Assembly: GCF_020382885.2 (NCBI RefSeq)
Contig: NC_058497.1
Span: 17,848,330-17,912,329 of the forward strand
Direction: 5' to 3'
DNA length: 64,000 nt
Source: Scatophagus argus
Taxonomy: Eukaryota > Chordata > Actinopteri > Scatophagidae
The notes under the pieces were generated by a model that was not told the origin of the DNA, did no database searches, and saw nothing but the letters and a program-made list of their open reading frames with translations. Both the position numbers and the translations under genes were made by a program. Below are positions 1 to 64,000 of this stretch, piece after piece. Each line of letters begins with the position of its first letter. Within the stretch, counting starts at the first letter, position 1.

Positions 1-346
1 AGTTGGGTCTACAATTGGTTTTGCAGTGTTACTGGGCTATATTGGCTTACTGGCCATCCTCAGCTTCCATCTGGCATTTCTTGCAAGGAATCTCCCAGAC
101 AACTTTAATGAGGCCAAGCTCATCACCTTCAGCATGCTGATCTTCTGTGCTGTGTGGGTGGCCTTTGTCCCTGCTTATGTCAACTCTCCAGGCAAATATG
201 CAGATGCAGTGGAGGTATTTGCCATCCTGGCCTCCAGTTTTGGCCTCCTGGTAGCACTGTTTGGACCCAAATGTTACATAATTCTGCTGAGGCCAGAGAG
301 GAACACAAAGAAAGCTATCATGGGCAGAGGAACCTCCAAGCCATAA
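1..346 (+). CDS. V2R/OlfC receptor, 3' end of the seven-helix exon (partial, upstream gene)
   Basis: The reading frame enters at base 2 and ends at TAA 344-346. It encodes the last 114 residues of a class C olfactory receptor: the end of the loop before helix 6, helices 6 and 7, and a short tail ending in GRGTSKP. The motifs [22 protein letters not shown] and [11 protein letters not shown] are the V2R hallmark. Everything upstream is outside the window. It is closest to the type A genes that follow. One helix residue is unusual: SFHLAFL, where other copies have SFLLAFL, placing a histidine in a membrane segment. A polyadenylation signal AATAAA lies at 555-560. Whether the whole gene is intact cannot be judged. 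Confidence 0.93.
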
Positions 347-911
347 CAAGTAATTTTAGAGAACATCCAGTGGTTCCAATCAGCCTGTATTTTTAAATGT
401 TAAATGTGATTAATTAACATAAACATTACTTAAAAATGAAGTCTGTATTTTTTTTTCTGTCATTTGTATTCCTGTATGTCTTTCTTATATTCCGTGGGGT
501 TTGAAATACTCAAGAGCTATGCTTAAAAAAATTATGTGAACGTGTTAATTATATAATAAAATGTACTTTAATCTAAAACAAAGTGTGAGTCTTGTTCACC
601 AGGTGGAAATGTTTCTTTTATTTATTTATTATTATTATTATTTTCATGCCTTTAAACAGTTCATACAAAGAAATTGAAAAATAGGGAAATCTTGATGTTC
701 ATGCTCGATCAAGAACAATATGATAGGGATTTTTAATTACATGTCTGTTATTTCAACTACAACAATATTTAGATTAAAATGATGTACAAAATATATAATA
801 TGATTTAGGGCGCATATATGACAAAATACTTGCTGATATGCTATAGACATGGTCACCGTTATTTTGGAATATGTATGATGCCCAGCCTCCTCTGCTGCCC
901 GTGTGCTGAGA
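347..911. other. Spacer between the first partial receptor and gene 1
   Basis: This AT-rich spacer holds no gene. It contains a short TTA/TTAT microsatellite at about 618-643. A block at 772-795 resembles blocks upstream of genes 2, 4 and 5 (core AAAGTGATTTACAAAA) and may be a distal regulatory element or simply part of the duplicated unit. Confidence 0.6.
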
Positions 912-967
912 GGTGGTGTGAATAGCTAAGCATGGACAAAAGGATGACATAATCCTACATATAAAAT
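912..967 (+). promoter_or_regulatory. Gene 1 proximal promoter module
   Basis: Three elements recur in the same order before the type A genes: GGTGGTGT (912-919), TGACATAA (945-952, a bZIP/CRE-like half palindrome) and TATAAAAT (960-967). The TATA box is 59 bp before the ATG. Conservation against diverged flanks and fixed spacing support a core promoter; function is inferred. Confidence 0.65.
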
Positions 968-1018
968 AAGTACCCATGCAGGAAGGGTGGATACAGTTGT
1001 GAAGGGAGGAGTGCAGTT

Positions 1019-4000
1019 ATGGGGGCCTTTCCTGCCAAATCTTTATGCTTTTGTGTCTATCTGATCTTGAGTCCTTTTTTCTTCTCAGAGTCTTCCTATC
1101 TTTCCTTATCTTGTAAATTATGGAGGCAGTTTAGTCTTAATGGCATACACAAGCCTGGTGATGTGGTTCTGGGTGGGCTGTTTGAAGTCCACTACACTTC
1201 GATCTTCCCTGAGCTGACGTTCATCTCGGAGCCGCATCAGCCCACCTGCCAAGGGTAAGTCTGACACGCACAGCAAAACAATTCACATAATATTAGAAGT
1301 ATTGTAATACCATTTAGTGGTTAATTGTGATATTTTGTGTTATAGTGTTGACCCTCCAGGGTTCAGGCATGCCATGACCATGGCCTTTACTATTGATGAG
1401 ATCAACAAAAACTCAAATCTGTTACCTAATGTGACCCTGGGATACAATCTTTATGACAACTGTGCTACACTTGGCATTGGGTTCAGTGCTGCATTGTCAT
1501 TGGCAAGTGGTCGAGAAGAGCAGTTTGTGCTTCAGGAGAACTGTTTGGGGACCCCTCCTGTTATAGGAATTGTGGGTGATCCCTTATCAACATTTTCTAT
1601 TGCCGCCTCCAATGTTCTAGGTTTATTTAAACTGCCAATTGTAAGTTTCCTGTCTGTAAAATCCTGTGTGCTTTTAACATGCTGCATTTGAATAGCTAAA
1701 AATGATTTAGAATAAGTAAAATATTTTGAATGTCTCTACTTAAGTGCAAGATATGCACAACCCTTTGTACATTGTGTGTCTTTCAAAACAGGTGAGTTAT
1801 TTTGCCACATGTTCCTGCCTGAGTGATCGACAAAAGTTTCCGTCTTTCTTCAGAACAATCCCAAGTGATGCTTTTCAGGTGAAACACTGTTACAAAAATA
1901 ATAACTGACTGAAATTAGGTCTTGCCAATGAAACAAAACTTCTGTGCATGAAATCAGTTTGCTCTGTGGATCAATGATGAGATTATATGTATTAAGGGCA
2001 AAATGCTTCACTGAATGAATTCATTATATTTTATTACATCTTCATTTCCATGGAAATAATATCATATCTTCAGGGCTAGGCAGTAATAGATGATAATACT
2101 TTCCAAAAAACTATGAGCATAATTATAAATAACTATAAAGGGTCAAGATTATATGTGTAATTGTGTGTAAATGTGTAACACTACATCTAAATACATTTCA
2201 GTACATGTTTAAATCACGCTAAAAGAGCCTTCCATTCCTGGAAATGTGTTCATCTCATTAACCTTAAAAATGTGAAATACAGGGATTTTTATGTTCAGTG
2301 CAAGTTAAAAATAAAGTTGCTGTCAGTTGCAAATATTTCAACTTCAAATCTGATGAAACACTCAAACAACTCAAATAAACATTTTGTGAAAGAAATGTTA
2401 TTTGTGCTGAAAATGTTTTAAGATGTTTCAAGAGAAAACAATTGAATATCGGTATTATATTTGTGTCTGTTTTTCATATAATGTGCAAAATTTTCAATCT
2501 TTGATTTGAAAGAAACCCAAAAATATTTAGATTAGTCTAAAATTTTATGTTATCTGATAGATTAGGTTACAATTTATGAAAACTGCTATGCAATTTGAAT
2601 TCAGTAACTGACCACATTGTGAAGGAATCAAACTCAGGCTTGTCTAGACTTTACACTAATTCTCTCACTCGATATTCATTTAGGTGCTTAAAAATGAGCA
2701 GCACGAGAATGTCTACATCCAGTGCAGTCAAAATATAGCTGCTGTCAGTTGGTTTTGAATTGTGTTTAAAATGTTTAAAGAGAAAATCAGAACATTTGTA
2801 TATTTTTTGTGGCAAATTTTTTTCCCATGAAGTGACATATTTTTCATCAATTTTTAATATTTTCCTTGAAAGTAATACAGAAATATTCACATTAGATTAC
2901 ATTTTTGTAATCCAGTGGATTAGCTCACAAATTACAAAAAAACTGCTATGTAATTTGAATTCAGTAACTGACCACATTTCAAGGTAATCGGACATAGTCC
3001 TGTCCAGTCTTTACACTAATTCCTTCACTCTGTATTCATTTAGGTACGTGCTATGATTCAGATCCTAAAACACTTTGGCTGGACTTGGGTGGGTTTGTTG
3101 GTCAGTGATGACGACTACGGACTTCATGCTGCCCGATCCTTTCAATCTGACCTGGCTCAATCTGGTGGAGGTTGTCTGGCCTACTTCGAGGTTTTGCCTT
3201 GGGGCAACAATCCAAAAGAATATGAGAGGATTGTGGATGTGATGACAAAATCTACAGCTCGTGTAGTTGTTGTGTTTGCACTTAAGATGCACATGATTCA
3301 ACTTATGGAAGAGGTTAGAGAATAAAAATACATTGTCACCTACGAATCGAGGGCATGATTCTAAAGAACGTTTCCCTTTTAACTGAAATTACTGTGTATA
3401 TACTGATTCTGTGAATTATCCTGTATTCATTTTTATTTCTGAGCTTTCATCACTAAATGAAAGAAATGTATCAGAGAATAGTTAATGTATTATATATTTC
3501 AAAGTAGACTGTAATTGTTTCACAGAAGTCTGAATAAGATTGTTTTAATGCCATGCACAGGTGGTGAAGCAGAATGTGACTGGCCTACAGTGGATTGCCA
3601 GTGAAGCTTGGACTTTGGTTGACGGACTTCATACACCTACCTTCATGCCGTACCTTGGTGGCACACTAGGCATTGCTGTCCGTCATGGAAAAATACCAGG
3701 ACTTGGTGACTTCCTGCTGAGAATTAAGCCTGACAAGCACCACAACAGTGACTATGAAAAGAGCCTGGTGAGTTGAATATTTCAAGATGATAAACTGTAG
3801 GAATCATAACTTAGAATAATTTCTGTTAAGATGCTTTTCAATACATTTCAGGTGAAACAGTTTTGGGAATTCGCGTTTCAGTGTAAATTTCTACCGCCTC
3901 CAGCAGGCTGGGTGGAAAGTGGGGGAACATTATGCACTGGGCAGGAAGACCTAAAGAATGTTCAGACTGAGTTTTTGGACACATCAGAACTCAGGCCAGA

Positions 4001-5718
4001 GTACAATGTTTACAAGGCTGTGTATGCGCTGGCATATGCACTGGATGACATGCTGCATTGTGTGCCAGGGAGAGGACCTTTCAATGGGCACAGCTGTGCC
4101 ACTCTGCAAAGACTGGAACCATGGCAGGTGTGATATCAGTGTATACTCCTGTGTAACAGCTGCTACACCTTGGCTGGAATTTTCTTGAATAAGAATGAAA
4201 GAACATACTTAATTGAAAATATATATATATCTCCAATTTGTAGCTTATGTATTATTTGGAAAAAGTCAACTTCACCACATCATTTGGTGATCAAGTATCC
4301 TTTGACGAGAATGGTGATGCCTTACCAATATATGATATTATGAACTGGCTGTGGCTCCCTGATGGAAGAACTCAAGTTCGGAACGTGGGTGAGGTTAAAA
4401 AGTCGGTGTCCACAGGTGAAGAGCTCATAATTGATGAAGACAAAATCTTCTGGAACATTGAACTGAAAGAGGTTACTTCTCTTAATTGGTGACTGTGCCT
4501 TTGTATTACTTGCAATAGTAGTATCACGTGCTGTAGAGAATAACAGTGATTGCACAATTCTTTCCCTGTAGCCACCCAGGTCAGTTTGTAGTGAGAGCTG
4601 TACCCCAGGTACCCGTGTGGCCAGGAAAAAAGGACAACCTGCATGTTGTTTCGACTGCATTCCGTGTTCAGAGGGAAAGATCAGCAATCAAACAGGTTAT
4701 TGTGGAGTGTTTGTTTGTACTCAGAACTCTCTGCCCCTGTGGGTGCCCACTTGGTTTTCAGGGAAAGCACATGGAAAATGGAGTGTCTTCCTCTTTTTTT
4801 TCAGATTCCATGGAGTGCACCAGTTGTCCAGAGGACTTCTGGTCCAGTCCTCAGCATGACCACTGTGTTCCTAAGAAAACAGAGTTTCTCTCCTACCATG
4901 AGCCTCTTGGTATCTGTTTGACAACCGCCTCGTTACTGGGCACATGTATCTGTGCTGTTGTATTGGGGATCTTCACCTATCATCGTAGTACACCCATGGT
5001 ACGCGCCAACAATTCAGAACTGAGTTTCCTGCTGTTGGTTTCACTGAAACTATGTTTCTTGTGTTCATTGCTGTTTATTGGCCGCCCCAGATTGTGGACA
5101 TGCCAGCTGAGACATGCAGCATTTGGGATAAGCTTTGTGCTTTGTGTTTCATGTATCCTGGTGAAAACCATGGTAGTTCTGGCTGTGTTCAAGGCCTCCA
5201 AACCAGGAGGTGGAGCCAGTCTGAAATGGTTTGGTGCTATGCAGCAGAGAGGAACAGTCATGGTTCTCACTTCTGTTCAGGCAGCAATCTGCACAGCTTG
5301 GCTTGTGTCTGCCTCACCAACTCCTCATAAAAACACTCACTATCACAATGACAAAATAGTTTATGAATGTGTAGTTGGGTCCACAATTGGTTTTGGAGTT
5401 TTACTTGGCTATATTGGTTTACTGGCCATCCTCAGTTTCCTGTTAGCATTTCTGGCAAGAAATCTCCCAGACAATTTCAATGAGGCCAAGCTCATTACTT
5501 TCAGCATGCTGATCTTCTGTGCTGTGTGGGTGGCCTTTGTGCCTGCTTATGTCAACTCTCCAGGTAAATATGCAGATGCAGTAGAAGTGTTTGCCATCCT
5601 GGCCTCCAGTTTTGGCCTCTTGGTAGCACTGTTTGGACCCAAATGTTACATAATCCTGCTGAGACCAGAGAGGAACACAAAGAAAGCCATCATGGGACGA
5701 GGAACCTCCAAGTCATAG
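1019..5718 (+). CDS. Gene 1: V2R/OlfC olfactory receptor, type A, intact, 878 aa
   Basis: Coding exons: 1019-1254, 1346-1640, 1792-1878, 3044-3313, 3561-3767, 3852-4127, 4244-4471, 4572-4695, 4805-5718 (stop TAG). All junctions are GT..AG and phases agree. A signal peptide occupies about residues 1-25, the Venus-flytrap domain about 30-535, the 9-Cys domain about 536-600, and seven helices about 612-855. Pocket residues aligned with CaSR S170, D190, Y218 and E297 are Thr183, Asp203, Tyr231 and Glu311, which suggests an amino-acid ligand at the cell surface of olfactory neurons. The start is the ATG of MGAFPAKS, just before the hydrophobic signal. The donor after exon 4 of this list (gttaga) is weak. 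The 1.17-kb intron 1879-3043 carries an internal duplication. The poly(A) signal is at 5812-5817. Confidence 0.93.
2245..3045 (+). repeat. Tandem duplication inside intron 3 of gene 1, including a copied splice acceptor
   Basis: The segments of about 2245-2686 and 2687-3045 are diverged copies. Both contain GAATTCAGTAACTGACCACA, a TTTACACTAATTC tract and an ATTCATTTAG|GT acceptor (AG at 2682-2683 and 3042-3043). Gene 2 has only one unit at the same place. Only the second acceptor is followed by coding sequence. Confidence 0.7.
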
Positions 5719-6672
5719 TACTTTTACAGTAAAATGAGCTGTTGTGAACCAATATTTATTTTCCATTTTTTTGCAGTTGTGATCTTTCCATGACATGGCA
5801 AATATATAACAAATAAATAACTTGATTTTTTTTGTTTTCCTTCAGTGGTGTTTTACTTTAATAATATGAACTTGGAAGAAACTGAAAGAAATAAAATCAT
5901 TTTTGTGTAACGCAGATTTTTACTATTGCCTTCTTCACAATCACAGTTGAGCGGATTTAGGTAACTTCAAAAGGTTGCCTCAATTTCCTCCAGAGTAAAC
6001 CTAATATTAAAATAATGCATGTTGGTCACTGCAGTGGACAGCTATTCAAAACATGTCTTCATGTATATGCATGCATTTAGCTGTTTAAAAGGTGCATCAG
6101 TCATCACAGCAGACATCAGTATACCATCCCATACCTTTGGCTTAACATACCCAACCTGGGTTTAACAAAAAATGATAGTAGTCACCTTTTTGATACTCAT
6201 GATCTCCGATTGCTGTTTGAGATCTTGTCATGCTGGCTCATAGAAAAAACAGCCTATTCATGTTGATTTTGCGATGTAATAAATAGCAATAAAGCAATAA
6301 ATCCCTTAAGAGTCCCCCTCTGACGAACTCAGCTGCAACAGCTGCAACAGCAGCCGGAGTTAAGAAGAACATAAGAAGGACTTTTAAATTGATGTTTTTT
6401 GTTCATTTGAGCTAAGTCAATCTTAATATTAAAGTGATTTACAAAATATATAATATGGTTTAGGGCACATATTTGCCAAAGTACTTGCTTATATGATAGG
6501 TAGATAGACAGGTAGATAGACAGATAGATTGATGACTTTATTCTTTATTCTTCTTTATAAAGGACACTTGTGTGAAAATAAATAATAGTGAAACAGTATC
6601 ACATACATATGTGGTATATTTATGTTAGAATATGTATTATGCTCAGCCTCCTTTGCTGCCCATTAGCTGATA
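5719..6672. other. Spacer between genes 1 and 2
   Basis: There is no gene here. The part at 6015-6245 resembles 19790-19995 in the gene 3-4 spacer, so flanks were duplicated along with genes. A degenerate GATA/GACA microsatellite lies at about 6497-6530. A block conserved upstream of other copies lies at 6425-6447. Confidence 0.6.
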
Positions 6673-6729
6673 GGTGGTGTGAATAGTTAAACATGTACAA
6701 AAGGGATGACGTAATCCTGCATATAAAAT
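6673..6729 (+). promoter_or_regulatory. Gene 2 proximal promoter module
   Basis: GGTGGTGT is at 6673-6680, TGACGTAA at 6707-6714 and TATAAAAT at 6722-6729, 60 bp before the ATG. The middle element is the full CRE-like form, where most copies have TGACATA. Confidence 0.65.
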
Positions 6730-6781
6730 TAAATCCCCACGCAGATTGGATACATACACAGGTGTAAAGCAGAGTGCAGTT

Positions 6782-9700
6782 ATGGGGGCCTTTCCTGCCA
6801 AATCTTTATGCTTTTGTGTCTATCTGATCTTGAGTCCTTTTTTCTTCTCAGAGTCTTCCTATCTTTCCTTATCTTGTAAATTACAGAGGCAGTTTAGTCT
6901 TAATGGCATACACAAGCCTGGTGATGTAATTCTGGGTGGCCTTTTTATAGTCCACTACACTTCGGTCTTCCCTGAGCTGACGTTCACCTCAGAGCCACAT
7001 CAGCCCACCTGCCAAGGGTAAGTCTGACACGCACAGCAAAACAATTCACATAAGATTAGAAGTATGGTAATACCATTTAGAGGTTAATTGTGATATTTTG
7101 TGTGTAAGTTTTGATCCTCCAGGGTTCAGACGTGCCATGACCATGGCCTTTGCTATTGATGAGATCAACAAAAACTCATATCTGTTACCTAATGTGACCC
7201 TGGGATACAGTCTTTATGACAACTGTGCTACACTTGGCATTGGGTTCAGTGCTGCATTGTCATTGGCAAGTGGTCGAGAAGAGCAGTTTGTGCTTCAGGA
7301 GAACTGTTTGGGGACCCCTCCTGTTATAGGGATTGTGGGTGATCCCTTTTCAACATTTTCTATTGCCACCTCCAATGTTCTAGGTTTATTTAAACTGCCA
7401 ATTGTAAGTTTCCTGTCTGTAAAATCCTGTGTGCTTTTAACATGCTGCATTTGAATAGCTAAAAATGATTTAGAATAAGTAAAATAATTTGAATGTCTCC
7501 ACTTAAGTGCAAGAGATGCACAACCTGTGTACATTGTGTGTCTTTCAAAACAGGTGAGTTATTTTGCCACATGTTCCTGCCTGAGTGATCGACAAAAGTT
7601 TCCGTCTTTCTTCAGAACAATCCCAAGTGATGCTTTTCAGGTGAAACACTGTTACAAAAATAATAACTGACTGAAATTAGGTCTTGCCAATGAAACAAAA
7701 CTTGTATACATGTAATCTGTTAGGTCTGGTCATCACTGATAAAATTATATGTATAAAGGGCAAAAGGATTTACGAGACAAATTAATTGTATTCCGTTATG
7801 AGACATATGTGTACAGATTTCCACTAAAAGATTTTTTGAATCTCAGGGTTGAGTAGTAATAGATTAAAAGTAATCATGATTATGTCATCAGATTTCAAAT
7901 TATGACTATGAGTATAAACATAAATATACCGTAATGCGTCAAGATCACATTTGTAATTGTGTGTAAATATGTAACGATACATGTCAAAACATTTCAGGAC
8001 ATGATTACTACATGGCAAATTTCATAGTTACTGAACATTTTTCATGACAACCAATGCTCTATAAATAAATGAAAGCATGTCTGATGTAGAAGTGTTCCAC
8101 ATCTTGGCGCCTAGCAAGAAAAATGTGTTGGGTGAAGATGGAAGGTTCAAGCAGCAGCAGTCTATACAATCAGCCTTGCATTTTTGACAATATGTCCATC
8201 TCTTCAAACTTAAAAATGAGCAGCACAAGAATGTCTACGTCCAGTGCGGTCAAAAATATAGTTGCTGTCAGTTGCAAATATCTCAGCTTCAAATCTGATG
8301 AAACACTTCTACAAATGAAAGAAATTTGAAGAAAGAAATGGTTTTGAATTGTGCGTAAAATGTTTAAAGAGAAAACCAGAACATTTGTATATTTTTTGTG
8401 GCTAATTTTTTTTTCCCCCTAATGGAAACATTTTTAATCTTTTCTTTGAAAGTAATACGGAAGTATTCACATTACAAAAAAATCTGCTATGTAATTTGAA
8501 TTCAGTAACTGACCACATTTCAAGGTAATCAGGCCTAATCCTGACCAGTCTTTACACTAATTCCTTCACTCTGTATTCATTTAGGTACGTGCTATGATTC
8601 AGATCTTAAAACACTTTGGCTGGACTTGGGTGGGTCTGTTGATCAGTGATGACGACTACGGACGTCATGCTGCCCGATCCTTCCATACTGACCTGACTCA
8701 ATCTGGTGGAGGTTGTTTGGCTTACTTCGAGGTTTTGCCTTGGGGCAACAATCCAAATGAATATAAGAGGACTGTGGATGTGATGGCAAAATCTACAGCT
8801 CGTGTGGTCATTGTGTTCGCACATCAGGTGCATGTGATTCAGCTCATGCAAGAGGTTGGAGAATGAAAATACACTGTTACTTATGAATACAGAGCAAGAT
8901 TTCAAAAATTGTTTTCTTTTCTTCTTAACCTAAATTCATGTATTCACTCCTCATACTAAAAGGAAGCAACTGTATCAGAGAGTTCTTTTGTAGTTTTGTT
9001 GATATGCATCAACACTTCAAAGTAGACTGTAATCGTTTCACAGAAGTCTGAATAAGATTGTTTTAATGCCATGCACAGGTGGTGAAGCAGAATGTGACTG
9101 GCCTACAGTGGATTGCCAGTGAAGCTTGGACTTTGGTAGACGGACTTCACACACCTACCTTCATGCCATACCTTGGTGGCACACTGGGCATTGCCATTCG
9201 TCATGGAAAAATACCAGGACTTGGTGACTTCCTGCTAAGAATTAAGCCTGACAAGCACTACAACAGTGACAATGAAAACAGGATGGTGAGTTTAACCTTT
9301 TGATACCATAGCAAATAGCAGGAATAATAAATTGTAAATAAACTGCATAAATTGAAATTATTTCTGTTAAGATCTTCTAATGTATTTCAGATGAAACAAT
9401 TTTGGGAATTCACCTTTCAATGTAAATTTCCACCACCTCCAGCAGGCTGGGTGGAAAGTGGGGGAACATTATGCACTGGGCAGGAAGACCTAAAGAATGT
9501 TCAGACTGAGTTTTTGGACACATCAGAACTCAGGCCAGAGTACAATGTTTACAAGGCTGTGTATGCGCTGGCATATGCACTGGATGACATGCTGCATTGT
9601 GTGCCAGGGAGAGGACCTTTCAATGGGCACAGCTGTGCCACTCTGCAAAGACTGGAACCATGGCAGGTGTGATATCAGTGAATACTCCTGTGTAACAGCT

Positions 9701-11317
9701 GCTACACCTTGAGGGGAATGAATGACATTCTTTAAGGGAAAATCAAAATTAAAATTTTCTTAATGAGCATAAAAGAACATACTTAATTGAAAATATATAT
9801 ATATCTCCAATTTGTAGCTTATGTATTATTTGGAAAAAGTCAACTTCACCACATCATTTGGTGATCAAGTATCCTTTGATGAGAATGGTGATGCCTTACC
9901 AATATATGATATCATGAACTGGCTGTGGCTCCCTGATGGAAGAATTCGAGTTCAGAGTGTCGGTGAGGTTAAAAAGTCAACGTCAAAAGGTGAAGAGCTC
10001 ACAATCGATGAAGACAAAATCTTCTGGAACATTGAATTGAAAGAGGTTACTTCTCCTTATTGGCGTATGTGCCTTTGCATTACTTGCAATAGTAGTATCA
10101 CGTGCTGTAGAGAATAACAGTGATTGCACAATTCTTTCCCTGTAGCCACCTAGATCAGTTTGTAGTGAGAGCTGCAAACCAGGTACCCGTGTGGCCAGGA
10201 AAAAAGGACAACCCAACTGTTGTTTCGACTGCATTCCGTGTTCAGAGGGAAAGATCAGCAATCAAGCAGGTTAGTATCATTTAAAAGTGTCATGGTTTGT
10301 TTTGGAGTGTTTATTTGTATTCAGTATTGTCTCCCACTATCGTTACCCACTTGGTTTTCAGGGAAAGCACATGGAAAATGGAGTATCTTCCTCTTTTTTT
10401 CAGATTCCATGGAGTGCACCAGTTGTCCAGAGGACTTCTGGTCCAGTCCTCAGCATGACCACTGTGTTCCTAAGAAAACAGAGTTTCTCTCTTACCATGA
10501 GCCTCTTGGTATCTGTTTGACAGCTGCCTCATTACTGGGAACATGTATCTGTGCTGTTGTATTGGGGATCTTCACATATTATCGCAGTACACCAGTAGTA
10601 CGCGCCAACAATTCAGAACTGAGTTTCCTGCTGTTGGTGTCACTTAAACTATGTTTTCTATGCTCACTGCTGTTCATTGGTCATCCCACATTATGGACAT
10701 GCCAGCTGAGACATGCAGCATTTGGGATCAGCTTTGTGCTTTCCATCTCATGTATCCTGGTGAAAACTATGGTAGTTCTGGCTGTGTTCAAGGCCTCCAA
10801 ACCAGGAGGTGGAGCCAGTCTGAAGTGGTTTGGTGCTATGCAGCAGAGAGGGACAGTGATGGTTCTTACTTCTATTCAGGCAGCAATCTGCACAGTTTGG
10901 CTTGTGTCTTCTTCACCAGCTCCTCATAAAAACACTCAATACCACAATGATAAGATTGTTTATGAGTGTGTAATTGGGTCCACAGTTGGTTTTGCAGTGT
11001 TACTGGGTTACATTGGTTTACTGGCTATTCTTAGCTTCCTGTTAGCATTTCTGGCAAGAAATCTTCCAGATAATTTCAACGAGGCTAAGCTCATCACTTT
11101 CAGCATGCTGATCTTCTGTGCTGTGTGGGTGGCCTTTGTCCCAGCTTATGTCAACTCTCCAGGTAAATATGCAGATGCAGTAGAAGTGTTTGCCATCCTG
11201 GCCTCCAGTTTCGGCCTATTAATGGCTCTGTTTGGACCCAAATGTTACATAATCCTGCTTAGACCAGAGATGAACACAAAGAGAGCAATTATGGGTCGAC
11301 GCACCACCAAGTCATAA
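6782..11317 (+). CDS. Gene 2: V2R/OlfC olfactory receptor, type A, intact, 878 aa
   Basis: Coding exons: 6782-7017, 7109-7403, 7554-7640, 8585-8854, 9079-9285, 9391-9666, 9818-10045, 10146-10269, 10404-11317 (TAA). Domain order and length equal gene 1, and the pocket residues (Thr of YFAT, Asp of IPSD, DDDYG, SEAW) are kept. The signal peptide exon is nearly identical to gene 1, while the exon with [12 protein letters not shown] differs more. The ATG at 6782 was chosen because it starts MGAFPAKS as in its neighbours; the frame is open further upstream but lacks another ATG. The acceptor of exon 2 reads GTAAG|TTTTGAT where other copies have TTAG, so it is probably weaker. Poly(A) signal AATAAA is at 11362-11367. 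The gene looks functional by sequence. Confidence 0.92.
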
Positions 11318-11439
11318 AACACTTCCATGGTTTTAGGTTAAAGAAAAAAGTCTTGAATCAAAATAAAGTAGCTCATTATTAACTTCCTATTGAAATTCGG
11401 TAAGCTGGAAAATATTGAAATATTGCATAATAGTAATAA

Positions 11440-11640
11440 TTGAGGCAGTAGTTAGCACTGTCACCTCACAGGTAGAGGGTTTGAATCCTGGTCTGGGCCC
11501 TTCTGTACGGAGTTTGCATGTTCTCCCTGCACCTGTGTGGGTTTTCAGCGCCAAGTGCTTGCTCATAGGGGAATGTTGGATTTTCTGTATTACAAAATTA
11601 AATTAAAGAGTTTGGTCTAGATCTGATCTAATTCAATAGC
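11440..11640 (+). mobile_element. Truncated tRNA-type SINE joined to a LINE 3' tail fragment
   Basis: The part at 11440-11547 matches the head of the SINE at 56400 (TTAGCACTGTC.CCTCA, a B-box-like GGTTTGAATCCTGG, then GCATGTTCTCCCTG). It breaks off and runs into GCCAAGTGCTTGCTCATAGG, a tract I recognise from the 3' end of common fish LINEs. Family assignment is from memory; clade is uncertain. Confidence 0.55.
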
Positions 11641-11669
11641 AATACTTCTCAAATTTATTTAGCGTATAT

Positions 11670-13110
11670 AGATGAAAAGTGATTCAAATACCCTAATGAT
11701 GTGACCAGAAAAGAGTTGTGGTACTTCACCTGGAATAGGCAAACTGGGGCCCACCTGGGGAGCCAGACCTGGGAGTGGAGCTTGTTGGCAGGTGTCTGGT
11801 GGTTGGGCCTTAACACAGGCATGTAACATGGATTCGTTGCCTTGTGGGCTCACCACCTGCAGGGTCAAGTGATGGGGTTCGGGTGTATTGTATGCTGGGT
11901 GACAGACAAATGTTGGCACTTAAGTGTGCTGACTCCAGGCATTGCAGACTTGTCCCTGGGATGTGGAACATAACCTCTCTGGCTGGGAAGGAATCTGAGC
12001 CATTGAAGGTGGGGCAGTTTTGGTTCTGGAAACAAACTCCTGGAGAGGAGTTGGACTTTTTCCAAGTTTCCTAGGGTGAGAACTGCCGAGGCAGGTGTAT
12101 GGTATTAATCACAACCCCTCGCTGAGGGTCATTGTGTTGAAGTTCTCCCCTGGGAATAAAAAGGATGCCTTAATGCAACAGAGCATCCAGCCTTCTTGGA
12201 GTCGCTGGTTGGTGTCCTTGAAAGGATTCTACCCGGGAACTCTACAGTTTTACTAGGGAACTTCAACATTCATGTGGGCAATGATGGGGAAACCTGGAGG
12301 GGGGTGATGGGGAGGAATAGCCTGTCTGATCTGAACCTGAGTGGTATTTTGTTACATTGATCACAGTGATCAGATGGCAGGGGAGGCTGTTGGACAGACC
12401 TTACCTGGTCCAACCCCAGAGAATATTAAGGGTTAACTGGGAACATCTGGTTGGGGATGGATGAGATTTTCCCTTGATGCAGAAGGCTCTGGATGCTGCT
12501 GGGCTGTCTTGGCTGACATGTTTCTTCAAAGTCCAGTGGAAGTCAGGTTACAGTGTCCTTGGAGTGTCAGACCGGGGTGATGGGAGGGAGGTGTTGTGGC
12601 ATCAGCATTAATGTCGGCACTATACTCGATCGTTGTGGTGAAGGGAGCTGTGCCAGAAGGCCAAGCTCTCGATCTGCATTCCAACCCTCAGCTATAGTCG
12701 TGAGTTTAGAGTAGTGACTGACAGAATGAGACTGTGGATACAAGCAGCCGAAAAGGAGTTTTCCCTGTAGGGAGACTCAGATCTGCCTTAGAGATAGGGT
12801 GAGGAGCTCGGAGTAGGGCTGTTGCTGCTTTGTGTCAAAAGGAGCCATCTAAGTTGGTCAGGCATTTGATTATGATGTCTCTTGGGCTCCCCCCATTGGA
12901 GGTTTTCCTGGCACATCCATATCCAGGAAGATTATTGGAGGGATTACATATTCCATCTAGCCTGAGACTGCCATGTTATCCCCCATGAGGAGCTGGAAAA
13001 CATTGCGAGGGAGAGGGACGCTCTTAATTCCCTGCTTAGACTGCTGCCACTCCGACCTGACCCCAGATAAGTGTATGAAGGTGGGTGATGGATAGATGGT
13101 ATGTAATTTG
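11670..13110 (+). mobile_element. Decayed non-LTR retrotransposon (LINE) fragment
   Basis: The stretch around 12243-12345 translates in parts to an endonuclease-like segment ([16 protein letters not shown], then [12 protein letters not shown]), typical of a fish LINE apurinic-type endonuclease domain. The 3' part ends in GAGGAGCTGG, CTTAGACTGCTGCCAC and a GATGGATAGATGG-like tail at about 13080-13100, as in the common fish element. The reverse transcriptase region is largely missing, so the copy is internally deleted as well as mutated, and it is not active. The LINE clade (RTE-like or CR1/L2-like) was not resolved. Confidence 0.65.
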
Positions 13111-13675
13111 TTCAACATGTTGTTCAAGGTCCAGATCTTTATGTATTGAATATTTAATTCACCATCCTCCAGCAATTTCCTTATTGATCTGATAAAGACA
13201 CTTTCATTTTACTGATAAATAACATCTCGCTCCATTTGTTGGTTTACCAGGTCAGTAGTCTGGATTACTGAATGATTACTGCAATATAAGATATCCTAAA
13301 AATCCACTTGCACAAAATAAATGCAAATTGTATTATTTCGGTTTTTCATCATTCCTAACACCTACCAAATTCATTATGAAGGTGGGCCTCAAGCCTTTAC
13401 TTAATGAGATTTTAATTTCTTACAAAATAAAATTTTGCAATGAGTACAGTGTTTCCTTATTTTTTTCAGTTCCACAGCAATTAAAGTATTTTATCATCAA
13501 TGTGAGTGAGAGGTGTAAAACACAGTTGTCACGTGAACAGTTATTTACATACAAACCTGATTTTAGCTCTTTACAAACAGGAGTTCTTTATTCTCAAAGC
13601 AAAAAACAGTTATTTTGAAGTACAGTTATTTTTGAAGTGTTATGCCCAGCCTCCTCTGCTGCCCATCCCCTAATA
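13111..13675. other. Spacer between the LINE and the gene 3 promoter
   Basis: I see only AT-rich unique-looking sequence. The short open frames here have no recognisable similarity. Confidence 0.5.
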
Positions 13676-13731
13676 GGTGGTGTAAGTCGTCAAGCATGGA
13701 CAAAAGGATGACATAATCCTGCATATAAAAT
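13676..13731 (+). promoter_or_regulatory. Gene 3 proximal promoter module
   Basis: GGTGGTGT is at 13676-13683, TGACATAA at 13709-13716 and TATAAAAT at 13724-13731, 60 bp before the ATG. The upstream block CCCAGCCTCCTCTGCTGCCC is shared with gene 1. Confidence 0.65.
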
Positions 13732-13783
13732 TAAGTGCCCCTGCAGGAAGGTTAGATACATGTGTGAAGGGAGAAGTGCAGTT

Positions 13784-16700
13784 ATGGGGGCCTTTCCTTT
13801 CAAGTCATTGTTCTTTTGTGTCTATCTGATCTTGAGTTCTTTCTTCTTCCGTGAGTCTTCCCATCTTCCTTTGCCTTGTAAATTACGTGGGCAGTTTAAT
13901 CTTAATGGCATACACAAACCTGGTGATGTAATCCTGGGTGGGCTGTTTGAAGTCCACTACACTTCTGTCTTCCCTGAGTTGACATTTACTTCGGAGCCAC
14001 ATCAGCCCACCTGCCAAGGGTAAGTCTCACACACGTACCAAATTCAAATGCACATAATATTAGAAGTACTGTATTGCTGTTTAGTGGTTAATTGTGATAT
14101 TATGTCTGTTAGCTTTGACCCTCCAGGGTTCAGGCATGCCATGACCATGGCCTTTGCTATTGATGAGATCAACAAAAACTCAAATCTGTTACCTAATGTG
14201 ACCCTGGGATACAATCTTTATGACAACTGTGCTACACTTGGCATTGGGTTCAGTGCTGCATTGTCATTGGCAAGTGGTCGAGAGGAGCAGTTTGTGCTTC
14301 AGGAGAACTGTTTGGGGACCCCTCCTGTTATAGGAATTGTGGGTGATCCCTTTTCAACATTTTCTATTGCCGCCTCCAATGTTCTAGGTTTATTTAAACT
14401 GCCAATTGTAAGTTTCCTGTCTGTAAATTCCTGTGTGCTTTTGACACATTGCATTTGAACAAATAACAAATTATTAAAAGAGTTGCACAACCTGTGCACA
14501 TTGTGTGTTTTTCAAAACAGGTGAGTTATTTTGCTACATGTTCCTGCCTGAGTGATCAGAAAAGGTTTCCGTCCTTCTTCAGAACGATTCCAAGTGATGC
14601 TTTTCAGGTGAAACACTTTTACGAAACATCTGCATATATCTCAAATAACATGATGCAAATTTGAAATTAGGTTTTGCCAATTAAACAGAACTTGTGTGCA
14701 TAAAATCTCTTGCTCTGTGCACCATTGATAAAATTATATGTATAAAAGGCAAAATGTTTAACATGATTAATTAATTATATTCCATTACAAGACATAGGGT
14801 TGGGTTAGTAATAGATTACATGTAATCAGGATTATGTAATCAGATTTCAAAAACTTTGCCTTTGGGAGTGGGGGGGTGGGGGGCTGAGTCAAGATGGAAG
14901 GTTCAAACAGCTGTAGTCTCTCCAAAACAACTTTCCATTCCTGACAGTATGTTCATCGTTAAAATATGCAGTTCAAGAATCCAGTGCAGATTATTGCAAG
15001 ACAAAAATAAATTTGCTGCCCTGTCATCTGCAAAGATCTCAACTCCAAATATGAACTGAAAGATAAAATAACATCTCGCATGTTGTAGGTTACAGACACC
15101 TGTGTTTTTGTGCCAGTATACTGCTTCTGAAAAGATCATTTGTTCTGACTAGCTGTAAATGCTGAGTACCAACACTGGATTCCTTTTTAAAGTGTTTTGT
15201 TTTTTTTTAATAATGTGAAACATTTTAAATCTTTGATTTTAAAGGACTCCAAAAGTATTCAATTTAGATTTTTTGTATTACAATGTATTAGTTTACAAAT
15301 TATAGTTATTTGAATTCCATAATTGACCACTTTTCAAAATAATCAGACATAGGCCTTTACACTAATTCCTTCACTCTGTATTCATTTAGGTACGGGCTAT
15401 GATTCACATTCTAAAACACTTTGGCTGGACTTGGGTGGGCCTGTTGATCAGTGATGATGACTACGGACGCCATGCTGCCCAATCCTTCCATACTGACCTG
15501 ACTCAATCTGGTGGAGGTTGTTTGGCTTACTCAGAGGTTTTGCCTTGGGGCAACAATCCAAATGAATATAAGAGGATTGTGGATGTGATGATAAAATCTA
15601 CAGCTCGTGTGGTCATTGTGTTCGCACATCAGATGCACATGATTCAACTTATGGAAGAGGTTGGAGAATGGAAATACATTGTTGCCTTTGAATCTAGAGC
15701 AAGATTCCATAAAATTTTTCCCTTTTACCCTAAAATCACGTATTCACTCCCAATTCTGTGAATTATCATGTATTCGTTTTTATTTCTGTGCTTTCATTAC
15801 TAAAAGGAAGCAACTGTATCAGAGAGTTCTTTTGTAGTTTTGTTGATATGCATCAACACTTCAAAGTAGACTGTAATTGTTTCACAGAAGTCTGAATAAG
15901 ATTGTTTTAATGCCATGCACAGGTGGTGAAGCAGAATGTGACTGGCCTACAGTGGATTGCCAGTGAAGCTTGGACTTTGGTTGACGGACTTCACACACCT
16001 ACCTTCATGCCGTACCTTGGTGGCACACTAGGCATTGCCATCCGTCATGGAAAAATACCAGGACTTGGTGACTTCCTGCTGAGAATTAAGCCTGACAAGC
16101 ACCACAACAGAGACAATGAAAATAGCATAGTGGGTTTAACCTTTCAATATGACAACAAATTTCAGGAATAATAAATTGTAATTATTTCTGTTAACATGTT
16201 TTAATGCATTTCAGGATAAACAGTTTTGGGAATACACATTTCAGTGTAAATTTCCACCACCTCCTGCAGGTTGGGTGGAAAGTGGAGGAACATTATGCAC
16301 TGGGCAGGAAGACCTAAAGAATGTTCAGACTGAGTTTTTGGACACATCAGAACTCAGGCCAGAGTACAATGTTTACAAGGCTGTGTATGCACTGGCATAT
16401 GCACTCGATGACATGCTGCGTTGTGTGCCAGGGAGAGGACCTTTCAATGGGCACAGCTGTGCCACTCTGCAAAGACTGGAACCATGGCAGGTGTGATATC
16501 AGTGAATACTCCTGTGTAACAGCTGCTACACCTTGGGAGAAATGACTGAGTGCATTTTTGTGGCAGTAAAACATCATGTCATATCATCATATTTTTTATA
16601 CATTTTTTACATTTTTTATACTTCCTGTGTTCCTGTGATTAACATTCTTTAATGGAAAAATTAAATTTAAAATTAATTTAATTTAATTTTTTTGTTAATA

Positions 16701-19501
16701 GGTACGAAATTGAAAAAATATCTCTAATATCTCTCCCATTTGTAGCTTATGTATTATTTGAAAAAAGTCAACTTCACCACATCGTTTGGTGATCAAGTAT
16801 CCTTTGACGAGAATGGTGATGCCTTACCAATATATGATATTATGAACTGGCTGTGGCTCCCTGATGGAAGAATTCAAGTTCAGAATGTGGGTGAGGTAAA
16901 AAAGTCAGTGCCCACAGGTGAAGAGCTCATAATTGATGAAGACAAAATCTTCTGGAACATTGATCTGAAAGAGGTTACTTCTCCTTACTGGTGTGTGTGC
17001 TTTATTATTACATGAAATAGTGGCATCGCATGCTGTAGAGAATAACAGTGATTGCACAATTCTTTCCCTGTAGCCACCCAGGTCAGTTTGTAGTGAGAGC
17101 TGCGCCCCAGGTACCCGAGTGGCCAGGAAAAAAGGACAACCTGCATGTTGTTATGACTGCATTCCTTGTTCAGAGGGAAAGATAAGCAATCAAACAGGTT
17201 AGTATCAATTAGTGTTTCATGGCTTGTTGTGGAGTGTTTGTTTGTATTCAGATGAGATAAGATAAGATGAATTTTATTGATCACACAGTGGTAAAATTCA
17301 CAGAACAGAGCTGGTCCTCCTGACCATCTTGTTCAGTCTTTTTCTGTCCTGGTCCGTGCTGCCCGGTCCCCAACAGACCACAGTGTTGTGAATAGCAGAG
17401 GCTACCACAGAGTCATAAAATGTCTGTGGCAGGGGCCTGCACACTGCAAAGGACCTCAGTCTCCTCAGAAGGTGGAGGCAACTTTGGCCTTGTACAGGGC
17501 ATCAGTGTTATGTGACCAGTCCAATTTATTATTGAGGTAAACACCCAGATACATCTCAATGTCCGAACCCTGGATGTTCACCAATATGGTAGTATCCAGA
17601 AGTCAATCACCATCTCCTTCGTTTTACTGGTGGTGCACAGGTGGTTGCGCTCACACCAGTCCACAAAGTCCATGATGACTTGCCTGTACTCCATCTCATT
17701 CCCCTCAGACACACAGCCAACAATGGCTGAGTCATCAGAGAACTTCTGGAGGTGACATCTGCTGGTGTTGTAGGTGAAGTGTAAAGGGTGAAGAGGATTC
17801 CCCCATTCCCTGGGGGCCCCCGTGCTGCAAATTACCACCTCAGACATACAGTTACACAGTCTCACATACTGTGGCCTGTTGGTTAGTTAGTCGATGATCC
17901 AAGCATCCAAATGTCCATCCACTTCCGCTTCCCTCTCAGCAACACTGGTTGAATTTTGCTGAATGAGTTTGAGAAGTCAAAAAACATGATTCTCACAGAG
18001 CTCCTGGCACTCTCCAGGTGAGTCAACGCCCTGTGGATGGCGGTAGTGTCCACTGGTCTGGAGATGCATGAAGAGGGGAGAGGAAGGGTGGCAGCTTGCC
18101 CAGTGCTGGTCACCTTCAGCTCTCCCTCTGGCTCCATTCAGTCCATGTCCTGAGATGGTATTTCTCTTCTGCTCCACTCTGTCCCCAGAAATGAAAGCCC
18201 TCTTCTTCTGGTTCAGCAGGGTTTTAAGCTCAGGCCAACCAGGGCTTGTTGTACCCTCCGGGTTGGTAAAGTGTTCTCCACACAGAAGTTGATGTATTCT
18301 GTGATGTCTGTCAGGCCATTGATGTCATCACCATGAGAGCTGTGAAGTGTCTCCCAGTCGGTAGTTTGGAAACAGTCTCTCAGTCTCTCACTGGCCTCAA
18401 CATTGTCTCCCCCTGTGGTTGACCAGTTAGTGTTGAGGGAAAGTATAGGCCCACTCCTTCAGAAAAAGGGACAGTGTTTAAATGTGCGAGGGTATGATCT
18501 CCTTATTTTGGCAATAATAACAGGAGTGCAGAAAAAAAGAATAGGGACAATGCTGGAAAAATGGAGTAACTTCCTCTTTTTTTTCAGATTCCGTGGAGTG
18601 CACCAATTGTCCAGAGGACTTCTGGTCCGGTCCTCAGCATGACCAGTGTGTTCCTAAGAAAACAGAGTTTCTCTCTTATCATGAGCCTCTGGGTATCTGT
18701 TTGACAACCGCCTCACTGTTGGGTACATGTATATGTTCTGTTGTCCTGGGCATCTTTATCTATCATCACAGCACGCCAATAGTACGAGCCAACAACTCAG
18801 AACTGAGCTTTCTGCTCTTGGTATCACTTAAGTTATGTTTCCTGTGTTCACTGCTGTTTATTGGTCGTCCCAGACTGTGGACATGCCAGCTGAGACATGC
18901 AGCATTTGGGATCAGCTTTGTGCTTTCTGTCTCATGTATTTTGGTAAAAACCATGGTGGTTCTGGCTGTGTTTAAAGCCTCCAAACCAGGAGGTGGAGCC
19001 ATTTTGAAGTGGTTTGGTTCTATGCAGCAGAGAGGAACAGTCATGGTTCTTACTTCTATTCAGGCAGCAATCTGCACAGCTTGGCTTGTGTCTGCCTCAC
19101 CAACTCCCCATAAAAACACTCACTATCACAATGACAAAATAGTTTATGAATGTGTAGTTGGGTCTACAATTGGTTTTGGAGTTTTACTTGGCTATATTGG
19201 TTTACTGGCCATCCTCAGCTTCCTGTTAGCATTTCTGGCAAGAAATCTCCCAGACAATTTTAATGAGGCCAAGCTCATCACTTTCAGCATGCTGATCTTC
19301 TGTGCTGTGTGGGTGGCCTTTGTCCCTGCTTATGTCAACTCTCCAGGCAAATATGCAGATGCAGTGGAGGTATTTGCCATCCTGGCCTCCAGTTTTGGCC
19401 TCCTGGTAGCACTGTTTGGACCCAAATGTTACATAATCCTGCTGAGACCAGAGAGGAACACAAAGAAAGCTATCATGGGCCGAGGAACCACCAACTCATA
19501 A
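13784..19501 (+). CDS. Gene 3: V2R/OlfC olfactory receptor, type A, intact, 878 aa, LINE in last intron
   Basis: Coding exons: 13784-14019, 14113-14407, 14521-14607, 15390-15659, 15923-16129, 16215-16490, 16746-16973, 17074-17197, 18588-19501 (TAA). The phases agree with genes 1 and 2, and the signal peptide, flytrap domain, 9-Cys domain and seven helices are complete. The last intron is 1390 bp instead of about 110-140 because an antisense LINE was inserted between the 9-Cys exon and the seven-helix exon; both splice sites survive. Small type A differences are [16 protein letters not shown] and [13 protein letters not shown]. The 3' end (GRGTTNS) matches gene 4 rather than genes 1 and 2, suggesting conversion. 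Poly(A) signal is at 19598-19603. Confidence 0.91.
17252..18540 (-). mobile_element. 5'-truncated LINE (L2/Maui-like) in the last intron of gene 3
   Basis: The minus strand encodes pieces of reverse transcriptase: [20 protein letters not shown] with [13 protein letters not shown] (about 17930-18080), then [10 protein letters not shown] (the F.DD catalytic motif, about 17730-17760) and WCERNHL with [10 protein letters not shown]. The 3' tail at the low-coordinate end is made of TTATC repeats (about 17252-17268), as usual for L2-type LINEs. The coding part is broken, so the copy is dead. Comparison with the gene 2 intron places the right edge between about 18480 and 18540. Clade assignment is moderately sure. 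Confidence 0.75.
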
Positions 19502-20505
19502 GAGCAACATTTATAGTAAAATGAACTAGTCTGGACCAACATGTATTTCGCATTTTTTTCAGGTGTGATCCTTCCATGAAATGGCTAATACATAACAAAT
19601 AAATAACCTGCTTTTGTACTTTAGAGATGTTTTTATTTTAAAGACTAAACCTAGAATCAACTAGAAGAATTGGAAGAAATAAAATAATTTTTGTGTGAAA
19701 AAGATTTTGACTATTTCTTTGTTTTGATCACAGTCTGCAGGATATGGGTGACTTTTCAAGTTTTCCTCCTGATTAAACCTAAAGTTAAATCAATGCATTG
19801 TTTTCACTGCAGTGGACAGATACCCAACATATGTCTTCATGTATATGTATGTATTTTGATTATCTAGTCAGGCATCAGCCACCACAGCTTGGGTTAACAT
19901 TACACAAACTGGGTTTAACAAAGAGAGATGGTAGGCACCTTTCTGATACTCATGATCTCTGATTGGTCTGAGATCTTGTCGTGCCAGCTCATACAAAGAA
20001 AACCTGGTCATGCTGAACTTGCTTTGTAATAACCCCCCCAAAAGTCACCCTCAGATGAACTAACCTGATGAAGGCTATAGCAAGTACAGAAAGTGGACAT
20101 CTCTGCAACAGCTACAGTACTATGTATACAAGAATTACTATTACCATTTCTGACTAAAACATGTTGAAATACAGTATGATCCACAGTTTTCAGCATTACA
20201 AAAATGCACTGTCAAACTATGTCCGGGAATCAAATGATAGATAATCTCATGTCAAATTTTCTTGACAAAATCAAATTATCGAATGTATAACATAAAAATT
20301 AAAAAAGTGAGAATGAAATAATTATTATGCAGGCATTTCCAGATTGTGATTAATTAACAAGGTGGAAGTTACATTTCCAGGAGAAAAACCACAGAAGATA
20401 AATATTAAAGTGATTTACAAAACGTTTAATACGGCTCAAAAACACATGCTGATATGGCCTAGTTTGCAAGTATTTTAGGTCCTGCCACAATCCCCAATCC
20501 ATGAT
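19502..20505. other. Spacer between genes 3 and 4
   Basis: There is no gene. The part at 19790-19995 is similar to the gene 1-2 spacer. The block AATATTAAAGTGATTTACAA at 20401-20420 is shared with the region upstream of gene 2. Confidence 0.6.
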
Positions 20506-20574
20506 GGGCGGTGTGAAAAATTAGACAATGATGGAAAGCATGGAATGGGGATGACATAGCTCTGCCTATAAAAT
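20506..20574 (+). promoter_or_regulatory. Gene 4 proximal promoter module
   Basis: GGGCGGTGTG (20506-20515), TGACATAG (20552-20559) and TATAAAAT (20567-20574) precede the ATG by 54 bp. Order and spacing follow the type A promoters although the flanking bases have diverged. Confidence 0.62.
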
Positions 20575-20620
20575 AACATGTATGAAGAAGAGAAACAGTT
20601 GTGAAGGGAGGAGGGCAGTT

Positions 20621-23600
20621 ATGGGAGCTTTTTTTCACACATATTTTCCTTTATGTTTCTGCCTTATGCTGTTTGTTCTCTCCTTCTCCTCTTTATACTC
20701 TGTATCTTGCGCTTTTCCCCTAGCTTGTAAACTGTGGAGAAAGTTTCGTCACAATGAAATGCACAAGCCTGGCGATGTGGTACTGGGTGGACTCTTTGAG
20801 GTCCACTACAGCTCTGTCTTCCCTGAATGGACATTTACCTCAGAGCCACAACAGCCTATATGCAAAGGGTAAGTGTCACACACATGCAGCAGATGGCATA
20901 TATCTGTATAAATTATGTTGTCTGAGCCAGATATTCATTATAAGAAAGAAAATGTCTCTATCCCCAAATTTCTTTTATGACACATGCTTAATGCAACATT
21001 TCATAACAGTATAATCAACGTTGAAATGTTAAAATATATCTGTAAACAGTATAATGTTGCAAATATGTGATATTTTATTAGTATTACATGAGTAATGTAA
21101 CATTTTGTGACAGTTGTAGCAAGAATTTTGAAATGTTACAATAAATCTGTAAAATTTCTATTGTTGCAAAGGTGTAATATTTTACTAACATAGGTTTAGT
21201 TGCTTTGTATACATTTACAAATTTCTCATGGTGCCATTTACTTTTGAGTGACTAATAGTGTTATTTTGGTTTTCAGTTTTGACACTCTCGGATTCAGGCA
21301 TGTCATGACCATGGCCTTTGCTGTTGATGAGATAAACAAGAACTCCAATCTTCTACCTAATGTGACTTTGGGATATAGTCTTTCAGATAACTGTGGTGCA
21401 CTCGTTGTTGGATTCAGTGCTGCATTGTCATTGGCAAGCGGCCAAGAAGAGCAGTTTTTGCTTGAGGAGAACTGTTTAGGGATGCCTCCAGTGCTGGGGA
21501 TTGTGGGTGATTCCCCCTCTACATTTTCTATTGCTACCTCAAATGTCCTAGGTTTATACAAAATGCCCATTGTAAGTTTTCTGTTGCCTGTCTTTTGTAT
21601 TGTTATATTTTATATGAAATAATGATATCTTTAAAAGTGATACATTATTAAAATATAAATATATTCTTACTTGGTTTAACAAGCATGAGATGGGAGTTTT
21701 TACTGTATATTTTTCTTTGTAGGTAAGTTATTTTTCCACATGTTCCTGCCTGAGTGATCGGCAACGGTTTCCATCATTTTTTAGAACAATCCCAAGTGAT
21801 TCTTTTCAGGTGAATTGCTGTATTATTACCAAGTTGAGAACTGTGAACTGCAGTCTTTTTCAGGCAGTACAACAAGCTTTTGATACAAACCTTTTTATTT
21901 GTTTTTATTACTTTTAATAGGATTATTTACATTTCATGCCATTGTGAAACATATGTAAATTTATGATTTATATTACAATAATTGATGTTAGTTGTACATG
22001 TCATTTTAAACGGATATATTTGTCTGTGCAATAATCCCTACTCATTAATCCACTTAGGTGCGTGCAATGATTCAGATTCTAAAACACTTTGGCTGGACTT
22101 GGGTAGGCCTGCTGGTCAGTGATGATGACTATGGACTCCATGTTGCCCGATCCTTTCAATCTGACCTGGCTCAGTCTGGCGGAGGTTGTTTGGCCTACTT
22201 AGAGGTTTTGCCCTGGGACAGTGACCCAGCTGAACTCAGGAGAATTGTACATTTGATGAAGACATCAACAGCTCGGGTGGTCATGGTGTTTGCACATGAG
22301 TTCCACATGATTCATCTCATGGAAGAGGTTCAGTGTCATACATATGACTGTTTTCACATTTGTGCAAATAATCAATTTTTGTGATTTTTTTTCGCATTTT
22401 TCAACATATATTTTATTTAATGAAATACACAGGTAGCGAGCCAGAACGTATCAGGCCGACAGTGGATAGCAAGTGAAGCTTGGACTCAAGCTGTTGTTCT
22501 ACAGACTCCCCACTTCATGCCATACCTGAACGGCACACTGGGAATCGCTATCCGTCGAGGAGAAATACCAGGTCTCAGGGAATTCCTTTTACAAATACGT
22601 CCCAACAAAAATGAAAGCTATAATAGCATGGTAAGAGTTTAATAAGAGAGGGGCAATTTCTCAATAAAAAGTAACTGATAATATATTGCAACTTATGTCA
22701 CAATTGACCTTTTAATATGCTGCATGTCAGGTGAGGCAGTTTTGGGAATACACATTTCAGTGTAAATTTGATCCAGCAGATCTGGTGGAAGCTGGCGGAG
22801 CGCTTTGCACTGGACAGGAAGATATTAAAAATGTGGAGACCGAGTTTTTGGATCTTTCTAACCTCAGGCCTGAGTATAATATTTACAAAGCTGTTTATGC
22901 TCTGGCATATGCCCTCAATGACATGCTGCATTGTCAACCAGGGAGAGGTCCTTTTAGCGGGCACAGCTGTGCCACTTTGCAAACACTGGAGCCCTGGCAG
23001 GTGAGACATCAATTAACACTCCACCTGTTTATGTTTTCAAAAACAGCTGCTACACCCTGAGGTGCTTTCTAAATTTAGTTGTTGTGAGAACCCTTCATTG
23101 GGTTGATAAAGTTTTGTCTGCCACGCTCTTAATTATGTTTATTTCTATAATCCATTTCCAGCTGATAAATTATTTGCAACAGGTCAACTTCACTACACCG
23201 TTTGGTGATCAAGTGTCATTTGATGAGAATGGTGATGCCCTACCCATCTATGACATTGTCAACTGGCATTGGCTTCCTAATGGAAAAACTAAAGTCCAGA
23301 ATGTGGGTGAGGTGAAAAGGTTGGAATCAAAAGGTGAAGAACTTACAATCGATGAACACAAAATCTTCTGGAACTTTGAATCAAACAAGGTTGTTCACCA
23401 GTTCACCATTTATGACTGAAGATTTCAGCAGTGTAATATAGAGATATAAGTGATTCTTTTTTTCTTTTTCTTTTTCTTTTTTTTTTGTCTACAGCCACCC
23501 CAGTCAGTGTGCAGTGCAAGCTGTCCTCCAGGTACTCGTATGGCCAGAAAGAAAAGGGAACCCATTTGTTGTTTTGACTGCATCCCTTGTTCTGAGGGAA

Positions 23601-24624
23601 AGATAAGTAATAAAACTGGTGGGTGTTCATGTTCATTTTTTAAGTTTTATGCTAAAGATATTATATACTATACAACAAGAATGTACCTTAACATCTTCCC
23701 TTTACTGTCAGATACCATGGAGTGCACCAGTTGTCCAGAGGACTTCTGGTCCAGCCCCCAGCGTGACCACTGTGTTCCTAAAAAACAGAGTTCCTCTCCT
23801 ACCATGAGCCTCTTGGTATCTGTTTGACAGCTGCGTCATTACTGGGTACATGTATTTGTGCTGTTGTCCTCGGCATTTTTACCTATCATCATCGTACACC
23901 CATGGTACGAGCCAACAATTCAGAACTGAGTTTCCTGCTCCTGGTATCGCTGAAACTATGTTTCCTGTGTTCACTGCTGTTTATTGGTCATCCCAGACTG
24001 TGGACGTGCCAGCTGAGACATGCAGCATTTGGGATCAGCTTTGTGCTTTCTGTCTCATGTATCCTGGTGAAAACCATGGTGGTCCTGGCTGTGTTCAAGG
24101 CCTCCAAGCCAGGAGGTGGAGACATTCTGAAGTGGTTTGGTGCTATGCAGCAGAGAGGGACAGTCATGGTTCTTACTTCTATTCAGGCAGGGATTTGTAC
24201 TGCCTGGATTGTCTCTGCCTCACCAGTTCCTCACAAAAACACTCAATACTACAACGATAAGATTGTTTATGAGTGTGTAGTTGGGTCTACAGTTGGTTTT
24301 GCAGTGTTACTGGGTTACATTGGCTTATTAGCTATTCTTAGCTTCCTGTTAGCATTTCTTGCAAGGAATCTTCCAGATAATTTCAATGAGGCCAAACTCA
24401 TCACTTTCAGCATGCTGATCTTCTGTGCTGTGTGGGTGGCCTTTGTGCCTGCTTATGTCAACTCTCCAGGCAAATATGCAGATGCAGTGGAGGTATTTGC
24501 CATTCTGGCCTCCAGTTTTGGCCTCCTGGTAGCACTGTTTGGACCCAAATGTTATATAATCCTGCTGAGACCAGAGAGGAACACAAAGAAAGCTATCATG
24601 GGCCGAGGAACCACCAACTCATAA
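20621..24624 (+). pseudogene. Gene 4: V2R/OlfC receptor, type B, one frameshift before helix 1
   Basis: Exons: 20621-20868, 21277-21571, 21723-21809, 22058-22327, 22433-22630, 22731-23000, 23162-23389, 23495-23618, 23712-24624. Exons 1-8 are open and well spliced. Exon 5 in this list starts with GTA (VASQNVSGRQW). In the last exon a run of six A (23780-23785) replaces the seven A of genes 5 and 6, and exon length is 913 instead of 914. The frame then stops at TGA 23825-23827, giving a 611-residue ectodomain with no membrane helices. Beyond the shift all seven helices are undamaged, so the loss is very recent, polymorphic, or an assembly error in a homopolymer. With the missing base it would be an ordinary 877-aa type B receptor. 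An in-frame ATG at 20582 lies upstream of the homologous start. Confidence 0.85.
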
Positions 24625-25338
24625 AAGCAGCAGTTACAGTAAAATGATTAGCTAGTCTTCACTAATACGTTTTCATTTGGCAGAAATCTGCCCTTGGAAT
24701 GACCAGTTGAACAGAAATATTTTCACTGTAAAAAGTACATTTGGGAGAAACTATAACCAGTAAAGAAAGATTTGTGGGAAAAAGAGTCTTCATTATTGTC
24801 CATTTCTTGCATGATCACATTTTTTTGGATTTTGACAATGTTTCAAGGCTTTACCGCAATTTACTGGATTAAAAAAAAATATTGGGAAATATGAATATGA
24901 ACTTGATTCACAGTCAGGAAACTGGTTGTTAGAGCAGCACAAGGACAGTAAAAACTACAAATGAAAAATGCTATCTAAAACTAATATATAACTAATAACA
25001 AAAACTAATAACTACTATTGACTGGGTGGTTTAAATATTATGAAGGTGAATAATGACAAAAAAGAAAAATTCCTATTTACTTGAGAGAAGAGGACAAAAT
25101 GATAGATTCTCAATCAATGCCAGGTTGTTTATTACAATCCTCATACATTATCAGAATTTATGAAAATAGTAAATGAAATTAAAGTGCATTACAAAATTTA
25201 TCATTTCTCTTTTGGTTTATATTTGCTTAAACATTTGTATGACACAAAACTCGACAATATGTATTTTGATATTTGATATTTTAACATAATGAAGATTATG
25301 TGTGTATTATGTCTTGTCACCACATACCATGCCCAGAT
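24625..25338. other. Spacer between genes 4 and 5
   Basis: AT-rich, no gene. A diverged copy of the distal upstream block is at about 25176-25198. Confidence 0.55.
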
Positions 25339-25407
25339 GGGTGGTTTAAATGATGAAACAATCACTGAAAGCATGCAATGCGAATGACGTAACCCTGCAT
25401 ATAAAAT
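25339..25407 (+). promoter_or_regulatory. Gene 5 proximal promoter module
   Basis: GGGTGGTTT (25339-25347), TGACGTAA (25385-25392) and TATAAAAT (25400-25407), 50 bp from the box end to the ATG. Confidence 0.62.
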
Positions 25408-25456
25408 TAAGCAACCTTGTATGAAGAAAAGAAACTGTTGTAAAAGGAGGGCAGTC

Positions 25457-28400
25457 ATGAGAACTTTTCTTGACAGATGTTTCCTTTTGAGGGTCTACTT
25501 TATTTTGTTCTTCCTCATTTTCTCATGTTTATGCTCTACATCTTCCTCTTCTCCCTCATCTTGTAAATTATGGAGAAAGTTTCATCTTAATGAAATGCAC
25601 AAGCCTGGTGATGTGGTTCTGGGTGGGCTGTTTGAGGTCCACTACAGTTCTGTCTTCCTTGAGCAGACATTTACCTCAGAGCCACAACAGCCAACCTGCA
25701 AAGGGTAGGTTTCTAATAACATGTATATGTGCAAATTATGGAATATGTTCAGAGTATTCCTGGTCAGGAAGAAAATGTCACTGTACTCAATTACTTGTAA
25801 AACATGATAAATGTGACTTTTAATGACAGTTTGAAAAAAAGATGAAATTATCATGGCAACTCTGTAATGTGTTATGTATATACAGTATATATATACATAT
25901 ATATCTATATTGCAAATAAGTACCCATTTCTAAGAATGCCATTTACCTTTCTGTTAGTTTTGACATTCTAGGGTTTAGGTATGCCATGACCATGGCCTTT
26001 GCTATTGAGGAGATCAACAAGAACCCCGATCTGCTACCTAATGTGACTCTGGGATACAGTCTTTATGATAACTGTGGTGCACTTGTTATTGGATTCAGTG
26101 GTTCATTATCTCTGGCAAGTGGTCGTCAGGAGCAGTTTCTGCTTCAGCAAAACTGTTTAGGGACCCCTCCGGTCCTGGGAATAGTGGGTGATTCCTACTC
26201 TACTTTTTCTATTGCTGCCTCCATTGTTCTAGGTTTATTCAGAATGCCCATTGTAAGTATCTTTTGTATTGGTGTATTTTAATATGAATTAATTACATCT
26301 TGGTGTACATTGTTGACATTTCAAAATATTTTGGCTTGTTTGATTTGCATGAGATGGGTAACTTGAGTTTTTACTGTATGTTTCCTGGTAGGTAAGTTAT
26401 TTTTCCACATGCCCCTGCCTGAGTGATCGGCAGCGGTTTCCATCTTTCTTTAGAACAATCCCAAGTGACTCTTTTCAGGTGAATAACTATTACCAGATTG
26501 AGCAAGATTTTAACAATTGTCCCTCATGATTCAAATCGTCTCTTTTCTCCGGATGGAATTATTTATATTTGATGCCATTGTGAAACATATGTGAATATGT
26601 GATTTATATAAATTACAAAATTTAAATTAATTGGACATGTCATTTTAAACAAAATTATTCATCTGTGCAATAATGCCTTCTCACCAATATACTTAGGTGC
26701 GTGCAATGATTCAGATTCTAAAACACTTTGGCTGGACTTGGGTAGGCCTGCTGGTCAGTGATGATGACTATGGACTCCATGTTGCCCGATCCTTTCAATC
26801 TGACCTGTCTCAGTCTGGTGGAGGTTGTTTGGCCTACGTAGAGGTTTTGCCCTGGGACAGTGACCCAGCTGAACTCAGGAGGATTGTACATTTGATGAAG
26901 ACATCAACAGCTCGGGTGGTCATGGTGTTTGCACACGAGTTCCACATGTTTCATCTAATGGAAGAGGTTCAGTGTCTTGAATATAGCAACATTTTCACAT
27001 CTGTGTTTATGAGAGTTAAAAAAGCCAGACAAAACAGTTGTTGTAGACAAATCAATATTTGCCAAAATGCTTGCTTTTCAATTTGGAACATATATTTTAT
27101 TCAATGCATTACAAAGGTGGTGAGGCAGAATGTGATCGGCAGGCAGTGGATAGCAGGTGAGTCGTTGACCGCAGCTGCTGTGCTCCACAAACCTTTCTTC
27201 ATGCCATACCTGAATGGCACACTGGGCATTGCCATCCGTCGAGGAGAATTAACAGGGCTCAGGGAATTCCTTTTACAAATACGTCCTGACCAAAATGACA
27301 ATAGCAACTATAGAAATAGCATGGTGAGAGTTTAATCTTCAAATATGATCTTAATCAAATAAAAATAATAAATAATGACTAATATATAATAACTTCTGCC
27401 AGTACTGACTTTATAATATGCTGTATTTCAGGTGAGGCAGTTTTGGGAACACACATTTCAGTGTAAATTTGATCCAGCAGATCTGGTGGAAGCTGGCGGA
27501 GCACTTTGCACTGGACAGGAAGATATTAACAATGTGGAGACTGAGTTTTTGGATTTTTCAACCCTTAGGCCTGAGTATAATATTTACAAAGCTGTCTATG
27601 CTCTGGCATATGCACTTGATAAAATGCTGCATTGTCAACCAGGGAGAGGTCCATTCAGCGGGCACAGCTGTGCCACTTTGCAAACATTGGAGCCCTGGCA
27701 GGTAACACATCAATTAACTCTCCACCTGATTATGTTTTTGAAAGGGATGCTACACCCTGAAATACTTGCTACAATTAGATTTGCAAGATCTGTTGTAAAT
27801 CATTTAACAGTCTGATAAACATTTTCCTGATGGAGCCTTTTCCTCACTCTTCATGTTTATTTTCATTTCCATCATCCATTTGTAGCTTGTACATTATTTG
27901 CAACAGGTCAACTTCACTACAGCGTTTGGTGATCAAGTGTCATTTGATGAGAATGGTGATGCCCTACCCATCTATGACATTGTCAACTGGCATTGGCTTC
28001 CGGATGGAAAAACTATAGTCCAGAATGTGGGTGAGGTGAAAAGGTTGGAATCCAAAGGTGAAGAACTTGCAATTGATGAAGACAAAATCTTCTGGAACTT
28101 TGAATCAAACAAGGTTATTTCTGCTTTATCAGACAATGTTTTTGTATTTTAACAGAAAATCAGTGTATTATAATATAGTTAGAGATTTGTTTGTCTCTCT
28201 CAAGACACCCCCATCAGTGTGCAGTGAGAGCTGTCCTCCAGGTACCCGCATGGCCATAAAGAAAGGGGAACCCATTTGTTGTTTTGACTGCATCCCTTGT
28301 TCTGAGGGAAAGATAAGTAATCAAACTAGTAAGTGTTCATGTTCAATGTTTTAATTACACACTAAGGTAACTATATACTATACAACAACAATACACCTCA

Positions 28401-29335
28401 AAATATCCTCTTTCTTATCAGATGCTATGGATTGCACTAGCTGTCCAGAGGATCTCTGGTCCAACCCCCAGCGTGACCACTGTGTTCCTAAAAAAACAGA
28501 GTTCCTCTCCTACCATGAGCCTCTTGGTATCTGCTTGACAACCACTTCGTTGCTGTGTACATGTATCTGTGTTGTTGTGTTGGGCATTTTTACCTATCAT
28601 CGCCACACACCGATCGTACGCGCCAACAATTCAGAACTGAGTTTCCTGCTCCTGGTATCACTGAAACTATGTTTCATGTGTTCACTGCTGTTTATCGGTC
28701 GTCCCAGACTGTGGACATGCCAGCTGAGACATGCAGCATTTGGGATCAGCTTTGTGCTTTGTGTCTCTTGTATTTTGGTAAAAACTATGGTGGTTCTGGC
28801 TGTGTTTAAGGCCTCCAAGCCAGGAGGTGAAGACATTCTGAAGTGGTTTGGTGCTATGCAGCAGAGAGGGACAGTCATGGTTCTCACTTCCATTCAGGCA
28901 GCAATCTGCACTGCCTGGATTGTGTCTTCATCACCGGCTCCTCATAAAAACACTCAATATTACAATGATAAGATTATTTATGAGTGTGTAGTTGGGTCAA
29001 CAGTTGGTTTTGCAGTGTTACTGGGTTACATTGGTTTACTGGCTATTCTTAGCTTCCTGTTAGCTTTTCTGGCAAGGAATCTTCCAGATAATTTCAATGA
29101 GGCCAAACTCATCACTTTCAGCATGCTGATCTTCTGTGCTGTGTGGGTGGCCTTTGTCCCTGCTTATGTTAACTCTCCAGGTAAATACGCAGATGCAGTG
29201 GAGGTATTTGCCATCCTGGCCTCCAGCTTTGGCCTCTTGGTAGCACTGTTTGGACCCAAATGTTACATAATCCTTCTGCGACCAGAGAAAAATTCGAAGA
29301 AAGCAATCATGGGTCGAGGAACCACCAACTCATAA
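25457..29335 (+). CDS. Gene 5: V2R/OlfC olfactory receptor, type B, intact, 880 aa
   Basis: Coding exons: 25457-25704, 25958-26252, 26392-26478, 26697-26966, 27117-27323, 27432-27701, 27886-28113, 28205-28328, 28422-29335 (TAA). Signal peptide [19 protein letters not shown] differs from genes 6 and 7, while exons 2-9 are nearly identical to gene 6. Pocket residues Thr, Asp, DDDYG and Glu are kept, but SEAW has become GESL, a change beside the pocket that could alter ligand choice. The intron 26967-27116 is 150 nt, has a weak donor (GTTCAG) and AAG acceptor, and is open in frame, so its retention would insert 50 residues. Exon 27117-27323 contains an internal perfect donor CAG|GTGAGT at 27154-27162. 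The last intron joins A|AT giving Asn where other copies have Asp. Confidence 0.91.
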
Positions 29336-29699
29336 AAGCAGCAGTTACAGTAAAATAATCAACTAGTCTTAACCAATTTGTATTAATTAAGTAGAGATCT
29401 GCCTTTGAAATGACAGGACCTTTATCAGATAAACAACTTGCTTTTTCGTTTCAGGAATTCTTTTTATTGTGAAGGATATATTTTGTAAAAACTGGAAGCT
29501 AGAAGAAATCTTTGTGAATAACAGTTTAGCTACCTTTTGTGTCACTGTTTTTCTTTATCAGACTTTATACTCTGTCTCCCAAAAGAAAAAGGAAAAAAAT
29601 AAAGAATGAGTGCCTAGTAGTGGTACTCAATTTTGTCTGTATTAACATAGAGATACTTGGTGGCCCAAGTGTTAAAGTCAGTAGTTTCCACTGTGTTTC
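29336..29699. other. 3' flank of gene 5
   Basis: No gene. It is almost identical to 38377-38744 downstream of gene 6. An AATAAA-like signal lies in an A-rich tract near 29598. Confidence 0.5.
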
Positions 29700-29869
29700 A
29701 TGTTGGGATTAATCAGGGTGAACAATTACACCAACATTTGGTGGCAAGAAAAAATTCCCTTTTAACAGGAAGGAATTTTGAGGAGGACCCAGCTCACAAG
29801 GGAGAACTATCCTGCTGATATTTGGCCGGGTAAAGGAGGGGAGGAAGAGGTAGACAGGACAGGGAGGAT

Positions 29870-29911
<42 letters not shown>

Positions 29912-31080
29912 CATGCAATTAGCATCAAACATTAAAAAAGAAAAACATGACAGGTTGTTTTAATTAGGATGCTGAAAACTATGTAATGTATTTATTTGTT
30001 TTGTAGTGGAGCTGTCGTTCAAGTTAATTATACTAGCACTAGAAGAGACGACACAGGCAGATGTTGACAGTAGACACTGGGTTTGTCAGAGGGCCAGATC
30101 CAGGTCAGCATGTAGATCTGGACAGAGAGAGAGAGAGAGAGGGAGGGAGAGAGCCCTACACACTTTGTTAAAGGCTAACTATACGCTTTACTAAACAGAA
30201 TGGTTTTAAGTCTGGTCTTAAAGGTGGTGGTGGTGGTGTCTGCCTCTTGAACCCAGATTGACAGCTGGTTCCACAGTAGGGGTGCCTGATATCTAAAGGC
30301 TCGTCCTCACATTCTAATTTTATGAATTCTAGGAACTACAAGTAAACCTGCACTCAGTGATCTGAGTGTTTTATTGGGAATATATGGGACTATTAGATCC
30401 TGCAAGTATAGTGGAGCTAGTCCATTTAGGGCCTTATATGCAAGTAGGAGAATTTTAAAGTCTGTTCTGAATTTTACCGGAAGCCAGCGAAGGAAAGCTA
30501 AGATAGGAGAGATATGATCCCTTTTGCTAATTCTTGTCAAAACTCCAGCTGCAGGTTGGATCAGCTGCAGAATATTAATGGAGTAATTTGGACATCCTGA
30601 TAATAATGAGTTGCAGTAGTCCAGCCTAGAAGTAACAAAAGCATTCAGCATCATTCTGAGAGAGGATGCTCCTAATCTTAGCAATATTACGGAGGTGAAA
30701 GAAGGCGGTCTTAGAGATCTGTTTAACATGATGGATAAAATACATGTCCTGACCAAAACTAACGCAGAGGTTCTTCACAGTCATACTGGAGGCCAAAGTA
30801 ATACTGCCCAGAAAGAGAATATTATCATTATTATACTATTCTAGTACTGAGATGTTTGGGGCCAAAAATAATGACCTCAGTTTTGTCTGAGTTTCATAAC
30901 AAAAAATTGGAGGTCATCCAGTCCTTTATGTCCTTAAGACATGCCTGAAGTCTGACTAACGGCTTTATTTCTTCAGGCTTTATGGATAAGTACAGCTGGG
31001 TATCATCAGCATAACAATGAAAGTTTATGCCATGTCTCTGAATAATATTTCCTAGAGGGAGCATGTAATATCACAGTGTG
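29700..31080 (-). mobile_element. LINE fragment (L2/CR1-like), duplicated at 38745-39960
   Basis: The minus strand carries reverse-transcriptase C-terminal motifs: TSRLDYCNSLLSG, LQLIQPAAGVLTR, LRWLPVKFRTDFKILLLAYK and ALNGLAPLYLQDL (30307-30756). Upstream of them (about 30860-31010) are remnants of the YADDTQLYLS type and WMTSNF region. The low-coordinate side holds the 3' region with TTAAAAGGGAATTTTTTCTT, typical of this common fish family. The copy is broken and 5'-truncated. Two GA microsatellites (29873-29907 and about 30122-30153) lie inside its 3' region. Confidence 0.75.
29873..29907 (+). repeat. (GA)n microsatellite
   Basis: About 17 uninterrupted GA units; the paralogous tract at 38915-38946 is slightly shorter. 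Confidence 0.9.
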
Positions 31081-31475
31081 GACAATGACTGATCTACACA
31101 CTGCTTTTGTACAGTCTGATGGCAGCAGGTACCAAAGAGTACCTGAAGTGTTCTATTTTCCACCTTTGTGGTCTGGTAACTGAATGACTTGGCATTCTGT
31201 CACAGCTGGTAGTGTTAATGCCACTACTGCTACTGCAGACTGGCAGAAGGTCTTCAGGAGCCCACACACAAAAGGATCTTAGGCTCCTTAGTCTTCTCTG
31301 TCACTTCCTGAAGAGGATTTTGGAGTTGTGAGAGCAGTCCAATTTTTTGTTGATTTGGAGTCCAAGGTATGATTTCACCCGCCCCACTGTGACGTGACTT
31401 CGTATTCTTCTTGCAGTCCACCTTAAGCTTATCGGTCTTGCTGATATTAAAGGACACCATTAGCTCTGTCCATTG
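31081..31475 (-). mobile_element. Second LINE fragment (L2-like reverse transcriptase remnant)
   Basis: On the minus strand, pieces such as ISKTDKLKVDC (compare SKTKELVVDF of L2-type elements) and, further on, AAIRLYK-like sequence can be read. It abuts the preceding LINE and is repeated at about 39950-40410. Too decayed for firm classification. Confidence 0.5.
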
Positions 31476-33336
31476 TAGTTTTGAACTTTTTCATCAGACC
31501 TTTTTTTGCATAATTTGCCATGGACTAACTAACGAATAGGCCACACCTGGAGGTTGCAACTGCTTGTTAGCCATTTTCCCATCATTTATGAACCACCATC
31601 TCCAAATCCTAAATGGTTAATGCCACACTTTTGTCAAACCCCTAGAATTAAAACTGAAACTCTTCACTCACATCTTGGATGTTTCATTCCAAATTCAATT
31701 TTATGGCATACAAAAACCAAATGCGAAAAAACTTATAATTGTCTCAATATATAAGAACCTGACTGCATCTTCTCCAAACTTACATGTATAAACCAAACTT
31801 GATTTGTGATTTAGAGAACAAATAAAAATCTAAAACTTGGGAGTAATGGATTTGAATTGAAATGAATGAATTCCTGTCTTCACTCTTGTATGACACTCCA
31901 GTGGTGTTGTGTGTTTCTGATCAGTCTGATCAGCTGCAGCATCCAGTCAGTAACTGATATCCAATAAGCATATGTCATTAGGTAAAGACTTCCATAAAGA
32001 CTGTTCTTGTGCGTCCTCACTCATGGCTTCACATAGATACTTCCTCAGTCCTTAATTCTCAGACCAGAAATAACAGTGTTGGAGTGACCTCCTGGACCAG
32101 AATGACCTGTGGTTCAAGTGGGTACTGAGGAGAAATGTCAAATGAAGGAACTGAGATGTGTAAACATCATGACAATGCAAAATGTGTTAACACCTTCTTC
32201 CCTTATGTTATCACTTTCATAAAGAGTTAAGTTAGTCATATAATGTCAGTCTTGTCCACTTACACACAAATTATGTACATATTGGATTTTAACATGTAAA
32301 CATGTATATACTGTATAACTACCCACTTCATGTGTATGAAGTAATCTAATATAAATAATCCTATTAAATATCAATTTTTTGCACTATTTGCATTTGTTAC
32401 AATCTTCTTCCAACTTGTTTGTACCTCTATTTCTATTTTTAGATTCTTGTTAATTGTTCTCTGCGTAACTACACTGGAAGTAAAAAAACAAGTCAAATTA
32501 AATCAGCCTTTATGTAATAACTTGAATCTGATTCTGAAAAGCAACAAAAGACATTGAAAAATCTTTGCAGTATCTTCTATAGAGTTTTTGGCATTGAGAC
32601 AAATAGCAAAATATCGTCCGCATATAAAGCTCTTGAGTAACTATTATTTCCAGACTGATACCATAAATGTCAAAGTGAGTTCTAACCTCTGTATTTTTAT
32701 GAACAAATAGTCATGTTGAGTCAGGATACCCATGACTGTTTGCTTTGACTCTAGAAGAAAATGGCATATAAGTCATTATTCCACGAGCTCCAAATCATTT
32801 ATTTCTCTTGCGGAAAGCAGTACAATAGCTACACTATATCATCACATAGATTCAAAAATTACTTAAGTGACAGAAAACACTGTCCAGCACACTAGCATTG
32901 ACTCCTTTAAGCATTACAAAAGGACATGCTCAAACTACCTAAAAAACATATGCTACATAAATCAATTTTAATTGATGAAATGAATAGGATGTGTAATCTG
33001 AAAAAAAACTAGAGGAAATAAAAACAGAAAGACTCTTTCTTTCAAGAGAAAAGAGGAGAAAATAATAGATTCCCAGTCACAGCTACATAGCTGATTACAA
33101 CCCCCATACATTTGCAAAGTTTTGAAAAATAAGCATGGGCTTTAATTTTCCCAACAATCAATTAATCAATGAAACAATCAAAGGAAGATCAATGTTTATG
33201 TGCTTTAGAAAATACATACCGTTCATGTTTACATTTGATGACACACACATTGATGTGCCACGGAGTTGTTTTTTTTAATGTTATGTTATTATAATTAAGT
33301 TTGCATTGATATTATGTCTTTCCCCTATAGAACATG
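31476..33336. other. Spacer sequence, unit 1
   Basis: No gene seen. The unit 2 counterpart (40411-41796) lacks about 380 bp corresponding to 31739-32117 and about 110 bp near 33000-33108. Confidence 0.5.
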
Positions 33337-33540
33337 CCCTGATGAATGGTGTAAATGATGAAACAGTGATGGAAAACACTCAACATGGAGGACATAGCCA
33401 TGCATGTAAAATGAAGTAGTGTTTGAAGAAGAGAAACAAGTGTGTATCCAGGAGGGCAGTTATGGGAGCTTTTTTTTTGGATCCATATTTACCCTTGTGT
33501 GTTTACTTCATCTTTTCTTTTTTCCTCTCAAGAGTTAAGA
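33337..33540 (+). pseudogene. Orphan V2R promoter plus truncated exon 1 (relic)
   Basis: GATGAATGGTGTAAATGATG, GGACATAGCCATGCATGTAAAA (a decayed TGACATAG..TATAAAA module), GTTTGAAGAAGAGAAACA and GAGGGCAGTTATGGGAGCTT align step by step with the gene 4 promoter and start of exon 1. After the ATG (about 33461) only some 60 bases of signal-peptide coding sequence remain (GAF...DPYLPLCVYFIFS-like). No other exon follows, so this is the 5' stump of a lost receptor. Confidence 0.72.
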
Positions 33541-34395
33541 GTTAAGAAAAATAATATTTTGCTGAGGCAGATCCTTCATGGGGTGTTTTAAGGGCCTAAT
33601 TACTTCATTAACTTCATTTAATAAAGGCCATTTGGTGTGACTTAACAAATTTATGTATTATATATTTTTCCAAGAATTAAGAAAAAAAAATCACCCAGTG
33701 TAGCCTTTTCAAGAGACAATCAAATTAATAAAATGTCCATCGCATTTTTTTTTTTTAATTAAAGATCAGTAAACCATACCTTTATTTCCAAATCATGCCT
33801 TTTGCAAAAAGGCAGTTGGGGTATACTGCTTATTCAGTAAACTGAAATTTTTAACATGCTCATGATGATGCCATAATGACCCTAAAGTCTAGTGTACAAG
33901 AATTTTAGTGTTATTCCTAATTAAAACATTTTAAGTAAAGTATGACCCACACCTTTAAGCATTTAAAGAAGACATTTACAACGATTAGTTCAAAGACATG
34001 ACACCCATATCAAGCTTTATTGAAAAAAATTAAATCATGAGATGTGTCATTTTGAAAGAGCGAAAATAAAAATGAAAAAAGATTGCAACTGATTACAATT
34101 CCCAGACTTTAGGAAATGTATTTAAATAAATGTGTAATATTTTAAAAATGGTACATGGCTTATTTTTACCAAAATTGTAGATTATGGTTTATGTGTTATT
34201 TCTTTCATGAATATCGTTCTTCATAATGAAGGCAAACATTTCACTTTAGGATAAAGAAATAAAAATAAATTTTAACAGAAGGGGGACTTTAATATAGCTA
34301 AGTTTATATGTGTACTGACTATGTTCTGCCACCATAGCCGTTTCCCTCATGGGAGATACGGGGGAAGAAACAATACGGAAAGCGTGCAAAGGGAA
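33541..34395. other. Spacer upstream of gene 6
   Basis: AT-rich, no gene; nearly identical to 41951-42727 upstream of gene 7. Confidence 0.55.
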
Positions 34396-34418
34396 TGACA
34401 TAGCTCTGCATATAAAAT
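34396..34418 (+). promoter_or_regulatory. Gene 6 proximal promoter module
   Basis: TGACATAG (34396-34403) and TATAAAAT (34411-34418), the TATA box starting 59 bp before the ATG. The GGTGGTGT element seen in other copies is not clear here. Confidence 0.62.
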
Positions 34419-34469
34419 TAAGTAACCTTGTATGAAGTACATAAGCAGGTGAAAAGGAAAAGGGCAGTT

Positions 34470-37400
34470 ATGGGAGCTTTTCTTGAACCATATATCTTAC
34501 TCTGTGCCTGCCTTATTTTGTTTTTTCCCTTATTCACTACTTTATATTCGACATCTTCCTCTTTTCCAACATCTTGTAAATTATGGAGAAAGTTTCATCT
34601 TAATGAAATGCATAAGCCTGGTGATGTGGTTCTGGGTGGGCTATTTGAGGTCCACTACACCTCTGTCTTCCCTGAGCGGACATATATTTCAGAGCCACAA
34701 CAGCCAATCTGCAAAGGGTGAGTTTCACACACACACACACACACACATTAAACATTGTGTATTGGTGAAAATTTGGCTGACTGCTCTGATTATTCATCAT
34801 GTCAAAGAAAATGCCACTGTACCGAAATGCTGATGAGTTATGTACTTCTGACATTTATAGTGATACTTTTAAAGTACTAAGTATATTATATTGCTATAAT
34901 GTGTAAATATAAGTTCAGTTTTTATATATACACTTACCCCTTTCCCACAATGCCTTGGTGCTTTTTAGTAGTTAATAGTCATATTTCTTGTGTTAGTTTT
35001 GACATTCTAGGGTTCAGACATGCCATGAGCATGGCCTTTGCTATTGAGGAGATCAACAAGAATTCCAATCTGCTACCTAATGTGACTCTGGGATACAGTC
35101 TTTATGATAACTGTGGTGCACTTGTTATTGGATTCAGTGGTTCATTATCTCTGGCAAGTGGTCGTCAGGAGCAGTTTCTGCTTCAGCAAAACTGTTTAGG
35201 GACCCCTCCGGTCCTGGGAATAGTGGGTGATTCCTACTCTACTTTTTCTATTGCTGCCTCCATTGTTCTAGGTTTATTCAGAATGCCCATTGTAAGTATC
35301 TTTTGTATTGTTGTATTTTCATATGAATTAATTACATCTTTAAAAGGTGTACATTGTTGACATTTCAAAATATTTTGGCTTGTTTGATTTGCATGAGATG
35401 GGTAACTTGAGTTTATACTGTGTGTTTCCTTGTAGGTAAGTTATTTTTCTACATGCCCCTGCCTGAGTGATCGGCAGCGGTTTCCATCTTTCTTTAGAAC
35501 AATCCCAAGTGATTCTTTTCAGGTGAATAACTATTACCAGATTGAGCAAGATTTTAACAATTGTCCCTCATGATTCAAACCTTGTCTTTTCTCCTAATGG
35601 GATTATTTATATTTGATGCCATTGTGAAACATATGTGAATATGTGATTCATATAAATTACAAAATTTAAATTAATTGGACATGTCATTTTAAACAAAATT
35701 ATTCATCTGTGCAATAATGCCTTCTCACCAATATACTTAGGTGCGTGCAATGATTCAGATTCTAAAACACTTTGGCTGGACTTGGGTAGGCCTGCTGGTC
35801 AGTGATGATGACTATGGACTCCATGTTGCCCGATCCTTTCAATCTGACCTGGCTCAGTCCGGTGGAGGTTGTTTGGCCTACGTAGAGGTTTTGCCCTGGG
35901 ACAGTGACCCAGCTGAACTCAGGAGAATTGTACATTTGATGAAGACATCAACAGCTCGGGTGGTCATGGTGTTTGCACACGAGTTCCACATGTTTCATCT
36001 AATGGAAGAGGTTCAGTGTCTTGAATATAGCAACATTTTCACATCTGTGTTTATGAGAGTTAAAAAAGCCAGACAAAACAGTTGTTGTAGACAAATAAAT
36101 ATTTGCCAAAATGCTTGCTTTTCTATTTGGAACATATATTTTATTTAATGCATTACAAAGGTGGTGAGGCAGAATGTGATCGGCAGGCAGTGGATTACAG
36201 GTGAGTCGTTGACAGGAGCTGCTGTGCTCCACAAACCTTTCTTCATGCCATACCTGAATGGCACACTGGGCATTGCCATCCGTCGAGGAGAATTAACAGG
36301 GCTCAGGGAATTCCTTTTACAAATACGTCCTGACCAAAATGACAATAGCAACTATAGAAATAGCATGGTGAGAGTTTAATCTTCAAATATGATCTTAATC
36401 AAATAAAAATAATAAATAATGACTAATATATAATAACTTCTGCCAGTACTGACTTTATAATATGCTGTATTTCAGGTGAGGCAGTTTTGGGAATACACAT
36501 TTCAGTGTAAATTTGATCCAGCAGATTTGGTGGAAGCTGGCGGAGCACTTTGCACTGGACAGGAAGATATTAACAATGTGGAGACTGAGTTTTTGGATTT
36601 TTCAACCCTTAGGCCTGAGTATAATATTTACAAAGCTGTCTATGCTCAGGCTTATGCACTTGATAAAATGCTGCATTGTCAACCAGGGAGAGGTCCATTC
36701 AGCGGGCACAGCTGTGCCACTTTGCAAACATTGGAGCCCTGGCAGGTGACACATCAATTAACACTCCACCTGATTATGTTTTTGAAAGGGATGCTACACC
36801 CTGAAATACTTGCTACAATTAGATTTGCAAGATTTGTTGTAAATCATTTAACAGTCTGATAAACATTTTCCTGATGGAGCCTTTTCTCACTCTTCATGTT
36901 TATTTTCATTTCCGTCATCCATTTGTAGCTTGTACATTATTTGCAACAGGTCAACTTCACTACATCGTTTGGTGATCAAGTGTCATTTGATGAGAATGGT
37001 GATGCCCTACCCATCTATGACATTGTCAACTGGCATTGGCTTCCGGATGGAAAAACTATAATCCAGAATGTGGGTGAGGTGAAAAGGTTGGAATCCAAAG
37101 GTGAAGAACTTACAATTGATGAAGACAAAATCTTCTGGAACTTTGAATCAAACAAGGTTATTTCTGCTTTATCAGAACATGTTTTTGTATTTTAACAGAA
37201 AAAGTGTATTATAATATAGTTAGAGATTTGTTTGTCTCTCTCAAGACACCCCCATCAGTGTGCAGTGAGAGCTGTCCTCCAGGTACCCGCATGGCCAGAA
37301 AAAAAGGGGAACCCATTTGTTGTTTTGATTGCATCCCTTGTTCTGAGGGAAAGATAAGTAATCAAACTAGTAAGTGTTCATGTTCAATGTTTTAATTACA

Positions 37401-38376
37401 CACTAAGGTAACTATATACTATACAACAACAATACACCTCAAAATATTCTTCTTGTTTTCAGATACCATGGATTGCACTAGCTGTCCAGAGGATCTCTGG
37501 TCCAGCCCCCAACGTGACCACTGCGTTCCTAAAAAAACAGAGTTCCTCTCCTACCATGAGCCTCTCGGCATTTGCTTGACAACCACTTCGTTGCTGTGTA
37601 CATGTATCTGTGTTGTTGTGTTGGGCATTTTTACCTATCATCGCCACACACCGATCGTACGCGCCAACAATTCAGAACTGAGTTTCCTGCTCCTGGTATC
37701 ACTGAAACTATGTTTCCTGTGTTCACTGCTGTTTATCGGTCGTCCCAGACTGTGGACATGCCAGCTGAGACATGCAGCATTTGGGATCAGCTTTGTGCTT
37801 TGTGTCTCTTGTATTTTGGTAAAAACTATGGTGGTTCTGGCTGTGTTTAAGGCCTCCAAGCCAGGAGGTGAAGACATTCTGAAGTGGTTTGGTGCTATGC
37901 AGCAGAGAGGGACAGTCATGGTTCTCACTTCCATTCAGGCAGCAATCTGCACTGCCTGGATTGTGTCTTCCTCACCGGCTCCTCATAAAAACACTCAATA
38001 TTACAATGATAAGATTATTTATGAGTGTGTAGTTGGGTCAACAGTTGGTTTTGCAGTGTTACTGGGTTACATTGGTTTACTGGCTATTCTTAGCTTCCTG
38101 TTAGCTTTTCTGGCAAGGAATCTTCCAGATAATTTCAATGAGGCCAAACTCATCACTTTCAGCATGCTGATCTTCTGTGCTGTGTGGGTGGCCTTTGTCC
38201 CTGCTTATGTTAACTCTCCAGGTAAATACGCAGATGCAGTGGAGGTATTTGCCATCCTGGCCTCCAGCTTTGGCCTCTTGGTAGCACTGTTTGGACCCAA
38301 ATGTTACATAATCCTTCTGCGACCAGAGAAAAATTCGAAGAAAGCAATCATGGGTCGAGGAACCACCAACTCATAA
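34470..38376 (+). CDS. Gene 6: V2R/OlfC olfactory receptor, type B, intact, 880 aa, crossover product
   Basis: Coding exons: 34470-34717, 34997-35291, 35436-35522, 35741-36010, 36161-36367, 36476-36745, 36929-37156, 37246-37369, 37463-38376 (TAA). Exon 1 ([19 protein letters not shown]) is nearly identical to gene 7, whereas exons from mid exon 2 onwards are nearly identical to gene 5, so the switch lies inside exon 2 between about 35070 and 35142. The pocket Glu is in GESL as in gene 5. The paralogous 150-nt intron (36011-36160) has a stop, unlike gene 5. A perfect internal donor CAG|GTGAGT lies at 36198-36206. A (CA)n tract opens intron 1 (34726-34747). Only a few protein differences separate it from gene 5 after the switch (for example AQAYALDK against ALAYALDK). 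Confidence 0.91.
34726..34747 (+). repeat. (CA)n microsatellite in intron 1 of gene 6
   Basis: About 11 CA units right after the exon 1 donor. Gene 7 has lost the tract at this place. Confidence 0.85.
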
Positions 38377-38744
38377 AAGCAGCAGTTACAGTAAAATAAT
38401 CAACTAGTCTTAACCAATTTGTATTAATTAAGTAGAGATCTGCCTTTGAAATGACAGGACCTTTATCAGATAAACAACTTGCTTTTTAGTTTCAGGAATT
38501 CTTTTTATTGTGAAGAATATATTTTGTAAAAACTGGAAGCTGAAAGAAATCTTTGTGAATAACAGTTTAGCTACCTTTTGTGTCACTGTTTTTCTTGTTC
38601 AGACTTTATACTCTGTCTCCCAAAAGAAAAAGGAAAAAAAAAAAAAGAATGAGTGCCTAGTAGTGGTACTCAATTTTGTCTGTATTAACATAGAGATACT
38701 TGGTGGTCCAAGTGTTAAAGTCAGTAGTTTCCACTGTGTTTCAT

Positions 38745-38912
38745 GTTGGGATTAATCAGGCTGAATAATTACACCAACATTTGGTGGCAAGGAAAAATTC
38801 CCTTTTAACAGGAAGAAATTTTGAGGAGGACCCAGCTCACAAGGGACAACTATCCTGCTGATAGTTGGCCGGGTAAAGGAGGGGAGGAAGAGGTAGACAG
38901 GACAGGGAGGAT

Positions 38913-38950
<38 letters not shown>

Positions 38951-40410
38951 CATGCAATTAGCATCAAACATTACAAAAGACAAACATGACAGGTTGTTTT
39001 AATTAGGATGCTGAAAACTATGTATTGCATTTATTTGTTTTGTAGTGGAGCTGTCGTTCAAGTTAATTATACTAGCACTACATAGAAGAACGACACAGGC
39101 AGATGTTGACAGTAGACACTGGGTTTGTCAGAGGGAAAGATCCAGGTCAGCATGTAGATCTGGACAGAGAGAGAGAGAGAGAGGGAGGGAGAGAGCCCTA
39201 CACACTTTGTTAAAGGCTAACTATACGCTTTACTAAACAGAATGGTTTTAAGTCTGGTCTTAAAGGTGGTGGTGGTGTCTGCCTCTTGAACCCAGATTGA
39301 CAGCTGGTTCCACAGTAGGGGTGCCTGATATCTAAAGGCTCGTCCTCACGTTCTAATTTTATGAATTCTGGGAACTACAAGTATACCTGCACTCAGTGAT
39401 GTGAGTGTTTTATTGGGAATATATGGGACTATTAGATCCTGCAAGTATAGTGGAGCTAGTCCATTTAGGGCCTTATATGCAAGTAGGAGAATTTTAAAGT
39501 CTGTTCTGAATTTTACCGGAAGCCAGCGAAGGGAAGCTAAGATGGGGGAGATATGATCCCTTTTGCTAATTCTTGTCAAAACTCCAGCTGCAGGTTGGAT
39601 CAGCTGCAGAATATTAATGGAGTAATTTGGACATCCTGATAATAATGAGTTACAGTAGTCCAGCCTAGAAGTAACAAAAGCATTCAGCATCATTCTGAGA
39701 GAGGATGCTCCTAATCTTAGCAATATTAGTAGTACTAGTACTGAGATGTTAATGACCTCAGTTTTGTCTGAGTTTCATAACAAAAAATTGGAGGTCATCC
39801 AGTCCTTTATGTACTGAAGACATGCCTGAAGTCTGACTAACGGCTTTATTTCTTCAGGCTTTATGGATAAGTACAGCTGGGTATCATCAGCATAACAATG
39901 AAAGCTTATGCCACTGAATAATATTTCCTAGAGGGAGCATGTAATATCACAGTGTGGACAATGACTGATCTACACACTGCTTTTGTACAGTCTGATGGCA
40001 GCAGGTACCAAAGAGTACCTGAAGTGTTCTATTTTGCACCTTTGTGGTCTGGTAACTGAATGACTTGGCATTCTGTCACAGCTCATTGTAGAGGAGCTGA
40101 GAGAAGTTATTAACCATGGAGCTGCCCCCCTTATCAGCTGGCAGTGTTAATGCCACCACTGCTACTGCAGACTGGCAGAAGGTCTTCAGGAGCCCACACA
40201 CAAAAGGATCTTAGGCTCCTTAGTCTTCTCTGTCACTTCCTGAAGAGGATTTTGGGGTTGTGAGAGCAGTCCAATTTTTTGTTGATTTGGAGTCCAAGGT
40301 ATGATTTCACCTGCCCCACTGTGACGTGACTTCGTATTCTTCTTGCAGTCCACCTTAAGCTTATCGGTCTTGCTGATATTAAAGGACACCATTAGCTCTG
40401 TCCATTGTGG
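38745..40410 (-). mobile_element. LINE fragments, unit 2 copies
   Basis: These are paralogous to 29700-31475. The minus strand shows TSRLDYCNSLLSG, LRWLPVKFRTDFKILLLAYK and LNGLAPLYLQDL (39346-39723). About 110 bp around 30745-30855 of unit 1 is missing here at about 39725-39745. GA microsatellites are at 38915-38946 and about 39166-39195. Confidence 0.7.
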
Positions 40411-41577
40411 TTTTGAACTTTTTCATCACTGCCTGACCAACTCCAGACCTTTTTTTGCATAATTTGCCATGGACTAACTAACGAATAGGCCACACCTGAA
40501 GGTTGCAACTGCTTATTAGCCATTTTCCCATCATTTATGAACCACCATCTCCAAATCCTAAATGGTTAATGCCACACTTTTGTCAAACCCCTAGAATTAA
40601 AACTGAAAGTCTTCACTCACATTTTGGATGTTTCATTCCAAATTCAATTTTATGGCATACAACAACCAAATGCGAAAAAATTTAGAATTGTCAAGTGGGT
40701 ACTGAGGAGAAATATCAAATGAAGGAACTGAGATGTGTAAACATCATGACAATGCAAAATGTGTTAACACCTTCTTCCCTTATGTTATCACTTTCATAAA
40801 GAGTTAAGTTAGTCATATACTGTCAATCCTGCCCACTTACACACAAATTATGTAGGTTAAATACATATTGGGTTTTAACATGTAGACATGTATATACTGT
40901 ATAACCACCCACTTCATGTGTATGAAGTAATCTAATATAAATAATCCTATTAAATATCAATTTTTTGCACTATTTGCATTTGTTACAATCTTCTTCCAAC
41001 TTGTTTGTACCTCTATTTCTATTTTTAGATTCTTGTTAATTGTTCTCTGCGTAACTACACTGGAAGTAAAACAACAAGTCAAATTAAATCAATAACTTGA
41101 ATCTGATTCTGAAAAGCAGCAAAAGACATTGAAAAATCTTTGCAGTATCATCTATAGAGTTTTTGGCATTGAGACAAATAGCAAAATATCGTCCGCATAT
41201 AAAGCTCTTGAGTAACTATTATTCCCAGACTGATACCATAAATGTCAAAGTGAGTTCTAACCTCTGTATTTTTATGAACAAATAGTCATGTTGAGTCAGG
41301 ATACCCATGGCTGTTTGCTTTGACTCTAGAAGAAAATGGCGTATAAGTCATTATTCCACTAGCTCCAAATCATTTATTTCTCTTGCGGAAAGCAGTACCA
41401 TAGCTACACTATATCATCACATAGATTCAAAAATTACTTAAGTGACAGAAAAACTGTCCAGCACACTAGCATCCACTCCTATAAGCATTACAAAAGGGCA
41501 TGCTCAAACTGTCCAAAAAACATACAACAAATTTAAATGATGAAATGAATAGGGTATGTAATCCTATATTATGCATT
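40411..41577. other. Spacer sequence, unit 2
   Basis: No gene. A deletion relative to unit 1 falls at about 40690-40695. Confidence 0.5.
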
Positions 41578-41610
41578 ATGAAATGCATAAGCCTGGTGAT
41601 GTGGTTCTGG
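41578..41610 (+). other. 33-bp piece of V2R exon 1 at a deletion junction
   Basis: The 33 bases from ATGAAATGCATAAGCCTGG to GGTTCTGG are identical to the gene 6/gene 7 exon 1 segment that encodes the [10 protein letters not shown] region. Unit 1 has about 110 bp of unrelated sequence at the same place. It looks like a copied filler. Confidence 0.75.
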
Positions 41611-41796
41611 ACATTTGCAAACTTTCAAAAAATAAGCATGGGCTTTAATTTTCCCAAAAGGCAAAAAAAGGAAGATCACTGTTTATGTGCTTTACAAAAT
41701 ACATTTGATGACACACGTATTGATGTGCCACAGAGTTTTTTTATGTTATGTTATTATAATTAAGTTTGCATTGATATTATGTCTTTCCCCTATAGA

Positions 41797-41950
41797 ACAT
41801 GCCCTGATGAATGGTGTAAATGATGAAACAGTGATGGAAAACACTCAACATGGAGGACATAGCCATGCATGTAAAATGAAGTAGTGTTTGAAGAAGAGAA
41901 ACAAGTGTGTATCCAGGAGGGCAGTTATGGGAGCTTTATTTGGATCCATA
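41797..41950 (+). pseudogene. Orphan V2R promoter plus truncated exon 1, unit 2 copy
   Basis: This is paralogous to 33337-33540, with the same decayed promoter words and GGGCAGTTATGGGAGCTT. Here it is shorter, as the signal-peptide part after ATGGGAGCTTTATTTGGATC is cut off. Confidence 0.7.
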
Positions 41951-42727
41951 TTAACCTCATTTAATAAAGGCCATTTGGTGTGACTTAACAAATTTATGTA
42001 TTATATATTTTTCCAAGAATTAAGGAAAAAAAATCACCCAGTGTAGCCTTTTCAAAAGACAATCAAATTAATATAATATAATATAATTTTTTTTTTTTTA
42101 ATTAAAGATCAGTAAACCATACCTTTATTTCCAAATCATGCCTTTTGGAAAAAGGCAATTGGGGTATACTGCTTATTCAGTAAACTGAAATTTTTAACAT
42201 GCTCATGATGATGCCATAAGGACTCTAAAGTCTAGTGTACAAGAATTTTAGTGTCATTCCTGGTTAAAACATTTTAAGTACAGTATGATCCACACCTTTA
42301 AGCATCAAAAGAAGACTTTTTCAATTAGGCCAAAGACATGACACCTATATTAAGTTTTATTGAGAAAATTAAATCATGAGATGTGTCATGTTGAAAGAGT
42401 GAAAATAAAAATGAAAAAAGATTACAACTGATTACAATTCCCAGACCTTACGAAATGTATTTAAATAAATGTGTAATATTTTAAATATGGTACATGACTT
42501 ATTTTTACCAAAATTGTAGATTATGGTTTATGTGTTATTTCTTTCGTGAATATCATTCTTCATAATGAAGGCAAACATTTCACTTTAGGATAAAGAAAAA
42601 AACATAAATTTTAACTGAAGGGGGACTTTAATATAGCTAAGTTTATATGTGTACTGGCTGTGTTCTGCCACCATAGCCCTTACCCTCATGGGAGATGTGA
42701 AACAATACGGAAAGCGTGCAAGGGGAA
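41951..42727. other. Spacer upstream of gene 7
   Basis: AT-rich, no gene. A poly-T tract and TATAA repeats are near 42071-42100. Confidence 0.5.
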
Positions 42728-42750
42728 TGACATAGCCCTGCATATAAAAT
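42728..42750 (+). promoter_or_regulatory. Gene 7 proximal promoter module
   Basis: TGACATAG (42728-42735) and TATAAAAT (42743-42750), with the TATA box 59 bp before the ATG. Confidence 0.62.
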
Positions 42751-42801
42751 TAAGTAGCCTTGTATGAAGTACATAAGCAGGTGAAAAGGAAAAGGGCAGT
42801 T

Positions 42802-45800
42802 ATGGGAGCTTTTCTTGAACCATATATCTTACTCTGTGCCTACCATATCTTGTTTTTTCCCTTATTCACTACTTTATATTCGACATCTTCCTCTTTTCCA
42901 ACATCTTGTAAATTATGGAGAAAGTTTCATCTTAATGAAATGCATAAGCCTGGTGATGTGGTTCTGGGTGGGCTATTTGAGGTCCACTACACCTCTGTCT
43001 TTCCTGAGCGGACATATATTTCAGAGCCACAACAGCCAATCTGCAAAGGGTGAGTTCCACATACATTAAACATTGTGTATTGGTGAAAATTTGGCTGACT
43101 GCTTAGATTATTCATCATGTCGAAGAAAATGTCACTGTATCGAAATGCTGATGAGTTATGTACTTCTGACATTTATAGTGATACTTTTAAAGTACTAAGT
43201 ATAATATATTGCTGTAATGTGTAAATAAAGTTCAGTTTTTATATATACACTTACCCCTTTCCCACAATGCCTTGGTGCTTTTAGTAGTTGATAGTGATAT
43301 TTTTTGTGTTAGTTTTGATATTCTAGGGTTCAGACATGCCATGACCATGGCCTTTGCTATCGAGGAGATCAACAAGAATTCCAATCTGCTACCTAATGTG
43401 ACTCTGGGATACAGTCTTTATGATAACTGTGGTGCACTTGTTATTGGATTCAGTGGTGCATTATCACTGGCAAGTGGCCACGAGGAGCAGTTTCTGCACC
43501 ATCAAAACTGTTTGGGTACCCCTCCAGTCCTGGGGATTGTGGGTGATCACTATTCAACATTTTCTATTGCCGCCTCCAATGTTCTAGGTTTATACAGAAT
43601 GCCCATTGTAAGTTCCTTGTCTTTAATATGTTGCACTGTTGCCTTGTTATAATGTCATATAATGTCAGTCATATTTGAATTACCTTTATTTTTGAAAGTG
43701 ATATATTGTTAATCTAATTTGCATGAGATTAGTAAACTGTGTACATATGTTTCTTCATAGGTGAGTTATTTTGCCACATGTTCCTGCCTGAGTGATCGGG
43801 AACGGTTTCCATCCTTCTTTAGAACAATACCAAGTGATGCTTTTCAGGTGAAAACAAAATTAAAATCAAAATGAAATGCTGCAACAAAATGTAAATATAT
43901 GTGTGTGTGTTTATAGTAAAGGTTAAATATATATGCTGTATATATTTAACTTTTACAATTTACACTAATTTAAGTTAGTTATATATGTCACATAATACAC
44001 TTATCTGTGCAATAATCCTTTCACACCAATATATCTACTTAGGTGCATGCTATGATTCAGATTCTAAAACACTTTGGATGGACTTGGGTAGGCCTGCTGG
44101 TCAGTGATGATGACTACGGACTCCATGTTTCCCAGTCCTTCCAGTCTGACCTGCTTCAGTCTGGTGGAGGTTGTTTGGCCTATTTAAAGGTATTGCCCTG
44201 GGACAGTGACCCAGCTGAACTCAGGAGGATTGTACATTTGATGAAGACATCAACAGCTCATGTGGTCATGGTGTTTGCACATGAAATACACATGATTCAA
44301 CTAATGGAAGAGGTTAGAATTAAAATGTGATATCATTTTGAAATCAATAATCAATGACAAAGGGAATTTTACAACAAACCAAAGTTTGTTGTATAAGCAT
44401 CCATTATGTAATTTTAGAATGCCCAAGTCACTAATTTTGAATGAAAAAAAACAGCTGTGCTTATGTATCTCAATTTATACTAAGTCATCCTTTTTTAAAA
44501 TTATTATTATTATTGCATTCACTTATTTTACATTACATATTTTCAATTAATTGAAATTACTTTGTCGAAATCTGGTATCACTTTGACGTTAAGGAAGATT
44601 TTTTGGAATTTCTTGTCAAAAATAAAGCGAAATTATACTGACACTGATTCCATTGATAAAAGCAATGAAAGGGGAAAACATCCAAGAGGGTGCATACTTT
44701 TTACAGGCACTATATTTTTGAGACTGTTGTCTCATCTGTGTGTTTAAATATCTGGCTCACTGACTTGAGTCACAGTGCTTATCACAGTGCACAAATCTCA
44801 TTGGCTGAATACCATCACGTGAAATGATTTACAACACATGCAGTTGGTCTGTGAGTATACTTGGCTACTGGGGCAGTAAATTCTCAGTAATTTCTCAGTT
44901 ATGGGTTGCTATGTTGATGCTATGTTCAGGTGGTGAGGCAGAATGTGACAGGCCTGCAGTGGATAGTAAGTGAAGCCTTAACAACAGCCACTGTGCTCCA
45001 AACACCTCACCTCATGCCGTACCTGGGTGGCACACTGGGTATCGCCATCCGTCGAGGAGAAATACCAGGCCTCAGGAAATTCCTCTCAAATATACGTCCT
45101 GACCAAAATGTCAACTATGGAAATAGCATGGTAAAAGTTTAACATTACCATTTGATCTACAAATTATGAGAATAATATATGTAAATTTATGTTAATGCAA
45201 ACTCTAATATATTTCAGGTGAGGCAGTTTTGGGAATACACGTTTCAGTGTAAATTTGATCCGGCAGATTTGCCAGAAGCTGGTGGAGCATTTTGCACTGG
45301 ACAGGAAGATATTGAAAAATTGGAGACTGAGTTTTTGGATATTTCTAACCTTAGGCCTGAATACAATGTTTACAAAGCTGTGTATGCTCTTGCTTATGCA
45401 CTAAATGACATGCTGCAGTGCGAGCCAGTAAGAGGTCCTTTCATGAGGCACAGCTGTGCCACTTTGCAAACACTGGAGCCATGGCAGGTGAGCTATCAAT
45501 TGATGCTCCACCTGTTTATATGGGGTGTAAATATGTTTAAACATAAATGTTTGTACATAAATAATAAATAATTTTGCTTATTTTTGTTTGACAGAGTCAA
45601 ATACACTCTATCTTTAATTATTTCTGTCATCTATATGAAGGTGGTATATTATTTGCAATAGGTCAACTACACAATACAACATTCGGTGATCAAGTGTCAT
45701 TTGATGAGAATTGTGATGCCTTTCACGTGTACTATGCAATTTGATCACTGAAATAAGTACTGCTGTGTCATATATAATTGTTTCTTAATCTGTCCTCTTT

Positions 45801-47261
45801 GGTTTTTCTCTATTTGTTATTCTGATATTCATATATAGCTAGTTTATTACTTGGAAAAGGTCAACTTTACCACATCATTTGGTGATCAAGTGTCATTTGA
45901 TGAGAATGGTGATGCCTTACCAATATATGATATTATGAACTGGCTGTGGCTCCCTGATGGAACAACTAAACTTCAGAATGTGGGTGAAGTTAAGAAATCA
46001 GCCATCAAAGGTGAAGAACTCACAATTGATGAAGATAAAATCTTCTGGAACTTTGAAGCAAGCAAGGTTATTTTTGCTTTTTCTGACATCTTAAATTATA
46101 GACTGGCAGTGGACAGTAATAGAGAGTGACAGCTTAATTTTTATCCTTACAGCCACCCCGGTCAGTGTGCAGTGAGAGCTGTCCACCAGGTACCCGTGTG
46201 GCCAGAAAGAAAGGGGAACCTGTGTGCTGCTTTGACTGCATCCCTTGTTCTGAGGGAAAGATCAGCAATGACACTGGTTGGTATTGAACATTGCAGTTTA
46301 GAAATAAAACATAAATGTGTATCTCAAGAATATTGCTCTTTTCATAGACTCCATGGAGTGCACCAGTTGTCCAGAGGACTTCTGGCCCAGTCTCCAGCGT
46401 GACCACTGTGTTCCTAAGGAAACAGAATTTCTCTCCTACCATGAACCTCTGGGTATCTGCTTGACAACCACCTCATTGTTGGGCACATGTATCTGTGCTG
46501 TTGTCCTGGGCATTTTCATCTATCATCACAGAACACCTATAGTACGTGCCAACAATTCAGAGCTGAGTTTCTTGCTTTTGGTGTCTCTTAAACTATGCTT
46601 CCTTTGCTCATTGCTGTTTATTGGCCACCCAAGGCTATGGACATGCCAGCTGAGACATGCAGCATTTGGGATCAGCTTTGTGCTTTCTGTCTCATGTATT
46701 CTGGTAAAAACTATGGTGGTTCTGGCTGTGTTCAAGGCCTCCAAGCCAGGAGGTGGAGCCATTCTTAAGTGGTTTGGTGCTATGCAGCAGAGAGGGACAG
46801 TTTTAGCTCTTACTTGTGCTCAGGCAGCAATCTGCACTTCTTGGATTGTATTTGCCTCCCCAGTTCCTCATAAAAACACTCAATACCACAATGATAAGAT
46901 TGTTTATGAGTGTGCAATTGGGTCCACAGTTGGTTTTGCAGTGTTACTGGGTTACATTGGCTTACTGGCTATTCTTAGCTTTGTGTTAGCATTTCTAGCA
47001 AGGAACCTTCCAGACAACTTCAATGAGGCCAAACTCATCACTTTCAGCATGCTGATCTTCTGTGCTGTGTGGGTGGCCTTTGTCCCTGCTTACATCAACT
47101 CTCCAGGTAAATATGCAGATGCAGTGGAGGTATTTGCCATCCTGGCCTCCAGTTTTGGCCTCTTGATAGCATTGTTTATACCCAAATGTTACATAATCCT
47201 GCTGAGACCAGAGAGGAACACAAAGAAAGCGATTATGGGTCGAGACATAAAAAAATCATAG
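42802..47261 (+). CDS. Gene 7: V2R/OlfC olfactory receptor, B/C chimera, intact, 878 aa
   Basis: Coding exons: 42802-43049, 43313-43607, 43761-43847, 44043-44312, 44930-45130, 45218-45487, 45839-46066, 46153-46276, 46348-47261 (TAG). Exons 1-6 are type B ([30 protein letters not shown]). From the seventh exon on, the sequence is type C/A-like ([35 protein letters not shown]), and the introns also match genes 8 and 9. A dead type B copy of exon 7 remains at 45641-45720. The pocket residues remain; the SEAW position reads VSEALT. In helix 7 GPKCY is replaced by IPKCY, and the tail is GRDIKKS. The frame is fully open and the splice sites are sound, so it is a hybrid receptor with a B ligand domain on a C-type membrane domain. 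Confidence 0.9.
44500..44719 (+). mobile_element. Possible Tc1/mariner-like terminal fragment in intron 4 of gene 7
   Basis: The tract ends GAGGGTGCATACTTTTTACAGGCACT, resembling the terminal inverted repeat of fish Tc1-like elements (...GGTGTGAATACTTTTGCAAGGCACTGT). The opposite end and the transposase are not present. Identification is from memory of the terminal motif, so it is tentative. Confidence 0.5.
45641..45720 (+). pseudogene. Dead partial type B exon (seventh coding exon) in gene 7
   Basis: TATTATTTGCAATAGGTCAAC ... GGTGATCAAGTGTCATTTGA aligns with the first about 80 bases of the type B exon that begins in genes 5 and 6 at 27886 and 36929. An in-frame TAG replaces the second Gln of LQQ, and small insertions have accumulated. 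It ends abruptly at GATGCC, after which the sequence is type C intron. Confidence 0.8.
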
Positions 47262-47639
47262 AATTAGCACAGACACAGATTGTATTTTGCAATCAACAGT
47301 GATCATCACAAGAGAAAACTTAATGAAATTGTATACAAAAATTGTGTTACAATATCTCTCCAAGTTGGAGTTGTCAATTTTTATTTTTTTTTTTGGTCCA
47401 TTTGTGTGTTATGACATGACATCTGGGTAAAATGAATGCAGCAAAATATAGGGAAGTCCTGGAAGATAATCTGATTCAATCTGCAAGAGAACTTCGACTT
47501 GGGAGAAAATGGTGGCAGGCAAAAGCTGGAACCTGGATTGAAAATGCATGTATATCCAATTAATTTAACTGAATAATTAATTTAACTGAATTTGACTTCA
47601 ACACATCTTACTGAGTTAAATAAACCATAAATGTTGCTG
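47262..47639. other. 3' flank of gene 7
   Basis: No gene. Poly-T tract at about 47378-47395. Confidence 0.5.
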
Positions 47640-48750
47640 CATTGTGTTGGTCGAAAAGATATCCAAGTTATTGTTGAAAACTACAGAGATTGGGTTATTT
47701 TTAACCTTGCATCTTAATTGGGTGTTGCCACTACAAAGTACTTCTGCAAGAGGACACAGATCATTTACCTTTTCTTTCTCCCCAATATTCCCCAATGCCC
47801 AGACAGTGTCCATGCATTATAGTTCTACTGGTCTTGCTATCAGTCTTATCCATTGCACAGGAAGTAATGCTTGGTTAGCTAAATTGAATGTTACTAGTTT
47901 CTTTAAAGTAACCAAAACCCAGATTTTTTGGAGTGTTTGACTGTTTGTCTTAACTTTGGGTACAAGAGCAAGACCAAAATGTTCAGTTCCTTTGCAGAAA
48001 CTGTGTTAGGTCTTAATCAATACATACAACCTTATTTATGTCACACTCTAGATGACTCCCTCGCTTTCACACCACCATCCTCACCCATCACATGGTCTTG
48101 CCACTCTCACATGAACTTTTCGATAATTTGGTATCCCCTTTTCTCTAAGAAAGCAACATGACCCAGCATATCTCTCACATTTCTCAGCATTCCCTTAACT
48201 GTCATCTCCTTTCAGTCTGCCCTTACAACTGAGAAGCTCCAAAGTATCACTATACATTTCCAACTACCTCCTCACCATTAGATGCTCCATTACTAGCTCC
48301 TCTCCCAGCTTGGTCCCTTAAATTACAAAATCCTCACCATCATCAAGGTTTTTCCTTTTCTTCGCACATGCAGTTATTGGTGCCACTTTTCTTTCCCTTA
48401 ATGAACACATTGCTCTGGATGATGCTGAATGACCGTGGCATCATTGCTTCTTCGTCTTCTCTTTTCTACAATTGCCACATTACCCAACCGCCTCGCATTC
48501 AGATATACTCTGACGCAGGGCTCACCTTTGGATTTGGTAGTTACAGCAGTGTAAGGCAGTTCACCTTCATTTTATCACCCAAATGTCACTCTTCATCATT
48601 CTACCACTCTTTACGAATTAAACCTTTTGTCATACTCTGGTCACCATCCATCCTATTCATGCATGTTTCTAACCAAACCATCAACATTCTTGATTACTGA
48701 CGGTCACAGGCTTACTATGGCTACATGGTGTGATATTTGTTGTTGAAATG
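47640..48750 (+). mobile_element. Fossil DIRS-like (tyrosine-recombinase) retroelement fragment
   Basis: Short stretches in the plus-strand frames recall the reverse transcriptase (LIHCTGSNAWLAKLNV; LDDSLAFTPPSSP) and RNase H (IQIYSDAGLTFGFGSY) of DIRS-type elements common in fish. Only part of the pol region is recognisable and it carries many breaks, so it is old and inactive. No terminal repeats were found. The family is assigned from motif memory. Confidence 0.5.
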
Positions 48751-50239
48751 AAGTTATTATAACTTAAATTCTACATCTTCGTCCCTCCATCCCTTACCCT
48801 TCACAACTCTATATCTGTCATTCCAGTCAACTAATTTGTATATATAAACACTGTGGTCTTTGTTAGTGAAGATGTATATTGGGGTCTTTGTGAATAAAAG
48901 ATAACAGATAAACCTCATAACTTTTTGATGGATCTGCAAACTGTACACATAGGAAAAGAAAATATTATAAACCCCCTGATATCAATATTGCATGACTATG
49001 TAATGGCCAGACATGATATGATGCATATAATCACGATAGACATGATACAGAAAAATAGAAGAACTTTTGATGTAATGTAAATATAGATTGTCTAATTTTC
49101 ATCAGTACTTCAATGGGGGGCTGTCAAATTCATATTATCTTTCTCACAAGTCGTCAGACTTCATGTTGCAATGTGTTTTTCTTAAATGACAAAATAAGAT
49201 GTTCTCTTAGACTAAGGGTTTAATGTATGCATGTATGAAAGTGCAAATCTACAGTGTTTCAAACCAGTCAGCAGTTTACTGAGATAATCTGTATTGGAGG
49301 ATTGACTTTAGAAAGAAGTGGGCATAACTTTTGGCTTGAAAAAGTGAAGCCAGCAGGGTGCGATCCCACTAGTTGCAAAAACTGGCCTGACTGTAAGTAA
49401 GTTTTCATGTCACTTTATATACTACCAAAACCTTGAAATATTCCTAGGGAGTTTATGGTCTCAATCCTTAGTTTCAAGTCTTCTTCAATACAGCATGATG
49501 TTCATTTTGTAAATTATGGTCTATTTACAGTAAAATAATAATAATAATAATAATAATAAAGCAGGGTGTGGTTCAGTTTGTGGCTACCTTGTAATTGACA
49601 AATTGCTTCAAGAGCAGGTGAAGTTAAGTTCTTGGTCAGATTCACTGCTTTGTCCTCACCAGCTCCACCCTCTTATCCATATATGCTCACTTCTGGCTCC
49701 AAAAGCCCAAGATGGCAATTATTATAATAACAAACTGGGGGCTTCAAAACAGTAGACCAAAAAATAGTGGATGATGTCACAATGGCTATGTACATTTATA
49801 CAATCTATGTGTGGACATGTATGGAAGTTATTGTTTACCAAACCATTCAACAGCCCACCATTAAATAGACATTTAAATGAAAAATGGATTGGAAGACATC
49901 ATCAATATTATTATTAGTAGTAGTATTTCACCAATTTGTATGGTGCTACAATCACATCTGATTAAAGTGTGTTAATGTGTGTCAGTGACATACACATGCA
50001 CAGGGCTGATTTGTGTATTTAATATGTTTGTCAAACAAGAAAATTTGGGATTATACTCAGTACAAAGTAGCTCTTTTGATAAACTTATGTGTCCACACTC
50101 AACTTAAATTTAAACATAGCCTAACATGTCCTTGGTTAAATGCTATTAAAAGTTCACAAATTAATTCTGCCCCAGGACAAAATCATTCAGAAATGATATG
50201 CACTGTTGGCCATGCCCATTTGTTTTCTTATGTCTGATA
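48751..50239. other. Spacer upstream of gene 8
   Basis: No gene seen. An (AAT)n microsatellite lies at about 49535-49559. The part at 50010-50090 (GTTTGTCAAACAAGAAAATT, GATTATACTCAGTACAAAGT) is shared with 56125-56190 before gene 9 and, weakly, 63120-63170 before gene 10. Confidence 0.55.
49535..49559 (+). repeat. (AAT)n microsatellite
   Basis: About eight AAT units in the gene 7-8 spacer. Confidence 0.85.
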
Positions 50240-50332
50240 GGTGGTGTGCAAAATTAAGCAATAATGCAAGTCAATAAAAGGGGATGGCATAGCAATACTG
50301 GACTCAGAAAGAGGCTAAATAGGATAAAAGTC
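50240..50332 (+). promoter_or_regulatory. Gene 8 upstream region, type C, without TATA box
   Basis: GGTGGTGT is kept (50240-50247). A degenerate GATGGCATAG stands at 50284-50293 where other genes have ATGACATAG, and no TATAAAAT follows. The TGGACTCAGAAA block (50299-50310) is shared with genes 9 and 10. Confidence 0.5.
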
Positions 50333-53300
50333 ATGTGGGCATTTTTAGGGATCAACATGCTCTTGCACATGCATTTCATGTTGTATCCCTACTTTCTTCC
50401 AGCTGTGCCCTCTCCTCTTTCTTCCTCCTCCTGTCAATTACAGAAACACTTCTACTTAAATGGAATGCACAAAGCTGGAGATGTGGTTCTAGGTGGGCTG
50501 TTTGAGACCCATTTCTTTTCTGTCATTCCTGACCTGTCTTTTACCTCAGAACCACAACAGCCCATCTGCCACAGGTGAGTCTGTCAGGGGGGGCGGCAAA
50601 GTGAGGAAATGTATTTCTCATAATAATATTTTACTCGGAAGAATGGCATTGAGTATTTATGCCAATTTAAGTATATTGCTTCTCTGGACTGTTTTATGAT
50701 AAATGTATTATAATAATTGTTGCTATTTAACTGATGCAGTGGTTTGCAAAATCTATAGTTGTATATACATGTCATACATGTTGTCATACACGTACTGTAT
50801 GTATGTATGTGTACGTGTGTTCACACAGTTTGTGTATCATGCCGTGTTTCTCAGTTGTAAATAGGAATATTTTTTTATGTTAGTTTTGATGTTTTAGGAT
50901 TCAGACAGGCACAGACCATGGCCTTTGCTATTGATGAGATCAACAGAAACTCCAACCTGCTACCTAATGTGACTCTGGGATACAGTCTTTATGATAACTG
51001 TGTCAGCATAGGAATTGGATTTCGCGCAGCATTGTCCTTAGTCAGTGGTCAAGAGGAGCAGTTTATGTTAGACGAGACCTGTGTTGGAACCCCTCCAGTA
51101 GTGGGGATTGTGGGTGATTCTTCATCCACTCGTTCTATTGCCATCTCCAGTGTCTTAGGTTTGTACAGAGTGCCCATGGTAAGTTTTACACTTTACCATC
51201 TAATGATGATTTTATATAGTCTTGGTTTACTTTCAGATATAATGTCAGTTGTAAACATGATATAATTAACCTTAACAAAATCAAAGGTGTGAAATCTTTA
51301 CAAGATGTAAAGTCTCTTTCTTTGATAGGTGAGTTATTTTGCCACATGTTCCTGTTTGAGTGACCGGCAAAAGTTTCCATCCTTCTTCAGGACAATACCA
51401 AGTGATGCTTTCCAGGTGACCAAATATCAGCAAAAGGAAAATGCATGAAATAAAGCATGCGCAGTTATTCCTCAAAGAGAATGTTGCTTTTCTGCAATGA
51501 AAAATACATATCTGTATTTATATCCCTGTTGTGTAATACCAGTCACATTTTTTTTCCCACTGATGGGATTGTTTGGCCTTCCAGAAAGGCAATACTTAAA
51601 CATCCATTCAAGGTCCATTGTTAAACCTGTTGAGCAGGTTTTCCACAGAAAGGTGGAAACTAATCCTTTCACGGTCTGTTCACTCAGGTGCATGCTATGA
51701 TTCAGATTCTAAAACACTTTGGCTGGACTTGGGTTGGCCTGTTGATCAGTGATGATGACTATGGACTTCATGCTGCACGATCGTTCCAATCTGACCTGGT
51801 TCAGTCTGGTCGAGGTTGTCTGGCATATTTGGAGGTTTTACCTTGGGGCAATGACCAAGATGAAATAAGGAGGATTGTGGATGTGATGAAGAAATCTACA
51901 GCTCGTGTGGTCATTGTGTTTGCACATGAGAGTCACATGATTAACCTGATGGAAGAGGTTGGACATTAAATAAAACTCATAATAAATAGATTGTAACTTG
52001 CTATTGTGATAAAAGTAAACATATTTTGTCATTATGAATTTATATAACTATTATCATGCACATGACTGCGTTTCATTGCATTGTACTTGTACATGTGTAA
52101 TGACAATAAAGTTGAATCTAATCTAATCTAATTTAATCACAGGTGGTGAGGCAGAATGTGACAGGCCTGCAGTGGATGGCCAGTGAAGCTTGGACAGCAG
52201 CTACTGTGCTCCACACTCCCCACCTCACGCCATACCTGGCTGGCACACTGGGTATCGCCATCCGTCGAGGAGAAATCCCAGACCTCAGGGAATTCCTCTT
52301 ACAAACACGTCCTGACCTACACAACAACAACAGCTATGGAAACAGCATGGTGAGAATTTAAACATGCAATCTGATCAAGTAATTGAAGGAATTAAATGGT
52401 CACAATTTATAACACAGTATGTTGAAAATATATTCATTGTATTTTGCATATATTTCAGGTAAACCAGTTTTGGGAATACACATTTCAGTGTAAATTTGCA
52501 CCACTTCCAGCAGATTGGGTAGATGCTGGGGGAGCATTGTGCACTGGACAGGAAGATCTAGAAGATGTGGATAATGAGTTTCTGGACATCTCAAACCTCA
52601 GGCCAGAGTACAATGTGTACAAGGCTGTGTATGCACTGGCATATGCTCTTGATGACATGCTGCGCTGTGTGCCAGGCAGAGAGCCTTTCAGAGGACACAG
52701 CTGTGGGAGTTTGAAAGAACTGGAGCCATGGCAGGTATGATATCATTTCACACTGCACTTGTATTTGAGACTAAATTGTATGTTCTTGTATTTCTTGGAG
52801 AGTGACTTTTAGAGTACAGGAATAAATACAATGCAATAAGTTAACTAATTTTGAAGTGCCAAGCAAATGGCTGAAATGATTTGTCCTAGTGCTGGGTAAT
52901 TGCAGTGATCAGCAATTTCAGGTCAGTGATACATTCACATCTTCATATATTCAAGTGTGGTATGCAGTTTGATTAATGAAATAAGTGCTGTTGTGCCATT
53001 TATAATTGTTTCTTAATCTGTTCTCTTTGGTTTTTCTCTATCCGTTATTCTGATATTCATTTAGCTAGTGCATTACTTGGAAAAGGTGAACTTCACTACA
53101 TCATTTGGTGATCAAGTGTCATTTGATGAGAATGGTGATGCCTTACCAATATATGATATCATGAACTGGCTGTGGCTCCCTGATGGAACAATTAAAGTTC
53201 AGAATGTGGGTGAAGTTAAGAAGTCAGCCTTCAATAATGAAGAACTCACAATTGATGCAGACAAAATCTTCTGGAACTTTGAATTCAAAAAGGTTACTAA

Positions 53301-54525
53301 TGATTTGTCAGATTGCTTTTTTTGTTTGTTTTTTGTTTGTTTTTTTTTCTTGCCCCATCGATAATTGATTATAACAGTGTAAATGCTGCAGATTGACACA
53401 TTATTGATTTTTACAGGCACCCCGGTCAGTGTGCAGTGAGAGCTGTCCTCCAGGTACCCGCATGGCCAGAAAGAAAGGGGAACCTGTTTGCTGCTTTGAC
53501 TGCATCCCTTGTTCTGAGGGAAAGATCAGCAATGTGACTGGTTGGTATTGAGTTTTAAACACTGCGGCTTTTAAAACAGAAACATTTATCTCCAGGATAT
53601 TCCTCTTTTCACAGACTCATTGGAGTGCACCAGTTGTCCAGAGGACTTCTGGCCCAGCCTCCAGCGTGACCACTGTGTTCCCAAGAAAACAGAGTTCCTC
53701 TCCTACCATGAACCTCTGGGTATTGGCCTGACAGCTGCTGCATTGCTGGGCACCTGTATGTGTGCTGTTGTCCTCGGCATCTTCATCTATCATCAGAGAA
53801 CACCCATAGTACGCGCCAACAATTCAGAACTGAGTTTTCAGCTATTGTTGTCACTTAAGTTATGTTTCCTGTGTTCACTGCTGTTTATCGGTCGTCCCAC
53901 ACTGTGGACATGCCAGCTGAGACATGCAACATTTGGGATCAGCTTTGTGCTTTGCATCTCATGTATCCTGGTAAAAACTGTGGTGGTTCTGGCTGTGTTC
54001 AAGGCCTCCAAACCAGGAGGTGGAGCCAGTCTGAAGTGGTTTGGTGCTATGCAGCAGAGAGGGACAGTCATGGTTCTCACTTCTATTCAGGCAGCAATCT
54101 GCACTGCCTGGATTGTATCTGCCTCCCCAGTTCCTCATAAAAACACTCAGTACTATAATGATAAGATTGTCTATGAGTGTGTAGTTGGGTCCACAGTTGG
54201 TTTTGCAGTTTTACTGGGTTACATTGGCTTCCTGGCCATCCTCAGTTTTCTGACTGCATTTATAGCAAGGAATCTCCCAGATAGTTTCAATGAGGCCAAA
54301 CTCATCACTTTCAGCATGCTGATCTTCTGTGCTGTGTGGGTGGCCTTTGTCCCTGCTTATGTCAGCTCACCAGGCAAATATGCAGATGCAGTGGAGGTAT
54401 TTGCCATCCTGGCCTCCAGTTTTGGCCTCCTGGTAGCACTGTTTGGACCCAAATGTTACATAATCCTGCTGAGACCAGAGAGGAACACAAAGAAAGCTAT
54501 CATGGGACGGGGCATCGAGACATAA
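50333..54525 (+). CDS. Gene 8: V2R/OlfC olfactory receptor, type C, intact, 879 aa
   Basis: Coding exons: 50333-50574, 50884-51178, 51329-51415, 51688-51957, 52143-52349, 52459-52734, 53065-53292, 53417-53540, 53615-54525 (TAA). The start ATG ([11 protein letters not shown]) is the one shared with genes 9 and 10; an in-frame ATG at 50264 would add 23 residues before the signal peptide and is less likely. Type C marks are [47 protein letters not shown] and the tail GRGIET. The pocket residues Thr, Asp, DDDYG and SEAW are all present. A LINE-type tail with TCTAA repeats occupies the end of intron 4 without touching the acceptor. Confidence 0.91.
52060..52137 (+). mobile_element. LINE/SINE 3' tail fragment in intron 4 of gene 8
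   Basis: GTAATGACAATAAAGTTGAATCTAATCTAATCTAAT is the usual 3' end with short TCTAA repeats of fish L2-type LINEs and their SINE partners. Only this tail is recognisable. It ends about 5 bp before the exon acceptor at 52142. Confidence 0.6.
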
Positions 54526-56385
54526 AAGATGCACTTAATTTTACTGAACAGGATGAGTTCTCTTTTTCTAAACAGAAAAATGGACGCGGTTAATAGTAAC
54601 AAGCAGAGCTTATGCCACACAAATGTACCTGAATGTGAATTTTTTTTATATATAAACCTGATTAAACACCTGACCAAATGTGTTAAAATATATGTTACTT
54701 TCTGGATTCATTTGATAATATTATAAGCATTTATTCATAGCACATCTGGAGGTAATGTGGACTTAAAGATATAACCCATCTGTCCACAATATGCCCTCAA
54801 ACATTTTTCATCCATCTTGGTCACCTTATACTCATTTACTCACACACAAACTGACTTTTCTAGATCTGCCCAGCAGTAACACCTCTCCTGCTTTGTAAAC
54901 AAAGAGCTGGGCTTCCTCACATTGTCAGCCATCTTTCCCAAACCTCTTGGCTTTTCAACAGAGTAATTCTGCTTGCATTGTCACCCCCAGGGCTGTTCTT
55001 CAGAACAGTCTCACCTGCATTGCTGACCCCCACCAAAATTGTTTTTTGTGATTTTGCTACAAGTGAGAGGTGGTCTGAACACCTCTCAAACAAAAAGAAA
55101 AAACATAAAAGAATGCATTGCCAATGTGCAGTGCCTTTTCATGTTTTGTCTACACAAACACACCTGACTGTCTTAAGAAGGACAATTACCTCAGCCCAGG
55201 AGACTGTGTTTTTGGTTCAGTCCATTGGTTTATTTGTTTATCTGATTGTCAGTAGGATTATGAAAAAAACTATTGGCCCATTTTTCATGAAAATTGGTGG
55301 AAAGGTGTAGCATGGGCCAACAAAACTCCAGAGGATCTGAATCATGGGGCAGTTAACCCTTCTTTCCTTGCTCTAGAGGGCTGTAATGGTCAGTTGGACA
55401 GTGAATGACGTTTGTGTTTTCAGCCAATAGTCTGACCTCGCACCCTATCTGTCACTGTTGGTTGGAGGCTACAGACTCACTATCAAAAAGAATAAAATAA
55501 AGGCACACAGATGGCCTCTGTAGATATTGCCACATACTTCCTGACAGTCATAAGGGATTATGAAAGGTGATGTTGATGCTTCAGCAACAGCATATTTTGG
55601 CATCATTCTAATACTTGTGTAGAAAACCCAGACGTAAAAAGGATGTGCTTGTAGATCTGCATATCATAGAAGACTGTATGAATACCTTATGCTTTGGTAT
55701 CAGCACTCCAAGTACTCTCCTTTCTTATTAATTCTGAGTAAATTCTTGGTGAGACTTTTCTCAGATGAAAATAAAATGCATGTATTCTTCTGTCACTGTG
55801 CATGTCAGCAGGTTGACATGCATATGAAAATTTGATTGACACTATAATGAGAAAATCTACAACACTGAAAATTAGGCACAGAAAAGTTTAATTGGGTGAC
55901 CTGTATTGGACAGAGGTTTCTGAAGAACTGATATCTCTGATAAGTTATTGTGTACCAGACATGTGAGAAAGATGTTTTTTTCACCATACACTACCATCTG
56001 GTGGAGAACCAGTGCGAAAAAAAAGCAGTTGCCTTGTGAACAATGACAGTAAAGTGTTTTTAGTCTTAGATATATTTAATTAATGGTGAATAATGCAAAC
56101 CCATGGCTAATTTGTGTATTTGATAAGAAGATTTGGATATGCTTGTCACACACACAAATTTGGGATTGTATTCAGTAAAAAGTGGCTCTTCTGATGCGCC
56201 TACTTTTCTGTTCAGTTACTGAACTTAATAATTAAAGGGGATCTTTCAAGTAGAGTGTACAAGTCTTGTAGAAAGGTTTAATGTATCTTCTTAATCTACA
56301 ACATAACATAGGCAGATATACATGTATCAGACCACTTAATATGACATTATAAATAAAATAAATAAAGAAAGAAAATAATGGAGGC
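54526..56385. other. Spacer between genes 8 and 9
   Basis: No gene. The part at 55845-55970 (CTGAAAATTAGGCA, GATAAGTTATTGTGTACCAGA) is shared with 62695-62805 downstream of gene 9, showing that the flank was duplicated together with the type C genes. Confidence 0.55.
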
Positions 56386-56782
56386 ATAATTTGACTAAAC
56401 ACGGTGGTGCAGTGGTTAGCACTGTCGCCTCATAGCAAGAGGGTTCAAGGGTCGAATTCCGGTCTGGGTTTGGGTCCTTGTATGAGCCCGTCTGTGTGGA
56501 GTTTGCATGTTCTCCCTGTGCCTGCGTGGGTTTTCTCCTGGTACTCCGACTTCCTCCCACAATACCAAAAACATGCACATTAGGTTAATTGGCTAATCTA
56601 CATTGCCCCTAAGTGTGAGTGTGTGGTTGTCTGTCTTTGTGTGTTGGCCCTGCGATTGACTGGCGACCAGTCCAGGGTGTACCCCGCCTCTCGCCTGTAT
56701 TCAGCTGGGATAGGCTCCAGCTCCCCCGCGACCCTGACGGATAAGCGGTATAGAAAATGGATGGATGGATAATTTGACTAAA
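56386..56782 (+). mobile_element. tRNA-type SINE with 14-bp target-site duplication
   Basis: The element spans 56400-56768. Its head has TGGTTAGCACTG (56412-56423) and a B-box-like GGTCGAATTCC (56450-56460), as in pol III promoters. The body has GCATGTTCTCCCTG, GACTGGCGACCAGTCCAGGG and CCCCGCCTCTCGCC, and the tail GGATAAGCGGTATAGAAAAT plus GGAT repeats. It is flanked by the direct repeat ATAATTTGACTAAA at 56386-56399 and 56769-56782, which shows retrotransposition and a fairly young age. This is the widespread fish repeat; the exact family name was not determined. Confidence 0.8.
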
Positions 56783-56894
56783 ACGCACATTTTCATAGAC
56801 CTCAATCATTACGGCCATCCACAACTTCAGACTGGGATTAGGAAAAGAGCCATAGGGCGATTTTAGGCCCTGCCCAGAGTTTTGCTTATGCCCT
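56783..56894. other. Flank between the SINE and the gene 9 upstream region
   Basis: It contains CATTTTCATAGACCTCAATCATTACGGCCATCCACAACTT-like sequence shared with 63398-63435 before gene 10. Confidence 0.5.
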
Positions 56895-56990
56895 GATGGG
56901 TGTTGTTAAAAATTAAAAGCTGCAAATCAGTGGAAAGGGGTTGACACACCACTGACTGGACTCAGAAAAGAGGAAAACAAGAGGAAAATC
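56895..56990 (+). promoter_or_regulatory. Gene 9 upstream region, type C, without TATA box
   Basis: The order CCTGATGGGTGTTGTTAA, GGGGTTGACACACC (56937-56950, a decayed TGACATA element) and TGGACTCAGAAA is shared with genes 8 and 10. No TATAAAAT is present in the 100 bp before the ATG. Confidence 0.5.
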
Positions 56991-59900
56991 ATGTGGGCAT
57001 TTTTAGAGTTCAGCTTCCTCTTGCTTGTATATTTCATGTTATGGTATCCCATCCTTTCTTCTGCTGAGTCCTCCCCTCTTTCTTCCTCCTCCTGCCAGTT
57101 ACAGCAACATTTTCATTTAAATGGGATGCGCAAGCCTGGAGATTTGGTTCTAGGTGGGCTGTTCCAGATTCACTTCTTTACTGTCTTTCCTGACCTGTCT
57201 TTTACATCAGAACCACAACAGCCTACATGTCGTGGGTGAGTCTGTCAGGACAGCAGCAAAGAGCAGAAACTGTGAAAACTAAACATAAACATATTGTTTA
57301 TTTTGTAATACTGTTTATTTTGTAATAATTGCTACTATTCAGCTGTCATAACTGTTTGCAAAATCTGTAGGCGTGTGACATGTGCCTGTTGGAAGGCTTG
57401 ATGTATGCTGTATTTTTCAGTAGTAACCAGTGGTATTTTTTGTGTTAGTTTTGATGTTATAGGATTGAGACGAGCACTGACCATGGCCTTTGCTATCGAT
57501 GAGATCAACAGAAACTCCAACCTGCTACCTAATGTGACTCTGGGATACAGTCTATATGATAATTGTGTCAGTGTAGGGATTGGATTTCGTGCAGCATTGT
57601 TGTCAGTCAGTGGTCAAGAAGAGCGGTTTATGTTAGACGAGACCTGCGTTGGAACCCCTCCAGTAGTGGGGATTGTGGGTGATTCTTCTTCTACACATTC
57701 TATTGCCATCTCCAGTGTCTTAGGTTTGTACAGAGTGCCCATGGTAAGTTTTACACTCATAACCATCTAATGATGATTTTAGATAGTCTTGGTTTAATTT
57801 CAAAATTGATGTCATTTGTAACTATGAGTTGATTTACTTTAAAAAGTTTAAAGCAAAAGTATGGAATGTTTTCAAGATGTAAAGTCTGTTTCTTTCACAG
57901 GTGAGTTATTTTGCCACATGTTCCTGTCTGAGTGACCGGCAAAAGTTTCCATCCTTCTTCAGGACAATACCAAGTGATACTTTCCAGGTGACCAAATATC
58001 AGCAAAAAGAAAAGGCAAAAAACAATGCATGCCAAACATTTTTTGTCACTGATGGGATTGTTTGCTCTCACAGAAAGCTGAAAGGCAATAATTAAACAAG
58101 GTCTATTGTTAAATCTGTTGAGCAGGTTTTCCATAGAAAGAATATTTCAGCCTGTACTCTCATCCTTTCACATTCTGTATTCACTCAGGTGCGTGCTATG
58201 ATTCAGATTCTAGACAGTTTTGGCTGGACTTGGGTTGGCCTGTTGATCAGTGATGATGACTATGGACTTCATGCTGCCCGATCCTTCCAATCTGACCTGG
58301 TTCAGTCTGGTGCAGGGTGTCTGGCTTATATAGAGGTTTTGCCTTGGGACAATGACCAAGATGAAATGAAAAGGATTGTGGATGTGATGAAGAAATCTAC
58401 AGCTCGTGTGGTCATTGTGTTTGCACATGAGAGTTACATGATTAATGTCATGGAAGAGGTGAGCTTGCAATAAAGCTTAAGTTTAATTTAATATGGTGAC
58501 AAAACTCAACATTTTGTTTGTGCAACTGAAAGATAAAAGTTACAATATGATATTGGCCTGTGAAAATTAATTTAAAAAATTAAATCTAAATCTTGGTTGA
58601 GGCCCTGTCAGCAGAATTTTAGAATGAGATAAGTTATTTAAACCAATTTCGCAAAACTACATTTGTGATAATATAAATGTATATTGTCAATGTTAAATTT
58701 AGAAGACCAGACATGACATTTCTATATTTATTATAATGTGCAGGTGGTGAGGCAGAATGTGACAGGCCTGCAGTGGATGGCCAGTGAAGCTTGGACAGCA
58801 GCTACTGTGCTCCAGTCCCCCGAACTCATGCCATACCTGGCTGGCACACTGGGTATCGCCATCCGTCGAGGAGAAATCCCAGGCCTCAGGGAATTCCTCT
58901 TACAAACACGTCCTGACCTACATCATAACAACAGCTATGGAAACAGTGTGGTGAGAGTTTAATCATGCCATCTGATCTAGAAATTGAAACAAAAATGCAT
59001 TAATTTACATCTCATTATATTGAATATATTTCAGATCAACCAGTTTTGGGAACACACATTTCAGTGTAGATTTGCACCACCTCCAGCAGATTGGGTGGAT
59101 GCTGGCGGAGCATTATGCACTGGACAGGAAGATCTCGAAAATGTTGATAATGAGTTTTTGGACATCTCAAACCTCAGGCCAGAGTACAATGTGTACAAGG
59201 CTGTGTATGCACTGGCATATGCTCTTGATGACATGCTGCACTGTGTGCCAGGCAGAGGGCCTTTCAGAGGACACAGCTGTGGCAATTTGAAAGAATTGGA
59301 GCCATGGCAGGTATGATATCAGTTTACATCCCAACTAAATCTAACTCATGTTGTTGAATGTTTCTTGTAGTATAGCAGTTAGAGTATGGCATTAAATACT
59401 CTCCTATGAGAATATTGTGTGTGCTGCAATCACACCTTCTCTGTTTTTGTGTTTCGATACCTCTTCTACTCTTTAGAGTTGGGGACCTCTACCAAAACAT
59501 GAACCATAATGAACTGCAGACACTACACTAATCTTTTGCATTTGCTTTTATCTTCTACATCTTCTTACAGTAACAGCAACACAGCAGGTAGATTCAGCAG
59601 GCTTCAGTGGGCAGAGCAATCCACTGGCTGAAGCACTGTCTCCTAGCTGGTTATACTGCATTACGTAGTACATACATAGTACATGACATTTTTACTAAGC
59701 AAACCCAAAAGTAACCATCTCCCTGGTTCCATCTGAGAAAACTAAATGAACAAATGAATTAAAATGTGTATTTTTTCCATTGGAGTATTGATAATTCTTG
59801 AAAATAACCTCTGTGGCAAATGAGCATTTACGGTGCTTACATGTTACATACAAAGTCCTTGTATGAGTGAACATACAAGGACAAGATATTATTTATGGAC

Positions 59901-62068
59901 CATAAATACAATCACCATACTGCAAGAAAAAGCCAACATGAGGCTCTTAACAAACTACATGATGGTCAGATCATAACAATATCAACAACATACATCATCA
60001 ACATCATACACAATAATGTACAGTCTTTTCTATAGTTAGAAAGTTTGTTTTGGAATACGTTGCAAAAGCATGAGTATAAATACAACAAAGCTGTAAAGGG
60101 GAACTACAGTGCGTATTTTGGTTTAGATGATCAGCATGGTCACAGTGATTGTTCTCTGTAGTCTCATTTAGCCATAACGTTTTTTCAGAGACGTAAAACC
60201 GTAAAAATTCACAAGTCAGGTATTTACTAATGTACTTTGTGGAACAGAATATGTGAAAACCTCTTCAGCTTTTGTTATGCACAAAAATTATTTCAGACAT
60301 CTAACTAAAAACTTACTGATTTCAAGACAACTGGAACTGGATGTATAAAAATAACCCATTTTCTGATTTTACGACTCATTCCTGCAAATATCTCTATTTC
60401 CATTGTGCAGATTTGGAGAAGTTGGACATGCAAAGCCATAAAAAAAAGAAAGAAAAACCTGAAAAGCATGATCTGGCCAAATTAATTTTTAATCTTTGTA
60501 TGTTCATAAATGCAGTATACAGCTTTATTACTGAATACTAGGTGCTGCTGTGTTCACTATAGTCATGTACATTATATGTTCTTTAATTCCATTAACATGT
60601 GCTCCTTGGTTTTTCTCTATCCATTATTCTGATATTTATATAGCTGGTGTATTATTTGGAAAAGATCAACTTCACCACATCATATGGTGATCAAGTGTCA
60701 TTTGATGAGAATGGTGATGCCTTACCAATATATGATATCATGAACTGGCTGTGGCTCCCTGATGGAAGAGCTAAACTTCAGAATGTGGGTGAGGTTAAGG
60801 AGTCAGCCTTCAAAGGTGAAGAACTCACAATTGATGCGGACAAAATCTTCTGGAACTTTGAATCAAAAAAGGTTACAAATGACTTTTCAGCTGCCTGTTT
60901 TGTAGCCCAATGAAAGTAGGGCAGAAAAACACATTATTGATTTTTTCCTGTATAGCCACCCAGGTCAGTGTGCAGTGAGAGCTGTCCTCCAGGTACCCGC
61001 ATGGCCAGAAAGAAAGGGGAACCTGTGTGCTGCTTTGACTGCATCCCTTGTTCTGAGGGAAAGATCAGCAATGAGACTGGTTGGTATTCAATTTTTAATA
61101 CTACAGTTTGAAAATATGATATAAACATGTATCTCAAGACTGTCTCTCTTTTCATAGACTCATTGGAGTGCACCAGTTGTCCAGAGGATTTCTGGCCCAG
61201 CCTCCAGCGTGACCACTGTGTTCCCAAGGAAACAGAGTTCCTCTCCTACCATGAACCTCTGGGTATTGGCCTGACAGCTGCTGCATTGCTGGGCACCTGT
61301 ATGTGTGCTGTTGTCCTGGGCATCTTCATCTATCATCGCAGAACACCTATAGTACGCGCCAACAACTCAGAACTGAGTTTTCAGCTACTGTTGTCACTTA
61401 AGTTATGTTTCCTGTGTTCACTGCTGTTTATCGGTCGTCCAACGCTGTGGACATGCCAGCTGAGACATGCAGCATTTGGGATCAGCTTTGTGCTTTGCAT
61501 CTCATGTATCCTTGTGAAAACCATGGTGGTTCTGGCTGTGTTCAAGGCCTCCAAACCAGGAGGTGGAGCCAGTCTGAAGTGGTTTGGTGCTATGCAGCAG
61601 AGAGGGACAGTCATGGTTCTTACTTCTATTCAGGCAGCAATCTGCACTGCCTGGATTGTATCTGCATCCCCAGTTCCTCACAAAAACACTCAGTACCACA
61701 GCGATAAGATTGTTTATGAGTGTGTAGTTGGGTCCACAGTTGGTTTTGCAGTTTTACTGGGTTACATTGGCTTACTGGCCATCCTAAGCTTCTTGTTTGC
61801 ATTTCTTGCAAGGAATCTCCCAGATAGTTTCAATGAAGCAAAACTCATTACTTTCAGCATGCTGATCTTCTGTGCTGTGTGGGTGGCCTTTGTCCCTGCT
61901 TATGTCAGCTCACCAGGCAAATATGCAGATGCAGTGGAGGTATTTGCCATCCTGGCCTCCAGTTTTGGCCTCCTGGTAGCACTGTTTGGACCCAAATGTT
62001 ACATTATCCTGCTGAGACCAGAGAGGAACACAAAGAAAGCCATCATGGGTCGAGGTGTTGAGACATAA
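56991..62068 (+). CDS. Gene 9: V2R/OlfC olfactory receptor, type C, intact, 880 aa
   Basis: Coding exons: 56991-57235, 57449-57743, 57901-57987, 58189-58458, 58744-58950, 59035-59310, 60644-60871, 60956-61079, 61158-62068 (TAA). The signal peptide is [19 protein letters not shown]. It differs from gene 8 mainly in the ligand domain ([11 protein letters not shown] where all others have [22 protein letters not shown]) and is almost the same in the seven-helix exon. Pocket residues Thr, Asp, DDDYG and SEAW are kept. Its donor after the fourth exon (GTGAGC) is better than the GTTNNN donors of the other genes. Intron 59311-60643 is the longest of the type C genes (1333 bp) and holds no recognisable element apart from a small hairpin. 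Confidence 0.92.
59311..60643 (+). other. Long intron 6 of gene 9
   Basis: Apart from an 11-bp perfect hairpin (59855-59882) no repeat was recognised. The last about 130 bp match the corresponding intron ends of genes 7 and 8. Confidence 0.55.
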
Positions 62069-63500
62069 AGGATACACTTAATTTCACTGAACAGGATGAG
62101 TTCTCTTTTTCTAAATAGCACAAAATGGAGGCAGTTAATGTTAAAATATGTTTAGACAGCAGAGCTCATGCCCCTGAATGTCCCTGAAAAAGAATTCTCT
62201 TTGTATGTTAATCTGATTAAACATCTTACTAAATAATTGATTTAAAATATATCTTCCTTTCTTTGAATAGAAGCAATCTGGATTCATTTGACATTATTAT
62301 GAGCATTTATTCGTTACCTATTTGGGGATTTGGACTTAAAGATATACTACACACTTTTCAAAAATGCTTAAAAAATTAGGGGTTGGGCTCAGTATTTCTG
62401 ATGACATGCCATTAAGATCAGGATAGTTACCAAAGGAAAAAAAACTCACCTTGTCTTCACTGCCGGAGCAAGTTATTGCAATCTCTAAAAACTGTTCCCT
62501 TTGTTATTGCTTTATGTACAGGGAAGTTGAAGTCATCCTGCATGAACGAGTATATGTAAGCACTGACAATAATTATACTAAAATCGGTAATCAAAACTCC
62601 TTTACACATTTCATGCAGTTATGTTGTATTTATTACTTGTATCTCGTTGTGCGTGTCAGCAGGTTGCCATGCACATGAATATTTCAAGATTTCTAGACTG
62701 AAAATTAGACAGACAAAACTTTAATCGAGAAACCTGTACTGGATGTGTGTTTCAGGATAACTGATCATATCTAATCTCTGACAAGTTATTGTGTGCCAGA
62801 GAGATACAATAGTCATCCATCAAACAGGCACAGACCAATGAAAAATAGATAGGAAGGTGATTTATGTTCACCATATGCCACCATCTTGTGGACTACTGCT
62901 CCGTTGGGCACAACAATGCAGGGGAAGCTACACTCTGACCTCTCCAATGAAATGCATTTGTGTGGGAGGCTGTAGTTATATGTAACTGGTAGGTCAGTGT
63001 GAAAAAGCAAATTTCAGCTGTCTTGTGTACAATTACAATAAAGTGATCTCAGATTCAATTGAATAAACTCTTTTTGATGGCAAAATGCACACACTGAGGG
63101 TTGATTTCTACTTTTGGTCATTTGACTTCATCACACATGCAAATTTTGAATTAAATTCATTACAAAGGGGGTGGTCTGAGACACATATTCATCTGATCAG
63201 GTGTTAAACTGCAGATTGATTCCGAAGAAGCTTTTATGTAAAGCAAATGCAAGTAGATGTCTTGTCAAAGGATTAAAAGTCCTACCTTATCTACAATTTC
63301 AGGTATGATGTACAGTATATCAGATCACTTAATATGACTTAAAATAAAATGACTAAAATAATAATAAACACATGATACAGTAATAATTATGATGGGCATT
63401 TTTTAGACCTCAGTCATTACAGCCATCCACAACTTACATTTTGGTGTTAGGAATATGGCCGTTCAGGGATTTCAGACCCTGCCCCTAGTTTTGCTTATGC
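62069..63500. other. Spacer between genes 9 and 10
   Basis: No gene. The 3' flank of gene 9 (62069-62200) is similar to that of gene 8 (54526-54660). The parts at 62690-62805 and 63090-63180 resemble upstream flanks of genes 8 and 9. Confidence 0.55.
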
Positions 63501-63598
63501 CCTGGTGGGTGGTGTTAACAATTAAAAGTCAGTAGAAAGGGTATGACATACCAGTAAGACTGACTGGGCTCAGAAAAGGGGTAAACAGGAGGAAAGTC
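63501..63598 (+). promoter_or_regulatory. Gene 10 upstream region, type C, without TATA box
   Basis: CCCTGGTGGGTGGTGTTAAC (63500-63519), GTATGACATACC (63541-63552, the best kept TGACATA element of the type C genes) and GGGCTCAGAAAA. No TATAAAAT follows. Confidence 0.5.
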
Positions 63599-63843
63599 AT
63601 GTGGGCATTTTTAGAGTTCAACTTGCACTTGCTTGTGTGTTTCATGTGGTTGTATCCCTTTTTCTCTTATGCTGAGTCCTCCCCTCTTTCTTCCTCCTCC
63701 TGCCAGTTACAGCGACATTTTCATTTAAATGGGATGCACAAGCCTGGAGATTTGGTTCTAGGTGGGCTGTTCCAGATTCACTTCTTTACTGTTTTTCCTG
63801 ACCTGTCGTTTGCATCAGAACCACAACAGCCCACCTGTCGTGG
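63599..63843 (+). CDS. Gene 10: V2R/OlfC olfactory receptor, type C, exon 1 only (partial)
   Basis: ATG 63599 opens MWAFLEFNLHLLVCFMWLY, a signal peptide close to gene 9, followed by [20 protein letters not shown] and [17 protein letters not shown]. The donor GG|GTGAGT is at 63844. Exon length (245) and phase equal gene 9. The bases 63844-64000 are intron 1 and the rest lies beyond the window. Confidence 0.9.
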
Positions 63844-64000
63844 GTGAGTCTGTTAGGACAGCAGCAAAGAGCAGAAACTGGAAAAATCAGTCCCCTTGGT
63901 GAAATTCATTTTTTATGATCATATATTACTATTCAAACATATTGCTTATTTTGTAGTAACTGTTACTATTCAACTGTCTTAACTGTTTGTAAAATCTGTA

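Follow-up and report, generated by a model that had tools for sequence, protein, structure and literature searches.

Gene conversion was detected with GENECONV in subfamily 9 of the OlfC (V2R) receptor genes of the channel catfish, according to the available text of that report (PMC6588630). For tandem arrays more generally, chimeric paralogues are reported, with unequal crossing over, conversion and end joining as the routes by which they arose. The OlfC genes of zebrafish are described, in the available text of the source, as six-exon genes whose intron phases are strictly conserved (PMC1764893). A literature search yielded, among the matches listed, neither a fossil exon in V2R genes nor extra introns in V2R exon 3.

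The gene considered here, gene 7 (g7), lies in a stretch of 64,000 nucleotides of Scatophagus argus DNA (contig NC_058497.1, positions 17,848,330 to 17,912,329; the window, whose numbering is used below) and belongs to a tandem cluster with about 97 full-length 7tm_3 matches on C5 at 17.38–18.06 Mb. By its predicted domains (ANF_receptor 81–482, NCD3G 525–578 and 7tm_3 593–844, in that order and all above the curated cut-offs), it is a V2R/OlfC-type class C receptor gene. A search of solved structures gave the calcium-sensing receptor CaSR as the best match and no molecule named as a V2R in the best 60 of 183 rows. The order of ligand domain, cysteine-rich domain and 7TM domain is shared with zebrafish OlfC genes, whereas the six exons described there stand against nine in 34 genes here (PMC1764893). 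Nine exons are found in all 34 annotated genes of the subfamily of g7, in which three introns interrupt the long ligand-domain exon. The difference was taken to reflect a change in gene structure within the lineage; the protein family is defined by the domains. The last three exons of g7 (about 228, 124 and 914 bp) resemble canonical OlfC exons 4–6. Pairwise dN/dS of g7 against B and C genes is 0.13–0.30 (exons 4 and 6, exons 7 and 8, and exon 9; an average over both lineages), and the gene is apparently under constraint.

Array genes were compared by sub-type, 24 C genes against 10 others (A, B, U and z0). The features of g7 are as follows, with the exon 1/2 boundary placed by eye to within a few codons.

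42802–47261, plus strand: gene 7, nine exons, open
40500–43440, plus strand: upstream region and on through exon 1 and intron 1 into exon 2; near-copy of gene 6 (g6)
42802–43049, plus strand: exon 1, B type, signal-peptide-like start; 99% identical to g6 over 118 bp
43343–43607, plus strand: exon 2, B type, its 3' half more distant from g6; start placed only roughly (similarity from 43327)
43680–43847, plus strand: end of intron 2 and exon 3 (43761–43847); closest to upstream genes u1/u2, not to B or C
44043–44312, plus strand: exon 4, B type; tree support with B 99/93
44313–44929, plus strand: intron 4, unlike the other introns 4 compared (best z 2.2; a gap in the HSPs)
44930–45130, plus strand: exon 5; identity leans to C, tree weakly to B
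45218–45487, plus strand: exon 6, B type; tree support with B 100/99
45488–45640, plus strand: first part of intron 6, most B-like
45641–45720, plus strand: remnant, the first 80 bp of a dead B-like exon 7; acceptor AG at 45639–45640 kept
45720–45722, plus strand: junction placed from alignments, at most 2 nt of shared sequence
45722–45838, plus strand: final 117 bp of an intron 6 of C type; gene 8 (g8) is closest
45839–46066, plus strand: intact exon 7, end of the ligand domain; not B, assigned to C through the linked introns 6 and 8
46153–46276, plus strand: exon 8, cysteine-rich domain; C-like, also z0-like
46277–46347, plus strand: intron 8, C type
46348–46590, plus strand: 5' part of exon 9, weakly C; tree support with C 93/84
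46591–47261, plus strand: remaining part of exon 9, with most of the 7TM domain; equal dS to every group, no sub-type favoured

Taken together, these features are, with moderate confidence, best accounted for by a B-lineage gene that would carry a bounded patch from a C neighbour, from 45722 to about 46590. As in the catfish, the case concerns an exchange between paralogues of the same receptor family; however, the exchange in catfish was, in the available text, inferred statistically from alignments, whereas g7 retains an intronic remnant and a junction at which two local sub-types are joined (PMC6588630).

The 5' part of the gene is largely B. Trees of exons 1–2, exon 4 and exon 6 place g7 with B, and the AU test rejects a grouping with C (p 0.0027, 0.0128 and 0.001, respectively). 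A first-pass annotation of this DNA had assigned exons 1–6 to type B throughout, which is borne out for these exons but not for exon 3, which leans to U, nor for exon 5; for the latter, identity pointed to a C patch, but the tree gave no backing and the candidate was dropped. The single breakpoint of that annotation is likewise too simple: the end of intron 2 leans to U together with exon 3, and intron 4 resembles none of those compared (introns longer than 1500 bp being represented by their last 700 only). Moreover, from the upstream region to the middle of exon 2, g7 is much closer to g6 than in the rest of the gene. Over 40500–43380 (40500 being the start of the upstream comparison), 35 of 49 sliding windows are at least 94% identical to g6 and the other 14 are 76–93% identical, which suggests a recent copy in either direction.

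Within intron 6, the predicted 80-bp dead exon was confirmed. It can be aligned with the exon 7 of each of the nine full genes in the window, that of g7 itself among them, and carries an in-frame TAG at 45659–45661 and a 2-nt insertion. Since E values against exon 7 copies go down to 1e-22, similarity by chance is ruled out. A scan of the plus strand of 244 kb at E 1e-4 turned up three exon fragments outside exons and no other exon-7 remnant; the remainder of a B-type exon 7 was sought outside exons and not found, and its first 80 bp are still present. As had been proposed, the remnant is B-like and may be assigned to the B lineage. It is identical to each of three B genes at 69 of 78 positions, against a mean of 66.6 for the 24 C genes, carries the B base at three of five sites informative between B and C, and groups with B in the tree (87/87). 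Nevertheless, its top-scoring match is the C gene g20, which at 69/78 equals B. The AU test rejects remnant and C as a clade (p 0.003), but this is uninformative, as C is not one clade there and U genes fall inside it. The intron sequence before the remnant is also most B-like (45488–45640; z 10.5, 5.1 and 4.0 to g4, g5 and g6), with a best C value of 5.6 and three of 24 C introns reaching z 5. With an array-trained matrix, the remnant acceptor scores 7.4 and that of the real exon 7 scores 8.3, which is about equal, so the silence of the remnant is not demonstrable from its acceptor. Splicing into this acceptor would hit the stop at 45659.

Directly behind the remnant, C-type sequence begins. 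The breakpoint, earlier put near 45720–45728, was placed at 45720–45722 by alignment, and the predicted likeness of the following intron to gene 8 near 52960 was found at 52950–53063 (88% over 114 bp). This part of intron 6 reaches z 50.7 to g8; for it as well as for intron 8, 23 of the 24 C genes are at z of at least 5, a value reached by no gene among the 10 from A, B, U and z0. By these matches, intron 6 from 45722 and intron 8 are of C origin. Intron 7 gave best z values of 5.1 to B, 5.1 to C and 3.9 to z0. The claim that g7 mixes B and C material and that a stranded exon marks the join is thus upheld by the AU tests on exons 1–2, 4 and 6 and by introns 6 and 8. A maximum-descent recombination test gave a positive outcome for g7 with each of the 18 parent pairs tried, a result that is not specific, because eight of nine control genes were positive too (p < 0.01).

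Unequal crossing over of a B gene with a C gene, with the B 5' part fused to a C 3' part at 45720 and the intervening DNA deleted, would likewise leave a single sharp junction followed by C sequence, intron 8 included, and in the array g7 sits right at the border of the B and C blocks. Exon 9 is where the two explanations part. Here, g7 matches nine of 20 C-private sites, namely none of two at 46352–46353, six of seven at 46393–46583, one of nine at 46688–47102 and both at 47251 and 47255. The contrast of 6/7 with 1/9 has a p value of 0.009 for a split chosen after the data were seen, and B-private bases (1/5 before 46590 and 4/6 after) are too few for a test. Because the first two C-private sites are non-C and the last two are C, a patch would be without clean edges in this exon. 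The left flank of the C tract is clearly a join to the B side; the right flank is suggestive of recipient sequence. The AU test does not reject g7 with B for the first 245 bp of the exon (p 0.146) or with C for the remainder (p 0.40), the latter, like the last two C-private sites, being compatible with a crossover. Against it stand the eight of nine sites at 46688–47102 without the C-private base and the 3' flank of g7, which has no match at E 1e-5 among the 33 other array genes, whereas 24 of 24 C-gene 3' flanks match another C gene, each with at least two partners. The silence of the flank alone is weak, because the 3' flank of g2A likewise matches nothing. A crossover would require a later conversion of exon 9 and a replacement of the flank, and we consider it rather unlikely. 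The bounded patch fits better, even if its right boundary falls short of proof. Exons 7–9 had been taken as type C, which holds for exons 7 and 8 through introns 6 and 8, but exon 9 is not C throughout. The proposed new pairing, of a ligand domain of type B and a membrane domain of type C, was not borne out: exon 9 is equidistant from the sub-types (mean identity 87.2–87.7%), with dS of 0.35–0.43 to all groups in its 3' part.

Another explanation dispenses with any exchange in exons 7–8: g7 would have retained ancestral exons while B diverged, and the remnant would be a small local accident. The coding sequence leaves some room for this. Exon 7 has no C-private sites, g7 lacks the single one in exon 8, and the amino acids of exon 8 are identical to those of z0. 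A coding-only phylogeny of exons 7–8 was tried as proof of C origin and is insufficient, as the AU test does not reject g7 with B (p 0.37); its rejection of g7 and C as a clade (p 0.023) is uninformative, since U genes fall inside C. Separate phylogenies for the parts of the gene, as the first-pass annotation had suggested, therefore settle exons 1–2, 4 and 6, but for exons 7–8 the introns and the remnant carry the case. Divergence nevertheless points away from B: exon 7 has two of 25 B-private bases and dS of 0.24 to C and 0.77 to B, exon 8 has none of six and a mean identity to C of 96.2%, and the mean synonymous divergence of g7 over both exons is 0.185 to C, 0.637 to B, 0.70 to A, 0.38 to U and 0.28 to z0. 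In a native exon 7, B-private bases would be expected to be common, but exons 7–8 have 2/31, against 33/51 in exons 1–6 (Fisher p 1.3e-7). The C origin of exons 7–8 is argued from the linked introns 6 and 8, which match C genes and none of the 10 others, and the B bases in the remnant imply that a B-type exon 7 was already present. Retention of ancestral exons is thus very unlikely.

Alternatively, the remnant could have arisen when part of exon 7 of g7 itself was duplicated in tandem. It adjoins that exon and is identical to it at 66 of 78 positions, and the AU test does not reject the pairing (p 0.36). However, the sequence 5' of the remnant is most like a B intron and holds no copy of the C intron that precedes exon 7, and all five informative B bases are absent from the intact exon 7, against three present in the remnant, which makes a duplication highly improbable. 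Tandem arrays are prone to misassembly, but a misjoin of a B and a C gene is hardly credible, as it would give near-identity, whereas every 120-base window of the C tract differs from all other genes (83–98% identity to the nearest C) and the remnant bears mutations of its own.

Under the bounded patch, a break in g7's own exon 7 would have been repaired with a C gene, probably a precursor of g8, as the template. On the left side, C sequence (117 bp from the end of intron 6, followed by exons 7 and 8 and by intron 8) would have been joined to the broken B exon, and because this join had almost no homology, the first 80 bp of the native exon would have been stranded in the intron. On the right side, resident sequence would resume within exon 9, at about 46590. 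Splicing would then run from exon 6 to the C exon 7 with the remnant skipped. As had been predicted, this keeps the frame, because both exons meet in phase 0, and the joined coding sequence has 868 codons without an internal stop. In the protein, the patch would comprise residues 448 to about 643, with the sub-type changed at the end of the ligand domain, in the cysteine-rich domain and perhaps in TM1 and part of TM2.

The functional reach of the exchange is probably small. Little is newly paired, because the protein of the main part of exon 9 is 86–90% identical to every sub-type, and its first 80 residues are 82–87% identical. With the chimeras reported from tandem arrays, as far as the available text of those reports describes them, g7 shares a new exon combination as the outcome; unlike them, it comes with no claim of a new function, and its right boundary is placed only tentatively. 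It is a well-preserved case of a known route of array change and not a new mechanism. A wider reading, which we regard as quite unlikely, is that the array diversifies by short cassettes, consisting of the end of the ligand domain and the cysteine-rich domain, that would be moved between sub-types via homology-poor repair. If this were true, the part that couples ligand and membrane domains would evolve independently of ligand choice, and the remnant in g7 would be a frozen trace of it. As a warning, trees built from whole receptors or from the 7TM exon only can misplace genes in such arrays. For the chemoreceptor array itself, g7 would offer a readable junction of break repair, where exchange is usually inferred from alignments.

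The window corresponds to C5:17848330–17912329. Gene 7 (g7; 42802–47261, plus strand), a nine-exon V2R/OlfC-type class C receptor gene, belongs to a large tandem cluster of such genes, with about 97 full-length 7tm_3 matches at C5 17.38–18.06 Mb (domain search, counted by hand). In the genome searched (~571 Mb, 48 contigs), exon 9 was found at ≥87% identity in at least 35 places, g7 included, with 40 of 105 candidates scored. Annotated were 34 genes within 244 kb (17818330–18062329) and one outlier, z0 (L035), which together make up these 35 places. The 34 genes were given the local group names U (u0–u2, upstream, with u2 extending into the first bases of the window), A (g1–g3), B (g4–g6), g7 and C (g8–g31, 24 genes). 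The joined g7 protein has 868 codons without internal stops and carries ANF_receptor, NCD3G and 7tm_3 domains, the same set as V2R/OlfC receptors; its closest solved structures are calcium-sensing receptors.

The first-pass annotation had described g7 as B-type ligand-domain exons 1–6 joined to C-type exons 7–9, with a dead 80-bp B exon at the join. This remnant (45641–45720) was confirmed upstream of the intact exon 7 (45839–46066): it retains the acceptor AG, has an in-frame TAG at 45659–45661 and carries a 2-nt insertion. A search of the 244 kb (E 1e-4) detected three plus-strand exon fragments outside exons, of which the remnant is one. Its host intron and the other two fragments are:

45488–45838, plus strand, g7 intron 6
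41578–41610, plus strand, 33-bp exon 1 piece (fragment search, E 1e-4)
C5:17986548–17986601 (window-based 138219–138272), plus strand, exon 9 tail piece (fragment search, E 1e-4)

Ten minus-strand fragment matches were located at both ends of the 244 kb, amid genes or gene pieces belonging to other subfamilies. The exon 9 tail piece listed above is likewise an exon remnant: 45 bp, 98% identical to the end of exon 9 in g18, isolated upstream of gene 21.

In whole-genome searches with intron 6, query bases 117–233 matched g6 (83%) and g5 (82%), bases 131–233 matched g4 (83%) and bases 235–348 matched g8 (88%). As the remnant makes up query bases 154–233, the sequence preceding it was compared separately, using alignment z-scores against base-shuffled sequence, which differed slightly between two runs and serve as a rough ranking only. 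This preceding stretch (45488–45640) was closest to B introns (z 10.5, 5.1 and 4.0); z exceeded 5 in 3 of 24 C introns and in none from A, U or z0. From 45722 onwards, the intron scored z ≥5 to 23 of 24 C introns and to none of the 10 others, with g8 on top (50.7), so that the proposed C-type intron stretch resembling g8 held. At the join, at most 2 nt are common to both parents.

The sub-type of the remnant itself is less clear-cut. Five sites differ between B and C. The remnant agrees with B at three of them and with C (as well as A and U) at one, and has a base of its own at the fifth; the intact exon 7 of g7 agrees with B at none. Identity is 69 of 78 bases to each B gene and on average 66.6 to C genes, with the C gene g20 equalling the B genes (69/78) and giving the best single match in the fragment search. 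A tree places the remnant within B (support 87/87), and pairing it with the intact g7 exon 7 was not rejected by the AU topology test (p 0.36). Considered jointly with the intron sequence next to it, the remnant is better read as B, if not beyond doubt.

Exons 7 and 8 are closer to C (91.8% and 96.2%) than to B (82.5% and 86.8%). However, these identities mostly reflect a divergent B group, because bases private to C are nearly nil (none in exon 7; one in exon 8, absent from g7), whereas 25 and 6 are private to B, of which g7 has two and none. In the coding phylogeny of exons 7–8, g7+B was not rejected (AU p 0.37). A C origin is instead argued by synonymous divergence across exons 7–8 (0.185 to C versus 0.28–0.70 to other groups) and by introns 6 and 8, each of which has counterparts in 23 of the 24 C genes but in none of the 10 others; intron 7 was undecided. 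The contrast in B-private bases is strong, with 33 of 51 in exons 1–6 versus 2 of 31 in exons 7–8 (Fisher p 1.3e-7).

Exon 9 (46348–47261) could not be upheld as C-type. Its mean identity is alike to all groups (U 87.2, A 87.6, B 87.6, C 87.7), and it has the C base at 9 of 20 C-private sites, distributed as 0/2 at 46352–46353, 6/7 at 46393–46583, 1/9 at 46688–47102 and 2/2 at 47251 and 47255. B-private sites number 11, and g7 has the B base at 1/5 before 46590 and 4/6 after; where to divide exon 9 was decided post hoc, on data already seen. In trees, g7 adjoins C over the first 245 bp (93/84) and falls outside C over the remainder, where AU does not reject g7+C (p 0.40). The 1200-bp 3′ flank of g7 matched none of 33 other genes at E 1e-5; all 24 C genes matched another C gene, and besides g7 only g2A was without a match. 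In the 250 bp past the stop, z was 3.7 for the best C gene, 0.6 for g4 and 5.8 for g1A. With moderate confidence, the C patch stops within exon 9.

The assignment of exons 1–6 to B held in part. Exons 1–2, 4 and 6 cluster with B, and g7+C was rejected (AU p 0.0027, 0.0128 and 0.001, respectively), but exon 3 with the end of intron 2 is closest to u1/u2, and exon 5 is undecided. Intron 4 (44313–44929) is longer than in B genes and resembles none of the introns 4 it was compared with. Over 40500–43440, a stretch ending midway through exon 2, g7 is ≥94% identical to g6 in 35 of 49 sliding windows, exceeding the rest of the gene, which suggests a recent exchange or duplication including the upstream region. 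The 33-bp piece upstream of g7 reproduces part of exon 1 without mismatch and may be a small templated insertion; g6 differs at that place. Overall, g7 looks like a mosaic from several exchanges of differing ages, of which the join in intron 6 is one.

Exons 6 and 7 meet in phase 0, and the reading frame is therefore preserved, as had been proposed. In pairwise comparisons with B and C genes, dN/dS of g7 was 0.13–0.30 (exons 4+6, 7+8 and 9) and 0.40–0.51 (exon 5), which, as an average across both lineages, suggests constraint. The patch would run from residue 448 to ~643, taking in the final 35 residues matched by ANF_receptor, the cysteine-rich domain and, with TM positions judged by eye, approximately TM1 and some of TM2. 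The residues that align with the pocket in which the calcium-sensing receptor binds amino acids are in exons 2–5, B-type or undecided, so that g7 would be expected to choose ligands largely as the B lineage does, and the proposed new pairing with a C membrane domain was not sustained.

In channel catfish, OlfC genes are reported to undergo gene conversion (PMC6588630), and tandem duplication has been named as the chief mode of expansion (PMC1764893, PMC1601972). A search of titles and abstract beginnings found no fossil exon at a V2R junction.

In all 34 genes, the long ligand-domain exon is cut by three phase-0 introns (e.g., window 43761–45487), in g7 at residues ~200, ~290 and ~357, whereas zebrafish OlfC genes have this region as a single exon. 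In L017 (C5:17818330–17828329), a gene on the minus strand is apparently cut at two other places (~272 and ~371), and at least eight genes at C5:17.38–17.53 Mb hold >220 ANF_receptor positions inside one stop-free stretch. These differing cut sites and uncut stretches suggest repeated, independent intron gain inside a single receptor cluster, which may be more unusual than the patch in g7.
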